In this document: positions 1 through 46,046 of the stretch, in pieces
Numbering within the stretch: the stretch's first letter is position 1
How the letters are laid out: every line of letters starts with the position of its first letter
NCBI GenBank assembly: GCA_018066865.1
Contig: JAGPVT010000148.1
Coordinates: forward strand, 1 to 46,046
Length of the DNA: 46,046 nucleotides
Source of the DNA: Marinobacter sp.
GTDB lineage: Bacteria > Pseudomonadota > Gammaproteobacteria > Pseudomonadales > Oleiphilaceae
Reading direction: 5' to 3'
Made by a program: the position numbers and the translations under genes
Notes under the pieces: model-generated
What the model saw: only the letters and a program-made list of their open reading frames with translations
Told to the model about the DNA's origin: nothing
Database searches by the model: none

Positions 1-584
1 AGGCGCACCTGGCAGCGTTGCAGGCACGCATACAGCCTCACTTCCTGTTTAACAGCATGAACACCATCGCCAGCCTTATTGCAACGGACCCGGAGCAGGC
101 CGAAGAAGCTGTTCTGGATCTGTCCGAGCTCTTTCGCGCCAGCCTGCGCACCGGCGACCAACTTATACCGTTGGCAAAAGAACTTGAACTTTGCCAGCGC
201 TACCTCGCTATTGAAGCACTGCGCCTCGGCCCGCGCCTGAAGCTGGAATGGCACATTGCCGAAGGGCTGGAGCGCCAGGTCATTCCGCCTTTGACCCTGC
301 AGCCGCTGGTAGAAAACGCGGTTTATCACGGCATACAGCCCCGCCCTGAGGGAGGCACGGTGCGCATCGAGGCGGAAGCACGCGGCAACTTTGTGTACCT
401 GCTGGTGCAAAACCCCAAACCGGACGGCAATGGAAGCTTGCACAGCGGCAACCGCATGGCCCTGAGCAATATACAAGCGCGACTGCAGGCCCTGTTCGGG
501 GAGCCGGCCGTGCTCAAACACAGCCATCAGGGAGACGTTTACACGGTGACCTTGAGGCTGCCCAGAACCACACAAAAACCATGA
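1..584 (+). CDS. algZ: AlgZ/FimS-type sensor histidine kinase, 5'-truncated by window edge
   Basis: This is the C-terminal part of a LytS/YehU-family sensor kinase; the open frame runs in from the left edge, so the membrane sensor part is missing. The first visible residues contain the His_kinase box QPHFLFNSMNTIASL with the presumed phosphorylated His. A HATPase_c domain follows, with the N-box PLVENAVYHG and a GxxLxxxxxRL-like stretch (MALSNIQARL). The stop overlaps the start of the response regulator by 4 bp, so the two are translationally coupled. In P. aeruginosa the same pair, AlgZ (FimS)-AlgR, lies directly upstream of hemC and controls twitching motility and alginate. The identification rests on family motifs plus this order. 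The signal sensed cannot be read here. Confidence 0.85.
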   Translation, partial: AHLAALQARIQPHFLFNSMNTIASLIATDPEQAEEAVLDLSELFRASLRTGDQLIPLAKELELCQRYLAIEALRLGPRLKLEWHIAEGLERQVIPPLTLQPLVENAVYHGIQPRPEGGTVRIEAEARGNFVYLLVQNPKPDGNGSLHSGNRMALSNIQARLQALFGEPAVLKHSHQGDVYTVTLRLPRTTQKP

Positions 585-1351
585 AAAAACAGAAGATTCT
601 GATTATTGACGACGAACCTCTGGCCCGTGGACGCCTCCGACGGCTGGCCGAGGGTTTGCCCGGCTACCAGGTTTGCGGTGAAGCAGGGGATGGCGATGCA
701 GCGCTTGCCCAAGTATCAGAGCTGCAACCGGATATACTGCTGCTCGACATACGCATGCCCGGCCTTGACGGCATGGAGATCGCCGCACACCTGAGCAAGC
801 TGAGCAGCCCGCCGGCCATCATTTTTTGTACGGCTTACGACAGCTATGCCATTCAGGCTTTTGATGTGCAGGCCATAGCCTACCTGCTGAAACCTGTTCG
901 CAAGCAGGCGTTGGAAGAAGCCCTTGCCCGGGCCGGGAGGGTTAACCGGGTACAACTGCAGGCAGTTTCCGGAGAGCCCTCCGACAACAGCATGAGCCGG
1001 AATACTGCTGACGACGAGCAGCTGGCGGTTCGTACTCACAGGGGCACCGAGCTGATCGATATAGCCGGGATCCGCTATTGTCAGGCGGACCAGAAATACG
1101 TAACCATTCACCACTCCCGTGGCGAGGCGGTTTCCGACTACACGTTAAAAGAGCTGGAAAACGCCTATCCGCGCCAGTTACTCCGGATTCACCGCAACAC
1201 GCTGGTTGGTGTGCGTTTTATTCAGGCTTTGAAACGCACACCGGAGGGCCACAATCTGGTATCGCTCAGGGACAATCTGGGCGAACTCCAGGTAAGCCGT
1301 CGGCACGCCAGTAACGTGCGCCAATGGCTGCAGGGGCAGCAACCGGGCTAA
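581..1351 (+). CDS. algR: AlgR-like LytTR response regulator
   Basis: This 256-residue regulator has a receiver domain at residues 5-120 and a LytTR DNA-binding domain at about 150-250. The acidic pocket D10/D11, the phosphoacceptor D56 in LLLDIRMPG and the conserved Lys in YLLKP are all present, so it should be phosphorylatable. The LytTR part carries the typical [14 protein letters not shown] and [10 protein letters not shown] segments. It overlaps the kinase gene by 4 bp. Family members bind DNA as dimers at direct repeats. The targets are not visible here, and the P. aeruginosa alginate role should not be assumed because no alginate operon is in the window. Confidence 0.9.
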
Positions 1352-1470
1352 GCGTGGTTGACGCAACAAACCGCTACAGTAGCGGGCGATGTAAAGCAGG
1401 CACTCACGGGACTTTTACGGCGCCACAAGGTAACCTTGGCGAACATTTTTCAGCACTGACAGTGAGCATC

Positions 1471-2409
1471 ATGTCCAAACGAACCCTTCGTGTAGCAACC
1501 CGCAGCAGCGCCTTGGCGTTGTGGCAGGCGGAATTTATCAAGGCCGAACTGGAACGACTCCACGACAACGTGAATGTAGAGCTCGTCAAGATCAAAACCC
1601 AAGGGGACAAGATTCTTGATGTTCCGCTGGCCAAAATCGGCGGTAAAGGCCTGTTTGTAAAAGAACTGGAAGAAGCCATGCTTGATGGCCGCGCGGATCT
1701 TGCGGTGCATTCAATGAAAGACGTACCCATGGCTTTTCCCGAAGGCCTGGGCCTGGTTGCCTACTGCGAGCGGGAAGACCCGACAGATGCTTTTGTCAGC
1801 AATCACTACGATAACGTAGACGCCCTACCCCAAGGCGCAGTTGTCGGCACAGCCAGCCTGCGCCGGGAATCCCAGCTTCGCGCCTACCGGCCGGACCTGG
1901 AAATCCGGGTTCTGCGGGGCAACGTGAACACTCGCCTGGCCAAGCTTGACGCCGGCGATTACGACGCCATTGTACTGGCGAGTTCTGGCCTCAAGCGCCT
2001 GGGCTTCCATGACCGGATTCGTTACTCCATGCCGGACACTGTATCCCTGCCGGCCGTTGGCCAGGGCGCTCTTGGCATTGAATGCCGGCTTGGTGATGAC
2101 GAACTGCGCGCCATGCTGGAACCGCTGAACCATACCGACACGGCCGACCGCGTGAAAGCAGAGCGAGCACTTAACCGTCGCCTTGAAGGCGGTTGCCAAG
2201 TACCTATAGCGGCCTACGCCTTGTTGGAAGACGACACTTTATGGCTACGTGCGCTGGTTGGTGCTGTTGACGGCACTCAGATTCTCCGCGTGGAAGGCCG
2301 GGCACCCCGGGCAGAAGGCGAACGCCTGGGCCGTGAGCTGGCAGAAAATCTTCTGGCTATGGGCGCAGACAAAATACTGGCTGAAATTTATGGCCATACC
2401 CCGCACTGA
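1471..2409 (+). CDS. hemC: Hydroxymethylbilane synthase (porphobilinogen deaminase)
   Basis: HemC condenses four porphobilinogen molecules into hydroxymethylbilane, the linear precursor of haem and sirohaem, in the cytosol. I chose the ATG at 1471, giving 312 residues, the usual family length; the longer open frame upstream is out of character, and a GTG at 1462 is a weaker alternative. The N-terminus [13 protein letters not shown] is typical. Cys242 in [15 protein letters not shown] is the attachment site of the dipyrromethane cofactor, matching E. coli numbering. It overlaps hemD by 20 bp and lies 119 bp after algR. A short perfect inverted repeat at 1371-1385 lies in that gap. Confidence 0.95.
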
Positions 2410-3202
2410 CTCTGCGGTCCTGACCGGCCGGCGCGTTCTGATTTGCCGGCCGGAACCGGAAGCGTCCCGGCTGGCCCGACAGTTTCAGGCTGCCGGTGCC
2501 GAGACGCATATATTTCCGCTGGTCGCACGAGAGCCGCTGCCAGAGACCCCGGAACGACGCACTATCATTCTCAGCCTCGATGAATTCTCCCATGTTATTG
2601 CTGTCAGCCCCTATGCAGCCCGCCTTTTGCTGGAAGAGCTGGACACCTGGTGGCCCCAGCTTCCCGCCGGCCTGAACTGGTACGGTGTGGGAGCCGGCAC
2701 AGCCAAGGCACTTGCAGAGTATGGACTGAGCCCGCGCAAGCCCGACGGGGGCTGGACCAGTGAGGCACTGCTGAAGCTGCCTTCGCTGGCGCATTTCGAT
2801 GGCGAGCGGGTGCTGGTGGCCCGCGGCGAGGAAGGGCGTGAGCTGACCCGAAGAACGCTGGAGGCACGCGGCGCACGAGTTACCGTGATGCCGCTCTATC
2901 GTAGATTCTGCCCGGATTACACACCCGCGCAGATCAACACCGCTCTGGGGGAGTTTGCGCCAGATGCCATTATTGCGCTCTCCGGAGAAACCCTGAACAA
3001 TCTCATCGCACTAAGTGCGAATTGCAGCCATAATCTATACGATAGACCCGTTATTGTGCCCGCCCGGCGTATTGCCGATCAGGCTCGCACGGCGGGATTC
3101 AACGCTCCGTGTATACCAGGAAGCCTTGCCGATAATGACATCGTGGACGCCGTCACAGAACAACTGGCTGGCCGGGACGGTGGCTCCGGAAAAGCAAAGT
3201 AA
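2390..3202 (+). CDS. hemD: Uroporphyrinogen-III synthase
   Basis: HemD closes and inverts ring D of hydroxymethylbilane to give uroporphyrinogen III. The ATG at 2390 sits inside the 3' end of hemC and gives 270 residues. The protein begins [20 protein letters not shown], and further in shows [15 protein letters not shown], the [15 protein letters not shown] hinge region and [15 protein letters not shown]. These are weakly conserved but diagnostic blocks of the two-domain HEM4 fold. The overlap with hemC and the immediate hemX neighbour make the assignment firm. HemD sequences diverge quickly, so context carries much of the weight. Confidence 0.9.
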
Positions 3203-3204
3203 GG

Positions 3205-4302
3205 ATGCCCGTGACTGAAACAACAAAACAATTACCCGCCCCGATTGCCCAAGAGCAACCCACCCGACAGAAAATCTGGCCGGTCTGGGTTATCGCTATC
3301 ATTGCACTCATCAGTGTTGCCGCTCTGGCTGCCTGGAACTGGCAGCAATGGAACGGCCACCAGGCTACGATGCAGACACTGAGCAACCTGCAACAGGATA
3401 CCGCGCAGCTGGAGAGCCTTTATGGTGATCGCGGCAGTCAACAAGGCCAGCGCCTGCAATCTCTGGAAGACAAACTGACATCCCAACGGGAGCTGATCGC
3501 TACCCAGCAGCGGCAGATCGATCACAATGCCCGCGAGCTTCTGGAAGCCGGAAACCGCACTCGCACCGATTGGTTGCTTGCGGAGGCTGAATACCTGCTG
3601 CGGATTGCCAACCAGCGTCTGTTGATCGAGAAAGACATTCGTGGCGCTCTTTCCGCTCTCGAAGCTGCCGATGAAGTGCTCACAGAGTCTGACGATATTG
3701 GTGTGTACCCTGTTCGCCAGCAGCTGGCTCGTGAAGTTCTGGCGCTCAAAGGCATCTCCAGTGTCGACAGGACCGGGCTTTACCTCACCCTCGAAGCTGC
3801 CATCGACAGCATTCACCAGCTCACCGACCAGGCGCTTATCAGCGAACAGGCGCCTGGGTTTGTCGGCGGCTCACAGGCGGAAGACGGCCCTGAAGCCGGC
3901 GGAGAGCCAGGCATTCTGGCCAGAGGCTGGCAGAAATTCAAATCTACCCTGATGCAAGTTGTTGTGGTTCGTCGCCTGGACGAGTCGGTGAAGCCTTTGT
4001 TGTCGCCGGATCAGAGCGCCTATGCACGGCTGAACCTGCAACTGATGCTGGAAGAGTCGGAAATGGCCGTGCTCAGAGGCAATCAACCACTGTATGAGCG
4101 CGCGCTTATCAAGGCCCAGGCAGCCGTTGACGACTGGTACGACGCGAGCAATCCACGAGTAAGCGCTCTGAGCAGCACACTTGCAGAGTTGGCCACACGC
4201 AACGTCGCCCCGGACTTGCCCGACATCAGCAAATCCCTGGACCTGCTCAAAGAACGGCTCGCAGGCCGGCTAGACAAAGGTAACGGAGGCGATGATTCAT
4301 GA
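3205..4302 (+). CDS. hemX: HemX-like membrane protein (uroporphyrinogen methyltransferase family remnant)
   Basis: This 365-residue protein has one N-terminal membrane segment (IWPVWVIAIIALISVAALAA, about residues 24-43). A long coiled-coil-prone periplasmic part follows, rich in Gln, Glu and Leu (residues 50-110). The segment DWLLAEAEYLLRIANQRLL is characteristic of the HemX family. HemX is annotated from E. coli as a putative uroporphyrinogen-III C-methyltransferase, but no methyltransferase motif is visible, and that activity is doubtful for the family. It starts 2 bp after hemD and overlaps hemY by 4 bp, so it belongs to the hem operon. Confidence 0.88.
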   Translation: MPVTETTKQLPAPIAQEQPTRQKIWPVWVIAIIALISVAALAAWNWQQWNGHQATMQTLSNLQQDTAQLESLYGDRGSQQGQRLQSLEDKLTSQRELIATQQRQIDHNARELLEAGNRTRTDWLLAEAEYLLRIANQRLLIEKDIRGALSALEAADEVLTESDDIGVYPVRQQLAREVLALKGISSVDRTGLYLTLEAAIDSIHQLTDQALISEQAPGFVGGSQAEDGPEAGGEPGILARGWQKFKSTLMQVVVVRRLDESVKPLLSPDQSAYARLNLQLMLEESEMAVLRGNQPLYERALIKAQAAVDDWYDASNPRVSALSSTLAELATRNVAPDLPDISKSLDLLKERLAGRLDKGNGGDDS

Positions 4303-5540
4303 TTCGCCTGCTTCTGATCGTTCTGTTTGCCCTGTTAATCGGCACCGGCCTATCCCTCGGACTGCAGTACGACTTGGGTTACATCCGTATCAGCCTCGGC
4401 CAGTACCTGATCGAAACGAACTTCTGGGTAGGCCTTGCTTTGCTCATCGCCCTGGTTGCGTTGATTGTGTTGACCATCGGTATGATACGCCGCATGCGCC
4501 AGGGTGGCGGGCTGGTGGCCAACTGGGTCTCCCGCGGCAAGGAACGACGGGCACGCCGGCGCACAACTCAGGGCCTGCTTGCACTGGCGGAAGGCAATTG
4601 GCCAAGAGCACGCAAGATGCTTACATCAGGAGCCGGCAATGCTGACACCCCCCTGATCAACTATCTGGCGGCAGCGCAGGCAGCTTTTGAATGCGGCGAC
4701 CACCAAGCCGTAGATGAACTGCTAAGAAAGGCGTATGAAAGCACGCCGGGTTCGGACATGGCCGTTGGTATTACCCAGGCCCAACTGCAACTTGCCGGCA
4801 ACCGTCAGGAGCAGGCTCTGGCGACGCTGGTACGCCTGCGCAAGCAATCTCCGCATCATCCCTTTGTGCTCAAGCTTCTGAAAAACACCTATCTGCGTCT
4901 CGAAGACTGGCGCGAACTGGCAAAACTGCTGCCAGAGCTGCGCAAGCGCAGTGTGCTTCCGGAAAACGAGCTGGGTGAACTGGAGCGCCAGGTATGGCAC
5001 AACTTGCTGGAGCGGGCAGCGGAAGACTGCCGGCGCCAGCAGAAGGAGAATCCGAACACGTCACTGGAACCACTCACCCGCCTTTGGGACGAGCTGCCAG
5101 GCTTTCTGCGCCGCGACGAGAAAACCATCGGGGACTACGCGCGCCTGCTGGCGAATCTGGGCGATGAGGAACAGACGGAAACTTTGCTCCGAAAGGTTCT
5201 GCACAATCATTGGAGCGACGATCTGGTTAATCTCTATGGTCGGATTGAGGGACGCAAACCGGACGAGCAGCTTCTTGCCGCCGAACAATGGCTAAAAGAC
5301 CGGCCGAACAATGCCGAACTGCTGCTGGCACTTGGCCGACTGAGCCTGCGCAACGAGCTCTGGGGCAAGGCACGGGAGTATTTCGAAACGAGTTTGAGGT
5401 TACGCCGCAGTCGGGAAGGCCTGGCAGAGCTAAGCCGCCTGAGCGCTCACATGGGCGACGAGGAAATGAGTATAAAACTTATGATGCAGGGGCTGGCAAA
5501 CGATAACGGACTACCGAAACTGCCGATGCCCAAAGCCTGA
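4299..5540 (+). CDS. hemY: HemY-like TPR membrane protein
   Basis: HemY has two predicted membrane segments near the N-terminus (residues 1-22 and about 43-66). A TPR-rich region follows, with repeats such as LLALAEGNWPRARKML and LLLALGRLSLRNELWGKARE. It belongs to the proteobacterial HemY family, distinct from the Bacillus protoporphyrinogen oxidase of the same name, and is thought to act as a scaffold late in haem synthesis. Its 413 residues are close to the normal length. It is the last gene of the hemCDXY run; a hairpin follows at 5570-5589. Confidence 0.88.
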   Translation: MIRLLLIVLFALLIGTGLSLGLQYDLGYIRISLGQYLIETNFWVGLALLIALVALIVLTIGMIRRMRQGGGLVANWVSRGKERRARRRTTQGLLALAEGNWPRARKMLTSGAGNADTPLINYLAAAQAAFECGDHQAVDELLRKAYESTPGSDMAVGITQAQLQLAGNRQEQALATLVRLRKQSPHHPFVLKLLKNTYLRLEDWRELAKLLPELRKRSVLPENELGELERQVWHNLLERAAEDCRRQQKENPNTSLEPLTRLWDELPGFLRRDEKTIGDYARLLANLGDEEQTETLLRKVLHNHWSDDLVNLYGRIEGRKPDEQLLAAEQWLKDRPNNAELLLALGRLSLRNELWGKAREYFETSLRLRRSREGLAELSRLSAHMGDEEMSIKLMMQGLANDNGLPKLPMPKA

Positions 5541-5569
5541 CCGGCCATTTCTCCCTGAAGTCTGCCACA

Positions 5570-5589
5570 GCACCTCAACTTCGAGGTGC
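5570..5589. terminator. Short hairpin between convergent hemY and flavin reductase genes
   Basis: A perfect 7-bp stem, GCACCTC/GAGGTGC, encloses a 6-nt loop (5577-5582). It lies 30 bp after hemY and overlaps the last codons of the convergent reductase gene. No clear T-tract follows on either strand, so termination is only a suggestion. Confidence 0.4.
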
Positions 5590-6579
5590 ATATTCCAGCA
5601 CATCAGAAAGGAATGCCTCTGGTGGTAGCCCTGCATCCACCAGAGCGTCCATCAGCGTGTAAACCATCGTCGGTGAGCCACTGGCGTGCACTTCCACGTT
5701 ACTCCAGTCCATACCAGAGGCGAGCACCGCGCGTACGAGCTGGTCGTGATGCCCGCTCCATTCGCTGTCCTCATCACCACCTACCACGGGCTGAAATGTG
5801 AACCCTGGCAAGTCCTGCTCCCACTGCAGGGCCATGGACCTGAGGTACATATCCTCATGGCGGCGCGCTCCCCAGAACAGTTTTACCGGCTGGGCAAAGG
5901 ACGTACCGCGCAAATAATCAACCAAGCTTTTCATCTGCGCAAAGCCCGTACCGGCCGCAACAAGCAGCAACGGTTTTTCCGGAGCACAAACCAGGCAAGC
6001 TTTGCCATGGGGCAGCTCCAGATTGACCGATTCACCGGAGGTCAGGGCGTCAATCACCTTTTGCGCTGACAACCACTCCGGTGAAGCCTGAATATGCAGC
6101 TCAATGTTCTGCTCTGTCGGGCTGCTGGCGATGGAGAAATAACAGGGCTCGGCATCGGGCAAGTTGACCGATAAATACTGGCCCGCATGAAAAGACAGCT
6201 CCCGTCGCCGCGGCAACTGAAGCTCAACCCGATACACATCGTGATTGAGAGAGCTTACATCCACGACGTTTGCCTGAAATTTTCGGGGCTGGTTGTTTCC
6301 TGCTGCCATAACGGCACTAATCTCCAGTTCAAGATGGTCGAGCGCTGCGGTTCTGCACATCATCAGCCGCGCGCCGACCGGAATCATCTGTTGGTTTCGG
6401 GTATTCAGAGCGGTGCCGCTGAGCAGCCGGGCTTCGCAGAGCTCGCATACGCCATTTTTACAGGCGAACGGAACGGCAATACCTGCACTGGCTGCGGCGC
6501 TCAGCAAATCGGCATCGGCTGCCGCGAAAAATTGAACCCCGGAGGGCTCAAAGCATACCCGCCAACGCTTGTTGCCCAT
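5575..6579 (-). CDS. Ferredoxin-fused NAD(P)H-flavin/CDP-deoxyglucoseen reductase-type oxidoreductase
   Basis: This 334-residue protein has an N-terminal plant-type [2Fe-2S] ferredoxin domain (residues 1-90; cysteines C40, C45, C48 and C75 in ACKNGVCELC and MMCRT). A ferredoxin-NADP reductase module follows, with a flavin-binding region near FHAGQYLSVNLPD and an NAD(P)-binding loop VAAGTGFAQMKSLV. It should pass electrons from NAD(P)H through flavin to the iron-sulphur centre and on to an unknown acceptor. The ATG at 6579 lies 1 nt after the ubiD stop, so the two are co-transcribed. Similar genes beside ubiD are often annotated as CDP-6-deoxy-delta-3,4-glucoseen reductase, but no deoxysugar genes are nearby and the true partner is unknown. 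Confidence 0.85.
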   Translation of the reverse strand: MGNKRWRVCFEPSGVQFFAAADADLLSAAASAGIAVPFACKNGVCELCEARLLSGTALNTRNQQMIPVGARLMMCRTAALDHLELEISAVMAAGNNQPRKFQANVVDVSSLNHDVYRVELQLPRRRELSFHAGQYLSVNLPDAEPCYFSIASSPTEQNIELHIQASPEWLSAQKVIDALTSGESVNLELPHGKACLVCAPEKPLLLVAAGTGFAQMKSLVDYLRGTSFAQPVKLFWGARRHEDMYLRSMALQWEQDLPGFTFQPVVGGDEDSEWSGHHDQLVRAVLASGMDWSNVEVHASGSPTMVYTLMDALVDAGLPPEAFLSDVLEYAPRS

Positions 6580-6580
6580 A

Positions 6581-8068
6581 TCAGTCAGGGCGGGCAGGCG
6601 AAGTTTCAATCCCCAGGCTATCCCAGAGTTCGTCAACCCGCAGTTTTACCGCGTCTGTCATGGCAATGGGCTCGCCCCACTCCCGGCTTGTCTCACCCGG
6701 CCATTTATTGGTGGCGTCCATCCCCATCTTGGAGCCCAGGCCGGACACCGGCGAGGCGAAATCCAGGTAATCAATGGGCGTGTTTTCTACCAGCATGGTA
6801 TCTCGGGCAGGATCCATCCGGGTCGTAATAGCCCAGATCACATCCTCCCAGTTGCGGGCGTTGACATCATCATCGGTCACAATCACAAATTTGGTGTACA
6901 TGAACTGCCGCAGAAAAGACCATACACCCATCATCACCCGCTTGGCATGGCCTGGATACTGCTTCTTCATGGTCACCACTGCAAGACGATATGAACAGCC
7001 TTCCGGCGGCAGATAAAAATCCACAATTTCAGGGAACTGCTTCTGCAGAATGGGAATGAAGACTTCGTTCAGCGCCACACCCAGAATAGCCGGCTCGTCT
7101 GGTGGCCTGCCGGTGTACGTGCTGTGGTAAATCGGATCTTTGCGGTGGGTCATCCGCTCAACGGTGAACACCGGGAACTCGTCCACTTCGTTGTAGTAAC
7201 CTGTGTGATCCCCGAAAGGGCCTTCCGGCGCATTATCATCGGGGTAAATAAAGCCTTCCAGAACAATCTCAGCGCTGGCTGGCACCTGCAGATCGCTGAG
7301 GCCGCACTGCACCAGTTCGGTACGACTGCCCCGCAGCAAGCCTGCAAACGCGTATTCAGATAGCGAATCAGGCACCGGAGTCACAGCACCCAAAATCGTA
7401 GCCGGGTCTGCCCCCAGAGCTACAGCTACCGGATAGGGTTTACCAGGATTCGCTTTCTGAAACTCCCGAAAATCCAGCGCTCCGCCGCGATGGCTTAGCC
7501 AACGCATGATCAGTCGGTTACGGCCAATCACCTGCTGTCGGTATATCCCGAGGTTCTGGCGCTCTTTATGAGGCCCGCGGGTAATCACCAGCGGCCAGGT
7601 AACCAACGGCCCTGCGTCGCCCGGCCAGCAGTGCTGAACTGGAATCTGGAACAAATCAACCTGATCTTTTTCGATCACCACATCCTGACAGGGAGCGGAC
7701 CTGAGCACTTTCGGGCTCATGCGCATCACTTGCCGCAACAGTGGCAGTTTTTCGATAGCGTCTTTGAAGCCTTTTGGGGGATCCGGTTCTTTGAGATAGG
7801 CCAACAGCTTGCCGACGTCCCGAAGCGCGGCGACGTTTTCCTGCCCCATGCCCAGAGCGACTCTTCGGGTTGTGCCGAAGAGGTTGGCAAGCACGGGCAT
7901 GTCGTAGCCTTTGGGATTTTCAAACAACAACGCAGGCCCACCTGCCCGCAGTGTGCGGTCGCAGATTTCGGTCATTTCCAGATGGGGGTCAACTTCAACT
8001 GAGATGCGTTTCAGCTCGCCCAGTATCTCCAACTGGTCAATGAAGTCCCGCAGATCGTTGTATTTCAT
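6581..8068 (-). CDS. ubiD: UbiD, 3-octaprenyl-4-hydroxybenzoate decarboxylase
   Basis: UbiD removes the carboxyl group from the polyprenyl hydroxybenzoate intermediate of ubiquinone synthesis, using prenylated FMN made by UbiX. The 495 residues match the family length. Recognisable blocks include [14 protein letters not shown] at the N-terminus, [24 protein letters not shown]-type core segments near [36 protein letters not shown] and [17 protein letters not shown]. The ATG follows a GGAG Shine-Dalgarno at about 10 nt. It is transcribed toward the flavin reductase. Upstream, between it and rho, lies the large hairpin repeat. Confidence 0.96.
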
Positions 8069-8175
8069 CGTTGGCTCCGGTTAGTTCCGGCAATGTACGT
8101 GAATTCAAAGAGATTGGTTCTGACTGAGTGCCAAAACAGGATGATTAGCAAAACGCGCGCACAAAACATGAAGGA

Positions 8176-8278
8176 AGTACCGGGGAGATTCTCCCCGGAC
8201 CGTGCATTGCCAGGGATGGCAATGCCGAGCCCCCATGGATGGGTTTACGGCGTGTCCGGGGAGGATCTCCCCGGTACT
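8176..8278. repeat. Large hairpin repeat, copy 1 (25-bp stem, 53-nt loop)
   Basis: Two 25-nt arms (8176-8200 and 8254-8278) are reverse complements at 24 of 25 positions and enclose a 53-nt loop (8201-8253). Each arm is itself nearly palindromic: CCGGGGAGA-T-TCTCCCCGG on the left, and CCGGGGAG with CTCCCCGG on the right. The loop contains its own hairpin, ATTGCC-AGGGAT-GGCAAT (8206-8223). The loop aligns with the reverse complement of the loop of copy 2 at 34 of 53 positions without gaps. The element sits 40 bp after the rho stop and 107 bp before the ubiD start, so it would also form in the rho-ubiD transcript. Confidence 0.85.
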
Positions 8279-8317
8279 GCCCGCCCCACAATCCCAGAGG
8301 CGCCAAGACTCTGACTC

Positions 8318-9580
8318 TTAACGGCGCTTCATAGACTGGAAGAACTCGTCGTTGGTCTTGGTATCTTTCAGCTTATCCAGCAAGAACTCGATGGCTGCAG
8401 TGTCGTCGTCCATGGAATGCAGCAATTTACGCAGGATCCACACACGCTGGATATCCGCTTCGCTCATCAGCAGGTCTTCGCGGCGCGTGCCGGAGCTGCG
8501 AATGTTGATGGCCGGGTAAACACGCTTCTCGGCAATCTTGCGGTCCAGGTGAATTTCCATGTTACCTGTGCCCTTGAACTCCTCATAGATCACTTCGTCC
8601 ATTTTGGAACCCGTGTTCACCAGAGCCGTTGCAAGAATCGTAAGGCTTCCGCCCTCTTCTACGTTACGAGCCGCACCGAAGAAGCGCTTGGGCTTTTCCA
8701 GAGCGTGGGCATCTACACCACCGGTCAACACTTTGCCCGAGGATGGAATAACCGTATTGTAGGCACGAGCCAGACGGGTGATGGAATCCAGCAGGATAAC
8801 CACGTCTTTTTTGTGTTCTACCAGCCGCTTGGCCTTCTCGATGACCATTTCAGCTACCTGAACGTGACGCGCAGGTGGCTCATCAAAAGTGGAAGCAATC
8901 ACTTCGCCGCGCACGGTACGCTGCATTTCTGTTACTTCTTCCGGGCGCTCGTCAATCAGCAGCACAATGATGTGGCATTCCGGATGATTGCGAGTAATAG
9001 ACTGGGCAATACTCTGCATCAGGATGGTTTTACCGGCCTTGGGCGGCGATACAATCAAACCACGCTGGCCTTTGCCGATAGGCGCAACCAGATCCAACAC
9101 GCGGGAAGACAAGTCTTCGGTGCTGCCGTTACCGGTTTCAAGCGCCATGCGCTCATCAGGGAACAGCGGCGTGAGGTTTTCAAACAGGATCTTGTTACGG
9201 GCGTTGTCCGGTTTGTCAAAGTTGATCTCAGCGACTTTCAACAGGGCAAAGTAGCGCTCACCGTCTTTGGGCGGGCGAATCTTGCCGGCAACGGTATCAC
9301 CGGTGCGCAAGTTGAAGCGACGGATCTGGCTGGGGGAGACGTAAATATCGTCTGGCCCGGCCAGGTAGGATGCATCGGCAGAGCGGAGAAAGCCGAAGCC
9401 GTCCTGCAGGATCTCCAGTACGCCGTCGCCATAAATGTCTTCGCCGCCTTTCGCATGTTTCTTCAGAATGGTGAAGATAACATCCTGTTTACGCGAACGT
9501 GCCAGGTTATCGAGACCCATCTCTTGCGCGATATCGAGCAATTCGGGCATGGAGTTCTGCTTGAGTTCAGTAAGATTCAT
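8318..9580 (-). CDS. rho: Transcription termination factor Rho
   Basis: Rho is the hexameric RNA helicase that ends transcription at Rho-dependent sites. At 420 residues it is the usual size. The N-terminal Rho_N segment ([19 protein letters not shown]) and cold-shock-like RNA-binding region ([17 protein letters not shown]) come first. The ATPase follows, with P-loop PPKAGKT, Walker B-like [16 protein letters not shown] and the Q/R-loop region [20 protein letters not shown]. The C-terminus contains [17 protein letters not shown]. It precedes ubiD on the same strand, and trxA, its usual upstream neighbour, lies 3.7 kb away beyond the molybdenum cofactor genes. Confidence 0.98.
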
Positions 9581-9943
9581 AGGTTATTAGATTTTCAGGA
9601 ATGGAATTAAACGGAAGTTGGGATGACAGGGGTGCCCCTGAACAGATTCATTGACTGGTTGTTAAAACAGGTGCTGGCCAGATGAAGCAACCGGCGTAGA
9701 CAAAATCCGGAATATAAATATTGAAGCCAGTAGAGTGGGTACAACCGTTCGTAGGGCAAGAGCGATAATCTGCTACCTTACCCGCCAATGTCAAGTGCAG
9801 GGGCCAAATAAACGTCAATCTTGCTCCCGGAAAGCCCGTCAGCAAGGCCCGGCGCCTCCCCCTGATGGGTTACTCCCTTCCATTCCCGGCCGCTGATGGG
9901 GATACTTACAGACAACATTTTTGTTATGTCCGGAGCGCCACCC
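9581..9943. other. Divergent intergenic region between rho and moaB
   Basis: This 363-bp region must hold the promoters for rho (-) and the moaB operon (+). Small open frames cross it but lack start signals and similarity, so I treat it as non-coding. The right half (about 9815-9912) looks structured and is listed separately. I see no convincing -35/-10 pair on either strand. Confidence 0.6.
9815..9912 (+). promoter_or_regulatory. Candidate structured leader, possibly molybdenum cofactor (Moco) RNA motif
   Basis: Upstream of moaB the plus strand has, in order, a stem CTTGCT/AGCAAG (9820-9825 with 9841-9846) enclosing CCCGGAAAGCCC, then GCGCCTCCC, then CTGATGGG. From memory, the Moco RNA motif that precedes molybdopterin genes in many proteobacteria has CCGGAA, GCCTCCC and GATGGG in this order, and the gene position fits. 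I have not confirmed the paired P1 stem. The same bases can also fold on the minus strand. A covariance-model search is needed, so confidence is low. Confidence 0.35.
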
Positions 9944-10516
9944 ATGAGCAGTGAACAAACCAACGAAATCAAACCTCTCAATATCGCGATTCTCACGATC
10001 TCCGATACCCGCGGGCCTGATGAAGACTCCTCCGGCCAGTTTCTTGAAGACAGCGTTGTGGAGGCCGGGCATCGATTAATTTCGCGGCGCATACTACCCG
10101 ATGATGTTTATCTGGTGCGCGCAGCAATATCATCCTGGATTGCAGAACCGGATGTTCATGTGGTTATCAGTACCGGCGGCACCGGTTTTTATGAGCGCGA
10201 CAGCACGCCGGAAGCCGTTGCACCGCTGCTGGACAAGACCATTGAAGGCTTTGGTGAGGAGTTCCGCCGCCAGTCAGCCTCGGAGATAGGGACATCCACT
10301 ATTCAGTCCAGAGCTTTCGGCGGCCTTGCCAATCATACGGCTATTTTCTGCCTGCCGGGCTCTACGGGAGCCTGTCGGACCGGCTGGAACGGCATTCTGA
10401 ACACCCAGCTCGACAGCCGTCACGGCCCCTGCAACTTCTCGGCCCTGGTTGGCCGCAAGCCGGAGCGCGCCGTTGAGCGCCTTCAGCAGGTTATTGGGAA
10501 ACGCGCTACACGCTAA
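9944..10516 (+). CDS. moaB: MoaB/MogA-type molybdopterin adenylyltransferase
   Basis: The protein (190 residues from the ATG at 9944, preceded by GGAG at 8-nt spacing) has the MoCF_biosynth fold. Visible motifs are [19 protein letters not shown], the [17 protein letters not shown] phosphate loop, [17 protein letters not shown] and a C-terminal GPCNFSAL segment. The family activates molybdopterin by adenylylation before molybdate insertion by MoeA. In-frame ATGs at 9926 and 9896 are alternatives. It heads the moaB-moeA-moaD-moaE run, all on the plus strand with small gaps. moaA and moaC, needed for the first step, are not in the window. Confidence 0.92.
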
Positions 10517-10538
10517 TTCTGAACACGGAGAGAAAACC

Positions 10539-11750
10539 ATGGCCGCCAATCTGACGCCGGTTGAAGAGGCTATTGACCACTTGCTGGGCAAAGCTCCGGC
10601 GATTACAGAAAATGAGCTTTTGCCGCTCACCGAGAGCTTGGGGCGGGTTCTGGCACAGGATTATCAGGTTCCAGCGGATGTACCGCCTGCGGATAACAGT
10701 GCCGTGGATGGCTACGCTTTGCACGCCGAGGATTACATTCCCGGCCAGGCACTATCGGTATCTGCCCGGATCCCGGCCGGCTCTGCTCCCAGCCCGCTAA
10801 AACCCGGTTCGGCTGCTCGTATCTTCACCGGCTCAGAGGTTCCGGCCGGTGCCAACACGGTCATCATGCAGGAACGGATTGAGGTTACGGAAGGCGGCAT
10901 ACTCATTAACACAGAGGTAAAGGCCGACCAGAATATCCGCAGGCGTGGGCAGGATCTTGCTCAGGGCAGTCTAGCCCTGAAAAAGGGTACGAAAATCCGG
11001 TCTCAGGAGATGGGCCTTCTTGCTTCCATGGGGGTAGCCGAGGTTGCGGTCGTGAAAAAGCTGCGGGTCGCGATTCTGTCAACCGGCGATGAGCTGGTCG
11101 ACCCCGGAAATCCGTTGGGGCCAGGCCAGATCTATAACACTAACCGCTTCACCCTGCTTGGCCTGCTAGCGGAAGCGGGTTGTGACGTGGTGCTGTGTGA
11201 AACTTTGCGGGACACTCGCTCTGTTACCCGGGAAACGCTGGAGCGTGCGGCGGCACAGGCGGATCTGATTATCACCAGCGGGGGTGTCTCCGTGGGGGAG
11301 GAAGATCACGTGCGGGCGGTGCTGGAAGAATCCGGCGAGCTTTCACTCTGGCGCATGGCAAGCAAGCCTGGTAAACCCTTGGCGTTTGGATCGATCAAGG
11401 GCACGCCGGTATTGGGCTTGCCCGGCAACCCGGCTGCGGTGCTGGTCACTTTTCTGATTGTGGGTATGCCTTACATACGCACCTGCCAGGGGCAGCTGCA
11501 GATTCACCCTGTAGGCCAACGGGTGCCCGCGACGTTTACGGTTACTTCACCCTCTGTGCGCAGGGAATTTGTCCGCGCGCGTACCGAGTCTATTAATGGC
11601 GACACACGGGTCAGCGCTTACCCGAATCAGAGTTCTGGCGTATTGAGTTCTGCCTGCTGGGCCGACGGCCTGGCAGTGATTCCAGAGCATGCCACGATTG
11701 CAGAAGGTGACCTGCTGACCTACTACCCATTCACTGAGTTACTGAGCTGA
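10539..11750 (+). CDS. moeA: MoeA, molybdopterin molybdenumtransferase
   Basis: MoeA inserts molybdate into adenylylated molybdopterin. The ATG at 10539 follows a GGAG about 8 nt upstream and gives 403 residues, matching the family; the open frame extends upstream without support. Motifs seen are VPADVPPADNSAVDGYAL (domain I/III), RIFTGSEVPAGANTVIMQE, GLLASMGVAEVAVVKK, the MoCF signature TSGGVSVGEEDHV and ASKPGKPLAFG followed by GLPGNPAAVLVTF. It starts 22 bp after moaB and ends 1 nt before moaD. Confidence 0.96.
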   Translation: MAANLTPVEEAIDHLLGKAPAITENELLPLTESLGRVLAQDYQVPADVPPADNSAVDGYALHAEDYIPGQALSVSARIPAGSAPSPLKPGSAARIFTGSEVPAGANTVIMQERIEVTEGGILINTEVKADQNIRRRGQDLAQGSLALKKGTKIRSQEMGLLASMGVAEVAVVKKLRVAILSTGDELVDPGNPLGPGQIYNTNRFTLLGLLAEAGCDVVLCETLRDTRSVTRETLERAAAQADLIITSGGVSVGEEDHVRAVLEESGELSLWRMASKPGKPLAFGSIKGTPVLGLPGNPAAVLVTFLIVGMPYIRTCQGQLQIHPVGQRVPATFTVTSPSVRREFVRARTESINGDTRVSAYPNQSSGVLSSACWADGLAVIPEHATIAEGDLLTYYPFTELLS

Positions 11751-11751
11751 T

Positions 11752-12012
11752 ATGACTAGCCAGATCCTGACCGTTCGTTTTTTTGCCCGGCTCCGGGAGG
11801 AGTTGGGTACGGAACAACTCACGCTGCCGGCAGACAAGGATCAGACCGCTGGTGATCTGCTTGCCGCTCTTGCCAGCCGCGGTGGCCCTTGGGCACAGCT
11901 GCAGGGCAGCCAACCGGTGATGATTGCGATCAATCAGGCTATGGCAAAGCCTGCCACGCCAGTGAAGGCTGGCGATGAAGTGGCATTTTTCCCGCCGGTA
12001 ACAGGGGGTTAA
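11752..12012 (+). CDS. moaD: MoaD, molybdopterin synthase small subunit
   Basis: This 86-residue ubiquitin-like sulphur carrier ends in the obligatory Gly-Gly (PPVTGG), the site of thiocarboxylation. It supplies sulphur to MoaE for conversion of cyclic pyranopterin monophosphate to molybdopterin. The N-terminal strand TVRFFARLREELG and the AGDEVAFFPPVTGG tail are typical. The ATG lies 1 nt past the moeA stop, and moaE begins 1 nt after its own stop, giving a coupled trio. Confidence 0.94.
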   Translation: MTSQILTVRFFARLREELGTEQLTLPADKDQTAGDLLAALASRGGPWAQLQGSQPVMIAINQAMAKPATPVKAGDEVAFFPPVTGG

Positions 12013-12013
12013 T

Positions 12014-12463
12014 ATGATCAGTATTCAGTCTGAGGATTTTGATTCGGGCGCTGAGTATGCGGCGTTGCGGGACAGCGGTGCCGGTACGGGGGCTATTGCT
12101 ACGTTTACTGGGCTGGTGCGGGATAGTGGCGATACGCAGGGCGTGTCGGGGTTGTTTTTGGAGCATTACCCGGGGATGACGGAGCAGGTGATTGCAGGAC
12201 TTATTGAGGAGGCTTCGCAGCGCTGGGATGTGCGTAAGGCGCGGGTGATTCATCGGGTTGGCAGGTTGTTGCTGCAGGAACAGATTGTTTTTGTGGGCGT
12301 TTGCAGTGCCCATCGGGGCGATGCGTTTGCGGCTTGCGAGTTCATTATGGATGCTTTGAAGACGTCTGCGCCGTTTTGGAAGAAGGAGCTTTCTGAAAGC
12401 GGGGAGCATTGGGTGGAGCAGAAGGCTTCTGATGTTGCCCGGGGTGATGCCTGGGAGAAATAG
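12014..12463 (+). CDS. moaE: MoaE, molybdopterin synthase catalytic subunit
   Basis: At 149 residues this has the normal length. Motifs are GAIATFTGLVRD, FLEHYPGMTE, RVIHRVGRLLLQEQIVFVGV, the SAHRGDAFAACEFIMD stretch with the conserved HR, and the catalytic-lysine region APFWKKE. It forms a heterotetramer with MoaD. The nucleotide sequence is noticeably richer in G and T than moeA just upstream (67% and 73% in two sampled 60-nt lines). The large hairpin copy 2 begins 22 nt after its stop. Confidence 0.95.
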   Translation: MISIQSEDFDSGAEYAALRDSGAGTGAIATFTGLVRDSGDTQGVSGLFLEHYPGMTEQVIAGLIEEASQRWDVRKARVIHRVGRLLLQEQIVFVGVCSAHRGDAFAACEFIMDALKTSAPFWKKELSESGEHWVEQKASDVARGDAWEK

Positions 12464-12484
12464 ATTTAGTGCTTGCCGATCGGT

Positions 12485-12591
12485 CTTTGGCGCGGGCCGT
12501 CTTGCCGAAAAACGCTGTGGATACGTCCGTGTACGCTTGGCTCCGCCATCCATGGCTCCGCACATTTTCGGCAAGACGGCCCGCGCCAAAG
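12485..12591. repeat. Large hairpin repeat, copy 2 (27-bp perfect stem, 53-nt loop)
   Basis: Arms 12485-12511 and 12565-12591 are perfect reverse complements (27 of 27) and enclose a 53-nt loop (12512-12564). The arms begin CTTTGGCGCGGGCCGTC and share no sequence with the arms of copy 1. The loop, read on the minus strand, aligns gap-free with the copy 1 loop at 34 of 53 positions; both contain GCCA-GGATGGC at the same offset and end GCGT. It fills the gap between convergent moaE and mobA and may act as a two-way terminator, though no T-tract follows. Confidence 0.88.
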
Positions 12592-12622
12592 CCCTAGTAT
12601 GAGCCCATGCTTCAACAACTTT

Positions 12623-13213
12623 CTAGCTCATCAAATCTTCTGGTCGATTTCTGTTTTTGAACGCTTCTGCGGCATCTGGGCAATCCAGTGTTTTTGCGCC
12701 AGCGGTTTCAGCGAATACCATAACCCTTCGGTTGTCGTCTCGTAGCTGGGTTTCCAGCAGGTTTGCGAGTGAAACCGGGTATATGCCGTGCAAGGGGTGA
12801 GATCTTCCATTGCATTGGGCGGTAACGGGTAAATCGGGCTTTTGGCGCCAGGCGATTAGCAAGCGTTCAAATACTTCCAGCTGGATGCCAGGGGTGTCGC
12901 AGGGGCAGACGAGTACGGCGTCAAACCCGCGCTTTCGGGCTTCGGTCATGCCTGCGAGCAAACCAGCGAGTGGGCCCTGGCCTTTGAAGTCGGGGGAGTC
13001 TTGCAGTACGTCGCCGAGTTGGCGGTAGTCTTCAAGGGAGCGGTTGGCGCTGATGAGAACCGGGGCAGCAACAGCGTTCAGGGCTTCGGCTACCCAATGG
13101 GCCATTGGGCGATCGCGCCAGTGCATCAGGCCTTTGTCTTTGCCGTTCATGCGGATTCCGGCGCCGCCAGCGAGCAGCAGGGCGCAGGCTTTTTTTGGGG
13201 CTATTTCGGTCAT
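12623..13213 (-). CDS. mobA: MobA, molybdenum cofactor guanylyltransferase
   Basis: MobA attaches GMP to molybdopterin to make the bis-MGD cofactor used by DMSO-reductase-family enzymes. The N-terminal nucleotide-binding loop reads LLLAGGAGIRMNGKDKGL; the usual LAGGxxxRMGGxDKGL has Gly where this has Asn. DAVLVCPCDTPGIQ and NGRSHPLHGIYP are also typical. At 196 residues it is the normal length. It is transcribed toward moaE and lies just downstream of trxA on the same strand, separated by a terminator hairpin. Confidence 0.93.
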   Translation of the reverse strand: MTEIAPKKACALLLAGGAGIRMNGKDKGLMHWRDRPMAHWVAEALNAVAAPVLISANRSLEDYRQLGDVLQDSPDFKGQGPLAGLLAGMTEARKRGFDAVLVCPCDTPGIQLEVFERLLIAWRQKPDLPVTAQCNGRSHPLHGIYPVSLANLLETQLRDDNRRVMVFAETAGAKTLDCPDAAEAFKNRNRPEDLMS

Positions 13214-13231
13214 GTTTAGTCCAAGCTATAA

Positions 13232-13266
13232 AAAACCGCCCAAGAGCTTGGCCCAGGGGCGGTTTT
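13232..13266 (-). terminator. Intrinsic terminator after trxA
   Basis: A 10-bp perfect stem, AAAACCGCCC (13232-13241) and GGGCGGTTTT (13257-13266), encloses a 15-nt loop. Read on the minus strand the stem is followed by a T-rich run (TTTTTTATAG). It begins 19 nt after the trxA stop and lies just before the mobA start, insulating the two genes. Confidence 0.85.
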
Positions 13267-13284
13267 CAGGCAGTCAGGATGCAA

Positions 13285-13611
13285 TCAGAGATTGCTGTCC
13301 AGAAATGCCGCGAGCTGGGATTTGGACAGTGCGCCCACTTTGGTGGCGTCGACGTTGCCGTTCTTGAACAGCATCAGGGTCGGGATACCACGAATGTTGA
13401 ACTTGGGCGGTGTCTGCTCGTTTTCGTCGATGTTGAGTTTGCAGACTTTCAGCTTGCCATCGTATTCGTCGGCAATTTCCTCAAGTACGGGCGCAATCAT
13501 TTTGCAGGGACCACACCACTCCGCCCAGTAATCTACCAGCACGGGCACGTCAGACTGAAGTACGTCCTGTTCGAAGGATGCATCCGTTACATTTACGATA
13601 TTTCCGCTCAT
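13285..13611 (-). CDS. trxA: Thioredoxin 1
   Basis: This 108-residue protein has the classical thioredoxin active site WCGPC (Cys33, Cys36), the buried Asp in [13 protein letters not shown], and the cis-Pro loop [13 protein letters not shown]. It is a general cytosolic disulphide reductase. The ATG is preceded by AGGAAA. It is divergent from ppx, an arrangement shared with Pseudomonas (from memory). There and in E. coli trxA is followed directly by rho; here the molybdenum cofactor block intervenes. Confidence 0.98.
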
Positions 13612-13821
13612 TTCATTTTCCTGATTAGTGCTTTGGTTACTACTTTACGCGATTGATCCCGCCTGTGTGAAGCAGTAGATCCACCAGCTTGTATCGGCGA
13701 TCTTCTGAGCCCGATCAATTCGGCCCTCATTCTGCTGCAGTCAAACCCGGGCACCTACTGACAGGTCCTGCGGTTATCGCTTATAGTACGCGCACGCTCT
13801 TACCACAGGATTCCGATCGCC

Positions 13822-15348
13822 GTGACGGCCACCTCTTCTGCCGAAAATGCCCCTGCTCCACCGGATATGCTGGCAGCCATTGATATGGGCTTAAACAGTT
13901 TTCATATGGTTGTGGCGCGACTGGTGCACGGCGAAATTCGCACCATGGAAAAAATGGGCGAAAAGGTGCAGCTCGGCGATGGTCTTGATTCCGACAACTG
14001 CCTGACCGAAGAGGCCCAGGAGCGCGGGCTTGACTGCTTGCGCCGTTTTGCCCAGCGCCTTAACGGCACGCCACCGGAGGGTGTCCAGATTGTGGGCACC
14101 AACGCCCTGAGGGTCGCGCGCAATGCCAGCCAGTTCATAGCCAGAGCGGAGGAAGTCCTGGGCTACCCGGTGGAGGTCATTGCCGGGCGCGAGGAAGCGC
14201 GTCTGATCTACCTGGGCGTTTCGCACACTTTGTCTGATGATGCAGGGCGCCGTCTGGTAATCGATATCGGTGGCGGCAGTACGGAGTTGATTATCGGCCA
14301 ACGCTTTGAGCCTCAGGAGCTCGAGAGCCTACACATGGGCTGCGTCTCTTTCCGGAACCGGTATTTTTCTGATGGCCGGATTACCCGCAAACAGATGGAC
14401 AATGCGATTACTCACGCGGAGCAGGAGCTCCTGAGTATCCGCAAGCGTTTTCGGTCGGTAGGCTGGCAAAGTGCCGTCGGCGCGTCTGGCTCAATCAAGG
14501 CCATAAGCATTGTGCTGGCGACACTAAAGATAACCGATGGCACCATTTCCTGGAGTGCCATGGAAGAGTTGCGCCGACGGCTGGTGGATATGGGCAGTGT
14601 GGAGAAGTTGGGCGAGCTGGGAATACGACCGGATCGACAGAATATTTTCCCGGCCGGTTTCGCCATCCTTATGGGAGCCTTTCAGTCCCTGAACATACAG
14701 GATATGACCTTCGCCGATGGCGCACTCAGGGAAGGCCTTCTGTATGGCATTGCCGGGCGGATTCAACATGAGGATGTGCGTGAACGCAGTATCTCGGCGC
14801 TTCAGGAGCGGTACCACGCAGATCAGAGTCAGGGCACTACAGTTGAGGCAACTGCGATTGCAGCGTGGGAACAGATTGCCGCCGCCTGGGGCCTCGATAC
14901 GGTTCACGATGAAGAGGTTTTGCGCTGGGCTTGCCAGTTGCACGAAATTGGCCTGACCATTTCGCACAGCCAGTATCACAAGCACGGAGCCTACCTGTTG
15001 CGCTATTCCGACATGGCCGGTTTTACCCAACAGGCCCAACAGGAACTGGCAATCCTGGTACGGGGCCATCGGCGCAAATTCACTGCGTCGATCTTTGATG
15101 GCGTCGATCCCGGTGATCTGAAACGTTTGCGACACCTCTGCATACTGGTGCGCCTTGCCGTGCTGATCCAGCACTCCCGCAACCTGGAACCGCCACCGGC
15201 CTTCACGCTTCAGCCACGGGAAAATGGCCTTTTACTGATCTTTCCGGAAGGTTGGTTCGATGAGCGCCCGCTGACGTTTGCAGATTTGAGGAACGAGCAG
15301 GATTATCTGGCCAAGCAAGACTTTGTACTTGAGCTAGCGGGAGGCTGA
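13822..15348 (+). CDS. ppx: Exopolyphosphatase (Ppx/GppA family)
   Basis: Ppx releases phosphate from polyphosphate ends. The 508 residues match the long Ppx/GppA form with an HD-like C-terminal region. Motifs of the actin-like ATPase fold are AAIDMGLNSFHMVVARLVHG, VQIVGTNALRVARN, IAGREEARLIYLG and VIDIGGGSTELIIG. The C-terminal part includes WACQLHEIGLTISHSQYHKHGAYLL, with the histidines typical of the helical domain. The start is GTG at 13822; an ATG at 13867 (MLAAIDMG) is an alternative that would shorten the N-terminus by 15 residues. Confidence 0.95.
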   Translation: MTATSSAENAPAPPDMLAAIDMGLNSFHMVVARLVHGEIRTMEKMGEKVQLGDGLDSDNCLTEEAQERGLDCLRRFAQRLNGTPPEGVQIVGTNALRVARNASQFIARAEEVLGYPVEVIAGREEARLIYLGVSHTLSDDAGRRLVIDIGGGSTELIIGQRFEPQELESLHMGCVSFRNRYFSDGRITRKQMDNAITHAEQELLSIRKRFRSVGWQSAVGASGSIKAISIVLATLKITDGTISWSAMEELRRRLVDMGSVEKLGELGIRPDRQNIFPAGFAILMGAFQSLNIQDMTFADGALREGLLYGIAGRIQHEDVRERSISALQERYHADQSQGTTVEATAIAAWEQIAAAWGLDTVHDEEVLRWACQLHEIGLTISHSQYHKHGAYLLRYSDMAGFTQQAQQELAILVRGHRRKFTASIFDGVDPGDLKRLRHLCILVRLAVLIQHSRNLEPPPAFTLQPRENGLLLIFPEGWFDERPLTFADLRNEQDYLAKQDFVLELAGG

Positions 15349-15352
15349 AAGG

Positions 15353-17338
15353 CTAGCTAGCCAGTTCCTCTTCCATCGTTTCTACCGTTTCGCTGACATC
15401 GAGCCATTCCGCTTCGGTGTCCTCGAGTCGGGCTTTGGCATCTGCCTGCTTGCCCAGTAACTCCTTTAACCGGTTTTTTGATTCATCACCATAGATACCT
15501 GGGTCGGCAAGCTCCGATTCCAGGCTACTCAGTGTTTCGTGCAGCGATTCCATCTGCTTCTCCAGCACTGTCTGTCGCTTTCGATAGGGACTCAGCTTCT
15601 GCCGGAGTGCCGCTTCCGCGCGCTTCCGCGCTTTTCGATCCTCCGCGCTTTCTCCAATACCCGCGCCAGCGTCTGATTCTGTAGCGGCGCTACTGTTATC
15701 GGCATTCCCGGCTCCCGCGGCTTGGCGCTTCGGCGCTTCGATATCGTCTTTGCGACGGTCTGCCAGCCAGCGCTCGTAGTCTTCCAGGTCGCCCTGGTAT
15801 TCCACAACGCGGCCGTCATTGACCAACCAGAATTCATCAACGGTATTACGCAACAGGTGTCTGTCGTGAGACACCACCACAATGGCGCCTTCGAAATTCT
15901 GCAGCGCCATGGTCAGTGCCTGGCGCATTTCCAGATCCAGGTGGTTAGTCGGCTCATCCAGAAGAAGCAGGTTCGGCTTTTGCCAGGCGATCACAGCCAA
16001 CGCAACGCGAGCCTTTTCGCCACCTGAAAAAGATCGGATGGGGCTCAAAGCTTCATCGCCATGAAAATCGAAGCCGCCCAGAAAGTTCCGAACGCTCTGT
16101 TCCGACGCCCGGGGCGACAACCTTTGCAGGTGCAGGAAGGGGCTGGCGTCAAGATCCAGGGATTCCAGCTGATGCTGAGCAAAGTAGCCTATCGCCAGGT
16201 GATCTCCACATGTCCGCTCCCCGGATAGCAGCGTGCTTGTCGCCCCCTCGTCACCCTGCCCCAGCAATGCATCCATCAAGGTGGATTTGCCGGCCCCATT
16301 CGGGCCGAGCAAGCCAATTCGACTGCCAGGCAGCAGGGTCAGGTTAATGTTGTTGAGAATAACGCTCTCACCATGTCCTGCCTGCCCGTGCCGTATTGAA
16401 AGCAGGGGATTGGAGACTTTGTCTGCCATCGGGAATTCAAAGCTGAACGGCGAATCAATGTGCGCGGGGGCAATCTTTTCCATCCGCTCCAGTGATTTCA
16501 CCCGGCTCTGAGCCTGGCGGGCTTTGGTAGCTTGTGCTTTGAAGCGATCAATAAAGCGCTGGATTTCCACAATTCTCGCTTGCTGCCGCTCGAAACCTGC
16601 CTGCTGTTGCGCAAGCCGCTCGCTGCGCTGGCCTTCAAACGCTGAGTAGTTACCCGTATACAACTCCAGCTTCTGACGATCAAAATGAACCACATGGGTA
16701 GCAACCCGGTCCATGAAATCCCGATCATGAGAAATAAACAGCAGGGTACCGTCGTAGCGGCGCAACCAGTTCTCCAGCCACAGGCACGCGTCCAGATCCA
16801 GGTGGTTGGTGGGCTCATCGAGCAATAAAAGATCTGAAGGCCGCATCAGCGCCTGGGCAAGGTTCAGCCGGATACGCCAGCCACCTGAAAATGCCGATAC
16901 TGGCCGGCTTGCATCGCCATTCTGAAACCCGAGGCCTCGCAGAAGGGACTCTGCACGTCTGGCCGCAGACCAGGCCTCGTGCACGTCCAGCTCGCCGTGT
17001 ATGTGCGCAACTGCATTGTCATCACCCCGGGCTTCAGCGTGTTGAAGTTCCCGCTCCAGCCGTCGCAAATCAAGATCGCCGTCGAGAACGAAGTCTCTGG
17101 CGCTTCGCTCTGTCGCCTTAACTTCCTGCGCCATATGAGCAATGCGGCAACCGCCGGGAAGTGACACACTGCCCTGCTCTGGCGCCAACTGGCCCAGCAA
17201 TAACTGAAAGAGACTCGACTTGCCGGCACCATTAGCACCTACAATCGCAACACGCTGGCCGGATTGCACTGTCAGAGCGACGGAATCTAGCAACCAAACG
17301 CCACCCCGTTGTAAACTGAGATCGGTTATCGTTAACAT
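15353..17338 (-). CDS. ABC-F family ATPase (YheS-like)
   Basis: This 661-residue protein has two ABC ATPase domains in tandem and no membrane segment. Walker A motifs are GANGAGKSS and GPNGAGKST, signatures are FSGGWRIRLNLAQ and FSGGEKARVALA, and Walker B motifs are LLLLDEPTNHLDL (twice). Between them lies the ABC-F linker, rich in Gln and Arg (about residues 235-305), and a charged coiled coil forms the C-terminus. ABC-F proteins act on ribosomes rather than as transporters. The layout is nearest to E. coli YheS. The gene converges on ppx, with only 4 nt between the stops. Confidence 0.93.
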   Translation of the reverse strand: MLTITDLSLQRGGVWLLDSVALTVQSGQRVAIVGANGAGKSSLFQLLLGQLAPEQGSVSLPGGCRIAHMAQEVKATERSARDFVLDGDLDLRRLERELQHAEARGDDNAVAHIHGELDVHEAWSAARRAESLLRGLGFQNGDASRPVSAFSGGWRIRLNLAQALMRPSDLLLLDEPTNHLDLDACLWLENWLRRYDGTLLFISHDRDFMDRVATHVVHFDRQKLELYTGNYSAFEGQRSERLAQQQAGFERQQARIVEIQRFIDRFKAQATKARQAQSRVKSLERMEKIAPAHIDSPFSFEFPMADKVSNPLLSIRHGQAGHGESVILNNINLTLLPGSRIGLLGPNGAGKSTLMDALLGQGDEGATSTLLSGERTCGDHLAIGYFAQHQLESLDLDASPFLHLQRLSPRASEQSVRNFLGGFDFHGDEALSPIRSFSGGEKARVALAVIAWQKPNLLLLDEPTNHLDLEMRQALTMALQNFEGAIVVVSHDRHLLRNTVDEFWLVNDGRVVEYQGDLEDYERWLADRRKDDIEAPKRQAAGAGNADNSSAATESDAGAGIGESAEDRKARKRAEAALRQKLSPYRKRQTVLEKQMESLHETLSSLESELADPGIYGDESKNRLKELLGKQADAKARLEDTEAEWLDVSETVETMEEELAS

Positions 17339-17384
17339 GATGTCATATAATCAACGTAGAATAGTCAGGGATGGTTCAGCGCTT

Positions 17385-17942
17385 ATGCCGCTCAGCTCGG
17401 AAGCCAGCCCGAATTTATCTTTAAAAGCCATGGAGCTGCCGGAAAATCTCGAACCGGACAATCCGCTCTGGCGGTTTGCGCTGACATTCTGGCAGCTCTC
17501 GACGGCGCAGGAAACCTGCTTGGCTCTTCAGAATGAGGGCTGGAGCGTAACACGAATTTTATGCGCCGGATGGCTGGCACTGAACGGCAGCGCGTACACA
17601 GGAATCGAGGACGCTACGGTAACAGAGTGGCGCGACCGTGTAACCGGCAGCTTGCGCACCATTCGCACCTCAGTGCCGAAGGCGCAAGCTTCATACAAGG
17701 CTTTGCGCACAAACCTCGCCAGCCTTGAACTGGAATCCGAGCGCATCGAGCTGGCTTTGGCTTGGCGGACTTTAACAGTGCTCAACCCGGAATCGAGCAA
17801 TATGCAGGAACGTGAGAAGTTAATTCGACACAATCTCGCTGCAGCAGCACCGGTATCCGGCATGACTATGATTACACGACCGCTTCTGAGCACACTCAGT
17901 GATACGCTCATCACCTTCCATCAAGGAGACACACAGCCATGA
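17385..17942 (+). CDS. Conserved TIGR02444-family protein of unknown function
   Basis: I recognise the family from NPLWRFALTFWQLSTAQETCLALQ-type N-termini followed by CAGWLALNG, which marks a small proteobacterial family of unknown role. I chose the ATG at 17385 (185 residues), which has a weak AGGGATGG upstream; the next ATG at 17430 would give 170 residues and starts right at the conserved block. ATGs at 17337/17340 overlap the start of the divergent ABC-F gene and are less likely. It overlaps the next gene by 4 bp. No membrane segment or catalytic motif is evident. Confidence 0.75.
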   Translation: MPLSSEASPNLSLKAMELPENLEPDNPLWRFALTFWQLSTAQETCLALQNEGWSVTRILCAGWLALNGSAYTGIEDATVTEWRDRVTGSLRTIRTSVPKAQASYKALRTNLASLELESERIELALAWRTLTVLNPESSNMQEREKLIRHNLAAAAPVSGMTMITRPLLSTLSDTLITFHQGDTQP

Positions 17943-18322
17943 TGATCAAATGGCTCGTCCGGCTCTCCTTTCCGGCGCTCGGCTTGTTGTTGGTGCTGAT
18001 GTTCTTCGGCCTGAATGATCCTGAACAGGCATCTGAGCCTGTTGCCGAAGAAGCACAGCCCGAAATACCTGCGTTTGAAGGCCTGGTGCCCTCCCCAATT
18101 TCAACAGATGGCCCGGATATTGTCTTCAAGTGGCAGGATACTGACGGCAACTGGCATTACGCTGATCAGCCCCCTGAGCAAGGCTCCTGGAACACGCTGG
18201 CCATAGAGAGGGCGGATAATAATCGCGGGACCGCCATAACATCCAACCCTGAAACTGACTGGCAATCACCCTACAATGCGCCCTTCTATCTTGGCCCGAG
18301 TGCGAGAAACCACGGTAGCTGA
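17939..18322 (+). CDS. DUF4124-type small membrane-anchored protein
   Basis: This 127-residue protein has one N-terminal membrane segment or signal anchor (about residues 5-25) and an acidic linker. It then has the short DUF4124-like block IVFKWQDTDGNWHYADQPP (residues 61-79), found in many proteobacterial envelope proteins. It overlaps the previous gene by 4 bp, so the two are translationally coupled. Function is unknown. The tail after residue 95 is polar and probably disordered. Confidence 0.8.
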   Translation: MMIKWLVRLSFPALGLLLVLMFFGLNDPEQASEPVAEEAQPEIPAFEGLVPSPISTDGPDIVFKWQDTDGNWHYADQPPEQGSWNTLAIERADNNRGTAITSNPETDWQSPYNAPFYLGPSARNHGS

Positions 18323-18459
18323 CAGCCTCTGTGGGAAATCCATAGCGCCTTAACAGATGTTCAGTGGAATCTGCGCCCCGAACCCGTTACCTTTCCCCTT
18401 CTGATACACACAATATGTGGGCTATCGCCCGCTCCGTACTGAACCAAAAGGACGATGTA

Positions 18460-19173
18460 ATGAAAAAAACCCTGCTTGCACTGGCGATGACCGGCATGGT
18501 TGCCGGTTGCTCAACTCCTCCCGAGACCCCGGTGGACCCTAAGCTGGACTCCACCGACCAAAAGGTCAGCTACGGCATGGGCCTGGTACTGGGTGAGAGG
18601 ATGAACAACGACCTGCCAAACCTGCAGATGGATCAGTTTCTCCAAGGCATTCAGCACGGCCATGCTGGCGATGACGAAACCAAGCGCATGAGCCGTGAAG
18701 AAATCCAGCAAGCCCTGATGGAGTATCAGCAGTCGCTGCAGGAAGAACAAGGCAAGCAGATGGAAGAACTGGCACAGAAAAACCTGGAAGCCGGCGAAGC
18801 TTTCCTTGCTGAAAATGCCAAGCGCGACGGCGTTGAAACAACCGAATCCGGCCTTCAGTTCGAAGTACTGGAAGCAGGCGACGGTGAGCAGCCGGCCGCA
18901 ACCGATACAGTGCAGGTGCACTATACCGGCGAGCTGCTTTCCGGCGAGGTATTTGACAGCTCCCGCGAGCGTGGCGAGCCAGTAACCTTTGCCCTGAACC
19001 AGGTTATCCCGGGCTGGACTGAAGGCCTGCAGCTGATGAGTGAAGGCGCTCGCTACAAGCTGTATATCCCGTCTGATCTGGCCTACGGCCCAGGCGGCAA
19101 CCGCGCCATCAGCCCGAACGAAACACTGGTTTTTGATGTAGAGCTACTGAGCATCAACCCGGGCGCGAACTAA
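18460..19173 (+). CDS. fklB: FKBP-type peptidyl-prolyl isomerase lipoprotein
   Basis: The 237-residue product starts at the ATG at 18460, preceded by AAGGA at 8 nt. It has a lipoprotein signal peptide with the lipobox VAGC (Cys19). Residues 25-110 are the helical dimerisation domain of FkpA/Mip-type proteins, and 125-235 the FKBP fold (TVQVHYTGELLSGEVFDSS, VIPGWTEGLQLMSEG, YKLYIPSDLAYG). It should assist folding of envelope proteins. In P. aeruginosa an FKBP gene also lies near algQ. Three hairpins follow the stop. Confidence 0.93.
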   Translation: MKKTLLALAMTGMVAGCSTPPETPVDPKLDSTDQKVSYGMGLVLGERMNNDLPNLQMDQFLQGIQHGHAGDDETKRMSREEIQQALMEYQQSLQEEQGKQMEELAQKNLEAGEAFLAENAKRDGVETTESGLQFEVLEAGDGEQPAATDTVQVHYTGELLSGEVFDSSRERGEPVTFALNQVIPGWTEGLQLMSEGARYKLYIPSDLAYGPGGNRAISPNETLVFDVELLSINPGAN

Positions 19174-19180
19174 GAAAAAA

Positions 19181-19209
19181 GCGCCGCCTCCGACCAATCC
19201 GGGCGGCGC
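19181..19209 (+). terminator. GC-rich hairpin after FKBP gene
   Basis: A perfect 8-bp stem, GCGCCGCC/GGCGGCGC, with a 13-nt loop starts 8 nt after the stop codon. It is preceded by six A residues but not followed by a T run, so it may be an RNA 3'-end protector or a weak terminator. A second small stem, ACTTCAG/CTGAAGT (19219-19237), separates it from the strong terminator. Confidence 0.5.
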
Positions 19210-19240
19210 ATTCAAAGCACTTCAGCCTGCCTGAAGTCAT

Positions 19241-19281
19241 AAAAAAGCCTCAGCCTGCGTTACCGCTGCTGAGGCTTTTTT
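19241..19281. terminator. Bidirectional intrinsic terminator between FKBP gene and algQ
   Basis: A 13-bp perfect stem, AAAAAAGCCTCAG (19241-19253) with CTGAGGCTTTTTT (19269-19281), encloses a 15-nt loop. The A and T tracts at the stem base give a U-run in either direction. It serves the convergent FKBP (+) and algQ/rsd (-) genes. Confidence 0.92.
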
Positions 19282-19299
19282 GTAACTGCTTAAGTCAAA

Positions 19300-19779
19300 T
19301 CAGGCCGGAGCTACTTTGTCAGCATGCACATTATGGAGGTGCTCAATCAGAAAATCCTCCATCTCGAAGCGACTTTCCAGCGCTTCACCCAACCGGGAAA
19401 GCTCATCAAACAGCGTTTTCACGTCCTGCTCGGAAAGCCCGCCATCACCCAGCTTGTCATTAAAATTAAGCGCTACTTCGGTGGTTTTCTCAATGCGCGG
19501 ATAAACCTTCGCAGCCAGTTCCAGCCCACCGTCATTAAACTCCCGAGCCTCCCGGACCAACTGCTCGTATATTTCGAAGTGACCGGTAGACACATAGTCC
19601 ACCAGAACCTCACAAAGCCGCACAAACTTTTGCTTCAGGGCTTCTGTCTGCGAAAAATCACTTTCTCCGGATAAATCGCAGTAATGAACCAGCAACTCCT
19701 GACGATCCTTGAGCCATCGATCAATGAGTTCGCTGACGCCACCCCAACGCTCCCTGGCATTTCGGCAATTTTCCAACAT
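19300..19779 (-). CDS. algQ: AlgQ/Rsd anti-sigma-70 regulator
   Basis: This 159-residue all-helical protein belongs to the Rsd/AlgQ family, which binds the housekeeping sigma factor and frees core RNA polymerase. The typical N-terminal pattern is NCRNARERWGGVSELIDRWL followed by RQELLVHYCDLSG. The middle CEVLVDYVSTGHFEIYEQL and the C-terminal LGEALESRFEMEDFLIEHL are also family-like. In P. aeruginosa AlgQ affects alginate and siderophore expression. It lies downstream of dsbB on the same strand, about 105 bp away. Confidence 0.93.
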   Translation of the reverse strand: MLENCRNARERWGGVSELIDRWLKDRQELLVHYCDLSGESDFSQTEALKQKFVRLCEVLVDYVSTGHFEIYEQLVREAREFNDGGLELAAKVYPRIEKTTEVALNFNDKLGDGGLSEQDVKTLFDELSRLGEALESRFEMEDFLIEHLHNVHADKVAPA

Positions 19780-19884
19780 GACGCCTGTTCTCCGTTAGCT
19801 AGATAGTCCGGCAATTGAGCCCTGAGCTCATATTCGTTAAGTCAGGATCAAGTTACCCCAAGCCCACTGCCTGCCGCAACCGTT

Positions 19885-20412
19885 TCAGCCAGCGATCCAG
19901 CCTTTTGGTTTTCCCCGGTGAAGAAGCATGGCCAGGCCCAGAATCACTAACAAAGCAAAAAACAACGCTGTCCAGCCCGGAATGCTCAGCCCAAGAAAAC
20001 GCCAGACCACGGTAGCACAGTCTCCGGTGCCTCTGAGGGCGGTAGACAGCACCTCCGCCCAGGGCAGAACCTCAAGCATATAGTCCACAGAGGGGCCGCA
20101 GGCGGGCACCTGGTCAGCCGGCAGGCTCTGCAACCACAATTGGCGGCCCGCCACACCCAGTCCGGCACCGGCCGTTACCGCCAGCAACAGCCCATATACA
20201 CGTATACCAAGCTGCCGGGGACCGTGCAAAGCGGCTACAAAGCTCACCAGGCCGACACCCATGAAACCAAAGCGCTGAAGCCAGCACAAAGGGCAAGGCT
20301 CCAGCCCCATCACATGCTCCATGTAAAACGCCACGCCCAATAATCCCGCGCAGACGACAAAAACAAATGCAAAGATTGCTCTTCCTCTCACAAAGTTTCC
20401 CCAGTTTTCCAC
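19885..20412 (-). CDS. dsbB: Disulfide bond formation protein DsbB
   Basis: DsbB reoxidises DsbA and passes electrons to quinone in the inner membrane. The 175 residues form four membrane helices. Both periplasmic cysteine pairs are present: C40/C43 in EPCPLCWLQRFGF and C105/C132 in VPACGP and TGDCA. The quinone-region Arg in CWLQRF is kept. From memory, P. aeruginosa has a dsbB paralogue (dsbH) at the corresponding place beside algQ. Confidence 0.94.
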   Translation of the reverse strand: MENWGNFVRGRAIFAFVFVVCAGLLGVAFYMEHVMGLEPCPLCWLQRFGFMGVGLVSFVAALHGPRQLGIRVYGLLLAVTAGAGLGVAGRQLWLQSLPADQVPACGPSVDYMLEVLPWAEVLSTALRGTGDCATVVWRFLGLSIPGWTALFFALLVILGLAMLLHRGKPKGWIAG

Positions 20413-20505
20413 AAATGCTCCGCCGGGCCTGCTATTCTCGGTTTATCCGGCGGAAACGCTGCTGATTTTGTCACTAAACCCTAAACCATGACTAACTGCA
20501 AGCTT

Positions 20506-20949
20506 ATGACACCTCAGCCAAAATTCGTTTTATTGAGTATCTTCCTGCTGTTCTCAGTGCTCCCCACAGCTTGGGCGGAAGACACCGCCGAAGCTGAAGA
20601 GGAAACTACCGAAGAATCAGGCATAACGGATTATATTTCCATGGAGCCGGCGTTCGTAACCCACGTAGGCAGCCCGGGCGGCAAACTGACCTATCTGAAA
20701 GCAGCAGTCACCCTGCGAGCTTCCCGGCAGACCACGCGAACTGCCGTTGTGGCTCATATGCCAAGGTTGCGCCACGAATTTGTAATGCTGTTTGGTGAGC
20801 AAACGGATACCGACAAGCTGACCACAATGGCAGGCCAGCAGACACTGCGCGAAGAGGCAAAATCAAGAATAAACGGAGTGCTTGAAGAGCAGCAAACCGG
20901 CGAAGCCATCACCGGCGTACTGTTTACCGAGTTCGTCGTACAAAAATAG
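20506..20949 (+). CDS. FliL-like exported protein
   Basis: This protein of about 147 residues resembles the flagellar basal-body protein FliL in its C-terminal domain (AFVTHVGSPGGKLTYLKAAVTL, LRHEFVMLFGEQTDTDKL, LREEAKSRINGVLEE, GVLFTEFVVQK). The N-terminus, however, reads as a cleavable signal peptide (VLLSIFLLFSVLPTAWA) and not a retained membrane anchor, and an acidic EEETTEE linker follows. The ATG at 20488 is an alternative start. No flagellar genes are nearby. It is probably a stand-alone FliL paralogue; its role is unknown. It is divergent from dsbB. Confidence 0.8.
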   Translation: MTPQPKFVLLSIFLLFSVLPTAWAEDTAEAEEETTEESGITDYISMEPAFVTHVGSPGGKLTYLKAAVTLRASRQTTRTAVVAHMPRLRHEFVMLFGEQTDTDKLTTMAGQQTLREEAKSRINGVLEEQQTGEAITGVLFTEFVVQK

Positions 20950-20976
20950 GACAAAATAAGCTAAAAACAGGAAGTT

Positions 20977-21198
20977 TCAGGCGATCCAGGACAAGAGGTC
21001 GTTACCGTTACCCGTGGCTCGCTCTTCGAGGATAACTTCATCTGCGTCATCCCAACCGGCCTCCCAGGCCGCTATGACAGCGTCTCCGCGATAAGGGCAG
21101 CGTGTCTTATCCATGCCCACGGAGGCTGCCAGATAGCCTTGGCGATAGGCTTTGTTCAGCGCCTCAACGTCCCAGCCAAGCTTCATATCCCTTGCCAT
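20977..21198 (-). CDS. Ribosome modulation factor-like small protein
   Basis: This 73-residue protein contains the RMF core: AYRQGYLAASVG (residues 17-28), CPYRGDAVIAAWEAGW (34-49). E. coli RMF has RGYxAGxxG, CPY and WxxGW at the same spacings. RMF dimerises 70S ribosomes into inactive 100S particles in stationary phase. Unlike E. coli RMF (55 residues, strongly basic), this copy has an acidic C-terminal tail (DDADEVILEE), so it may be a divergent paralogue with another partner. The ATG at 21198 follows AGGGAGAAG. It lies downstream of gshA. Confidence 0.75.
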   Translation of the reverse strand: MARDMKLGWDVEALNKAYRQGYLAASVGMDKTRCPYRGDAVIAAWEAGWDDADEVILEERATGNGNDLLSWIA

Positions 21199-21287
21199 GC
21201 CACTTCTCCCTGTAACTGAAGCTACTGAAGTTAGCTCCAGCGTCAGAAAGTGACAAATTTTTGTTCAACTTCTGTGAAGCACGCCCG

Positions 21288-22841
21288 TCAGGAGCGCAGA
21301 TATTGCTCAAGAAAGTCACTGAATGCCAAGGTATCCGAGGCCTCAATTCGCTTCTGTTCTGTCAGAGAATCCTTGGTAGCGGCGGTAAATGCAGCTTCTA
21401 CACTGGCATCCATGCCTTCCTGCCGCAGTGTGTTCTGGTGTTTGAGTGCCATGTCCATCGTCCAGTCCCGATGACCGAGCCCGGAAGCCTGCATGGCGTC
21501 AATAACCCGGGCAGACGGCACTTGGCTATCGCCCGATAGAACGTCCTGCTGGGCCGAAAGCGCCTTGCGATAAACCTCACCACCGTTCCAGCCGTCCAGT
21601 ATTTCTGCCAGCGATTCAAGGCGATCCAGTATTTCCGTGGCCGCCTCACCGATTGGCGTGCGCTCACCAGCCCGGCACAGCGTTAGCTCGTGATTGCGCC
21701 CTTTGGTGACAACATCTTTGTAGTTGTCATCCAGCATGCTGCATTCCGCATCGTCGATTTGCGGCGACTCTGACAGCAAACAATCCAGCAGGAAGAGATC
21801 GAGGAAGTCGACCTGAGCCTCACTGACCCCTACCGGGGAGAAGGGGTCGAGGTCCAGGCAGCGCACCTCAATATATTCCACCCCTCGGGACTCAAGCGCG
21901 TGAATCGGCTTCTCGCCGCTTTTTGCGGTGCGCTTGGGACGTACCGCGCTGTAGTATTCATTCTCAATCTGCAGCACGCTGGTATTGATCTGGATAAACT
22001 TCCCATCACGCTGGGTACCGATGGCTTCATAGGGCGGCCAATTGGTATGAATCGCCCTGTCCAGCGTCTGGGTGTAGGTACTCAGCTTATTGAAACAGAT
22101 ATTCAACGACGACTGGGCGTTGTTGTGATAGCCCAGATCGCCCATGCGCAACGATGTGGCATGCTCGCCAAACCAGCTACGCTCATCAAATCGACCAAGA
22201 TCGTGGCGCATGCCGTCAACAAAACTCGCATCCAGAGCGGGTGATGCACCGAACAGCAACATCAACAACCAGCTTCTGCGGCGGAAATTACGAATCAGCC
22301 AAAAATATTGCTCGGATTTAAAGTCTTTCATGCTTTGCTGGTCGCCGAGCGCTCTCTGCCAGATTTCCCAGAAGCTGTCCGGTAACGAGAGGTTGTAGTG
22401 CGTACCGGCTATGCTTTGCATCATGCGCCCATACCGCACCGCCAGCCCTTGACGGTATACATGTTTTAGCTGGCCTGTGTTTGACGAGCCATACTCCGCG
22501 ATGGGAATACTGGCGTCACCATCCAGCTCGCAGGGCATGCTGGCCGGCCAGAAAACCTCATCCCCCAGGTTTTTTTGCACGAAGCGATGGGTGTTGCGCA
22601 GGGACTCCAGCATCTCGGACGTACTGCTGCACACCGGCGTGATCAGCTCCAGCAGGGCCTCGGAATAATCCGTGGTTATGGACGGATGCGTAAGCGCAGC
22701 GCCCAGAGCCTCAGGGTGGGGTGTCTGTGCAATGAACCCGTTGCGGTCCACGCGCAAACCTTCTTTTTCTACCCCTTTCAGAAATCCGTTCCAGTCGCTG
22801 GCTGCGAACTGGCGGAACACAGAATGGCGGGATTCGCCCAT
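21288..22841 (-). CDS. gshA: Glutamate-cysteine ligase
   Basis: GshA joins glutamate and cysteine in the first step of glutathione synthesis. The ATG at 22841 is preceded by AGGAG, giving 517 residues as in the E. coli-type class; the upstream extension of the frame is unlikely. Typical stretches are GLKGVEKEGLRV-like GVEKEGLRVDRNGFIAQT, FWPASMPCELDGDASIPIA, HYNLSLPDSFWEIW, SLRMGDLGYHNNAQ and GVEYIEVRCLDLDPFSPVG. It is followed by the RMF-like gene, and tex ends 68 bp upstream of its start. Confidence 0.96.
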   Translation of the reverse strand: MGESRHSVFRQFAASDWNGFLKGVEKEGLRVDRNGFIAQTPHPEALGAALTHPSITTDYSEALLELITPVCSSTSEMLESLRNTHRFVQKNLGDEVFWPASMPCELDGDASIPIAEYGSSNTGQLKHVYRQGLAVRYGRMMQSIAGTHYNLSLPDSFWEIWQRALGDQQSMKDFKSEQYFWLIRNFRRRSWLLMLLFGASPALDASFVDGMRHDLGRFDERSWFGEHATSLRMGDLGYHNNAQSSLNICFNKLSTYTQTLDRAIHTNWPPYEAIGTQRDGKFIQINTSVLQIENEYYSAVRPKRTAKSGEKPIHALESRGVEYIEVRCLDLDPFSPVGVSEAQVDFLDLFLLDCLLSESPQIDDAECSMLDDNYKDVVTKGRNHELTLCRAGERTPIGEAATEILDRLESLAEILDGWNGGEVYRKALSAQQDVLSGDSQVPSARVIDAMQASGLGHRDWTMDMALKHQNTLRQEGMDASVEAAFTAATKDSLTEQKRIEASDTLAFSDFLEQYLRS

Positions 22842-22909
22842 GATTGACTCCTGCTGCAGCCAGCCGCACCTTGTGGGCACCGCCGGCTGATGGAAATAGT
22901 TGAAACCGC

Positions 22910-25267
22910 TTAACGCTTGTCTTTGCTGGCCGACGCAAACGCCTGCGCCAGAGCCCCGGCCATGGCGCCCTGATCAGCACCCTTACTCTGTGCCCGGGAA
23001 GCCTTACCCGCCGGCTGCCCGCTGCGATTACCGGCATTCTGGCTACCCGCTGCGCGCCCGGGAGCGGACCGCTTTGAATCCGCCTTTTCACCTGGCTGGT
23101 CATCCATACGCATGGTCAGCGCAATACGCTTTCGCGGGATGTCCACTTCCATGACTTTGACCTTCACAATATCCCCGGCCTTGACCACTTCACGAGGGTC
23201 TTTTACGAAGGTATGGGAAAGCGCAGAAATGTGCACCAGTCCGTCCTGATGAACGCCGATATCCACAAACGCCCCGAAATTGGTGACGTTGGTAACAGAC
23301 CCCTCCAGAACCATGCCCGGCTCAAGATCCCCCAGGGTTTCCACACCTTCTTCAAAGGTTGCAGAACGGAATTCCGGACGCGGATCCCGGCCAGGCTTCT
23401 CAAGCTCTGCGAGAATATCCCGGATGGTCGGCAAACCGAATTGATCTGTTACATAATCCTGGGGATTCAGACCACGCAAAAACGCCGCATCACCAATAAT
23501 CCCGTCGATTTTACGGCTGTTCTTTGCTGCGATGCTCTCTACCACACCGTAGGCCTCAGGATGCACCGATGACCTGTCCAGCGGATTCTCGCCGCTGGCA
23601 ATGCGCAGGAAGCCCGCTGCCTGCTCAAAGGTGCGCTCACCCAGACGGGCAACCTTTAACAGCTGCTTGCGGTTATGGAACATGCCGTTCTGATTGCGGT
23701 ATTCGATAATATTCTGCGCGATGGTCTGATTAAGGCCCGACACTCTTGCCAAGAGAGGCGTAGAGGCCGTATTCAGATCGACGCCGACACCGTTTACACA
23801 ATCCTCAACAACGGCATCCAGGCTGCGGGAGAGCTGAACCTGGGATACATCGTGCTGATACTGGCCAACGCCAATGGATTTCGGTTCGATCTTCACCAGC
23901 TCGGCCAGCGGATCCTGCAACCGGCGAGCGATGGACACTGCGCCGCGAATGGTCACATCGAGATCGGGCAGTTCTTTGGAGGCAAACTCCGAGGCGGAAT
24001 AAATCGAAGCTCCGGACTCGCTCACCACGATGCGTGCCAACTTGAGTTCCGGATAGCGCTTGCTCAGATCAGCCACCAGCTTCTCCGTTTCACGGGATGC
24101 GGTGCCGTTGCCGATGGCGACCAATTCAATGCGGTATTCACGACACCAGGCCGCGAGCTTTTCAATGGAGCTGTCCCACTGGTTCTTGGGCGCGTGAGGG
24201 AAAATAGCGCCATGCCCGGCAACCTGACCCGTGCCATCAATCACCGCTACCTTTACACCCGTACGCAGGCCGGGGTCCAGCCCCAGAGTTGGTCGCGGCC
24301 CAGCAGGTGCCAGCAAGAGCAAGTCTTTCAGGTTGGCTGCAAACACGTTAATGGCTTCGGTTTCCGAGGCTTCACGCACCTGGGCCATGAGATCAGTCTC
24401 GATCTGCGTGGACAGTTTTACTCTCCAGGTCCAACGCACCACCTCTGACAGCCATTTGTCAGCGGCTCGATCGTTGTCCCGGATGTTCCAGCGCGCAGCA
24501 ATGCGCTGTTCAGCGGGGTGTGGCTGGCGGCGGGCATCATCGACATCGCCCACAATAAGCGTGTAGGCAAGAATACCTTCGTTGCGGCCACGCAGTATTG
24601 CCAACGCCCGATGCGAAGGCACCTTCTTCAAAGGCTCACTGTAATCGAAGTAATCCCGGAACTTGGCGCCTTCGTTTTCCTTGCCTTCAATAACCGTGAC
24701 TTTTAACTGCCCTTGCTGCCAGATCAAGTCTCGCAACTCACCCAACAGCTCAGCATCTTCGGCAAAACGCTCCATAAGGATATAGCGAGCGCCATCAAGT
24801 GCAGCTTTGGTATCCGCAATGCCCGCGTCCGCATTGATATAGCTTTCGGCCGTAGTTTCAGGTTCCAGGGTCGGGTCGCCATACAGGGCGTCAGCCAAAG
24901 GCTCCAGACCCGCCTCCCGGGCAATCTGGGCCTTGGTGCGGCGCTTGGGCTTGTAGGGCAGATAAAGATCTTCAAGGCGGTTCTTGGCATCTGCACTCAG
25001 AATGCTGGCGCGTAATTCGTCGGTCAGCTTGCCTTGCTCTTCAATGCTCTTGAGGATTGTGCCGCGACGATCTTCCAGTTCCCGGAGGTAACGCAGGCGC
25101 TCTTCAAGCGTACGCAGCTGGCTGTCATCCAGAGAGCCCGTCACTTCTTTGCGGTACCGGGCAATAAACGGAACGGTGGAACCTTCGTCCAGCAGGGCGA
25201 CGGTGGCATTAACCTGTTGCTCACGTACGCCGAGTTCGTCAGCTATGCGCCTGGAGATACTGTTCAT
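22910..25267 (-). CDS. tex: Tex, S1-domain RNA-binding protein
   Basis: Tex (785 residues from the ATG at 25267, GAGG upstream) has a helical N-terminus with [16 protein letters not shown] YqgF-like RNase H fold follows ([20 protein letters not shown]), then helix-hairpin-helix motifs (VNLNTAS-type [19 protein letters not shown]). A C-terminal S1 domain ([20 protein letters not shown]) follows, with a low-complexity basic tail after it. Tex is linked to transcription and RNA handling in many bacteria. The tail, rich in Gly, Ala, Gln, Ser and Lys, is probably disordered. Confidence 0.96.
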
Positions 25268-25316
25268 GCAACCTCTGTCTGATGCGTTTCTGATAAAGCA
25301 GCAAAGGTACAGCGGC

Positions 25317-27053
25317 TTACAGTTGCAGGCAAGCAGACTCGCCACGCTTGTTCAGGAATTGCACAAGGTCGGCCCAGGGCATGGGGCGGGCGTAAAAGTA
25401 GCCCTGGATTTCATCGCAGTGCTGCTGGCGCAGAAACTCAAGCTGACTTTCCGTCTCGACGCCTTCGGCCACCACACTGATCTGGAGGCTATGTGCCAGG
25501 CTGATAATGGCCCGGATAATATGCTCTGCATCTGCCGACTGCCCAAGCGCCTGCACAAACGATTTGTCGATTTTAACCAGTGAGATCGGCAAGTGCTGGA
25601 GATTGCTGAGGGAAGAAAAGCCCGTACCGAAATCGTCCAGCGCAAAACTGATACCCAGCTGATTGAGCTCGCGCAGGCAACGCTGTGCGTATTCGGGATC
25701 GTGCATCATGGCACTTTCTGTCAGTTCAAGTTCCAGCAGGCTGGTGTCGACATTGGCGTTGAAGATGATGCGGAAAATGGTTTCGGTCATCTTGCGATCG
25801 TGAAACTGCCGAAATGAGAGATTGACGGCAAACACCAGCCCGGGAAAACCCAGCTCTGCAGATTCCTGCAAGCGTTTGCAGGCCTGCTCTATTACCCAGT
25901 AACCAATAGGCACGATCAAACCACTGCGCTCTGCAACAGGTATAAACTCGTCCGGCCCAACCAGGCCGCGCTCCGGGTGATTCCAGCGCAGAAGACATTC
26001 AACGCCGCGCACCTCATTGCTGGCCAGATCAATTCTTGGCTGGTAATACAGCTCCAGCTCATTACCCCTGAGGGCATTGCGAAGATCTGCTTCCAGCCGG
26101 AGCTGGTAACCGGCAGAGATGTGCAACTGGCGATCATAGAAACGATAACTGGTGCCCGGATCCCGCTTGGCCTCAAACATGGCCCGATTTGCCCTGCGCA
26201 TGAGATTTTCGGGGCTTTCTCCTGCTTCCGGATACGTGGCCACCCCCAGGCTGGCACTGACAACGACGCTCTGGCCATCAATCGTTACCGGCTCATCGAG
26301 GGCGTTGACTACTTTGCGTATGATCTGGGTGATATCGAGGGAGTCTTCAATTTTTTCAACGATAATGGCGAGCTCATCTCCGCCAATACGCATCAGGGAA
26401 TCCACGCGACGCAGCCCCTGCCGGACCTGAGCGGCCAACCTGATCATCAGCTGATCGCTTTTCTGGTAGCCAAAGGACTCATTAATGCTGCGAAAATCAT
26501 CGATATTGAGATGCAAAAGCGCCAGACGGTGATTTCCACGTTGAGCTCTTAGCAGCGCCTGCTGCAGCCTGTCGAAGAACAGATCCCGGTTAATAAAACC
26601 GCTTGCAACGCCGCGGCCAAGCTGGCTGTGAGCCGAATTCGCCAACTGCTCGCGATACCAGAGGCTCTTCACTGCCCGGCGAAAGCTCCAGTGATCAAGC
26701 CCCTGACGACTCAAATAATCTGCTGCTCCACCTGAAAGCAGATCAGGCGCGCGCACTCCCGGAGCCTCGGCACTCAAGGCAAGAACAGGACGGCCACCAC
26801 TGGCAACCGCCAGATACTGCAAAAAGGCGGTTTCTGACCCACCATGGAAAACACAGTTCCAGACAATAATGTCGAACTTCGCATTGCGGATAAGATCGTC
26901 ACAATCCACCAGATCCGGGCACCAGGTTGAATCCGGGTTCATTTCAGGGTCGCCCGCCAGCAGTGCGTCAAGCCAAAGAAAATCGGCATAATCCGGTGTC
27001 AGAACCAGAACGCGAAGCTGGTCATGTCCGACATTTTCCAGTGGCAAGGTCAT
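25317..27053 (-). CDS. GGDEF/EAL cyclic di-GMP protein with degenerate receiver domain
   Basis: This 578-residue protein has a receiver-like N-terminus (about 13-130), a GGDEF domain (about 155-315) and an EAL domain (about 325-570). In the receiver the phosphoacceptor position reads [12 protein letters not shown], with Asn66 where Asp is expected, so it is probably not phosphorylated. The GGDEF loop is GGDEL (224-228), preceded by an RRVD I-site, so product binding is likely. The EAL domain keeps the catalytic residues (ECLLRW, NLSFRQF, ELTESAM, LDDFGTG, KIDKSF, AEGVE) and is probably an active phosphodiesterase. No membrane segment is seen. It is divergent from rep. Confidence 0.92.
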
Positions 27054-27196
27054 TGAGCAAGATCCATGGGTGTGTGTGCAATCAATCCGTTCTGCTAAAA
27101 GGATAGCCGATAGATCGACAAGATACAGTCAGCCTGGTGTAGACTATTGTCTTACCAAGAAATCTCCCCGTCTTAATCCATTCTGGCCGTGTATTT

Positions 27197-29215
27197 GTGA
27201 ACAAACTTAACCCGCGACAAAATGAAGCTGTGCGCTACACGGATGGTCCGTTGCTTGTACTGGCCGGTGCCGGCAGTGGCAAAACCAGCGTAATCACGCG
27301 GAAAATTGCCTATCTGATTGAGCATGTCGGCATTCCGGGTCGCCACATTGCTGCCGTTACGTTCACCAACAAAGCCGCCCGCGAGATGAAAGAGCGGGTG
27401 AGCCGGATTGTCGACCGCAAGCTGGCCCGCGGGCTGATTGTATCCACTTTCCATAATCTCGGGTTGAACATGATCCGGGAAGAACACGCCCACTTGGGCT
27501 ACCACCCCGGCTTCTCCATTTTTGACGCGGAAGATGCCAAAGCCCTGCTACGGGACTTGATGCTTCGGGAAGCCAGCGCCGACGCCGGCGATGAGCTCAA
27601 TGATGTCCAGATGACCATTTCTTCCTGGAAAAATGCCCTGCGCGGGCCCGCTGAAGCATATAGCAAAGCGGCAGATGAGCGGGAGCAGCGCATTGCCATC
27701 GTGTACAAACATTATAGCGAGTACCTGAAGGCTTACAACGCGGTCGATTTTGATGACCTGATTCTGCTTCCTGTACAGCTATTCCGCAACAACCCTGAGG
27801 TGCTGGCAAAATGGCGCCGAAAAATCCGCTACATGCTGGTGGATGAGTACCAGGACACCAACATTTGCCAGTACGAGCTGGTGAGAATGCTGGTTGCCGA
27901 ACGTGCTGCGTTTACCGTAGTTGGCGATGACGACCAATCGATTTACGCCTGGCGGGGCGCGCGGCCGGAAAACCTCGCGCAGCTAAAGGAAGATTTTCCA
28001 AGCCTGAAAATCGTAAAACTGGAACAGAACTATCGCTCCACGTCGCGCATTCTGCGCAGCGCCAATACGGTCATCGCCAATAACCCACATGTTTTCGAAA
28101 AAGCTCTGTGGAGCGACCACACCATTGGCGACGAGATCCGCATTATCCGGTGCCGCAACGAAGATGCCGAAACCGAGCGGGTGGCCACCGAGATTCTCGA
28201 CCAGAAGCTGAAGCAAGGGCTGGCGTTCCGGGATTTTGCCGTGCTTTACCGGGGCAATCATCAGGCTCGCCTGCTGGAGATGAAACTGCAGGCCTACCAG
28301 ATTCCCTATCGCATCTCGGGTGGCCAGTCGTTTTTCTCGAAAAACGAGATCAAGGACGCCATGTCCTATCTGCGCCTGCTGATTAACCCCGATGACGACG
28401 CCGCTTTCCTGCGGGTGGTGAATGTACCAAGGCGCGAAATCGGCCCGCGCACGCTCGAGCAGCTCAGCCATTACGCTCGCGCTCGCAACGTCAGCCTTTT
28501 CCGGTCACTCAGTGACTTGGGCGCAGAAACTCATGTCACCGAGAAAGGCCTGGACCGGCTGCGGCGTTTTGCCCACTGGGTAGATGCCACCTGTGAGCGC
28601 CTGCACGGTGAAAACCCGGTGCCAGTGATAAAGCAGTTGTTCACCGACATCGAGTACGAAGAGTGGCTGCACCAGAACTCCGGCACGCCAAAACAGGCCC
28701 AGCGCCGCATGGAGAATATCTGGTACCTGGTGGATTCGATCCAGCGGATGCTGGAGGACGGTAAGGGCACTGCGGATGAGCTGGGCATCGAAGACGCGAT
28801 CACCAAGCTGATTCTTCGCGACATGATGGAACAGCGCGAAGAGGAGGACGACAGCGACAAGGTACAACTGCTGACACTTCACGCATCCAAGGGCCTGGAG
28901 TTCCCCCATGTGTTCATCCTCGGGCTGGAGGAAGAAATCCTGCCGCACCGATCCAGCATTGAAGAAGGCAATATCGAAGAAGAGCGGCGGCTGATGTATG
29001 TGGGTATTACCCGCGCAAAAGAAACCCTGACCCTGACCTACGCCGCCCAGCGCAGGCAGTATGGAGAAAAGATCGAAACCATTCCCAGCCGGTTTCTGGA
29101 TGAACTTCCCCAGGACGACGTGCGCTGGGAGGGCACTGGAGATCTGGATGCCGAGGCCAACCAGAAAAAAGGCAAGGCGACACTGAGCGCTCTACTTGGC
29201 GATTTAGGGCTATAA
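27197..29215 (+). CDS. rep: ATP-dependent DNA helicase Rep
   Basis: This superfamily 1A 3'-5' helicase has 672 residues starting at GTG 27197. Motifs are Q-motif LNPRQNEAV, Walker A AGAGSGKTSVITRKI, Ia TFTNKAAREMKERV, II VDEYQDTN, III GDDDQSIYAWRGA, IV LEQNYRS, V LTLHASKGLEFPHVFILG and VI ERRLMYVGITRAKETL. Rep helps replication forks pass protein roadblocks. The length and motif details fit Rep better than UvrD. A clear terminator follows. Confidence 0.95.
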   Translation: MNKLNPRQNEAVRYTDGPLLVLAGAGSGKTSVITRKIAYLIEHVGIPGRHIAAVTFTNKAAREMKERVSRIVDRKLARGLIVSTFHNLGLNMIREEHAHLGYHPGFSIFDAEDAKALLRDLMLREASADAGDELNDVQMTISSWKNALRGPAEAYSKAADEREQRIAIVYKHYSEYLKAYNAVDFDDLILLPVQLFRNNPEVLAKWRRKIRYMLVDEYQDTNICQYELVRMLVAERAAFTVVGDDDQSIYAWRGARPENLAQLKEDFPSLKIVKLEQNYRSTSRILRSANTVIANNPHVFEKALWSDHTIGDEIRIIRCRNEDAETERVATEILDQKLKQGLAFRDFAVLYRGNHQARLLEMKLQAYQIPYRISGGQSFFSKNEIKDAMSYLRLLINPDDDAAFLRVVNVPRREIGPRTLEQLSHYARARNVSLFRSLSDLGAETHVTEKGLDRLRRFAHWVDATCERLHGENPVPVIKQLFTDIEYEEWLHQNSGTPKQAQRRMENIWYLVDSIQRMLEDGKGTADELGIEDAITKLILRDMMEQREEEDDSDKVQLLTLHASKGLEFPHVFILGLEEEILPHRSSIEEGNIEEERRLMYVGITRAKETLTLTYAAQRRQYGEKIETIPSRFLDELPQDDVRWEGTGDLDAEANQKKGKATLSALLGDLGL

Positions 29216-29220
29216 ATGCA

Positions 29221-29245
29221 AAAACCCCGCACTCAGCGGGGTTTT
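29221..29245. terminator. Bidirectional terminator between rep and cytochrome c5
   Basis: A 10-bp perfect stem, AAAACCCCGC/GCGGGGTTTT, with a 5-nt loop starts 5 nt after the rep stop. A and T tracts in the stem base allow it to work for rep (+) and for the convergent cytochrome gene (-). Confidence 0.9.
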
Positions 29246-29264
29246 GACAGCAGGAACCTCGGAC

Positions 29265-29678
29265 TTACTTGCTCTCTGCCACTATATGCTCCACTGCAGC
29301 CGCGATTTCCTCATCCGGACAGCTGGCACAGCCGCCTTTGGCGGGCATAGCGTTAAAGCCATTGATAGCGTGACTGATCAGGGTTTCCATACCTTGATCA
29401 ACGCGAGGTGCCCAGGCACCCGCATCACCGATTACCGGCGCGCCAGCAGCGCCTGTGGTATGGCAAGCCATACACACGGCACCGTAAACTTCGCTGCCTG
29501 AACGGGGCCCGGAGCTGGCTGTTTCAGAAGCAGCAGCGGCTTCACCGCACTCATCACCCTGCAGACAAACTTCACCAACCGGCTGAATACGCGCGCGGAT
29601 TTCATCTTCAACACTTGCCATAACGGCACCGGCAGTAATGCCAAAACCGAGCAATACGACAGCCAGGACTTTCTTCAT
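29265..29678 (-). CDS. Cytochrome c5 family protein
   Basis: This exported monohaem c-type cytochrome (137 residues from ATG 29678; GTG 29684 is an alternative) has a signal peptide ending near GAVMASVEDE. The haem site is CMACH. The distal Met is in NAMPAKGG, and the c5-specific extra cysteine pair is GCASCPDEEI. It should carry electrons in the periplasm. An Ala/Ser-rich linker with two more cysteines (VCLQGDECGE) precedes the haem domain and is also seen in c5 relatives. From memory, rep and a cytochrome c5 gene are near neighbours in P. aeruginosa. Confidence 0.92.
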   Translation of the reverse strand: MKKVLAVVLLGFGITAGAVMASVEDEIRARIQPVGEVCLQGDECGEAAAASETASSGPRSGSEVYGAVCMACHTTGAAGAPVIGDAGAWAPRVDQGMETLISHAINGFNAMPAKGGCASCPDEEIAAAVEHIVAESK

Positions 29679-29877
29679 CTTCACAATGCACCTCGCATTT
29701 GAGCGTTATAATCTTTGGTTGCCGCATTATAGCGACTGAACCCCGGCAAAAAAACCGAATAGCAAAATCATAAATTGATTTCCACCATTTTTATTGCCAT
29801 TGCGTAAGCGTGGAGACTCTTTCATGACATACGGTTACCATGTCGCAGCTTACACCAGAATTTCCAGGATTCGATTT

Positions 29878-30216
29878 ATGAACAACCCGGAGAAACCCTT
29901 CCCGCACCCACTGCGCAAAACACTTCTGATCACAGAGTTCAGCGCGTTGGCAGTGCTGCTGGCATCCATGGGCTGGTTCTCGAGCCAGACGGATACCGGC
30001 CATAGTATCAACCCGGCGTGGCTGCTGATACCCGCGTTCGCAAGCTTCGCTGTTTTCCTGAGCTTCATTGGTCTTATGTACCTGCGCTGGATTATGGCGG
30101 TGAGTGCCGCCAACCAGCTTCGGCACAAAGTTGTTTTTTCCTTGCTGGCCATTACGCTGATCGGCGTCTGGGTTTACGGTATCGCCAGCACATGGCTCAG
30201 CCTCAATGCCGCATAG
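29878..30216 (+). CDS. Small three-helix membrane protein, unknown function
   Basis: From the ATG at 29878 the product is 112 residues with three predicted membrane segments (about 14-33, 45-68 and 84-103). An in-frame ATG at 29824 has a better-spaced GGAG but would add an unusual basic, aromatic N-terminus, so the start is uncertain. I recognise no family. It ends 13 bp before the pldA start, so both may share a transcript, perhaps linking it to the envelope. Confidence 0.6.
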   Translation: MNNPEKPFPHPLRKTLLITEFSALAVLLASMGWFSSQTDTGHSINPAWLLIPAFASFAVFLSFIGLMYLRWIMAVSAANQLRHKVVFSLLAITLIGVWVYGIASTWLSLNAA

Positions 30217-30229
30217 AGAGATTCGGAGT

Positions 30230-31357
30230 ATGTGCAAACGCCCCAATGCCTGGGTTTTGAAGACTGCAGTACTTGTATTACTGTGGCCGGCGCTCGCAAT
30301 TGCGCAGGAATCAACACAGGCAGACGACCGCCAGGCAACCTCCCCTGAGGAATGCGCACTGATCCGGGAAGGTGTTCAGCGCCTGGCCTGTTACGACTCT
30401 TTCGACAATCCACAGGCGGCCCGCGATCAGGCAAGCGAACGGCAGGTGGAGGAAGCGGAGCTGGCAGCCGAGACACTGGCCCCAAACCGGGAAACACAGG
30501 GGTCAGTGGCTGAGGATTCCGGCGACGACGATCCCGAGAGTCGTGTGATGACCAACCTGGTCAACCAGCACCTGACCGCTGAGAAAGCACTGTTTTCGTT
30601 TTCTGGCAGTTTCATAAGCCACAAGCCCACTTATATCCTGCCAATCACCTGGATGGACGATCCAAATAAGGTGCCAACCAGTCCGAGAGTTGGCGCGACC
30701 GGCTATGACTACGGCCTGGAAAACGAGGAGGCCAAATACCAGATCAGCTTCAAGGTTCCCCTGATGACAGGCTGGCTGGATGACAGCACTACGTTATGGT
30801 TTGGTTATACCCAACGCTCATTCTGGCAGGTTTATAACCAGGACGAATCTGCGCCTTTTCGGGAAACCAATTTCGAACCCGAGGTTTTTCTCCGCCACCA
30901 GGCGAACTGGAACCTGGGTGCTGTGACACTGAGCGGCATAGCGCTGGGCATTAATCACCAGTCCAACGGTCAGTCAGAACCCCGCTCACGTAGCTGGAAC
31001 CGGATTATTGCAAGCGCTGGCTTTACTCATGGTCGCTGGCTTTTTATTGTGCAACCCTGGTATCGCATTCCGGAGAGCAGCAAAGACGATGACAATGCGG
31101 ACATTGAGAGTTTTCTGGGGTATGCCAACTACAATATTGTTTACAAGCTTACGGAGGATCGGACGTTTTCTCTGAAGCTGCTGAACAATCTGCGTTCGGA
31201 TAATCGCACGTCACTGGAGTTTGGTTATAGCTTTCCTTTGGGGGACACGATTAAGGGGTTTTTCCAGTATTACAACGGGTATGGGGAGAGTCTGATTGAT
31301 TACAATCATCGGATTGAGCGGTTTGGGCTTGGGATTATGTTGAACGACTGGCTTTAG
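30230..31357 (+). CDS. pldA: Outer membrane phospholipase A (PldA) with N-terminal extension
   Basis: The 375-residue product starts at the ATG at 30230 (CGGAG upstream) and has a signal peptide ending near LAIAQES. The beta-barrel catalytic residues line up exactly with E. coli: INHQSNGQSEPRSRSWNR gives His243, Ser245 and Asn257, the counterparts of His142, Ser144 and Asn156. Before the barrel lies a CALIREGVQRLACYD motif (residues 42-56), seen in other proteobacterial envelope proteins, and an acidic linker of about 60 residues. PldA degrades phospholipids misplaced in the outer leaflet when dimerised by calcium. The last 150 nt are unusually G/T-rich. Confidence 0.92.
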   Translation: MCKRPNAWVLKTAVLVLLWPALAIAQESTQADDRQATSPEECALIREGVQRLACYDSFDNPQAARDQASERQVEEAELAAETLAPNRETQGSVAEDSGDDDPESRVMTNLVNQHLTAEKALFSFSGSFISHKPTYILPITWMDDPNKVPTSPRVGATGYDYGLENEEAKYQISFKVPLMTGWLDDSTTLWFGYTQRSFWQVYNQDESAPFRETNFEPEVFLRHQANWNLGAVTLSGIALGINHQSNGQSEPRSRSWNRIIASAGFTHGRWLFIVQPWYRIPESSKDDDNADIESFLGYANYNIVYKLTEDRTFSLKLLNNLRSDNRTSLEFGYSFPLGDTIKGFFQYYNGYGESLIDYNHRIERFGLGIMLNDWL

Positions 31358-31391
31358 GTTTGGTGCTTAGCCGCAAGTTTAGTGCAAGACC

Positions 31392-31417
31392 GGGGTGCCG
31401 GAAGGGAGTCCGGCCCC
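31392..31417. terminator. Hairpin after pldA
   Basis: The stem GGG-T-GCCGGA pairs with TCCGGC-CCC (6 bp, one bulged T, then 3 bp) around a 6-nt loop AGGGAG, 35 nt after the pldA stop. Three A residues follow, with no T tract. Together with the next hairpin it fills the gap between the convergent pldA and phosphomannomutase genes. Confidence 0.45.
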
Positions 31418-31424
31418 AAACTAC

Positions 31425-31454
31425 ATGGCTAGCGCCGTCTTTGGTTCTAGCCAT
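31425..31454. repeat. Inverted repeat before the phosphomannomutase 3' end
   Basis: An 8-bp perfect inverted repeat, ATGGCTAG/CTAGCCAT, with a 14-nt loop lies 7 nt beyond the previous hairpin and 15 nt beyond the stop of the minus-strand gene. It could be a terminator for that gene, but the T-rich flank is poor. Confidence 0.45.
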
Positions 31455-31468
31455 CTCCTCTGAAGCAA

Positions 31469-32821
31469 TTATTTATTCAACTGCTCCATTTCTGCGAGCA
31501 ACTCTTCTGTTTTCGCTTTCATCAACGGTATGTCAGCACGGGATTCCACGTTCAGGCGAACGACGGGCTCGGTGTTGGACATACGCAGGTTGAAACGCCA
31601 GTTGTCGAATTCAACACTGAGGCCGTCTACGTAGCTGATACTTTTTGCGTCGGCGCCGTATTTTTCCTCAATTGCCGCGATTACCTTGGGTGGGTTATCG
31701 ATGGTGCGGTTGATTTCGCCGCTGGCCGGGTAGGCTTCGATGCGGGCGTCTATGAGGGATGAGAACGGCTTGCCAGACTGACACAGGCGTTCGGCGAGCA
31801 GTAGCCAGGGGATCATTCCGCTGTCGCAATAGGCGAAGTCCCGGAAGTAATGGTGCGCGCTCATTTCTCCGCCGTATACGGCGTCTTCGTCGCGCATACG
31901 CTGTTTGATGAAGGCGTGGCCGGTTTTGCTTTCGATGGCTTCACCGCCGGCGGCTTCTACCAGGTCCTGGGTGTTCCAGATCAGCCTGGGGTCGTGGATG
32001 ACTTTGCCGGGGCCGGTTTTGCGCAGGAACTGATCCGCCAGCAAGCCGACGATGTAATAGCCTTCAATAAAACGTCCGTTTTCGTCGAAGAAGAAACAGC
32101 GGTCGTAGTCGCCATCCCAGGCAATACCCATTGCGGCGCCGTGCTCTATCACTGCGTCGGCCGTGGCCGCACGGTTTTCTTCGAGGATGGGGTTGGGTAC
32201 GCCGTGAGGGAAGTTGCCGTCTGGCTGGTGGTGCACTTTGATGAATTCGAACGGAAGGTGCTTTTCAAGCTGGTCGATCACCAAACCAGCGCCGCCATTG
32301 CCGGCGTTGACCACAATCTTGATCGGTGCCAGGGCGGCTGCATCGATGTACCCCAGCAGGTGGTCTATGTAGGCGCTGGTGACTTCCAGTGGCTCATATC
32401 TCCCCTGCACCGGCGCATCTGCAAATGGCTCTCGCACTCTGTCACGAATGTCGTTCAGGCCATTGTCGGAGCTGATCGGGCGGGATTCCGGCCCCACCAT
32501 TTTCATGCCGTTATGGTTTTTGGGGTTGTGGCTGGCGGTGACCATGATGCCACCGTCCATTCCATAGTGGCTGGTCGCAAAGTACACGTACTCCGTGCCA
32601 CACAAGCCTATATCGAACACGTCGGCACCGGCAGCCATCAGGCCCGAGCTCAGGGCTTCGGTGATCTCGTGGCTAGAGAGGCGGATATCGTATCCGACGA
32701 TGACCTTTTTGGCACCTGTGATTTCCACATAGGCGCGCCCGATACGCTCGGCCAAAGCCGGGTTCAACTGCTCAGGCACACTTCCGCGCAGGTCGTAGGC
32801 TTTAAAACAGGACAGATCCAT
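31469..32821 (-). CDS. cpsG: Phosphomannomutase/phosphoglucomutase (CpsG/ManB type)
   Basis: This 450-residue alpha-D-phosphohexomutase interconverts mannose-6-P and mannose-1-P for GDP-sugar synthesis. The phosphoserine loop is TASHNPKNHNG (Ser97), the metal loop DGDYDRC, the sugar loop GGEMSAHHYF and the phosphate loop RMSNTEPVVRLN. The N-terminus MDLSCFKAYDLRGSVPEQ and GTEYVYFATSHYGMDGG are nearest to E. coli CpsG rather than to P. aeruginosa AlgC. It begins 8 bp after the bacterioferritin stop on the same strand, a close spacing that suggests co-transcription. Confidence 0.93.
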   Translation of the reverse strand: MDLSCFKAYDLRGSVPEQLNPALAERIGRAYVEITGAKKVIVGYDIRLSSHEITEALSSGLMAAGADVFDIGLCGTEYVYFATSHYGMDGGIMVTASHNPKNHNGMKMVGPESRPISSDNGLNDIRDRVREPFADAPVQGRYEPLEVTSAYIDHLLGYIDAAALAPIKIVVNAGNGGAGLVIDQLEKHLPFEFIKVHHQPDGNFPHGVPNPILEENRAATADAVIEHGAAMGIAWDGDYDRCFFFDENGRFIEGYYIVGLLADQFLRKTGPGKVIHDPRLIWNTQDLVEAAGGEAIESKTGHAFIKQRMRDEDAVYGGEMSAHHYFRDFAYCDSGMIPWLLLAERLCQSGKPFSSLIDARIEAYPASGEINRTIDNPPKVIAAIEEKYGADAKSISYVDGLSVEFDNWRFNLRMSNTEPVVRLNVESRADIPLMKAKTEELLAEMEQLNK

Positions 32822-32829
32822 TGTCAGTA

Positions 32830-33306
32830 TTACTCCGCTGCGGCAGATTGCAGTTGGATGTAGTTCTGAATGCCCATCTGGTTAATCAGTTCCAGCTGGG
32901 TTTCGAGCCAGTCAATGTGCTCTTCTTCGCTGTCCAGGATGCTGCGGAACAACTGGCGGCTGGTGTAATCCTGGACTTCTTCGCAGTAAGCAATGGCTTC
33001 TTTCAGATCAACATGGGCGATGTGTTCGATTTTGAGGTCACAGGCAATCATTTCCTCAACGTTTTCGCCGATCATCAGCTTGTTCAGGTCTTGCAGATTG
33101 GGCAGGCCTTCCAGAAAAAGGATGCGCTCGATCAATTGATCGGCGTGCTTCATCTCATCAATGGATTCTTCGTATTCCTTGGCCGCAAGCTTGGTGATGC
33201 CCCAGTCTTTGTACATGCGCGAATGCAGGAAATACTGGTTGATGGCTGTCAGCTCGTTGGCAAGAACTTTATTCAGAAACTGGATGACTTTCTTGTCGCC
33301 TTTCAT
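32830..33306 (-). CDS. bfr: Bacterioferritin
   Basis: The 158 residues form the standard four-helix ferritin-like bundle. The diiron ligands Glu18, Glu51, His54, Glu127 and His130 are in [17 protein letters not shown] and [11 protein letters not shown]. Met52 in [13 protein letters not shown] is the axial ligand of the haem shared between two subunits. Twenty-four subunits store iron. It lies 179 bp after bfd on the same strand and just before the phosphomannomutase gene. Confidence 0.96.
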
Positions 33307-33485
33307 TGCAGCACTCCTTGATCTAAGCCGGGCAATACACCTTCTCTAGGCAAAAGGCTTGCTGGCTAATTGGTTCGGGTTCAGAAAACTCTCTCGGTTT
33401 TCCAAGAGGCTCTCTCGTCACCCTACAAGGATAGCGCTTTAAGACGCATTACAAAATTGCGGAAAGAAAATAAACGCCGGGCGCG

Positions 33486-33692
33486 TCAGGCGGGGCTTGC
33501 CAGCATGTTTGCCAGTGCAAGATAATCCGGCGCTCGGCTTTCGCGCAGGATACCGCGCGCCATACAGGCGCAACGCCCGCACTGGGTGCCTACGCCAAGC
33601 TCTTTACCGAGCTGACGCATGGAAGACACACCGTTTTCTGCAGCTTCACGGATGTCCCGGTCTGTGACTCCGAGGCAAAGGCATACATACAT
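33486..33692 (-). CDS. bfd: Bacterioferritin-associated ferredoxin
   Basis: This 68-residue [2Fe-2S] protein has the Bfd cysteine pattern: MYVCLCLGVTD (Cys4, Cys6) and TQCGRCACMAR (Cys38, Cys41). It docks on bacterioferritin and supplies the electron that releases stored iron. It lies upstream of bfr on the same strand. A Fur-box-like sequence 30-48 bp before its start suggests iron-dependent repression, as known for bfd in E. coli and P. aeruginosa. Confidence 0.94.
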   Translation of the reverse strand: MYVCLCLGVTDRDIREAAENGVSSMRQLGKELGVGTQCGRCACMARGILRESRAPDYLALANMLASPA

Positions 33693-33721
33693 AACACAAC
33701 TCCACCAACGACAATAATGTT

Positions 33722-33740
33722 AGTGATAATTATTGTCATT
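33722..33740 (-). promoter_or_regulatory. Fur-box-like operator upstream of bfd
   Basis: On the minus strand the sequence AATGACAATAATTATCACT closely resembles the 19-bp Fur consensus made of GATAAT hexamers around a central dyad. It begins 29 bp before the bfd start codon, where it would cover the promoter. Binding is an inference from sequence and from known Fur control of bfd in relatives. Confidence 0.75.
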
Positions 33741-33790
33741 AGCATCCCTGATTGCAACCCTATCGTGTTAATTTTGTGCAAAGGATTGTT

Positions 33791-35083
33791 TCAGCCCTCG
33801 GATTCCCGGGTCAGGTTTCGACAGCCTGAATCCGTTACCACCACGTTATCCTCGATGCGTATTCCACCACACCCCTCCAACTCATCGAGTAACGGACGAT
33901 TAATATGGCGCTCAAGAGGGCCAGACAACAGCGGCTCCAGCAGGGAGGGAATGAAGTACAACCCAGGTTCGATGGTAACCACCATGCCGGGTTCCAGCGT
34001 TCGCATCAGGCGCAAAAAAGGCGCATCAGCAGGCGACGGAACCGGTTTGCCGGCAACATCGTGTACCTGAACGCCCAGGAAATGCCCGATGCCGTGAGGG
34101 AAAAAGGCCCGGGTAACACCTTCGGCCACCATTTCCTCGTCGCTCAGGCCGCTGACCAGTCCTGTCGCGCTCAACAGTGCCGCAATACCCAGGTGCGTTT
34201 TGCGGTGGATGTCTACGTAATCAACGCCCGGCGCCACCATTTTGCAGAGCCGGAACTGCAACTGCTCAAGCCCCTGCACCAGTGCGGCAAATCGCCCCTC
34301 CCCAACGCCAGCGGTGGTGCGGGTAATGTCTGAGCAATAGCCTCGATAACGCACGCCGGCATCAATCAGCAAACTCCGGGATTTTGTGGGGGGCGTTGTG
34401 TCGTAATATTGATAATGCAGCGTGCCAGCGTGCTCGTTTACCCCAATAATGCTGTGATAAGGCGCATCGGCCTCACGCTGCTGCGTTGCGCGCTGATACG
34501 CCAGGTTGATTTCAAACTCACTGGCACCGGCCAGAAATGCATCGCGGGCTGCGTGGTGCCCGGCCATTGCCAGTTTGTTGGCGTGTGCCAGGCAGGCAAT
34601 TTCGTAGGCTGTCTTGTGCACCCGGGTTTCATCGAGCGCAGCGCGAAGTGCGCCCGGGTTCTCGTCACCAGGGAGGTCTGCCAGCATAGACGGATCACCG
34701 ATAACCGCTAGTTGGCTGACACCGCTCAGTTCAGGCGCCGAGCGGCTTTCACTGAAACGAAGCTCGAATTCTTCCAGCCAGGGCTCCTGCGCCAGTTCAA
34801 GGCTCGCGTGCCAGAAATCAACCGGCTGATATAGCGAGAGCAATGGCTTGCGACCTTTGCGGATCAGCAGCCATGCATGCTCAAAGCCGGCCAGCCCCGT
34901 CCAGTGCAGGAACGGCCCATAGCCCTGAAAGTGCCAGGACTGATCATCGCCATAACGCATGGGGGCGGCGCCGGAACTGATCAGCAGGCCGTCATACCCG
35001 TGATCTTCCAGAACCTGCTCATAGCGGCTCTGCAGAATACCCATATGATCAATCTGAAGGGATAGCAGGTCAGTGTCAGGCAT
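33791..35083 (-). CDS. pepQ: Xaa-Pro dipeptidase (prolidase, PepQ type)
   Basis: This M24 metallopeptidase has 430 residues from the ATG at 35083, whose N-terminus (DLLSLQIDHMGILQSRYEQ) lines up with the start of E. coli PepQ. A TTG at 35107 is the longer alternative. Metal ligands are visible in LLIDAGVRYRGYCSDITRT (two Asp), FFPHGIGHFLG (His), TIEPGLYF (Glu) and GGIRIEDNV (Glu). PepQ cleaves dipeptides ending in proline, and relatives also hydrolyse organophosphates. It lies just downstream of lrgB on the same strand. Confidence 0.94.
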   Translation of the reverse strand: MPDTDLLSLQIDHMGILQSRYEQVLEDHGYDGLLISSGAAPMRYGDDQSWHFQGYGPFLHWTGLAGFEHAWLLIRKGRKPLLSLYQPVDFWHASLELAQEPWLEEFELRFSESRSAPELSGVSQLAVIGDPSMLADLPGDENPGALRAALDETRVHKTAYEIACLAHANKLAMAGHHAARDAFLAGASEFEINLAYQRATQQREADAPYHSIIGVNEHAGTLHYQYYDTTPPTKSRSLLIDAGVRYRGYCSDITRTTAGVGEGRFAALVQGLEQLQFRLCKMVAPGVDYVDIHRKTHLGIAALLSATGLVSGLSDEEMVAEGVTRAFFPHGIGHFLGVQVHDVAGKPVPSPADAPFLRLMRTLEPGMVVTIEPGLYFIPSLLEPLLSGPLERHINRPLLDELEGCGGIRIEDNVVVTDSGCRNLTRESEG

Positions 35084-35115
35084 GTTGGTTTTCCAGTCAG
35101 TTTTCAAGGGGCGGA

Positions 35116-35838
35116 TTAAAGTCGAAACACCAGAGGCAATACAAGTGCGGTAAAAACGCCCGTCAGACCCATACCCAGAGAAGCAAAAGCACCTGCGGTA
35201 TGGCTGATTTCAAACGCTCTGGCCGTACCAATGGCGTGGCCATTAAGGCCAAGGGCAAAACCGAGAATGCGTTCATCTTCGACCCGTAACCACTTTGCCA
35301 ACAGATCAACAAACAGCGTTGCAACCACACCGGTTATCAACAGACCGCCCATCATAAGCGGCACTGACCCACCCAACTGCTCGGTGATACCGATAGCGAT
35401 CGGTGCTGTCACCGACTTGGGAGCGAGCGATGCCAGCACCTCTAACGTAGCGCCCATCGCCCAGGCGATCAAAACCGCATAAACCGCTGCCATTGTGGCC
35501 GCCAGCGGCAGTGTGACCACAATCGGGATCCACATGGCCCTGATATGGTGAATCTGCTGATACAGGGGGATTCCCAAAGCCACAGTGGCAGGGCCAAGTA
35601 ACACCGTGATCCAGAGCGCACCCTCCTGGTAGCGAACATAGTCTACGGATAAAACAGCAATCACCGCCGCCAACATCACAGCCGAGAGCACCACCGGCGG
35701 CATCCACAGCGGGCGTCCCATGCGTGCAAACAGCCAGTTGCCGGCAAAAAATGCACACAAGGTGAGCCCGATGGCGAATATCGGACTGGCAGAAAAAAGG
35801 CCAGGGAGTGCGACAAAGCGCTCAACAAGCTCAGTCAT
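35116..35838 (-). CDS. lrgB: LrgB/CidB family membrane protein
   Basis: This 240-residue protein has about seven hydrophobic segments and the LrgB signature regions SLAPKSVTAPIAI and GFALGLNGHAIGTARAFE. It overlaps the lrgA-type gene by 8 bp; the pair acts together. LrgAB/CidAB proteins were described as holin/antiholin-like and more recently as pyruvate or small-acid transporters. Which role applies here cannot be decided from sequence. Confidence 0.92.
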   Translation of the reverse strand: MTELVERFVALPGLFSASPIFAIGLTLCAFFAGNWLFARMGRPLWMPPVVLSAVMLAAVIAVLSVDYVRYQEGALWITVLLGPATVALGIPLYQQIHHIRAMWIPIVVTLPLAATMAAVYAVLIAWAMGATLEVLASLAPKSVTAPIAIGITEQLGGSVPLMMGGLLITGVVATLFVDLLAKWLRVEDERILGFALGLNGHAIGTARAFEISHTAGAFASLGMGLTGVFTALVLPLVFRL

Positions 35839-36196
35839 TCGCCTGGCTCCGCGCAGAAAGTCGCAACACGCTCTTCATTAACAGCAGCGTGGTCAAAACA
35901 CTAAGAAAGGTACCCAGCAGCAATGCGGCCGAGACTGCCAACCACTGCCCGGAAAACTGCGACGCCATGAAGAACACCCCGACCACGCCAGGCATGATCA
36001 GCAGCACGAGGATGGAAATCAGTGCTTGGCTGGACGAAGCAAGCGCATCGCTCACCCTGCCTCGCAACATCAGCGTCAGCGTCATCAGGATCATACCCAG
36101 CACACCACCGCTAACCGGAATGAGAAACACCAGCCGCAAAGCCTCGCCAAAAAGAAAAAACAGAACCAGTATCAGAAAACCGCGCAACATCGACAT
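35831..36196 (-). CDS. lrgA: LrgA/CidA family membrane protein
   Basis: This 121-residue protein has four hydrophobic segments. The pattern MLRGFLILVLFFLFGEAL at the N-terminus and PVSGGVLGMILMTLTLML early in the chain, followed by LILLIMPGVVGVF-like LVLLIMPGVVGVFFM, is that of LrgA/CidA. It overlaps lrgB by 8 bp and is divergent from yaeQ. Confidence 0.9.
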   Translation of the reverse strand: MSMLRGFLILVLFFLFGEALRLVFLIPVSGGVLGMILMTLTLMLRGRVSDALASSSQALISILVLLIMPGVVGVFFMASQFSGQWLAVSAALLLGTFLSVLTTLLLMKSVLRLSARSQAND

Positions 36197-36271
36197 GCCG
36201 TCATGCTCATCATCCGGAGAATTGCATTACACTAGCGCAAACCAACATCTCGATACCACTGCAGGACGGTC

Positions 36272-36811
36272 ATGGCGCTCAAAGCAACCATTTTTAAAGC
36301 CACGCTCAATATTGCCGACATGGACAGGCACTATTACGCGGATCATCAGCTCACCCTGGCCCGGCACCCGTCGGAAAACGACGAGCGCATGATGATTCGC
36401 CTGCTGGCCTTTGCACTGAACGCCTGCGAGGGGCTCGAGTTCACCAAAGGCCTGAGCACCGACGATGAGCCGGAACTCTGGCAGAAAAGCCTGAGCGACG
36501 AGATTGAGCTGTGGATTGAGCTGGGCCTGCCCGACGAAAGTCGCTTGCGCAAAGCCTGCAACCGCTCTCGCCAGGTTATTCTCTACGCTTACGGTGGTCG
36601 CGCCGTGCCTTTATGGCTGGAGAAGCATCACAATAAGCTGAGCCGTTTCAAAAACCTCACGATTATCAACCTGCCCGAAGAATCCACCGAAACCTTCGCC
36701 GGACTGGCAGAGCGCAACATGAATTACCAGGTAACCATTCAGGATGGAGAGGTATCGTTCAGCAATGAAGGCGCGCTGGTGAGCATCACCCCGGAACCCC
36801 TTTTCCCGTAA
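36272..36811 (+). CDS. yaeQ: YaeQ family protein
   Basis: The 179-residue product shows the full YaeQ pattern: [74 protein letters not shown] and a [13 protein letters not shown] core. YaeQ has a nuclease-like (PD-D/EXK) fold with residues such as the Asp, Glu and Gln in DEPELWQK, but its cellular function is unclear. It lies 99 bp before the tRNA gene. Confidence 0.93.
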
Positions 36812-36910
36812 CAAAAGGCTGGCCTGGCAACGGACTCGGGGCTGGACAGTGCTCGCTTGCACACGTAAGATTGCGCACTCGAAATTGACGCACAGCCGTC
36901 GCATTCGAAT

Positions 36911-36987
36911 GCGCCCGTAGCTCAGCTGGATAGAGTACTGCCCTCCGAAGGCAGGGGTCACAGGTTCGAATCCTGTCGGGCGCGCCA
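36911..36987 (+). tRNA. tRNA-Arg (anticodon CCG)
   Basis: A complete 77-nt cloverleaf is visible. The acceptor GCGCCCG pairs with CGGGCGC, the D arm is GCTC-AGCTGGATA-GAGT, the anticodon arm CTGCC-CTCCGAA-GGCAG has anticodon CCG, and the T arm is ACAGG-TTCGAAT-CCTGT. The discriminator G and CCA are encoded. CCG reads CGG arginine codons. It borders the accessory region and may have served as an integration site. Confidence 0.97.
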
Positions 36988-36995
36988 TATTTTTC

Positions 36996-37023
36996 AAGGC
37001 CTTACGTGAAAGCGTAGGGCCTT
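36996..37023 (+). terminator. Terminator after tRNA-Arg
   Basis: The 11-bp stem AAGGCCTTACG/CGTAGGGCCTT has one T-G wobble and a 6-nt loop (TGAAAG), and is followed by TTTATTT. It starts 9 nt after the tRNA 3' end. A CCCAAATTGGG palindrome lies shortly downstream (37038-37048). Confidence 0.85.
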
Positions 37024-37179
37024 TTTATTTGGCTGTGCCCAAATTGGGTCCATGGTGTGTCCACAGAAAAAATAAAGAATAGTTGGCTGCCGTATTTTTG
37101 ACTGTTGCCCAACATCAGCGGTTTTGCACATCGGACACAGAAATAGCCCTCTCATGTCTTAAACCTATGTCGCTTAGCT

Positions 37180-38931
37180 TTAAGCTCGAACTCCGCAAAG
37201 ATTCTCGAACTCGGGCCAACTACTACCGAATTGAGCAAGCTCATCGGTACTACAAATCACCGTCAAACAACTCCCTTCCGGATGTCTCTTCAGCCTAGTT
37301 AGCCCTGTATAAAGCAATGCCAAAGACTTCGCCGAGACCTTTTCTCCGATATAGATCACTAATGACCTCGACTCCCAGCCTTTGAAACTGTGCAAGGTCG
37401 TTGCCTTTACACGAGCATCTCCCATATAGAATCCGACTTTCTGGCGCCGACACTCCTGCTCATCTTGATCGTACGTATGCACAGACTTCACGCCTTTCTG
37501 CCCCAACTTTCGGACGACTTCATACCCCACTGCGCGACTGTTACAGAGAAAGGTAGCGTCTGCCATCGAGTAGCCTTCTCGACCTTCTTGGGTGAATAAG
37601 CGAAGAACTTCATCACAACAGACGGTTTCCGCATCTTCTTTGTTTGTTTGTACCCAGCGGAGCGAGCACTCATCCAGTCCCAAGTCGATTTGAGCAAGCT
37701 TTGGCAAGATCCTGCTAGCTTCAGGGAGATACTTCTCAGCAAATTCGGAGGCCTTTTCAAGAGCAGAGCGAGGCATGCGATAGCTCACATCTAATTCAGC
37801 CCATTTACCCGTAAAGCCAGCGCCCTTCATAGCTTCATCGGTCCATGCACCAGCAGTTCCATAGATGTCCTGCGTCACATCTGCAACAAGCAGCATTTCA
37901 CCACGTGGCTTGCAGACCTTTCTCAACACCTCCCACCATTCCGGGTAGAAATCCTGCCCTTCGTCTACCAATACCGCATCGTACTGGCTCACGAAATGAC
38001 TATGGTCCAACACTTCTTTAACGAGCCTCGGTAGCGCTTCTGCCAGGACCACCTTTGGATCATTATCTTCCCATAGCTCCGCGTACTCATCTTCAGCACC
38101 ATGTTCCTCGCAGATTCGCCTGCACCAACTATGAAAGTTCAGCCAGGTCACATCAGACCGAGTCCGTCCTCGGGCATTGGGCCAACGCACAGCAACATCC
38201 ATCAGGTAATGCAGCAAAGTAATGTTGAAAGTGACTACAAGAACTTCCTTCCCTTGCCCTAAAATCTCCGCAGCGCGGGCAGCGAGAATCAGCGATTTAC
38301 CTGAGCCCGCTGCACCTCGTATCCTCCGATACCCCGATTCTGTTCGGCTAGTAACAAATGTCCGCTGGTTCTTATCAAGCTCGATCGGCCGGCGCTGGGT
38401 CGCTGCTGCGTCCGGCTCAATAAGCCAGTTGCGAACATCCTTTGCCATATCCGTATTCATTTGGTAAGAAAATTTCCGAGTGCTCTCAGGAAAAACCGAT
38501 TTGATATCTACCTCAGCTAACGCTATGCAGCCTGAGAGTGGGTTGTACTGGGGAAACTCATGCATGTTGTGGTATTCCAAGCTCGGACGGAAAAGTGCCC
38601 TAACCCTGTCATCATCAGCGAACGGGAATATCACTCCAGCGGTAATTGCGGAAAATCCACCCCGTTGCTTCAACCTTGGACAATAGAGTTCGTAAACCTC
38701 TTTTTTATAGCTTCGAACCTTCTCAATGGGGTTATCGGATTGGTGTGAGAAAGTAATACCTTCTTTGCCTCGTGCCATCAGTTCTGGTGGTCGCCCTTCT
38801 CTTTGCTCCATCCAGTAACTCATGAAATCAAGATCCCAGTCCTTGACTTCAAAAACGGCAATACCAGATCAAACGATCGAGGGGAGAGAATTATATCGGC
38901 TATCGGATTGCACGGACAGGCTAACCGCCAT
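37180..38931 (-). pseudogene. UvrD-like helicase with broken N-terminal NERD domain
   Basis: The intact part from ATG 38823 (547 residues) is a superfamily 1 helicase: Walker A GAAGSGKS (170-177), Walker B VLVDEGQDF, ADVTQDIYG, VSYRMP, TTLHSFKGWESRSLV and LLYTGLTRLKR. The frame continues upstream for 15 codons, SGIAVFEVKDWDLDF, which is the catalytic core of a NERD nuclease domain (EVK), and then meets a TGA at 38869-38871. Twenty codons further upstream in the same frame is an ATG at 38931 with a strong GGAGGT Shine-Dalgarno. The first part of NERD is too short, so a deletion plus stop is likely. NERD-helicases occur in mobile and defence regions. The shortened helicase might still be made. 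Confidence 0.72.
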
Positions 38932-39020
38932 AGTGAGCACCTCCAGATTTACAAAGCGGGCCACTTCGAGAATTTGCAGTGGCTGCCAACGTATACATGA
39001 TGCGGGCAGCCCGAGAAATC

Positions 39021-40112
39021 CTAACGTTGGGAGCGACGAGCAATCAGCGCCAGTGGGCCACCACCCGGCGGCCCCTGATGCTCGGCGCCACCGGATACAT
39101 AGATCATCGGGTTGCTCGTAGCTGCAGCCAGCACTGCGCCGACAACAGAGCGGGCGTGACGGGTGTGGTTAATATCCGAATCGTCCAGCATGGTGTTGCG
39201 ATAGCCCCGAACACGACCGCTGGGATCGGCCTCGGCTTTTGCGAGTATCTGAACAACCTCGAACCCTTCCGGTGCAAGCGCCCTGGCACTCTGAGACGCT
39301 CGCTCAAACACTCCTACATCCAGCGCATCCGCCATAACATCGTGACATATAAACAGGTCCCCCTCAGACGCAGGGGAGTTGCCCATTACAACCACCTCAC
39401 AGCAATCCAGCTCTGCGCCTGCCGACGCCGAGGCTACAGCCGAGTAGCTCTGGAAATCCGTGCAGTTGAGCCCTTCTGCGGCGGCCGCATCGGTGAACCC
39501 GCTTTCGCCAAGCCCTATCGCAATACCAAGTGCCGATGCTCCCCGGGAATAAGCCATGGATTTATAGGTTTCCGTGGTGATCGTGCTCCCGCCACTGTCT
39601 GCGAAATCAGAGGACACCAGCAAGGGGCACTTTACCTGCACAAAATGAACATCTGCCGGGTCGACAATGCCGGCGTCAACCATAGCCGTTTTGGTCGCTT
39701 CTGATACCAGACGGATCTGTTCCTCTCGGCCCAGCGCCGCGGGCGTGATCACCGGCGTTCTTGCGACTCCAGCAGCAAAGGCTTTTTTACCGTCAGCTCG
39801 ACGATTATCCGCTGAGGCCCTTCCTGAGCGGCTGACAATTGTCAGGTGGGGACTCAGAACACCTTCCGTTCCGCCTGACATAACCATGGAAATGGTTGCA
39901 GCCCGTTCAGCGCCGAGATACTCCCGGAACAGCGCCTTCAGTTCACTCGCCATGTAGGCGCGGGTGAAATCATTCACGCAACCGTTGCCTTCGGTCTTTC
40001 CGAGTATGGCGATAACCTCACTGGCACGGATATCACCGTTGTCGATGGCAAGCCGGAGCCCACTCACATCGCCGGGGTGATCAATCGGGATAGTATGGAT
40101 ATGGCAATGCAT
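39021..40112 (-). CDS. Cyanuric acid hydrolase/barbiturase family ring-opening amidohydrolase
   Basis: This 363-residue protein belongs to the AtzD/TrzD/barbiturase family, which opens s-triazine or pyrimidine rings by hydrolysis. Three Ser-Lys dyads of the threefold Toblerone fold can be seen: ILGKTEGNG (Lys39) with MSGGTEGVLSP (Ser79), VQVKCPLL (Lys161) with SASAG (about 228), and ILAKAEADPSG with YVSGGAEHQGP. RNTMLDDSDINHTRHAR and GASALGIA are also AtzD-like. The ATG overlaps the permease stop by 1 nt (TTG 40115 is an alternative), making it the last gene of the uptake operon. Cyanuric acid and barbiturate cannot be told apart without assay. Confidence 0.9.
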   Translation of the reverse strand: MHCHIHTIPIDHPGDVSGLRLAIDNGDIRASEVIAILGKTEGNGCVNDFTRAYMASELKALFREYLGAERAATISMVMSGGTEGVLSPHLTIVSRSGRASADNRRADGKKAFAAGVARTPVITPAALGREEQIRLVSEATKTAMVDAGIVDPADVHFVQVKCPLLVSSDFADSGGSTITTETYKSMAYSRGASALGIAIGLGESGFTDAAAAEGLNCTDFQSYSAVASASAGAELDCCEVVVMGNSPASEGDLFICHDVMADALDVGVFERASQSARALAPEGFEVVQILAKAEADPSGRVRGYRNTMLDDSDINHTRHARSVVGAVLAAATSNPMIYVSGGAEHQGPPGGGPLALIARRSQR

Positions 40113-40897
40113 CAATCAGCTCCTTCCTGCTGCCAGAAAATAAAACGGCGATCGATCGCCTCAAGAATCCAGAAAAAAGCCAGCCCGATGAAGGCGGCAG
40201 CGAAAATAGCGGAAAACATAACGTCGGTATCCAAATGGTAAGACGACACCAAGACCACGTAGCCAAGCCCAGCGTTCGCACCCACAAACTCACCAACAAT
40301 CGCGCCGACAACCGCCAGTGAGCTGGAGATCTTCAATGCCGACATCACATAGGGCAGGCTGGCAGGCAGACGTAACTTCCAGAATATTTCCTGTCGGCTG
40401 GCCTGATAGGTCCGGAAGAGCTCATCACTCTCAGCGTCGATGGATCGCAAACCCTTCACGCTGTTGATCAACACAGGGAAGAAGCAGATCAGGGCTGATG
40501 CCGCAATTTTCGAAGCCATGCCGGTGCCCAGCCAAACCACCAGCAAGGGCGCCAGTGCGACCAAGGGCGTTGTTTTCAGGGCAATCGCCACGGGAAAAAG
40601 ACCCAACTCGACAGGCCGGAAATGCACAAACATGACCGCGACAAAAAAGCCGGCAATGTTCGCAATCAAAAAGCCCCACAAGGTCTCCTGGAGCGTTACC
40701 CATGTATGGTTCAGCAGGTCTGAATCCATCGCATCCAGCACGTCAGATGGCGCCGGGAGCATGTAGGCCGGAATTTTGAAGGCATCGACGGATACTTCCC
40801 AGGCCACAAGCAGCAGGCTGATAAACACCAGCGGGTACAACAGTGCGTCGTAACGCTTGAGAATCTCTAAGGGCCGGCGTTCAGATACTTCAGTCAT
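40112..40897 (-). CDS. ABC transporter permease (SsuC/TauC/ThiX-type)
   Basis: From ATG 40897 the product is 261 residues with about six membrane helices. The cytoplasmic EAA-type loop near LRSIDAESDELFRTYQASRQEIFWKLRLPAS (shown in part as QEIFWKLRLPAS) contacts the ATPase. The start lies 8 bp inside the ATPase gene. Close relatives import sulphonates, nitrate, pyrimidines or thiamine precursors. Coupling to the ring-opening hydrolase suggests a nitrogen heterocycle as cargo. Confidence 0.9.
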   Translation of the reverse strand: MTEVSERRPLEILKRYDALLYPLVFISLLLVAWEVSVDAFKIPAYMLPAPSDVLDAMDSDLLNHTWVTLQETLWGFLIANIAGFFVAVMFVHFRPVELGLFPVAIALKTTPLVALAPLLVVWLGTGMASKIAASALICFFPVLINSVKGLRSIDAESDELFRTYQASRQEIFWKLRLPASLPYVMSALKISSSLAVVGAIVGEFVGANAGLGYVVLVSSYHLDTDVMFSAIFAAAFIGLAFFWILEAIDRRFIFWQQEGAD

Positions 40898-41723
40898 CAC
40901 TTTGCAGCTCCCGTCGCAGCCTGGCGATTGTCTGTTGATAAAGCGGCGTCTCTTCAACGCTGACAAAACCGGCACTTCGTGGTTTCGGTAACGGCACGTC
41001 AATAATCGAGCGTATCCCCGCAGGACGGCTGCTTAGCACCACCACCCGGTCAGACAAGCTGACCGCCTCGTGCAGCGAATGAGTAACCATGACAATGCTC
41101 TTGAGTCCGTTCGCTCGGTTCTCCCAGAGCTTGAGCAGTTCAAGATTCAGTGTGTTACGGGTCATTTCGTCGAGCGCTCCGAACGGCTCATCCATCAAGA
41201 GCAGTTCCGGTTCAGCCGCCAGTGTCCGGGCAAGTGCGACGCGCTGCTGCATGCCTCCGGATAGTTGTTTCGGATAATAGTTGGCGTAAGACAGCAGTCC
41301 CACCAGCTCAAGTGCGGCCTCGGCCTTCCCCCTGCGAAGGCTCTGGGGCGTTTTTTGAGGCCCCAGGGAGAGGCTCAGTTCTACGTTTCCGCGAATGGTG
41401 AGCCAAGGCATAAGAACCGGCTTCTGGAATGCCATGCCACGGCGCGGCTTAACCTTCGGGAAGGTCACCTGACCAGCACCGGATCTGCCACCCGCATCCG
41501 GCTTGAGCAGTTCAAGCATCAGCCTGAGCGTGGTGGATTTCCCGCAGCCGCTCGGGCCGATAATGGATACAAATTCACCCTGCCTGATATTCAGGTCAAT
41601 ATTCCGCAATATGTGCGTATCGTTCAGAGTGAGACTGCAGTTCTGCAGAGTCAGGAGCGGATTCCCGGCCAAAGCGTTACCGCCAGGGGACTCCGCCGAG
41701 ACAAGTGTGGCTGTCGATTGCAT
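40890..41723 (-). CDS. ABC transporter ATP-binding protein
   Basis: This 277-residue nucleotide-binding subunit has Walker A GPSGCGKST, signature LSGGMQQRVALARTLA, Walker B LLLMDEPFGALDE and H-loop VTHSLHEAV. A short Gly/Arg-rich insertion (DAGGRSGAGQ) sits where the A-loop strand turns. It overlaps the binding-protein gene by 1 nt and the permease by 8 bp, so subunit production is coupled. Confidence 0.94.
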   Translation of the reverse strand: MQSTATLVSAESPGGNALAGNPLLTLQNCSLTLNDTHILRNIDLNIRQGEFVSIIGPSGCGKSTTLRLMLELLKPDAGGRSGAGQVTFPKVKPRRGMAFQKPVLMPWLTIRGNVELSLSLGPQKTPQSLRRGKAEAALELVGLLSYANYYPKQLSGGMQQRVALARTLAAEPELLLMDEPFGALDEMTRNTLNLELLKLWENRANGLKSIVMVTHSLHEAVSLSDRVVVLSSRPAGIRSIIDVPLPKPRSAGFVSVEETPLYQQTIARLRRELQSDD

Positions 41724-42721
41724 TATTTGGCCTGTTCCAGGAATTCGTTTGTGTAGGCCTTTTCAAGTTCCTGTTTCTCGTCCAGGAATCCCAGGGATAG
41801 CAACTGCTCCTGAAGATTCTGCCACGCCATGCGGGTCATATTGCCCAGAGGAGGCTGTTCAGGAGCAAGCAGGGGAATGCTGGCATTCATCATTGCCAAC
41901 TCGTGATCAAAGTTCAGCTTGTCGCTGTATTTGAGACCAAAACGGGCAACTTCTTCCGGGTTCTCCAGGGCATAGGCCCAGCCCCGGAAACTGGCGCGAA
42001 CAAACGCTTTCACCAATTCAGGATCGGACTCCATGAGGTCATTCCGGGTAAAGAGCGTATCGGCGTAGAAGTTGATGCCGTAGTCCTCGGGTGAGATGAC
42101 ATTCACCTCATGCCCTTTCTCCTGTACTGAGATAACCTCATTAATCACATATCCGGGCCATGCCTGAACCTGGCCGTTCAGCAAGGGGCTAAGATCGTAT
42201 TTAACCGGCATCTCTCTTATCGCAGTCTTTTTCAGACCCGCAGCCTGAACCATAGCCCGGTAGGTCAATTCCTCATTGCCACCCAGCTTTACACCCACCA
42301 GCTTTCCTTCCAGATCCGCAAGCGTTTCAATGCCCGAATCCGCCATCGCAAACAAAGCAAACGGTGTTTTCCGGTAAACAGCCCCTACCGCTGTGATCGG
42401 TACACCTTTTTCTCTGGCCAGCAGGATCTGATCTGCACCGGTAATGCCGAAGTCTTCGCTGCCGGATGCAACCATTTGCACAGCCGGGAAATCGACACCG
42501 CCGGGACGAATCTCAACATTGAGCCCTGCATCTTCATAAAATCCTTTCTCCTTTGCAGCATAGAACCCGGCAAACTGAGCTTGATGCACCCATTTGAGCC
42601 TGAGTGTCACGTCTTTCAGTTCGCTTGCAGCGGCCGCCTGTGAAACCACTGTGAAAAGAAATGTCAGCCACATCAAAAAGATCGGCCTTACTATGCCTGC
42701 GGTCATTCGGTCGTTTTTCAT
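41723..42721 (-). CDS. NMT1/THI5-like periplasmic substrate-binding protein
   Basis: This 332-residue protein has a signal peptide ending near SQAAAASE. The mature N-terminus VTLRLKWVHQAQFAGFYAA and KGFYEDAGLNVEIRPGG are the hallmark of the NMT1 family, whose members bind pyrimidines, riboflavin or thiamine precursors. VASGSEDFGITGADQILLAR is also typical. It is the first gene of the binding protein-ATPase-permease-hydrolase operon. It faces the LysR gene across a 174-bp gap holding a 10-bp palindrome. Confidence 0.92.
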   Translation of the reverse strand: MKNDRMTAGIVRPIFLMWLTFLFTVVSQAAAASELKDVTLRLKWVHQAQFAGFYAAKEKGFYEDAGLNVEIRPGGVDFPAVQMVASGSEDFGITGADQILLAREKGVPITAVGAVYRKTPFALFAMADSGIETLADLEGKLVGVKLGGNEELTYRAMVQAAGLKKTAIREMPVKYDLSPLLNGQVQAWPGYVINEVISVQEKGHEVNVISPEDYGINFYADTLFTRNDLMESDPELVKAFVRASFRGWAYALENPEEVARFGLKYSDKLNFDHELAMMNASIPLLAPEQPPLGNMTRMAWQNLQEQLLSLGFLDEKQELEKAYTNEFLEQAK

Positions 42722-42808
42722 GTTTGCCTCTCATATGCAACGGGAATCCCTCGAATCACACAACAATAGTGACTCACGAGCGAGCTTGACAAGCGGCAAT
42801 TAAAGCTC

Positions 42809-42835
42809 ATAGTGATGCCTAAAAAGCATCACTAT
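42809..42835. promoter_or_regulatory. LysR-type operator palindrome
   Basis: A perfect 10-bp inverted repeat, ATAGTGATGC and GCATCACTAT, with a 7-nt spacer lies between the divergent transporter operon and the LysR gene. It is 61 bp before the regulator start and 88 bp before the transporter start. LysR-type regulators usually bind such dyads (a T-N11-A core: here T within AGTGATGC to A in GCATCACT) to autoregulate and activate the divergent operon. Confidence 0.75.
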
Positions 42836-42895
42836 ACAAAGTACTAAACCGACCGTTCCCTACCCAGTTACCATGCACATAGAGAGGCTTTCAGC

Positions 42896-43810
42896 GTGCA
42901 ACACACCCGTTATCTTCACTACGTTGACGAAGTAGCCAGGGCCGGCTCAATTCGCAAAGCTGCAGAGCGCCTGAACATAGTATCCTCAGCGGTTAACCGT
43001 CGAATTCTGGACATCGAACGTGAGGTAGGCGCCCAGCTTTTCGAGCGTTTGCCACGAGGGGTTCGACTGACATCTGCAGGAGAGATATTTGTCGTCTATG
43101 CGCGTAGCCAGATGGCGGAAACTGAACGGATGAGGTCGGAAGTCGAAGCTCTGAATGGCCTCAGGCGAGGAGAGGTGAGGCTGGCGGTAATTGAAGCTGC
43201 GAGCGCAGATTTTCTTCCACGCCTGATCGCAGATTTTCAACGCAGATACCCAAAAGTCGCCTTTAGAACCACCGTGTGTGGCAGGGAAGAAGTTATGCAG
43301 CGGCTGCTGAACTTTGAAGCCGATCTCGGGCTGGCGCTGAACCCACCAGCGGAAACCAAATTCAGACCCTTGATGGTAGTAGAGCAGCGGGTCAGGGCCT
43401 TGGTGGCCGCCGATCATCCCCTCACCCGACAGAACTCGGTCAGAGTTCTGGACTGTCTGGACTACCCGGTGGCCTTACCCGCGCCATCGTTGGGAGGCCG
43501 GGTGCTTTTGAATACCTTTCTCGCCAATTCATCTATCAATATCGAACCCGCCCTTGAATCGAATTCGTATGAAATGATGCGGAACTTCGCAAGGCTGGCG
43601 GGCGGCGTGTGCTTCCAGGTGGATATCGGCATTTCGCCCCGGAGTGAGACCGACGATCCCCGGCTGTCGAACGACCTGGTGGCATTGCCGCTGACCGATA
43701 GCCGGCTTCCGGTGGGAAAGCTGGTGATGGGAATGCATCACGACAGGGCTCTGCCTGTCGCCGCCGCAAAATTCGCTCAGGAAATGGAGCTGGCTCTATC
43801 GGCCTTTTAG
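42896..43810 (+). CDS. LysR-type transcriptional regulator
   Basis: This 304-residue regulator starts at GTG 42896 with AGAGAGG upstream. The winged helix-turn-helix is at residues 1-60 (YVDEVARAGSIRKAAERLN, RRILDIEREVGAQLFERL), and the co-inducer domain spans about 90-300. It is divergent from the uptake/ring-opening operon and most likely controls it. In Pseudomonas sp. ADP a LysR protein, AtzR, controls the cyanuric acid genes atzDEF, which is a comparable arrangement. The inducer is unknown. Confidence 0.93.
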   Translation: MQHTRYLHYVDEVARAGSIRKAAERLNIVSSAVNRRILDIEREVGAQLFERLPRGVRLTSAGEIFVVYARSQMAETERMRSEVEALNGLRRGEVRLAVIEAASADFLPRLIADFQRRYPKVAFRTTVCGREEVMQRLLNFEADLGLALNPPAETKFRPLMVVEQRVRALVAADHPLTRQNSVRVLDCLDYPVALPAPSLGGRVLLNTFLANSSINIEPALESNSYEMMRNFARLAGGVCFQVDIGISPRSETDDPRLSNDLVALPLTDSRLPVGKLVMGMHHDRALPVAAAKFAQEMELALSAF

Positions 43811-44052
43811 CAAACCTGCAGGCATTTGAAGCCTGAGCCAGAACGTATCCCGCCCGAAACCACGAGAGAATGTCATGCCCCAGTTTCAATGAGTCGGACA
43901 TGGCAGGGGTTACTATACATCTCAGTGCTCGGTTGGTTCGCGTGACTAGGGTATCAGGTCCTTACCAGCCACGTTTATTGGTGAGGCGACTCACTCCCTC
44001 GAGATAAAACCGCGAATTTCAAATCGGGCATCCTATTGCGCCCCCGAAGGGG
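43811..44052. other. Convergent gap between LysR gene and hupE
   Basis: This 242-bp region between two convergent genes has no supported gene. Its right edge holds a small hairpin, GCCCC-CGAA-GGGGC (44040-44053), that overlaps the hupE stop and may end that operon. No T-tract is present. I found no other repeat or operator. Confidence 0.5.
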
Positions 44053-44664
44053 CTAGGCCACAACAGCAGCCGACAGGGCTATAAGTCCAATGCCGCCTAC
44101 CACAGCTGCGGTAAGGTTGCGGGTTGTACGCAACACTGCGGAGCCATTGCGCAGCGCCGAACGACCAACAATAAAGGCCAGTCCCGCAATCACCACCTGA
44201 ATCAGAGCCAGGCCCAAAAGGTATGTGCTTAATGGTGCGGGTTCTGCGCCGATAATAGCCTCACCGTAGGCAAGACCGTGAAAAACCGCCGCCAATGAGC
44301 CGGCCAGTCCAGCGATTTTGAGGTGTTTCGGGGTACGCAGCAGAAAAAGCCCAACCACTATGACCGAGGCCGCCACCAGGAACTCCACATACGGCAGGGT
44401 AACGCCACTCCACTGCAGTGCTGCACCCAGCGCAGTTGCTGCCACCAGTGCCATTGGGAACAGGGGCGAGCGAAGTTGAGCAAAAGCGCTTAACAAGCCG
44501 ATGGCAATAATAAAAGCAAGGTGGTCGAAGCCAATAATCGGGTGCCCCAACCCTGACAGCAATCCTTGCCAGAGAGTCGATGGCGTCTCCCCGCCCATAG
44601 GATGGTGGCCATAGGCAGTTAATGGCAGCGCCAGCAAGATCAGCTTTAGCGGTAGGAATTTCAT
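44053..44664 (-). CDS. hupE: HupE/UreJ family metal permease
   Basis: This 203-residue protein has a signal-like N-terminus followed by HHPMGG, then six membrane segments. The family motif HPIIGFDHLAF and the second motif VFHGLAYGE carry the histidines and acids thought to bind nickel or cobalt. It overlaps the amidohydrolase gene by 4 bp. Since nitrile hydratases need Co or Fe and urease-type enzymes need Ni, the position suggests metal supply for the nitrile hydratase of this operon. The metal itself is inferred. Confidence 0.88.
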   Translation of the reverse strand: MKFLPLKLILLALPLTAYGHHPMGGETPSTLWQGLLSGLGHPIIGFDHLAFIIAIGLLSAFAQLRSPLFPMALVAATALGAALQWSGVTLPYVEFLVAASVIVVGLFLLRTPKHLKIAGLAGSLAAVFHGLAYGEAIIGAEPAPLSTYLLGLALIQVVIAGLAFIVGRSALRNGSAVLRTTRNLTAAVVGGIGLIALSAAVVA

Positions 44665-45389
44665 CTTTGCATCTCCGATGGTTTCACGTTCGGTTTATCC
44701 ATCTGACTGGATACCTGGCACATCGCCGACAGAAACTTCTCCGAGTCGGAGATGGTCGATAGATAGCCACCTTCAACCTTCAATAACTGAATGGCGATAT
44801 TATGGGTGTTCTGATCTGGCTCGGCACAACAGTCTTCCAGCACCAGCACGTTATAACCCCGGTCAGCAGCCTCTCGGACTGTAGAGTTAACGCAAACCCC
44901 CGTGGTTACACCCGTGATGATCAGGTTTTCAATTTTCTTGTTGTTGAGAATGTGATGCAGGTCAGTGCCATGAAAGGAGCCCGTGCCCGCCTTGTCAATG
45001 ACGATCTCGTCTTCTTCCGGTTGTAATTCGTCAATAAAATCCCAGCCGATTTCACCACGAATCAGTAACCGCCCAAGCGGCCCCTGGCTACCGATCTCGG
45101 CGCCGGCCAAGGCTGTTTTCATGCGCTTACAACGGGGCAGATCGGAAAGATTGGGGCGATGCCCTTCGCGGGTATAGATCACCTCTATGCCAGCCTTCCA
45201 GCACGCCTCGCGGACCGCGGTGATGCGCGGAATAGTCGCGCGCGCTGGCCCCAAATCACCGCCTCTGTTGTGCATGTAGCCGGAGGGAGCGCAGAAATCT
45301 CGCTGCATATCGATAATCATCAATGCTGTTTTTCCCGGCAGGAGCGGTCCTTCTATAGGGAAATCATAAGGGTCACCTGGGATAGTCAT
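44661..45389 (-). CDS. Isochorismatase-family cysteine amidohydrolase, biuret hydrolase-like
   Basis: This 242-residue protein has the Asp-Lys-Cys triad of the family: Asp27 (MIIDMQRDF), Lys133 (VIDKAGTGSF) and Cys166 (TTGVCVNST). YTREGHRPNLSDLP, GRLLIRGEIGWD and LVLEDCCAEPD closely follow biuret hydrolase (BiuH) as I remember it; BiuH has TDVCV where this has TGVCV. Biuret hydrolase acts right after cyanuric acid ring opening, so its presence 4 kb from an AtzD-type gene is suggestive. Other possibilities are an amidase acting on the amide made by nitrile hydratase, or a ureidoacrylate-type hydrolase. Confidence 0.85.
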   Translation of the reverse strand: MTIPGDPYDFPIEGPLLPGKTALMIIDMQRDFCAPSGYMHNRGGDLGPARATIPRITAVREACWKAGIEVIYTREGHRPNLSDLPRCKRMKTALAGAEIGSQGPLGRLLIRGEIGWDFIDELQPEEDEIVIDKAGTGSFHGTDLHHILNNKKIENLIITGVTTGVCVNSTVREAADRGYNVLVLEDCCAEPDQNTHNIAIQLLKVEGGYLSTISDSEKFLSAMCQVSSQMDKPNVKPSEMQR

Positions 45390-45757
45390 TGGACGGCCTC
45401 TGGTTGGACAACATGATGGCCTTGCCGTTGCTGTTCCTGCCGGTGCTCCCCGGCCTTAACCACCTCGGCTTCCCGTTCACGGAGCTGACCCGGCTGCCAC
45501 AGATTCCTGGCTTCCAGAAGGCTCTGCAAAGCTTCCAGCCAGCAGCTGTAGTAGTCCTCATCGGTGGTGATACAGCCGTCTTTCTCTTCCTCTTTAATAC
45601 GTTCGATCAAAGCCGCCTGGAATTGTTGCAGAGTAAAAAGCTGCTTGTTACTGGCGGCCAGCGTCATACCAAATAAGCGAGCAGACCAGGGCGTGCTGAA
45701 GGTCAGGTTTTCAAAGCCTGTCTGGCGCAAGGCGGTTAAAAGAGTGTCTGATTGCAT
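45386..45757 (-). CDS. Nitrile hydratase accessory protein (beta-subunit N-terminal-like)
   Basis: The 123-residue product matches the small nitrile hydratase accessory/activator family: FSTPWSARLFGMTLAASN, LFTLQQFQAALIERI and DYYSCWLEALQSLLEARN correspond to its domain, which resembles the N-terminus of the beta subunit. Such proteins help load the metal into the alpha subunit. The C-terminus is a Gln/Glu/His-rich tail (HRQEQQRQGHH) that could bind metal. It starts 1 nt after the alpha-subunit stop and overlaps the next gene by 4 bp. Confidence 0.85.
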   Translation of the reverse strand: MQSDTLLTALRQTGFENLTFSTPWSARLFGMTLAASNKQLFTLQQFQAALIERIKEEEKDGCITTDEDYYSCWLEALQSLLEARNLWQPGQLREREAEVVKAGEHRQEQQRQGHHVVQPEAVQ

Positions 45758-45758
45758 G

Positions 45759-45914
45759 TTAGTTTTCCTGGCCGTTCAGCTTGATGTCGCGGGCGACCCC
45801 AATCATGTGATCGCGGCTGATAAGGTCAATCAGCTCTGCTTCGCTAAGATGCTCAGTATTTTCAGGGCGTTCCGGCATGACCAGATAACGGATTTCGGAA
45901 ACACTGTCCCAGAC
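45759..45914 (-). pseudogene. nthA: Nitrile hydratase alpha subunit, 3' fragment cut by an insertion sequence
   Basis: Fifty-one codons remain: VWDSVSEIRYLVMPERP, then LSEAELIDLISRDHMIGVAR. These match the C-terminal quarter of nitrile hydratase (or thiocyanate hydrolase) alpha subunits. The fragment begins exactly at the base after the insertion element ends (TACGCA|GTCTGGGAC on the minus strand). The metal-binding claw motif VCTLCSC would lie in the missing part, so Co or Fe type cannot be told. An open frame reads on into the insertion sequence but is a chimera. Confidence 0.85.
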
Positions 45915-46046
45915 TGCGTATTCCAGACCAAGGTTGCCACTGATTCCAGACGAAGCCTGCCACCCATTCCACGCGAAAGCTGCCACTGATTCCACGGCAA
46001 AGCTGCCACCCCGGCAGACTGCCTGAATCGTCATCAAAACCGTCCG
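45915..46046. mobile_element. Terminus of an insertion sequence (IS21-like), truncated by window edge
   Basis: The element starts TGCGTATTCCAG, consistent with the TG...CA ends of IS21-family elements. It continues to the window edge without a visible transposase. It carries four contiguous 23-bp repeats, and multiple terminal repeats are a known feature of IS21-type ends. The other end and target duplication lie outside. The family assignment is inferred from end structure only. Confidence 0.65.
45918..46009. repeat. Four tandem 23-bp terminal repeats of the insertion sequence
   Basis: Units occupy 45918-45940, 45941-45963, 45964-45986 and 45987-46009 without gaps. The consensus is roughly TGATTCCACGCGAAAGC followed by TGCCAC, and every unit ends GCCAC. 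The outer unit is the most divergent. They are probably transposase-binding sites. Confidence 0.85.

What the first reader, a model, noticed from the sequence alone, without database searches (positions are those of the whole stretch)
8176..12591. A family of giant hairpins with unrelated stems but a conserved 53-nt loop
Copy 1 (8176-8278) and copy 2 (12485-12591) have stems of 25 bp (24 paired) and 27 bp (all paired) whose sequences are unrelated. Both loops are exactly 53 nt. The loop of copy 2, reverse-complemented, aligns with copy 1 without gaps at 34 of 53 positions (hand count), including GCCAxGGATGGC and the terminal GCGT. Transposon ends would keep the arms and vary the centre; here the reverse holds. 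Conserved centre plus freely changing yet perfectly paired arms points to selection or an unusual copying mechanism that rebuilds complementarity, for example template switching, or to a structured RNA. Both copies sit just after gene 3' ends.
Basis: seen in the sequence. Interest (0 to 1): 0.72.

Follow-up and report, generated by a model that had tools for sequence, protein, structure and literature searches.

The report
Giant hairpins with twin GGA loops
Marinobacter and scattered other gammaproteobacteria carry up to about 150 copies per genome of a giant hairpin whose two arms change sequence yet stay paired, while its head keeps two small GGA loops that likely bind the global regulatory protein CsrA; it matters because it would be a large set of regulator-binding RNA sites that a standard RNA-family scan did not flag where tested.

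Summary
In detail: two hairpins with 25- and 27-bp arms, 53-nt loops, 34 of 53 loop positions identical. They belong to a large family. A covariance model finds 46 copies in the window's own genome, 3-149 in 15 congeners and matches in 48 of 274 genomes of the class, own included. The head is a three-way junction with two C-ANGGAN-G hexaloops 20-22 nt apart: the consensus recorded for the CsrA homologue RsmE. The arms (about 28 bp) keep pairing through double changes. G.U pairs outnumber A.C mismatches 80 to 22, so pairing is selected on the GGA strand, as expected for an RNA. The architecture matches Rfam's TwoAYGGAY RNA; 1 of 20 related loci passes that cut-off, the window copies do not. Orientation to flanking genes is random; close pairs are head-to-head in 21 of 22 cases. 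The presence/absence cases examined look like losses, not fresh insertions. CsrA binding and transcription are inferred, not shown.

The parts
8176..8278 (+). Copy 1, whole element (GGA strand is +; antisense to rho)
   Evidence: R1 match 8187-8267 + 87.1 bits
8176..8200 (+). Copy 1, 5' arm (P1)
8254..8278 (+). Copy 1, 3' arm (P1'), 24 WC + 1 G.U
8212..8217 (+). Copy 1, first hexaloop AGGGAT (P2)
8235..8240 (+). Copy 1, second hexaloop ATGGAT (P3)
12485..12591 (-). Copy 2, whole element (GGA strand is -; sense to mobA, antisense to moaE)
   Evidence: R1 match 12498-12578 - 92.3 bits
12565..12591 (-). Copy 2, 5' arm (P1)
12485..12511 (-). Copy 2, 3' arm (P1'), 27 of 27 WC
12548..12553 (-). Copy 2, first hexaloop ATGGAT (P2)
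12525..12530 (-). Copy 2, second hexaloop ACGGAC (P3)
8318..9580 (-). rho, neighbour of copy 1
   Evidence: TIGR00767 710 bits
6581..8068 (-). ubiD-type decarboxylase gene, other neighbour of copy 1
   Evidence: NF008175 956 bits
12014..12463 (+). moaE, neighbour of copy 2
   Evidence: PF02391
12623..13213 (-). mobA, neighbour of copy 2
   Evidence: TIGR02665

Best explanation
The two hairpins are members of one dispersed family whose conserved head carries two ANGGAN hexaloops on paired arms of changing sequence; it is likely transcribed as a structured RNA of the TwoAYGGAY kind, and the two loops would be bound together by one CsrA/RsmA dimer. Supported by sequence and covariation: P1 arms of about 28 bp, two short helices P2 and P3 closing the hexaloops, the strand bias of wobble pairs, the copy number, the random orientation to genes and the head-to-head pairs. 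Inferred: that the GGA strand is made as RNA at most sites, that the arms protect or position the head and need little more than to pair, that CsrA binds the two loops, and that the many copies together buffer free CsrA or mark the 3' ends beside which they sit. Copies are inherited at their sites and, in the cases examined, lost by deletion; how new copies arise is open.
For: Covariation: 24 pairs, 99.6% of 1594 cells paired, 411 double-changed cells, score 0.663 against 0.189 +/- 0.009 shuffled, 0 of 500. Strand: G.U 80 against A.C 22 (59 other mismatches) at stem positions 9-28 in 122 Marinobacter elements, 8 of 130 dropped for too little pairing (p=6e-9 if cells were independent); in the 48 elements of one genome, G008, 20 against 6 (p=0.009); class-wide 68 against 12 (54 other) at positions 9-20 (p=1e-10); same sign in all four gene contexts (27:4, 24:10, 22:2, 6:3; the last not significant). 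Loops: A, G, G, A invariant in 67 of 67 rows in both loops but for one A>G, N positions variable; in overlapping samples found by inverted repeat alone, 49 of 54, 22 of 24 and 12 of 13 long hairpins carry both loops; 0 of 115 other intergenic hexaloop hairpins of G008 have ANGGAN. The two GGA triplets lie 20-22 nt apart in 67 of 67 rows; the review PMC7652899 (passages) gives an ANGGAN hexaloop for RsmE and bridging of sites 10-63 nt apart, best above 18. CsrA is present in the own genome and in 44 of 48 model-positive genomes. TwoAYGGAY kinship. Retention with compensated changes at the rho and moaE sites across the genus.
Against: No expression data were seen; no promoter-like enrichment was found 5' of the elements. 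Orientation to tandem genes is random (56 sense, 45 antisense, p=0.32), odd for a 3'-UTR element. In one search two of five measures do not stand out clearly: pairs with double changes (17; 7 of 500 shuffles reach it) and further pair types (44; 376 of 500 reach it); the upper P2 and basal P3 pairs (5 of 24) have no double change. CsrA is so common (235 of 274) that co-occurrence proves little (36 of 37 against 175 of 198 near-complete genomes, p=0.14). Loop invariance is partly built in, because several samples were collected with GGA-containing patterns, and the class-wide GGA spacing is set by the pattern. Orthologues share changes, so the p-values for wobble pairs are too small. A single-stranded DNA role would give the same wobble bias. 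Head-to-head pairing resembles mobile REP pairs.
Confidence: 0.6

Rival explanations
1. A mobile intergenic DNA repeat (REP/BIME-like): a single-strand transposase would recognise the hairpin in DNA and spread it; the loops are its recognition signal.
For: Many intergenic copies, patchy distribution (48 of 274), random orientation to genes, head-to-head close pairs in 21 of 22 cases, fewer copies than expected between divergent genes in G008 (5 of 56 against 90 of 266, p=9e-5; class-wide 18 of 105 against 61 of 240, p=0.10); PMC6006769 (passages) describes inverted REP pairs.
Against: No GTAG/GTGG 0-2 nt 5' of the stem beyond background (8 of 297 flanks against 2-8 in control windows); stems of about 28 bp and heads of about 53 nt lie outside the REP rules quoted there; no match in viral contigs (exact pattern), plasmids or phages (blastn, 77 bases); orthologous sites keep the structure with compensated changes; the presence/absence cases examined look like deletions. 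A cognate transposase was not searched for.
Confidence: 0.22
2. A plain transcript-end hairpin (terminator or 3' exonuclease block) in which only the arms matter and the head is conserved by common origin.
For: A gene 3' end lies within 55 nt in 20 of 35 sense-tandem, 36 of 38 antisense-tandem and 28 of 33 convergent cases; a C-rich, G-poor stretch follows the 3' arm in Marinobacter, which Rho could use (inference).
Against: No T run after the stem; the terminator scan does not report either copy; the head is more conserved than the arms and its two hexaloops are kept, P3 with covarying closing pairs.
Confidence: 0.12
3. The head is what moves, and arms are rebuilt at each site by copying one arm from the other (template switching).
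For: Within a genome, mean arm identity is 0.45 (n=5) and 0.40 (n=22) for loop distance 0 and 1, as low as the 0.38 (n=97) seen for loops differing at more than 12 positions; in the inner 14 pairs only 6 G.U and 5 mismatches among 926 cells.
Against: Arms at orthologous sites with loop distance 0-2 are 0.75-0.97 identical (7 pairs), and changes there include single and compensated ones; an excess of G.U over A.C is not expected from copying an arm; a constrained head on free arms would give the same paralogue pattern; no clean insertion was found.
Confidence: 0.06

Closest known systems
TwoAYGGAY RNA (Rfam RF01731)
   Same: Two hairpins with ANGGAN-type terminal loops and a variable outer stem; listed from human gut, gamma-Proteobacteria and Clostridiales (PMC2864571, table passage); PMC4333381 (passages) notes strong CsrA-motif matches, tandem G.A pairs in one stem and a poorly conserved outer stem. 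1 of 20 related loci (L209) scores 45.2 against the cut-off of 43; the best copy of the own genome scores 41.
   Different: The elements here have heads of about 53 nt and arms of about 28 bp, score below the cut-off in the own genome, and are missed by the standard scan (0 of 25 R1 matches in 18 loci, L209 among them). Copy numbers up to 149 per genome and head-to-head pairs are described here.
CsrB/RsmY/RsmZ-type CsrA-sequestering sRNAs (and Aln1a-c of Alteromonas, PMC5864184)
   Same: Repeated A(N)GGA motifs in single-stranded regions (PMC5864184, passages).
   Different: Those are one or a few sRNA genes with many sites each (recalled, and the passages); here each element has two sites and a genome can have tens of elements.
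REP/BIME/REPIN repeats
   Same: Intergenic palindromes in many copies, often as inverted pairs (PMC6006769, passages).
   Different: No GT[AG]G tag; arms far longer and not conserved in sequence; a structured head.

Membership tests
TwoAYGGAY RNA (RF01731) | Score at or above the Rfam cut-off of 43 bits | tested here: not met
   Window copy 2 28.5 bits; best of own genome 41 bits. 1 of 20 class relatives, L209, 45.2 bits with permissive filters, not reported by the standard scan.
TwoAYGGAY RNA (RF01731) | Two hairpins with AYGGAY-type hexaloops | tested here: met
   Both window copies; 120 of 122 Marinobacter elements have two C-ANGGAN-G (sample partly chosen by GGA pattern)
TwoAYGGAY RNA (RF01731) | Variable outer stem enclosing both hairpins | tested here: met
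TwoAYGGAY RNA (RF01731) | Tandem G.A pairs in one stem | tested here: inconclusive
   A GGA/GGA internal loop in P2 of many Marinobacter copies by eye; many class relatives have a continuous P2 instead
CsrA/RsmA-binding RNA | ANGGAN in a closed hexaloop, two sites at bridging distance | tested here: met
CsrA/RsmA-binding RNA | Measured binding to CsrA | not testable with these tools
   needs gel shift or CLIP
REP/BIME | GTAG or GTGG 0-2 nt 5' of the hairpin | tested here: not met
   8 of 297 flanks, control windows 2-8
REP/BIME | Inverted close pairs | tested here: met
   21 of 22; with R1 in 18 loci 5 of 6
REP/BIME | A cognate Y1 transposase flanked by the repeats | not tested
   no search for it was made
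Intrinsic terminator | GC hairpin followed by a T run | tested here: not met
   one search lists neither copy (its scan allows loops of 3-8 only); no T run in the sequences

The most novel reading that the evidence does not exclude
A mobile structured-RNA family whose head spreads without its arms: at each new site about 28 bp of local sequence would be turned into a perfect inverted copy around an incoming CsrA-binding head, so that a genome accumulates 50-150 bivalent CsrA sites that together set the free level of the regulator.
Probability: 0.12. Interest if true: 0.88.

Novelty: new variant of a known kind. Interest (0 to 1): 0.6.

Why it matters
If the heads bind CsrA, a marine genus and scattered relatives carry tens of distributed regulator-binding sites per genome, a different design from the one-gene CsrB/RsmZ decoys, and the open question of what TwoAYGGAY RNA does could be tested in culturable hosts. 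The covariance model also points to a large family of intergenic elements in Gammaproteobacteria that the standard Rfam scan did not report in the loci tested.

Tried and rejected
Own promoter 5' of the element: no enrichment of TATAAT-like hexamers in 177 + 120 flanks; an ATATATC motif is seen by eye before a few copies only. Second outer helix from the flanks: hardly above pair-shuffled flanks in Marinobacter (6.48 against 6.32 +/- 0.10, 119 flanks); higher class-wide (7.04 against 6.30 +/- 0.09, 140 flanks), perhaps stems that continue past a bulge. ANGGAN hairpins as a general genome feature: 0 of 115 intergenic and 2 of 399 coding hexaloop hairpins outside elements. Empty-site proof of insertion: presence/absence cases (L011, L016, L029, L036, L032 against G046, G008, G022; L031, L040 against G046) are read as losses, because arm remnants or other genomes with the element are seen in several of them; polarity was not tested on a species tree. 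Carriage on phages or plasmids: no match. Weak Rfam hits to microRNA families reflect long stems and were set aside. In print: the library was searched with TwoAYGGAY (7 papers, 5 listed), CsrA + Marinobacter (40), repeat and GGA-motif terms (41), long inverted repeat + Marinobacter (45), CsrA site spacing (77), structured RNA + CsrA + genus names (80), long hairpin + conserved loop (98), CsrA sponge and repeats (99: none); none of the titles and abstract starts listed describes this family, but the library lacks most subscription journals.

Rows dropped or misread: 5 of 43 twelve-mer hits in the own genome (L020, L028, L038, L042, L045) are unrelated by eye; of the other 38, 30 have stems of 19 bp or more, 2 are cut short by contig ends, 1 is degenerate and 5 show no full stem because of a contig end or an insert. 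In G008, 5 of 63 hits lie inside genes and were left out of the orientation count when it was redone; 2 more lack a neighbour. 34 of 180 class-wide cores gave no paired arms in the script, cores near locus ends included. 8 of 130 elements were dropped before the wobble count. 37 of 146 class-wide elements at a locus edge, 3 inside genes and 1 in a long gap were left out of the orientation count. The first own-G046 ortholog test matched 12 of 39 own loci against 30 G046 loci, one of the 12 (L028) not an element; one search widened it to 43 G046 loci and three chunks. Three rho loci (L078, L086, L092) were turned the wrong way and are taken. In one search the script did not land on the module in about half of the loci.
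Full report
WHAT WAS CHECKED. Both hairpins are in the window as described: copy 1 at 8176-8278, copy 2 at 12485-12591, 53-nt loops, arms of 25 and 27 pairs, 34 of 53 loop positions identical. 40 shuffled windows give nothing comparable. Copy 1 lies between ubiD and rho, antisense to rho; copy 2 lies between the convergent moaE and mobA.

FAMILY. The 12-mer GCCANGGATGGC occurs 43 times in the own genome against 3 for the reversed control, and 9-116 times in each of 24 congeners against 0-7 for the control. Of the 43, 38 belong to the element by eye and 5 do not. The window's genus is inferred to be Marinobacter from the similarity of named Marinobacter contigs to own and congener loci, for example 88.6% over 411 bases.

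ANATOMY. Arms (P1): among 120 distinct elements 3357 pairs include 34 mismatches and 121 G.U; the scoring ends stems at mismatches, so the mismatch share is low by design. Counting from the loop outward in fixed register, Watson-Crick pairing stays above 85% to position 27, is 97 of 122 at position 28, 60 at 29 and near chance (26) at 30, so the stem has a defined length near 28 bp; class-wide the lengths spread more, most between 23 and 33. The arms carry a weak bias rather than free sequence: AAAAC at the loop, then CTTTCC, then G-rich in the 5' arm, with a similar trend class-wide. Head: P2 and P3 each end in C-ANGGAN-G, with a short basal P2 helix that covaries (UA/CG and GC/CG) and a P3 that covaries (CG/UA, AU/CG); 5 of the 24 pairs, in upper P2 and basal P3, show no double change. 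Of the five summary measures, three exceed all 500 shuffles, one is reached by 7 and one by 376. Long hairpins collected by inverted repeat alone carry both loops in 49 of 54, 22 of 24 and 12 of 13 cases, in overlapping samples.

WHICH STRAND, RNA OR DNA. Neutral decay of a perfect inverted repeat gives G.U and A.C equally on either strand. Observed: 80 against 22 in Marinobacter, 20 against 6 in the 48 elements of one genome and 68 against 12 class-wide, on the strand that carries GGA. The bias is present sense (27:4) and antisense (24:10) to flanking genes; five elements at locus edges give 1:3. This favours pairing selected in a single strand of that polarity, most simply an RNA; a single-stranded DNA role would give the same sign.

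PLACE. In 40 stretches of one congener (G008), after leaving out 5 of 63 hits inside genes, the contexts read in element orientation are 22 sense tandem, 14 antisense tandem, 15 convergent and 5 divergent, 2 without a neighbour; class-wide 34, 31, 22 and 18. Divergent regions are avoided in G008 (5 of 56 against 90 of 266, p=9e-5); class-wide the difference is not significant (18 of 105 against 61 of 240, p=0.10). A gene 3' end lies within 55 nt in 20 of 35, 36 of 38 and 28 of 33 Marinobacter cases in sense-tandem, antisense-tandem and convergent contexts. Close pairs (gap up to 400 bases) are arranged 5' end to 5' end in 21 of 22 cases: 13 of 13 in Marinobacter and 8 of 9 elsewhere (p=4e-12 against 25%). 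With R1 on 18 loci, 5 of 6 close neighbours are so arranged; one pair in L263 faces the other way.

EVOLUTION. At the rho site at least 18 of 30 loci have an element antisense to rho, with arms that differ and remain paired and with paired changes in P2. At the moaE site 6 of 30 have it, two of them without mobA downstream. Own and G046 copies of copy 2 differ across much of the middle of the stem on both arms while 50 of 53 loop positions agree; the flanks there are also diverged. Presence/absence cases look like deletions, several leaving arm remnants. Within one genome loop similarity does not predict arm similarity, whereas at orthologous sites close loops go with close arms. This is what a constrained head on less constrained arms would give, and also what a head that moves without arms would give.

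FUNCTION. The loop consensus and spacing match what is recorded for CsrA/RsmE: an ANGGAN hexaloop with variable N, and bridging of two sites 10-63 nt apart, best above 18 (PMC7652899, passages). PMC4333381 (passages) proposed CsrA binding for TwoAYGGAY in Clostridia. CsrA is in the own genome. Expression, binding and any effect on CsrA level are untested. My weights: structured element under pairing selection 0.95; RNA rather than DNA 0.75; kin of TwoAYGGAY 0.8; CsrA binding 0.6; a collective buffer role 0.35.

KNOWN OR NEW. TwoAYGGAY is the closest known family (PMC2864571, passages). The window copies do not reach its cut-off, so they are not filed as members; 1 of 20 relatives found by R1 does reach it. 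The standard Rfam scan of 18 loci reports no TwoAYGGAY where R1 finds 25 elements. I therefore call it a new variant of a known kind. The odds are as first written; the mended counts do not change them.

A SECOND HEAD. A module of about 78 nt with 91% mean column identity sits in the P3 hexaloop of further giant hairpins: 26 hits in 13 of 41 Marinobacter genomes. In 25 of 26 it follows a P2 hairpin, in one of these (L399) without GGA; L403 has a different arrangement. Arms of 20 bp or more were found by script for 20 of 26. It has no Rfam match at E up to 0.1 in the four loci scanned. A model of it matches 12 of 369 class genomes, own included; several non-Marinobacter matches lie beside what look by eye like tRNA ends.

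Noticed in passing
L391-L416; own genome G000:C72:11324-11345 (not in the window): A strongly conserved ~78-nt module (GTGAGGCAAGCGTTTATGAAGC...) inserted at one position of the P3 hexaloop of giant hairpins: 26 hits in 13 of 41 Marinobacter genomes, no Rfam match at E up to 0.1.
   Followed up: partly
L418, L422, L425, L426: Relatives of that module in other families of the class stand next to what look by eye like tRNA ends (no tRNA scan was run).
   Followed up: no
L024 around 992 (G000:C80 about 8192): An ~85-nt insert of three small hairpins inside the P2 hexaloop of one own-genome element; G046 has the plain hexaloop at that site.
   Followed up: partly
L089:2814-2900, L104:2960-3039, L127:4092-4169: A second giant-hairpin type with a 20-22-nt head (TTCAGGGAAACCACGTTTCCC) on the same kind of arms (CCAAAAC/GTTTTGG).
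   Followed up: no
L141:7694-7781, 8970-9062 and 9849-9940: A third giant-hairpin type with head gatgtctgagcgcagcgagttg, three copies in 20 kb.
   Followed up: no
window 8154-8161 and 8299-8304: At the rho site a GCGCGC stretch about 15 nt 5' of the element (13 of 15 correctly oriented congener loci) and a GGCGCC about 20 nt 3' of it could pair.
   Followed up: partly
L009, L023, L026, L030, L033, L035, L039, L040: Eight contigs of the own assembly end inside or beside an element, so the copy count of 46 may be low.
   Followed up: no
L305: One match on a contig labelled Nitratireductor (an alphaproteobacterium by recall); transfer or a binning error.
   Followed up: no
window 14916-15067: Another inverted repeat, 24 bp with mismatches or wobbles and a 104-base loop (no exact run of 10 pairs, absent), inside the exopolyphosphatase-like gene.
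   Followed up: no
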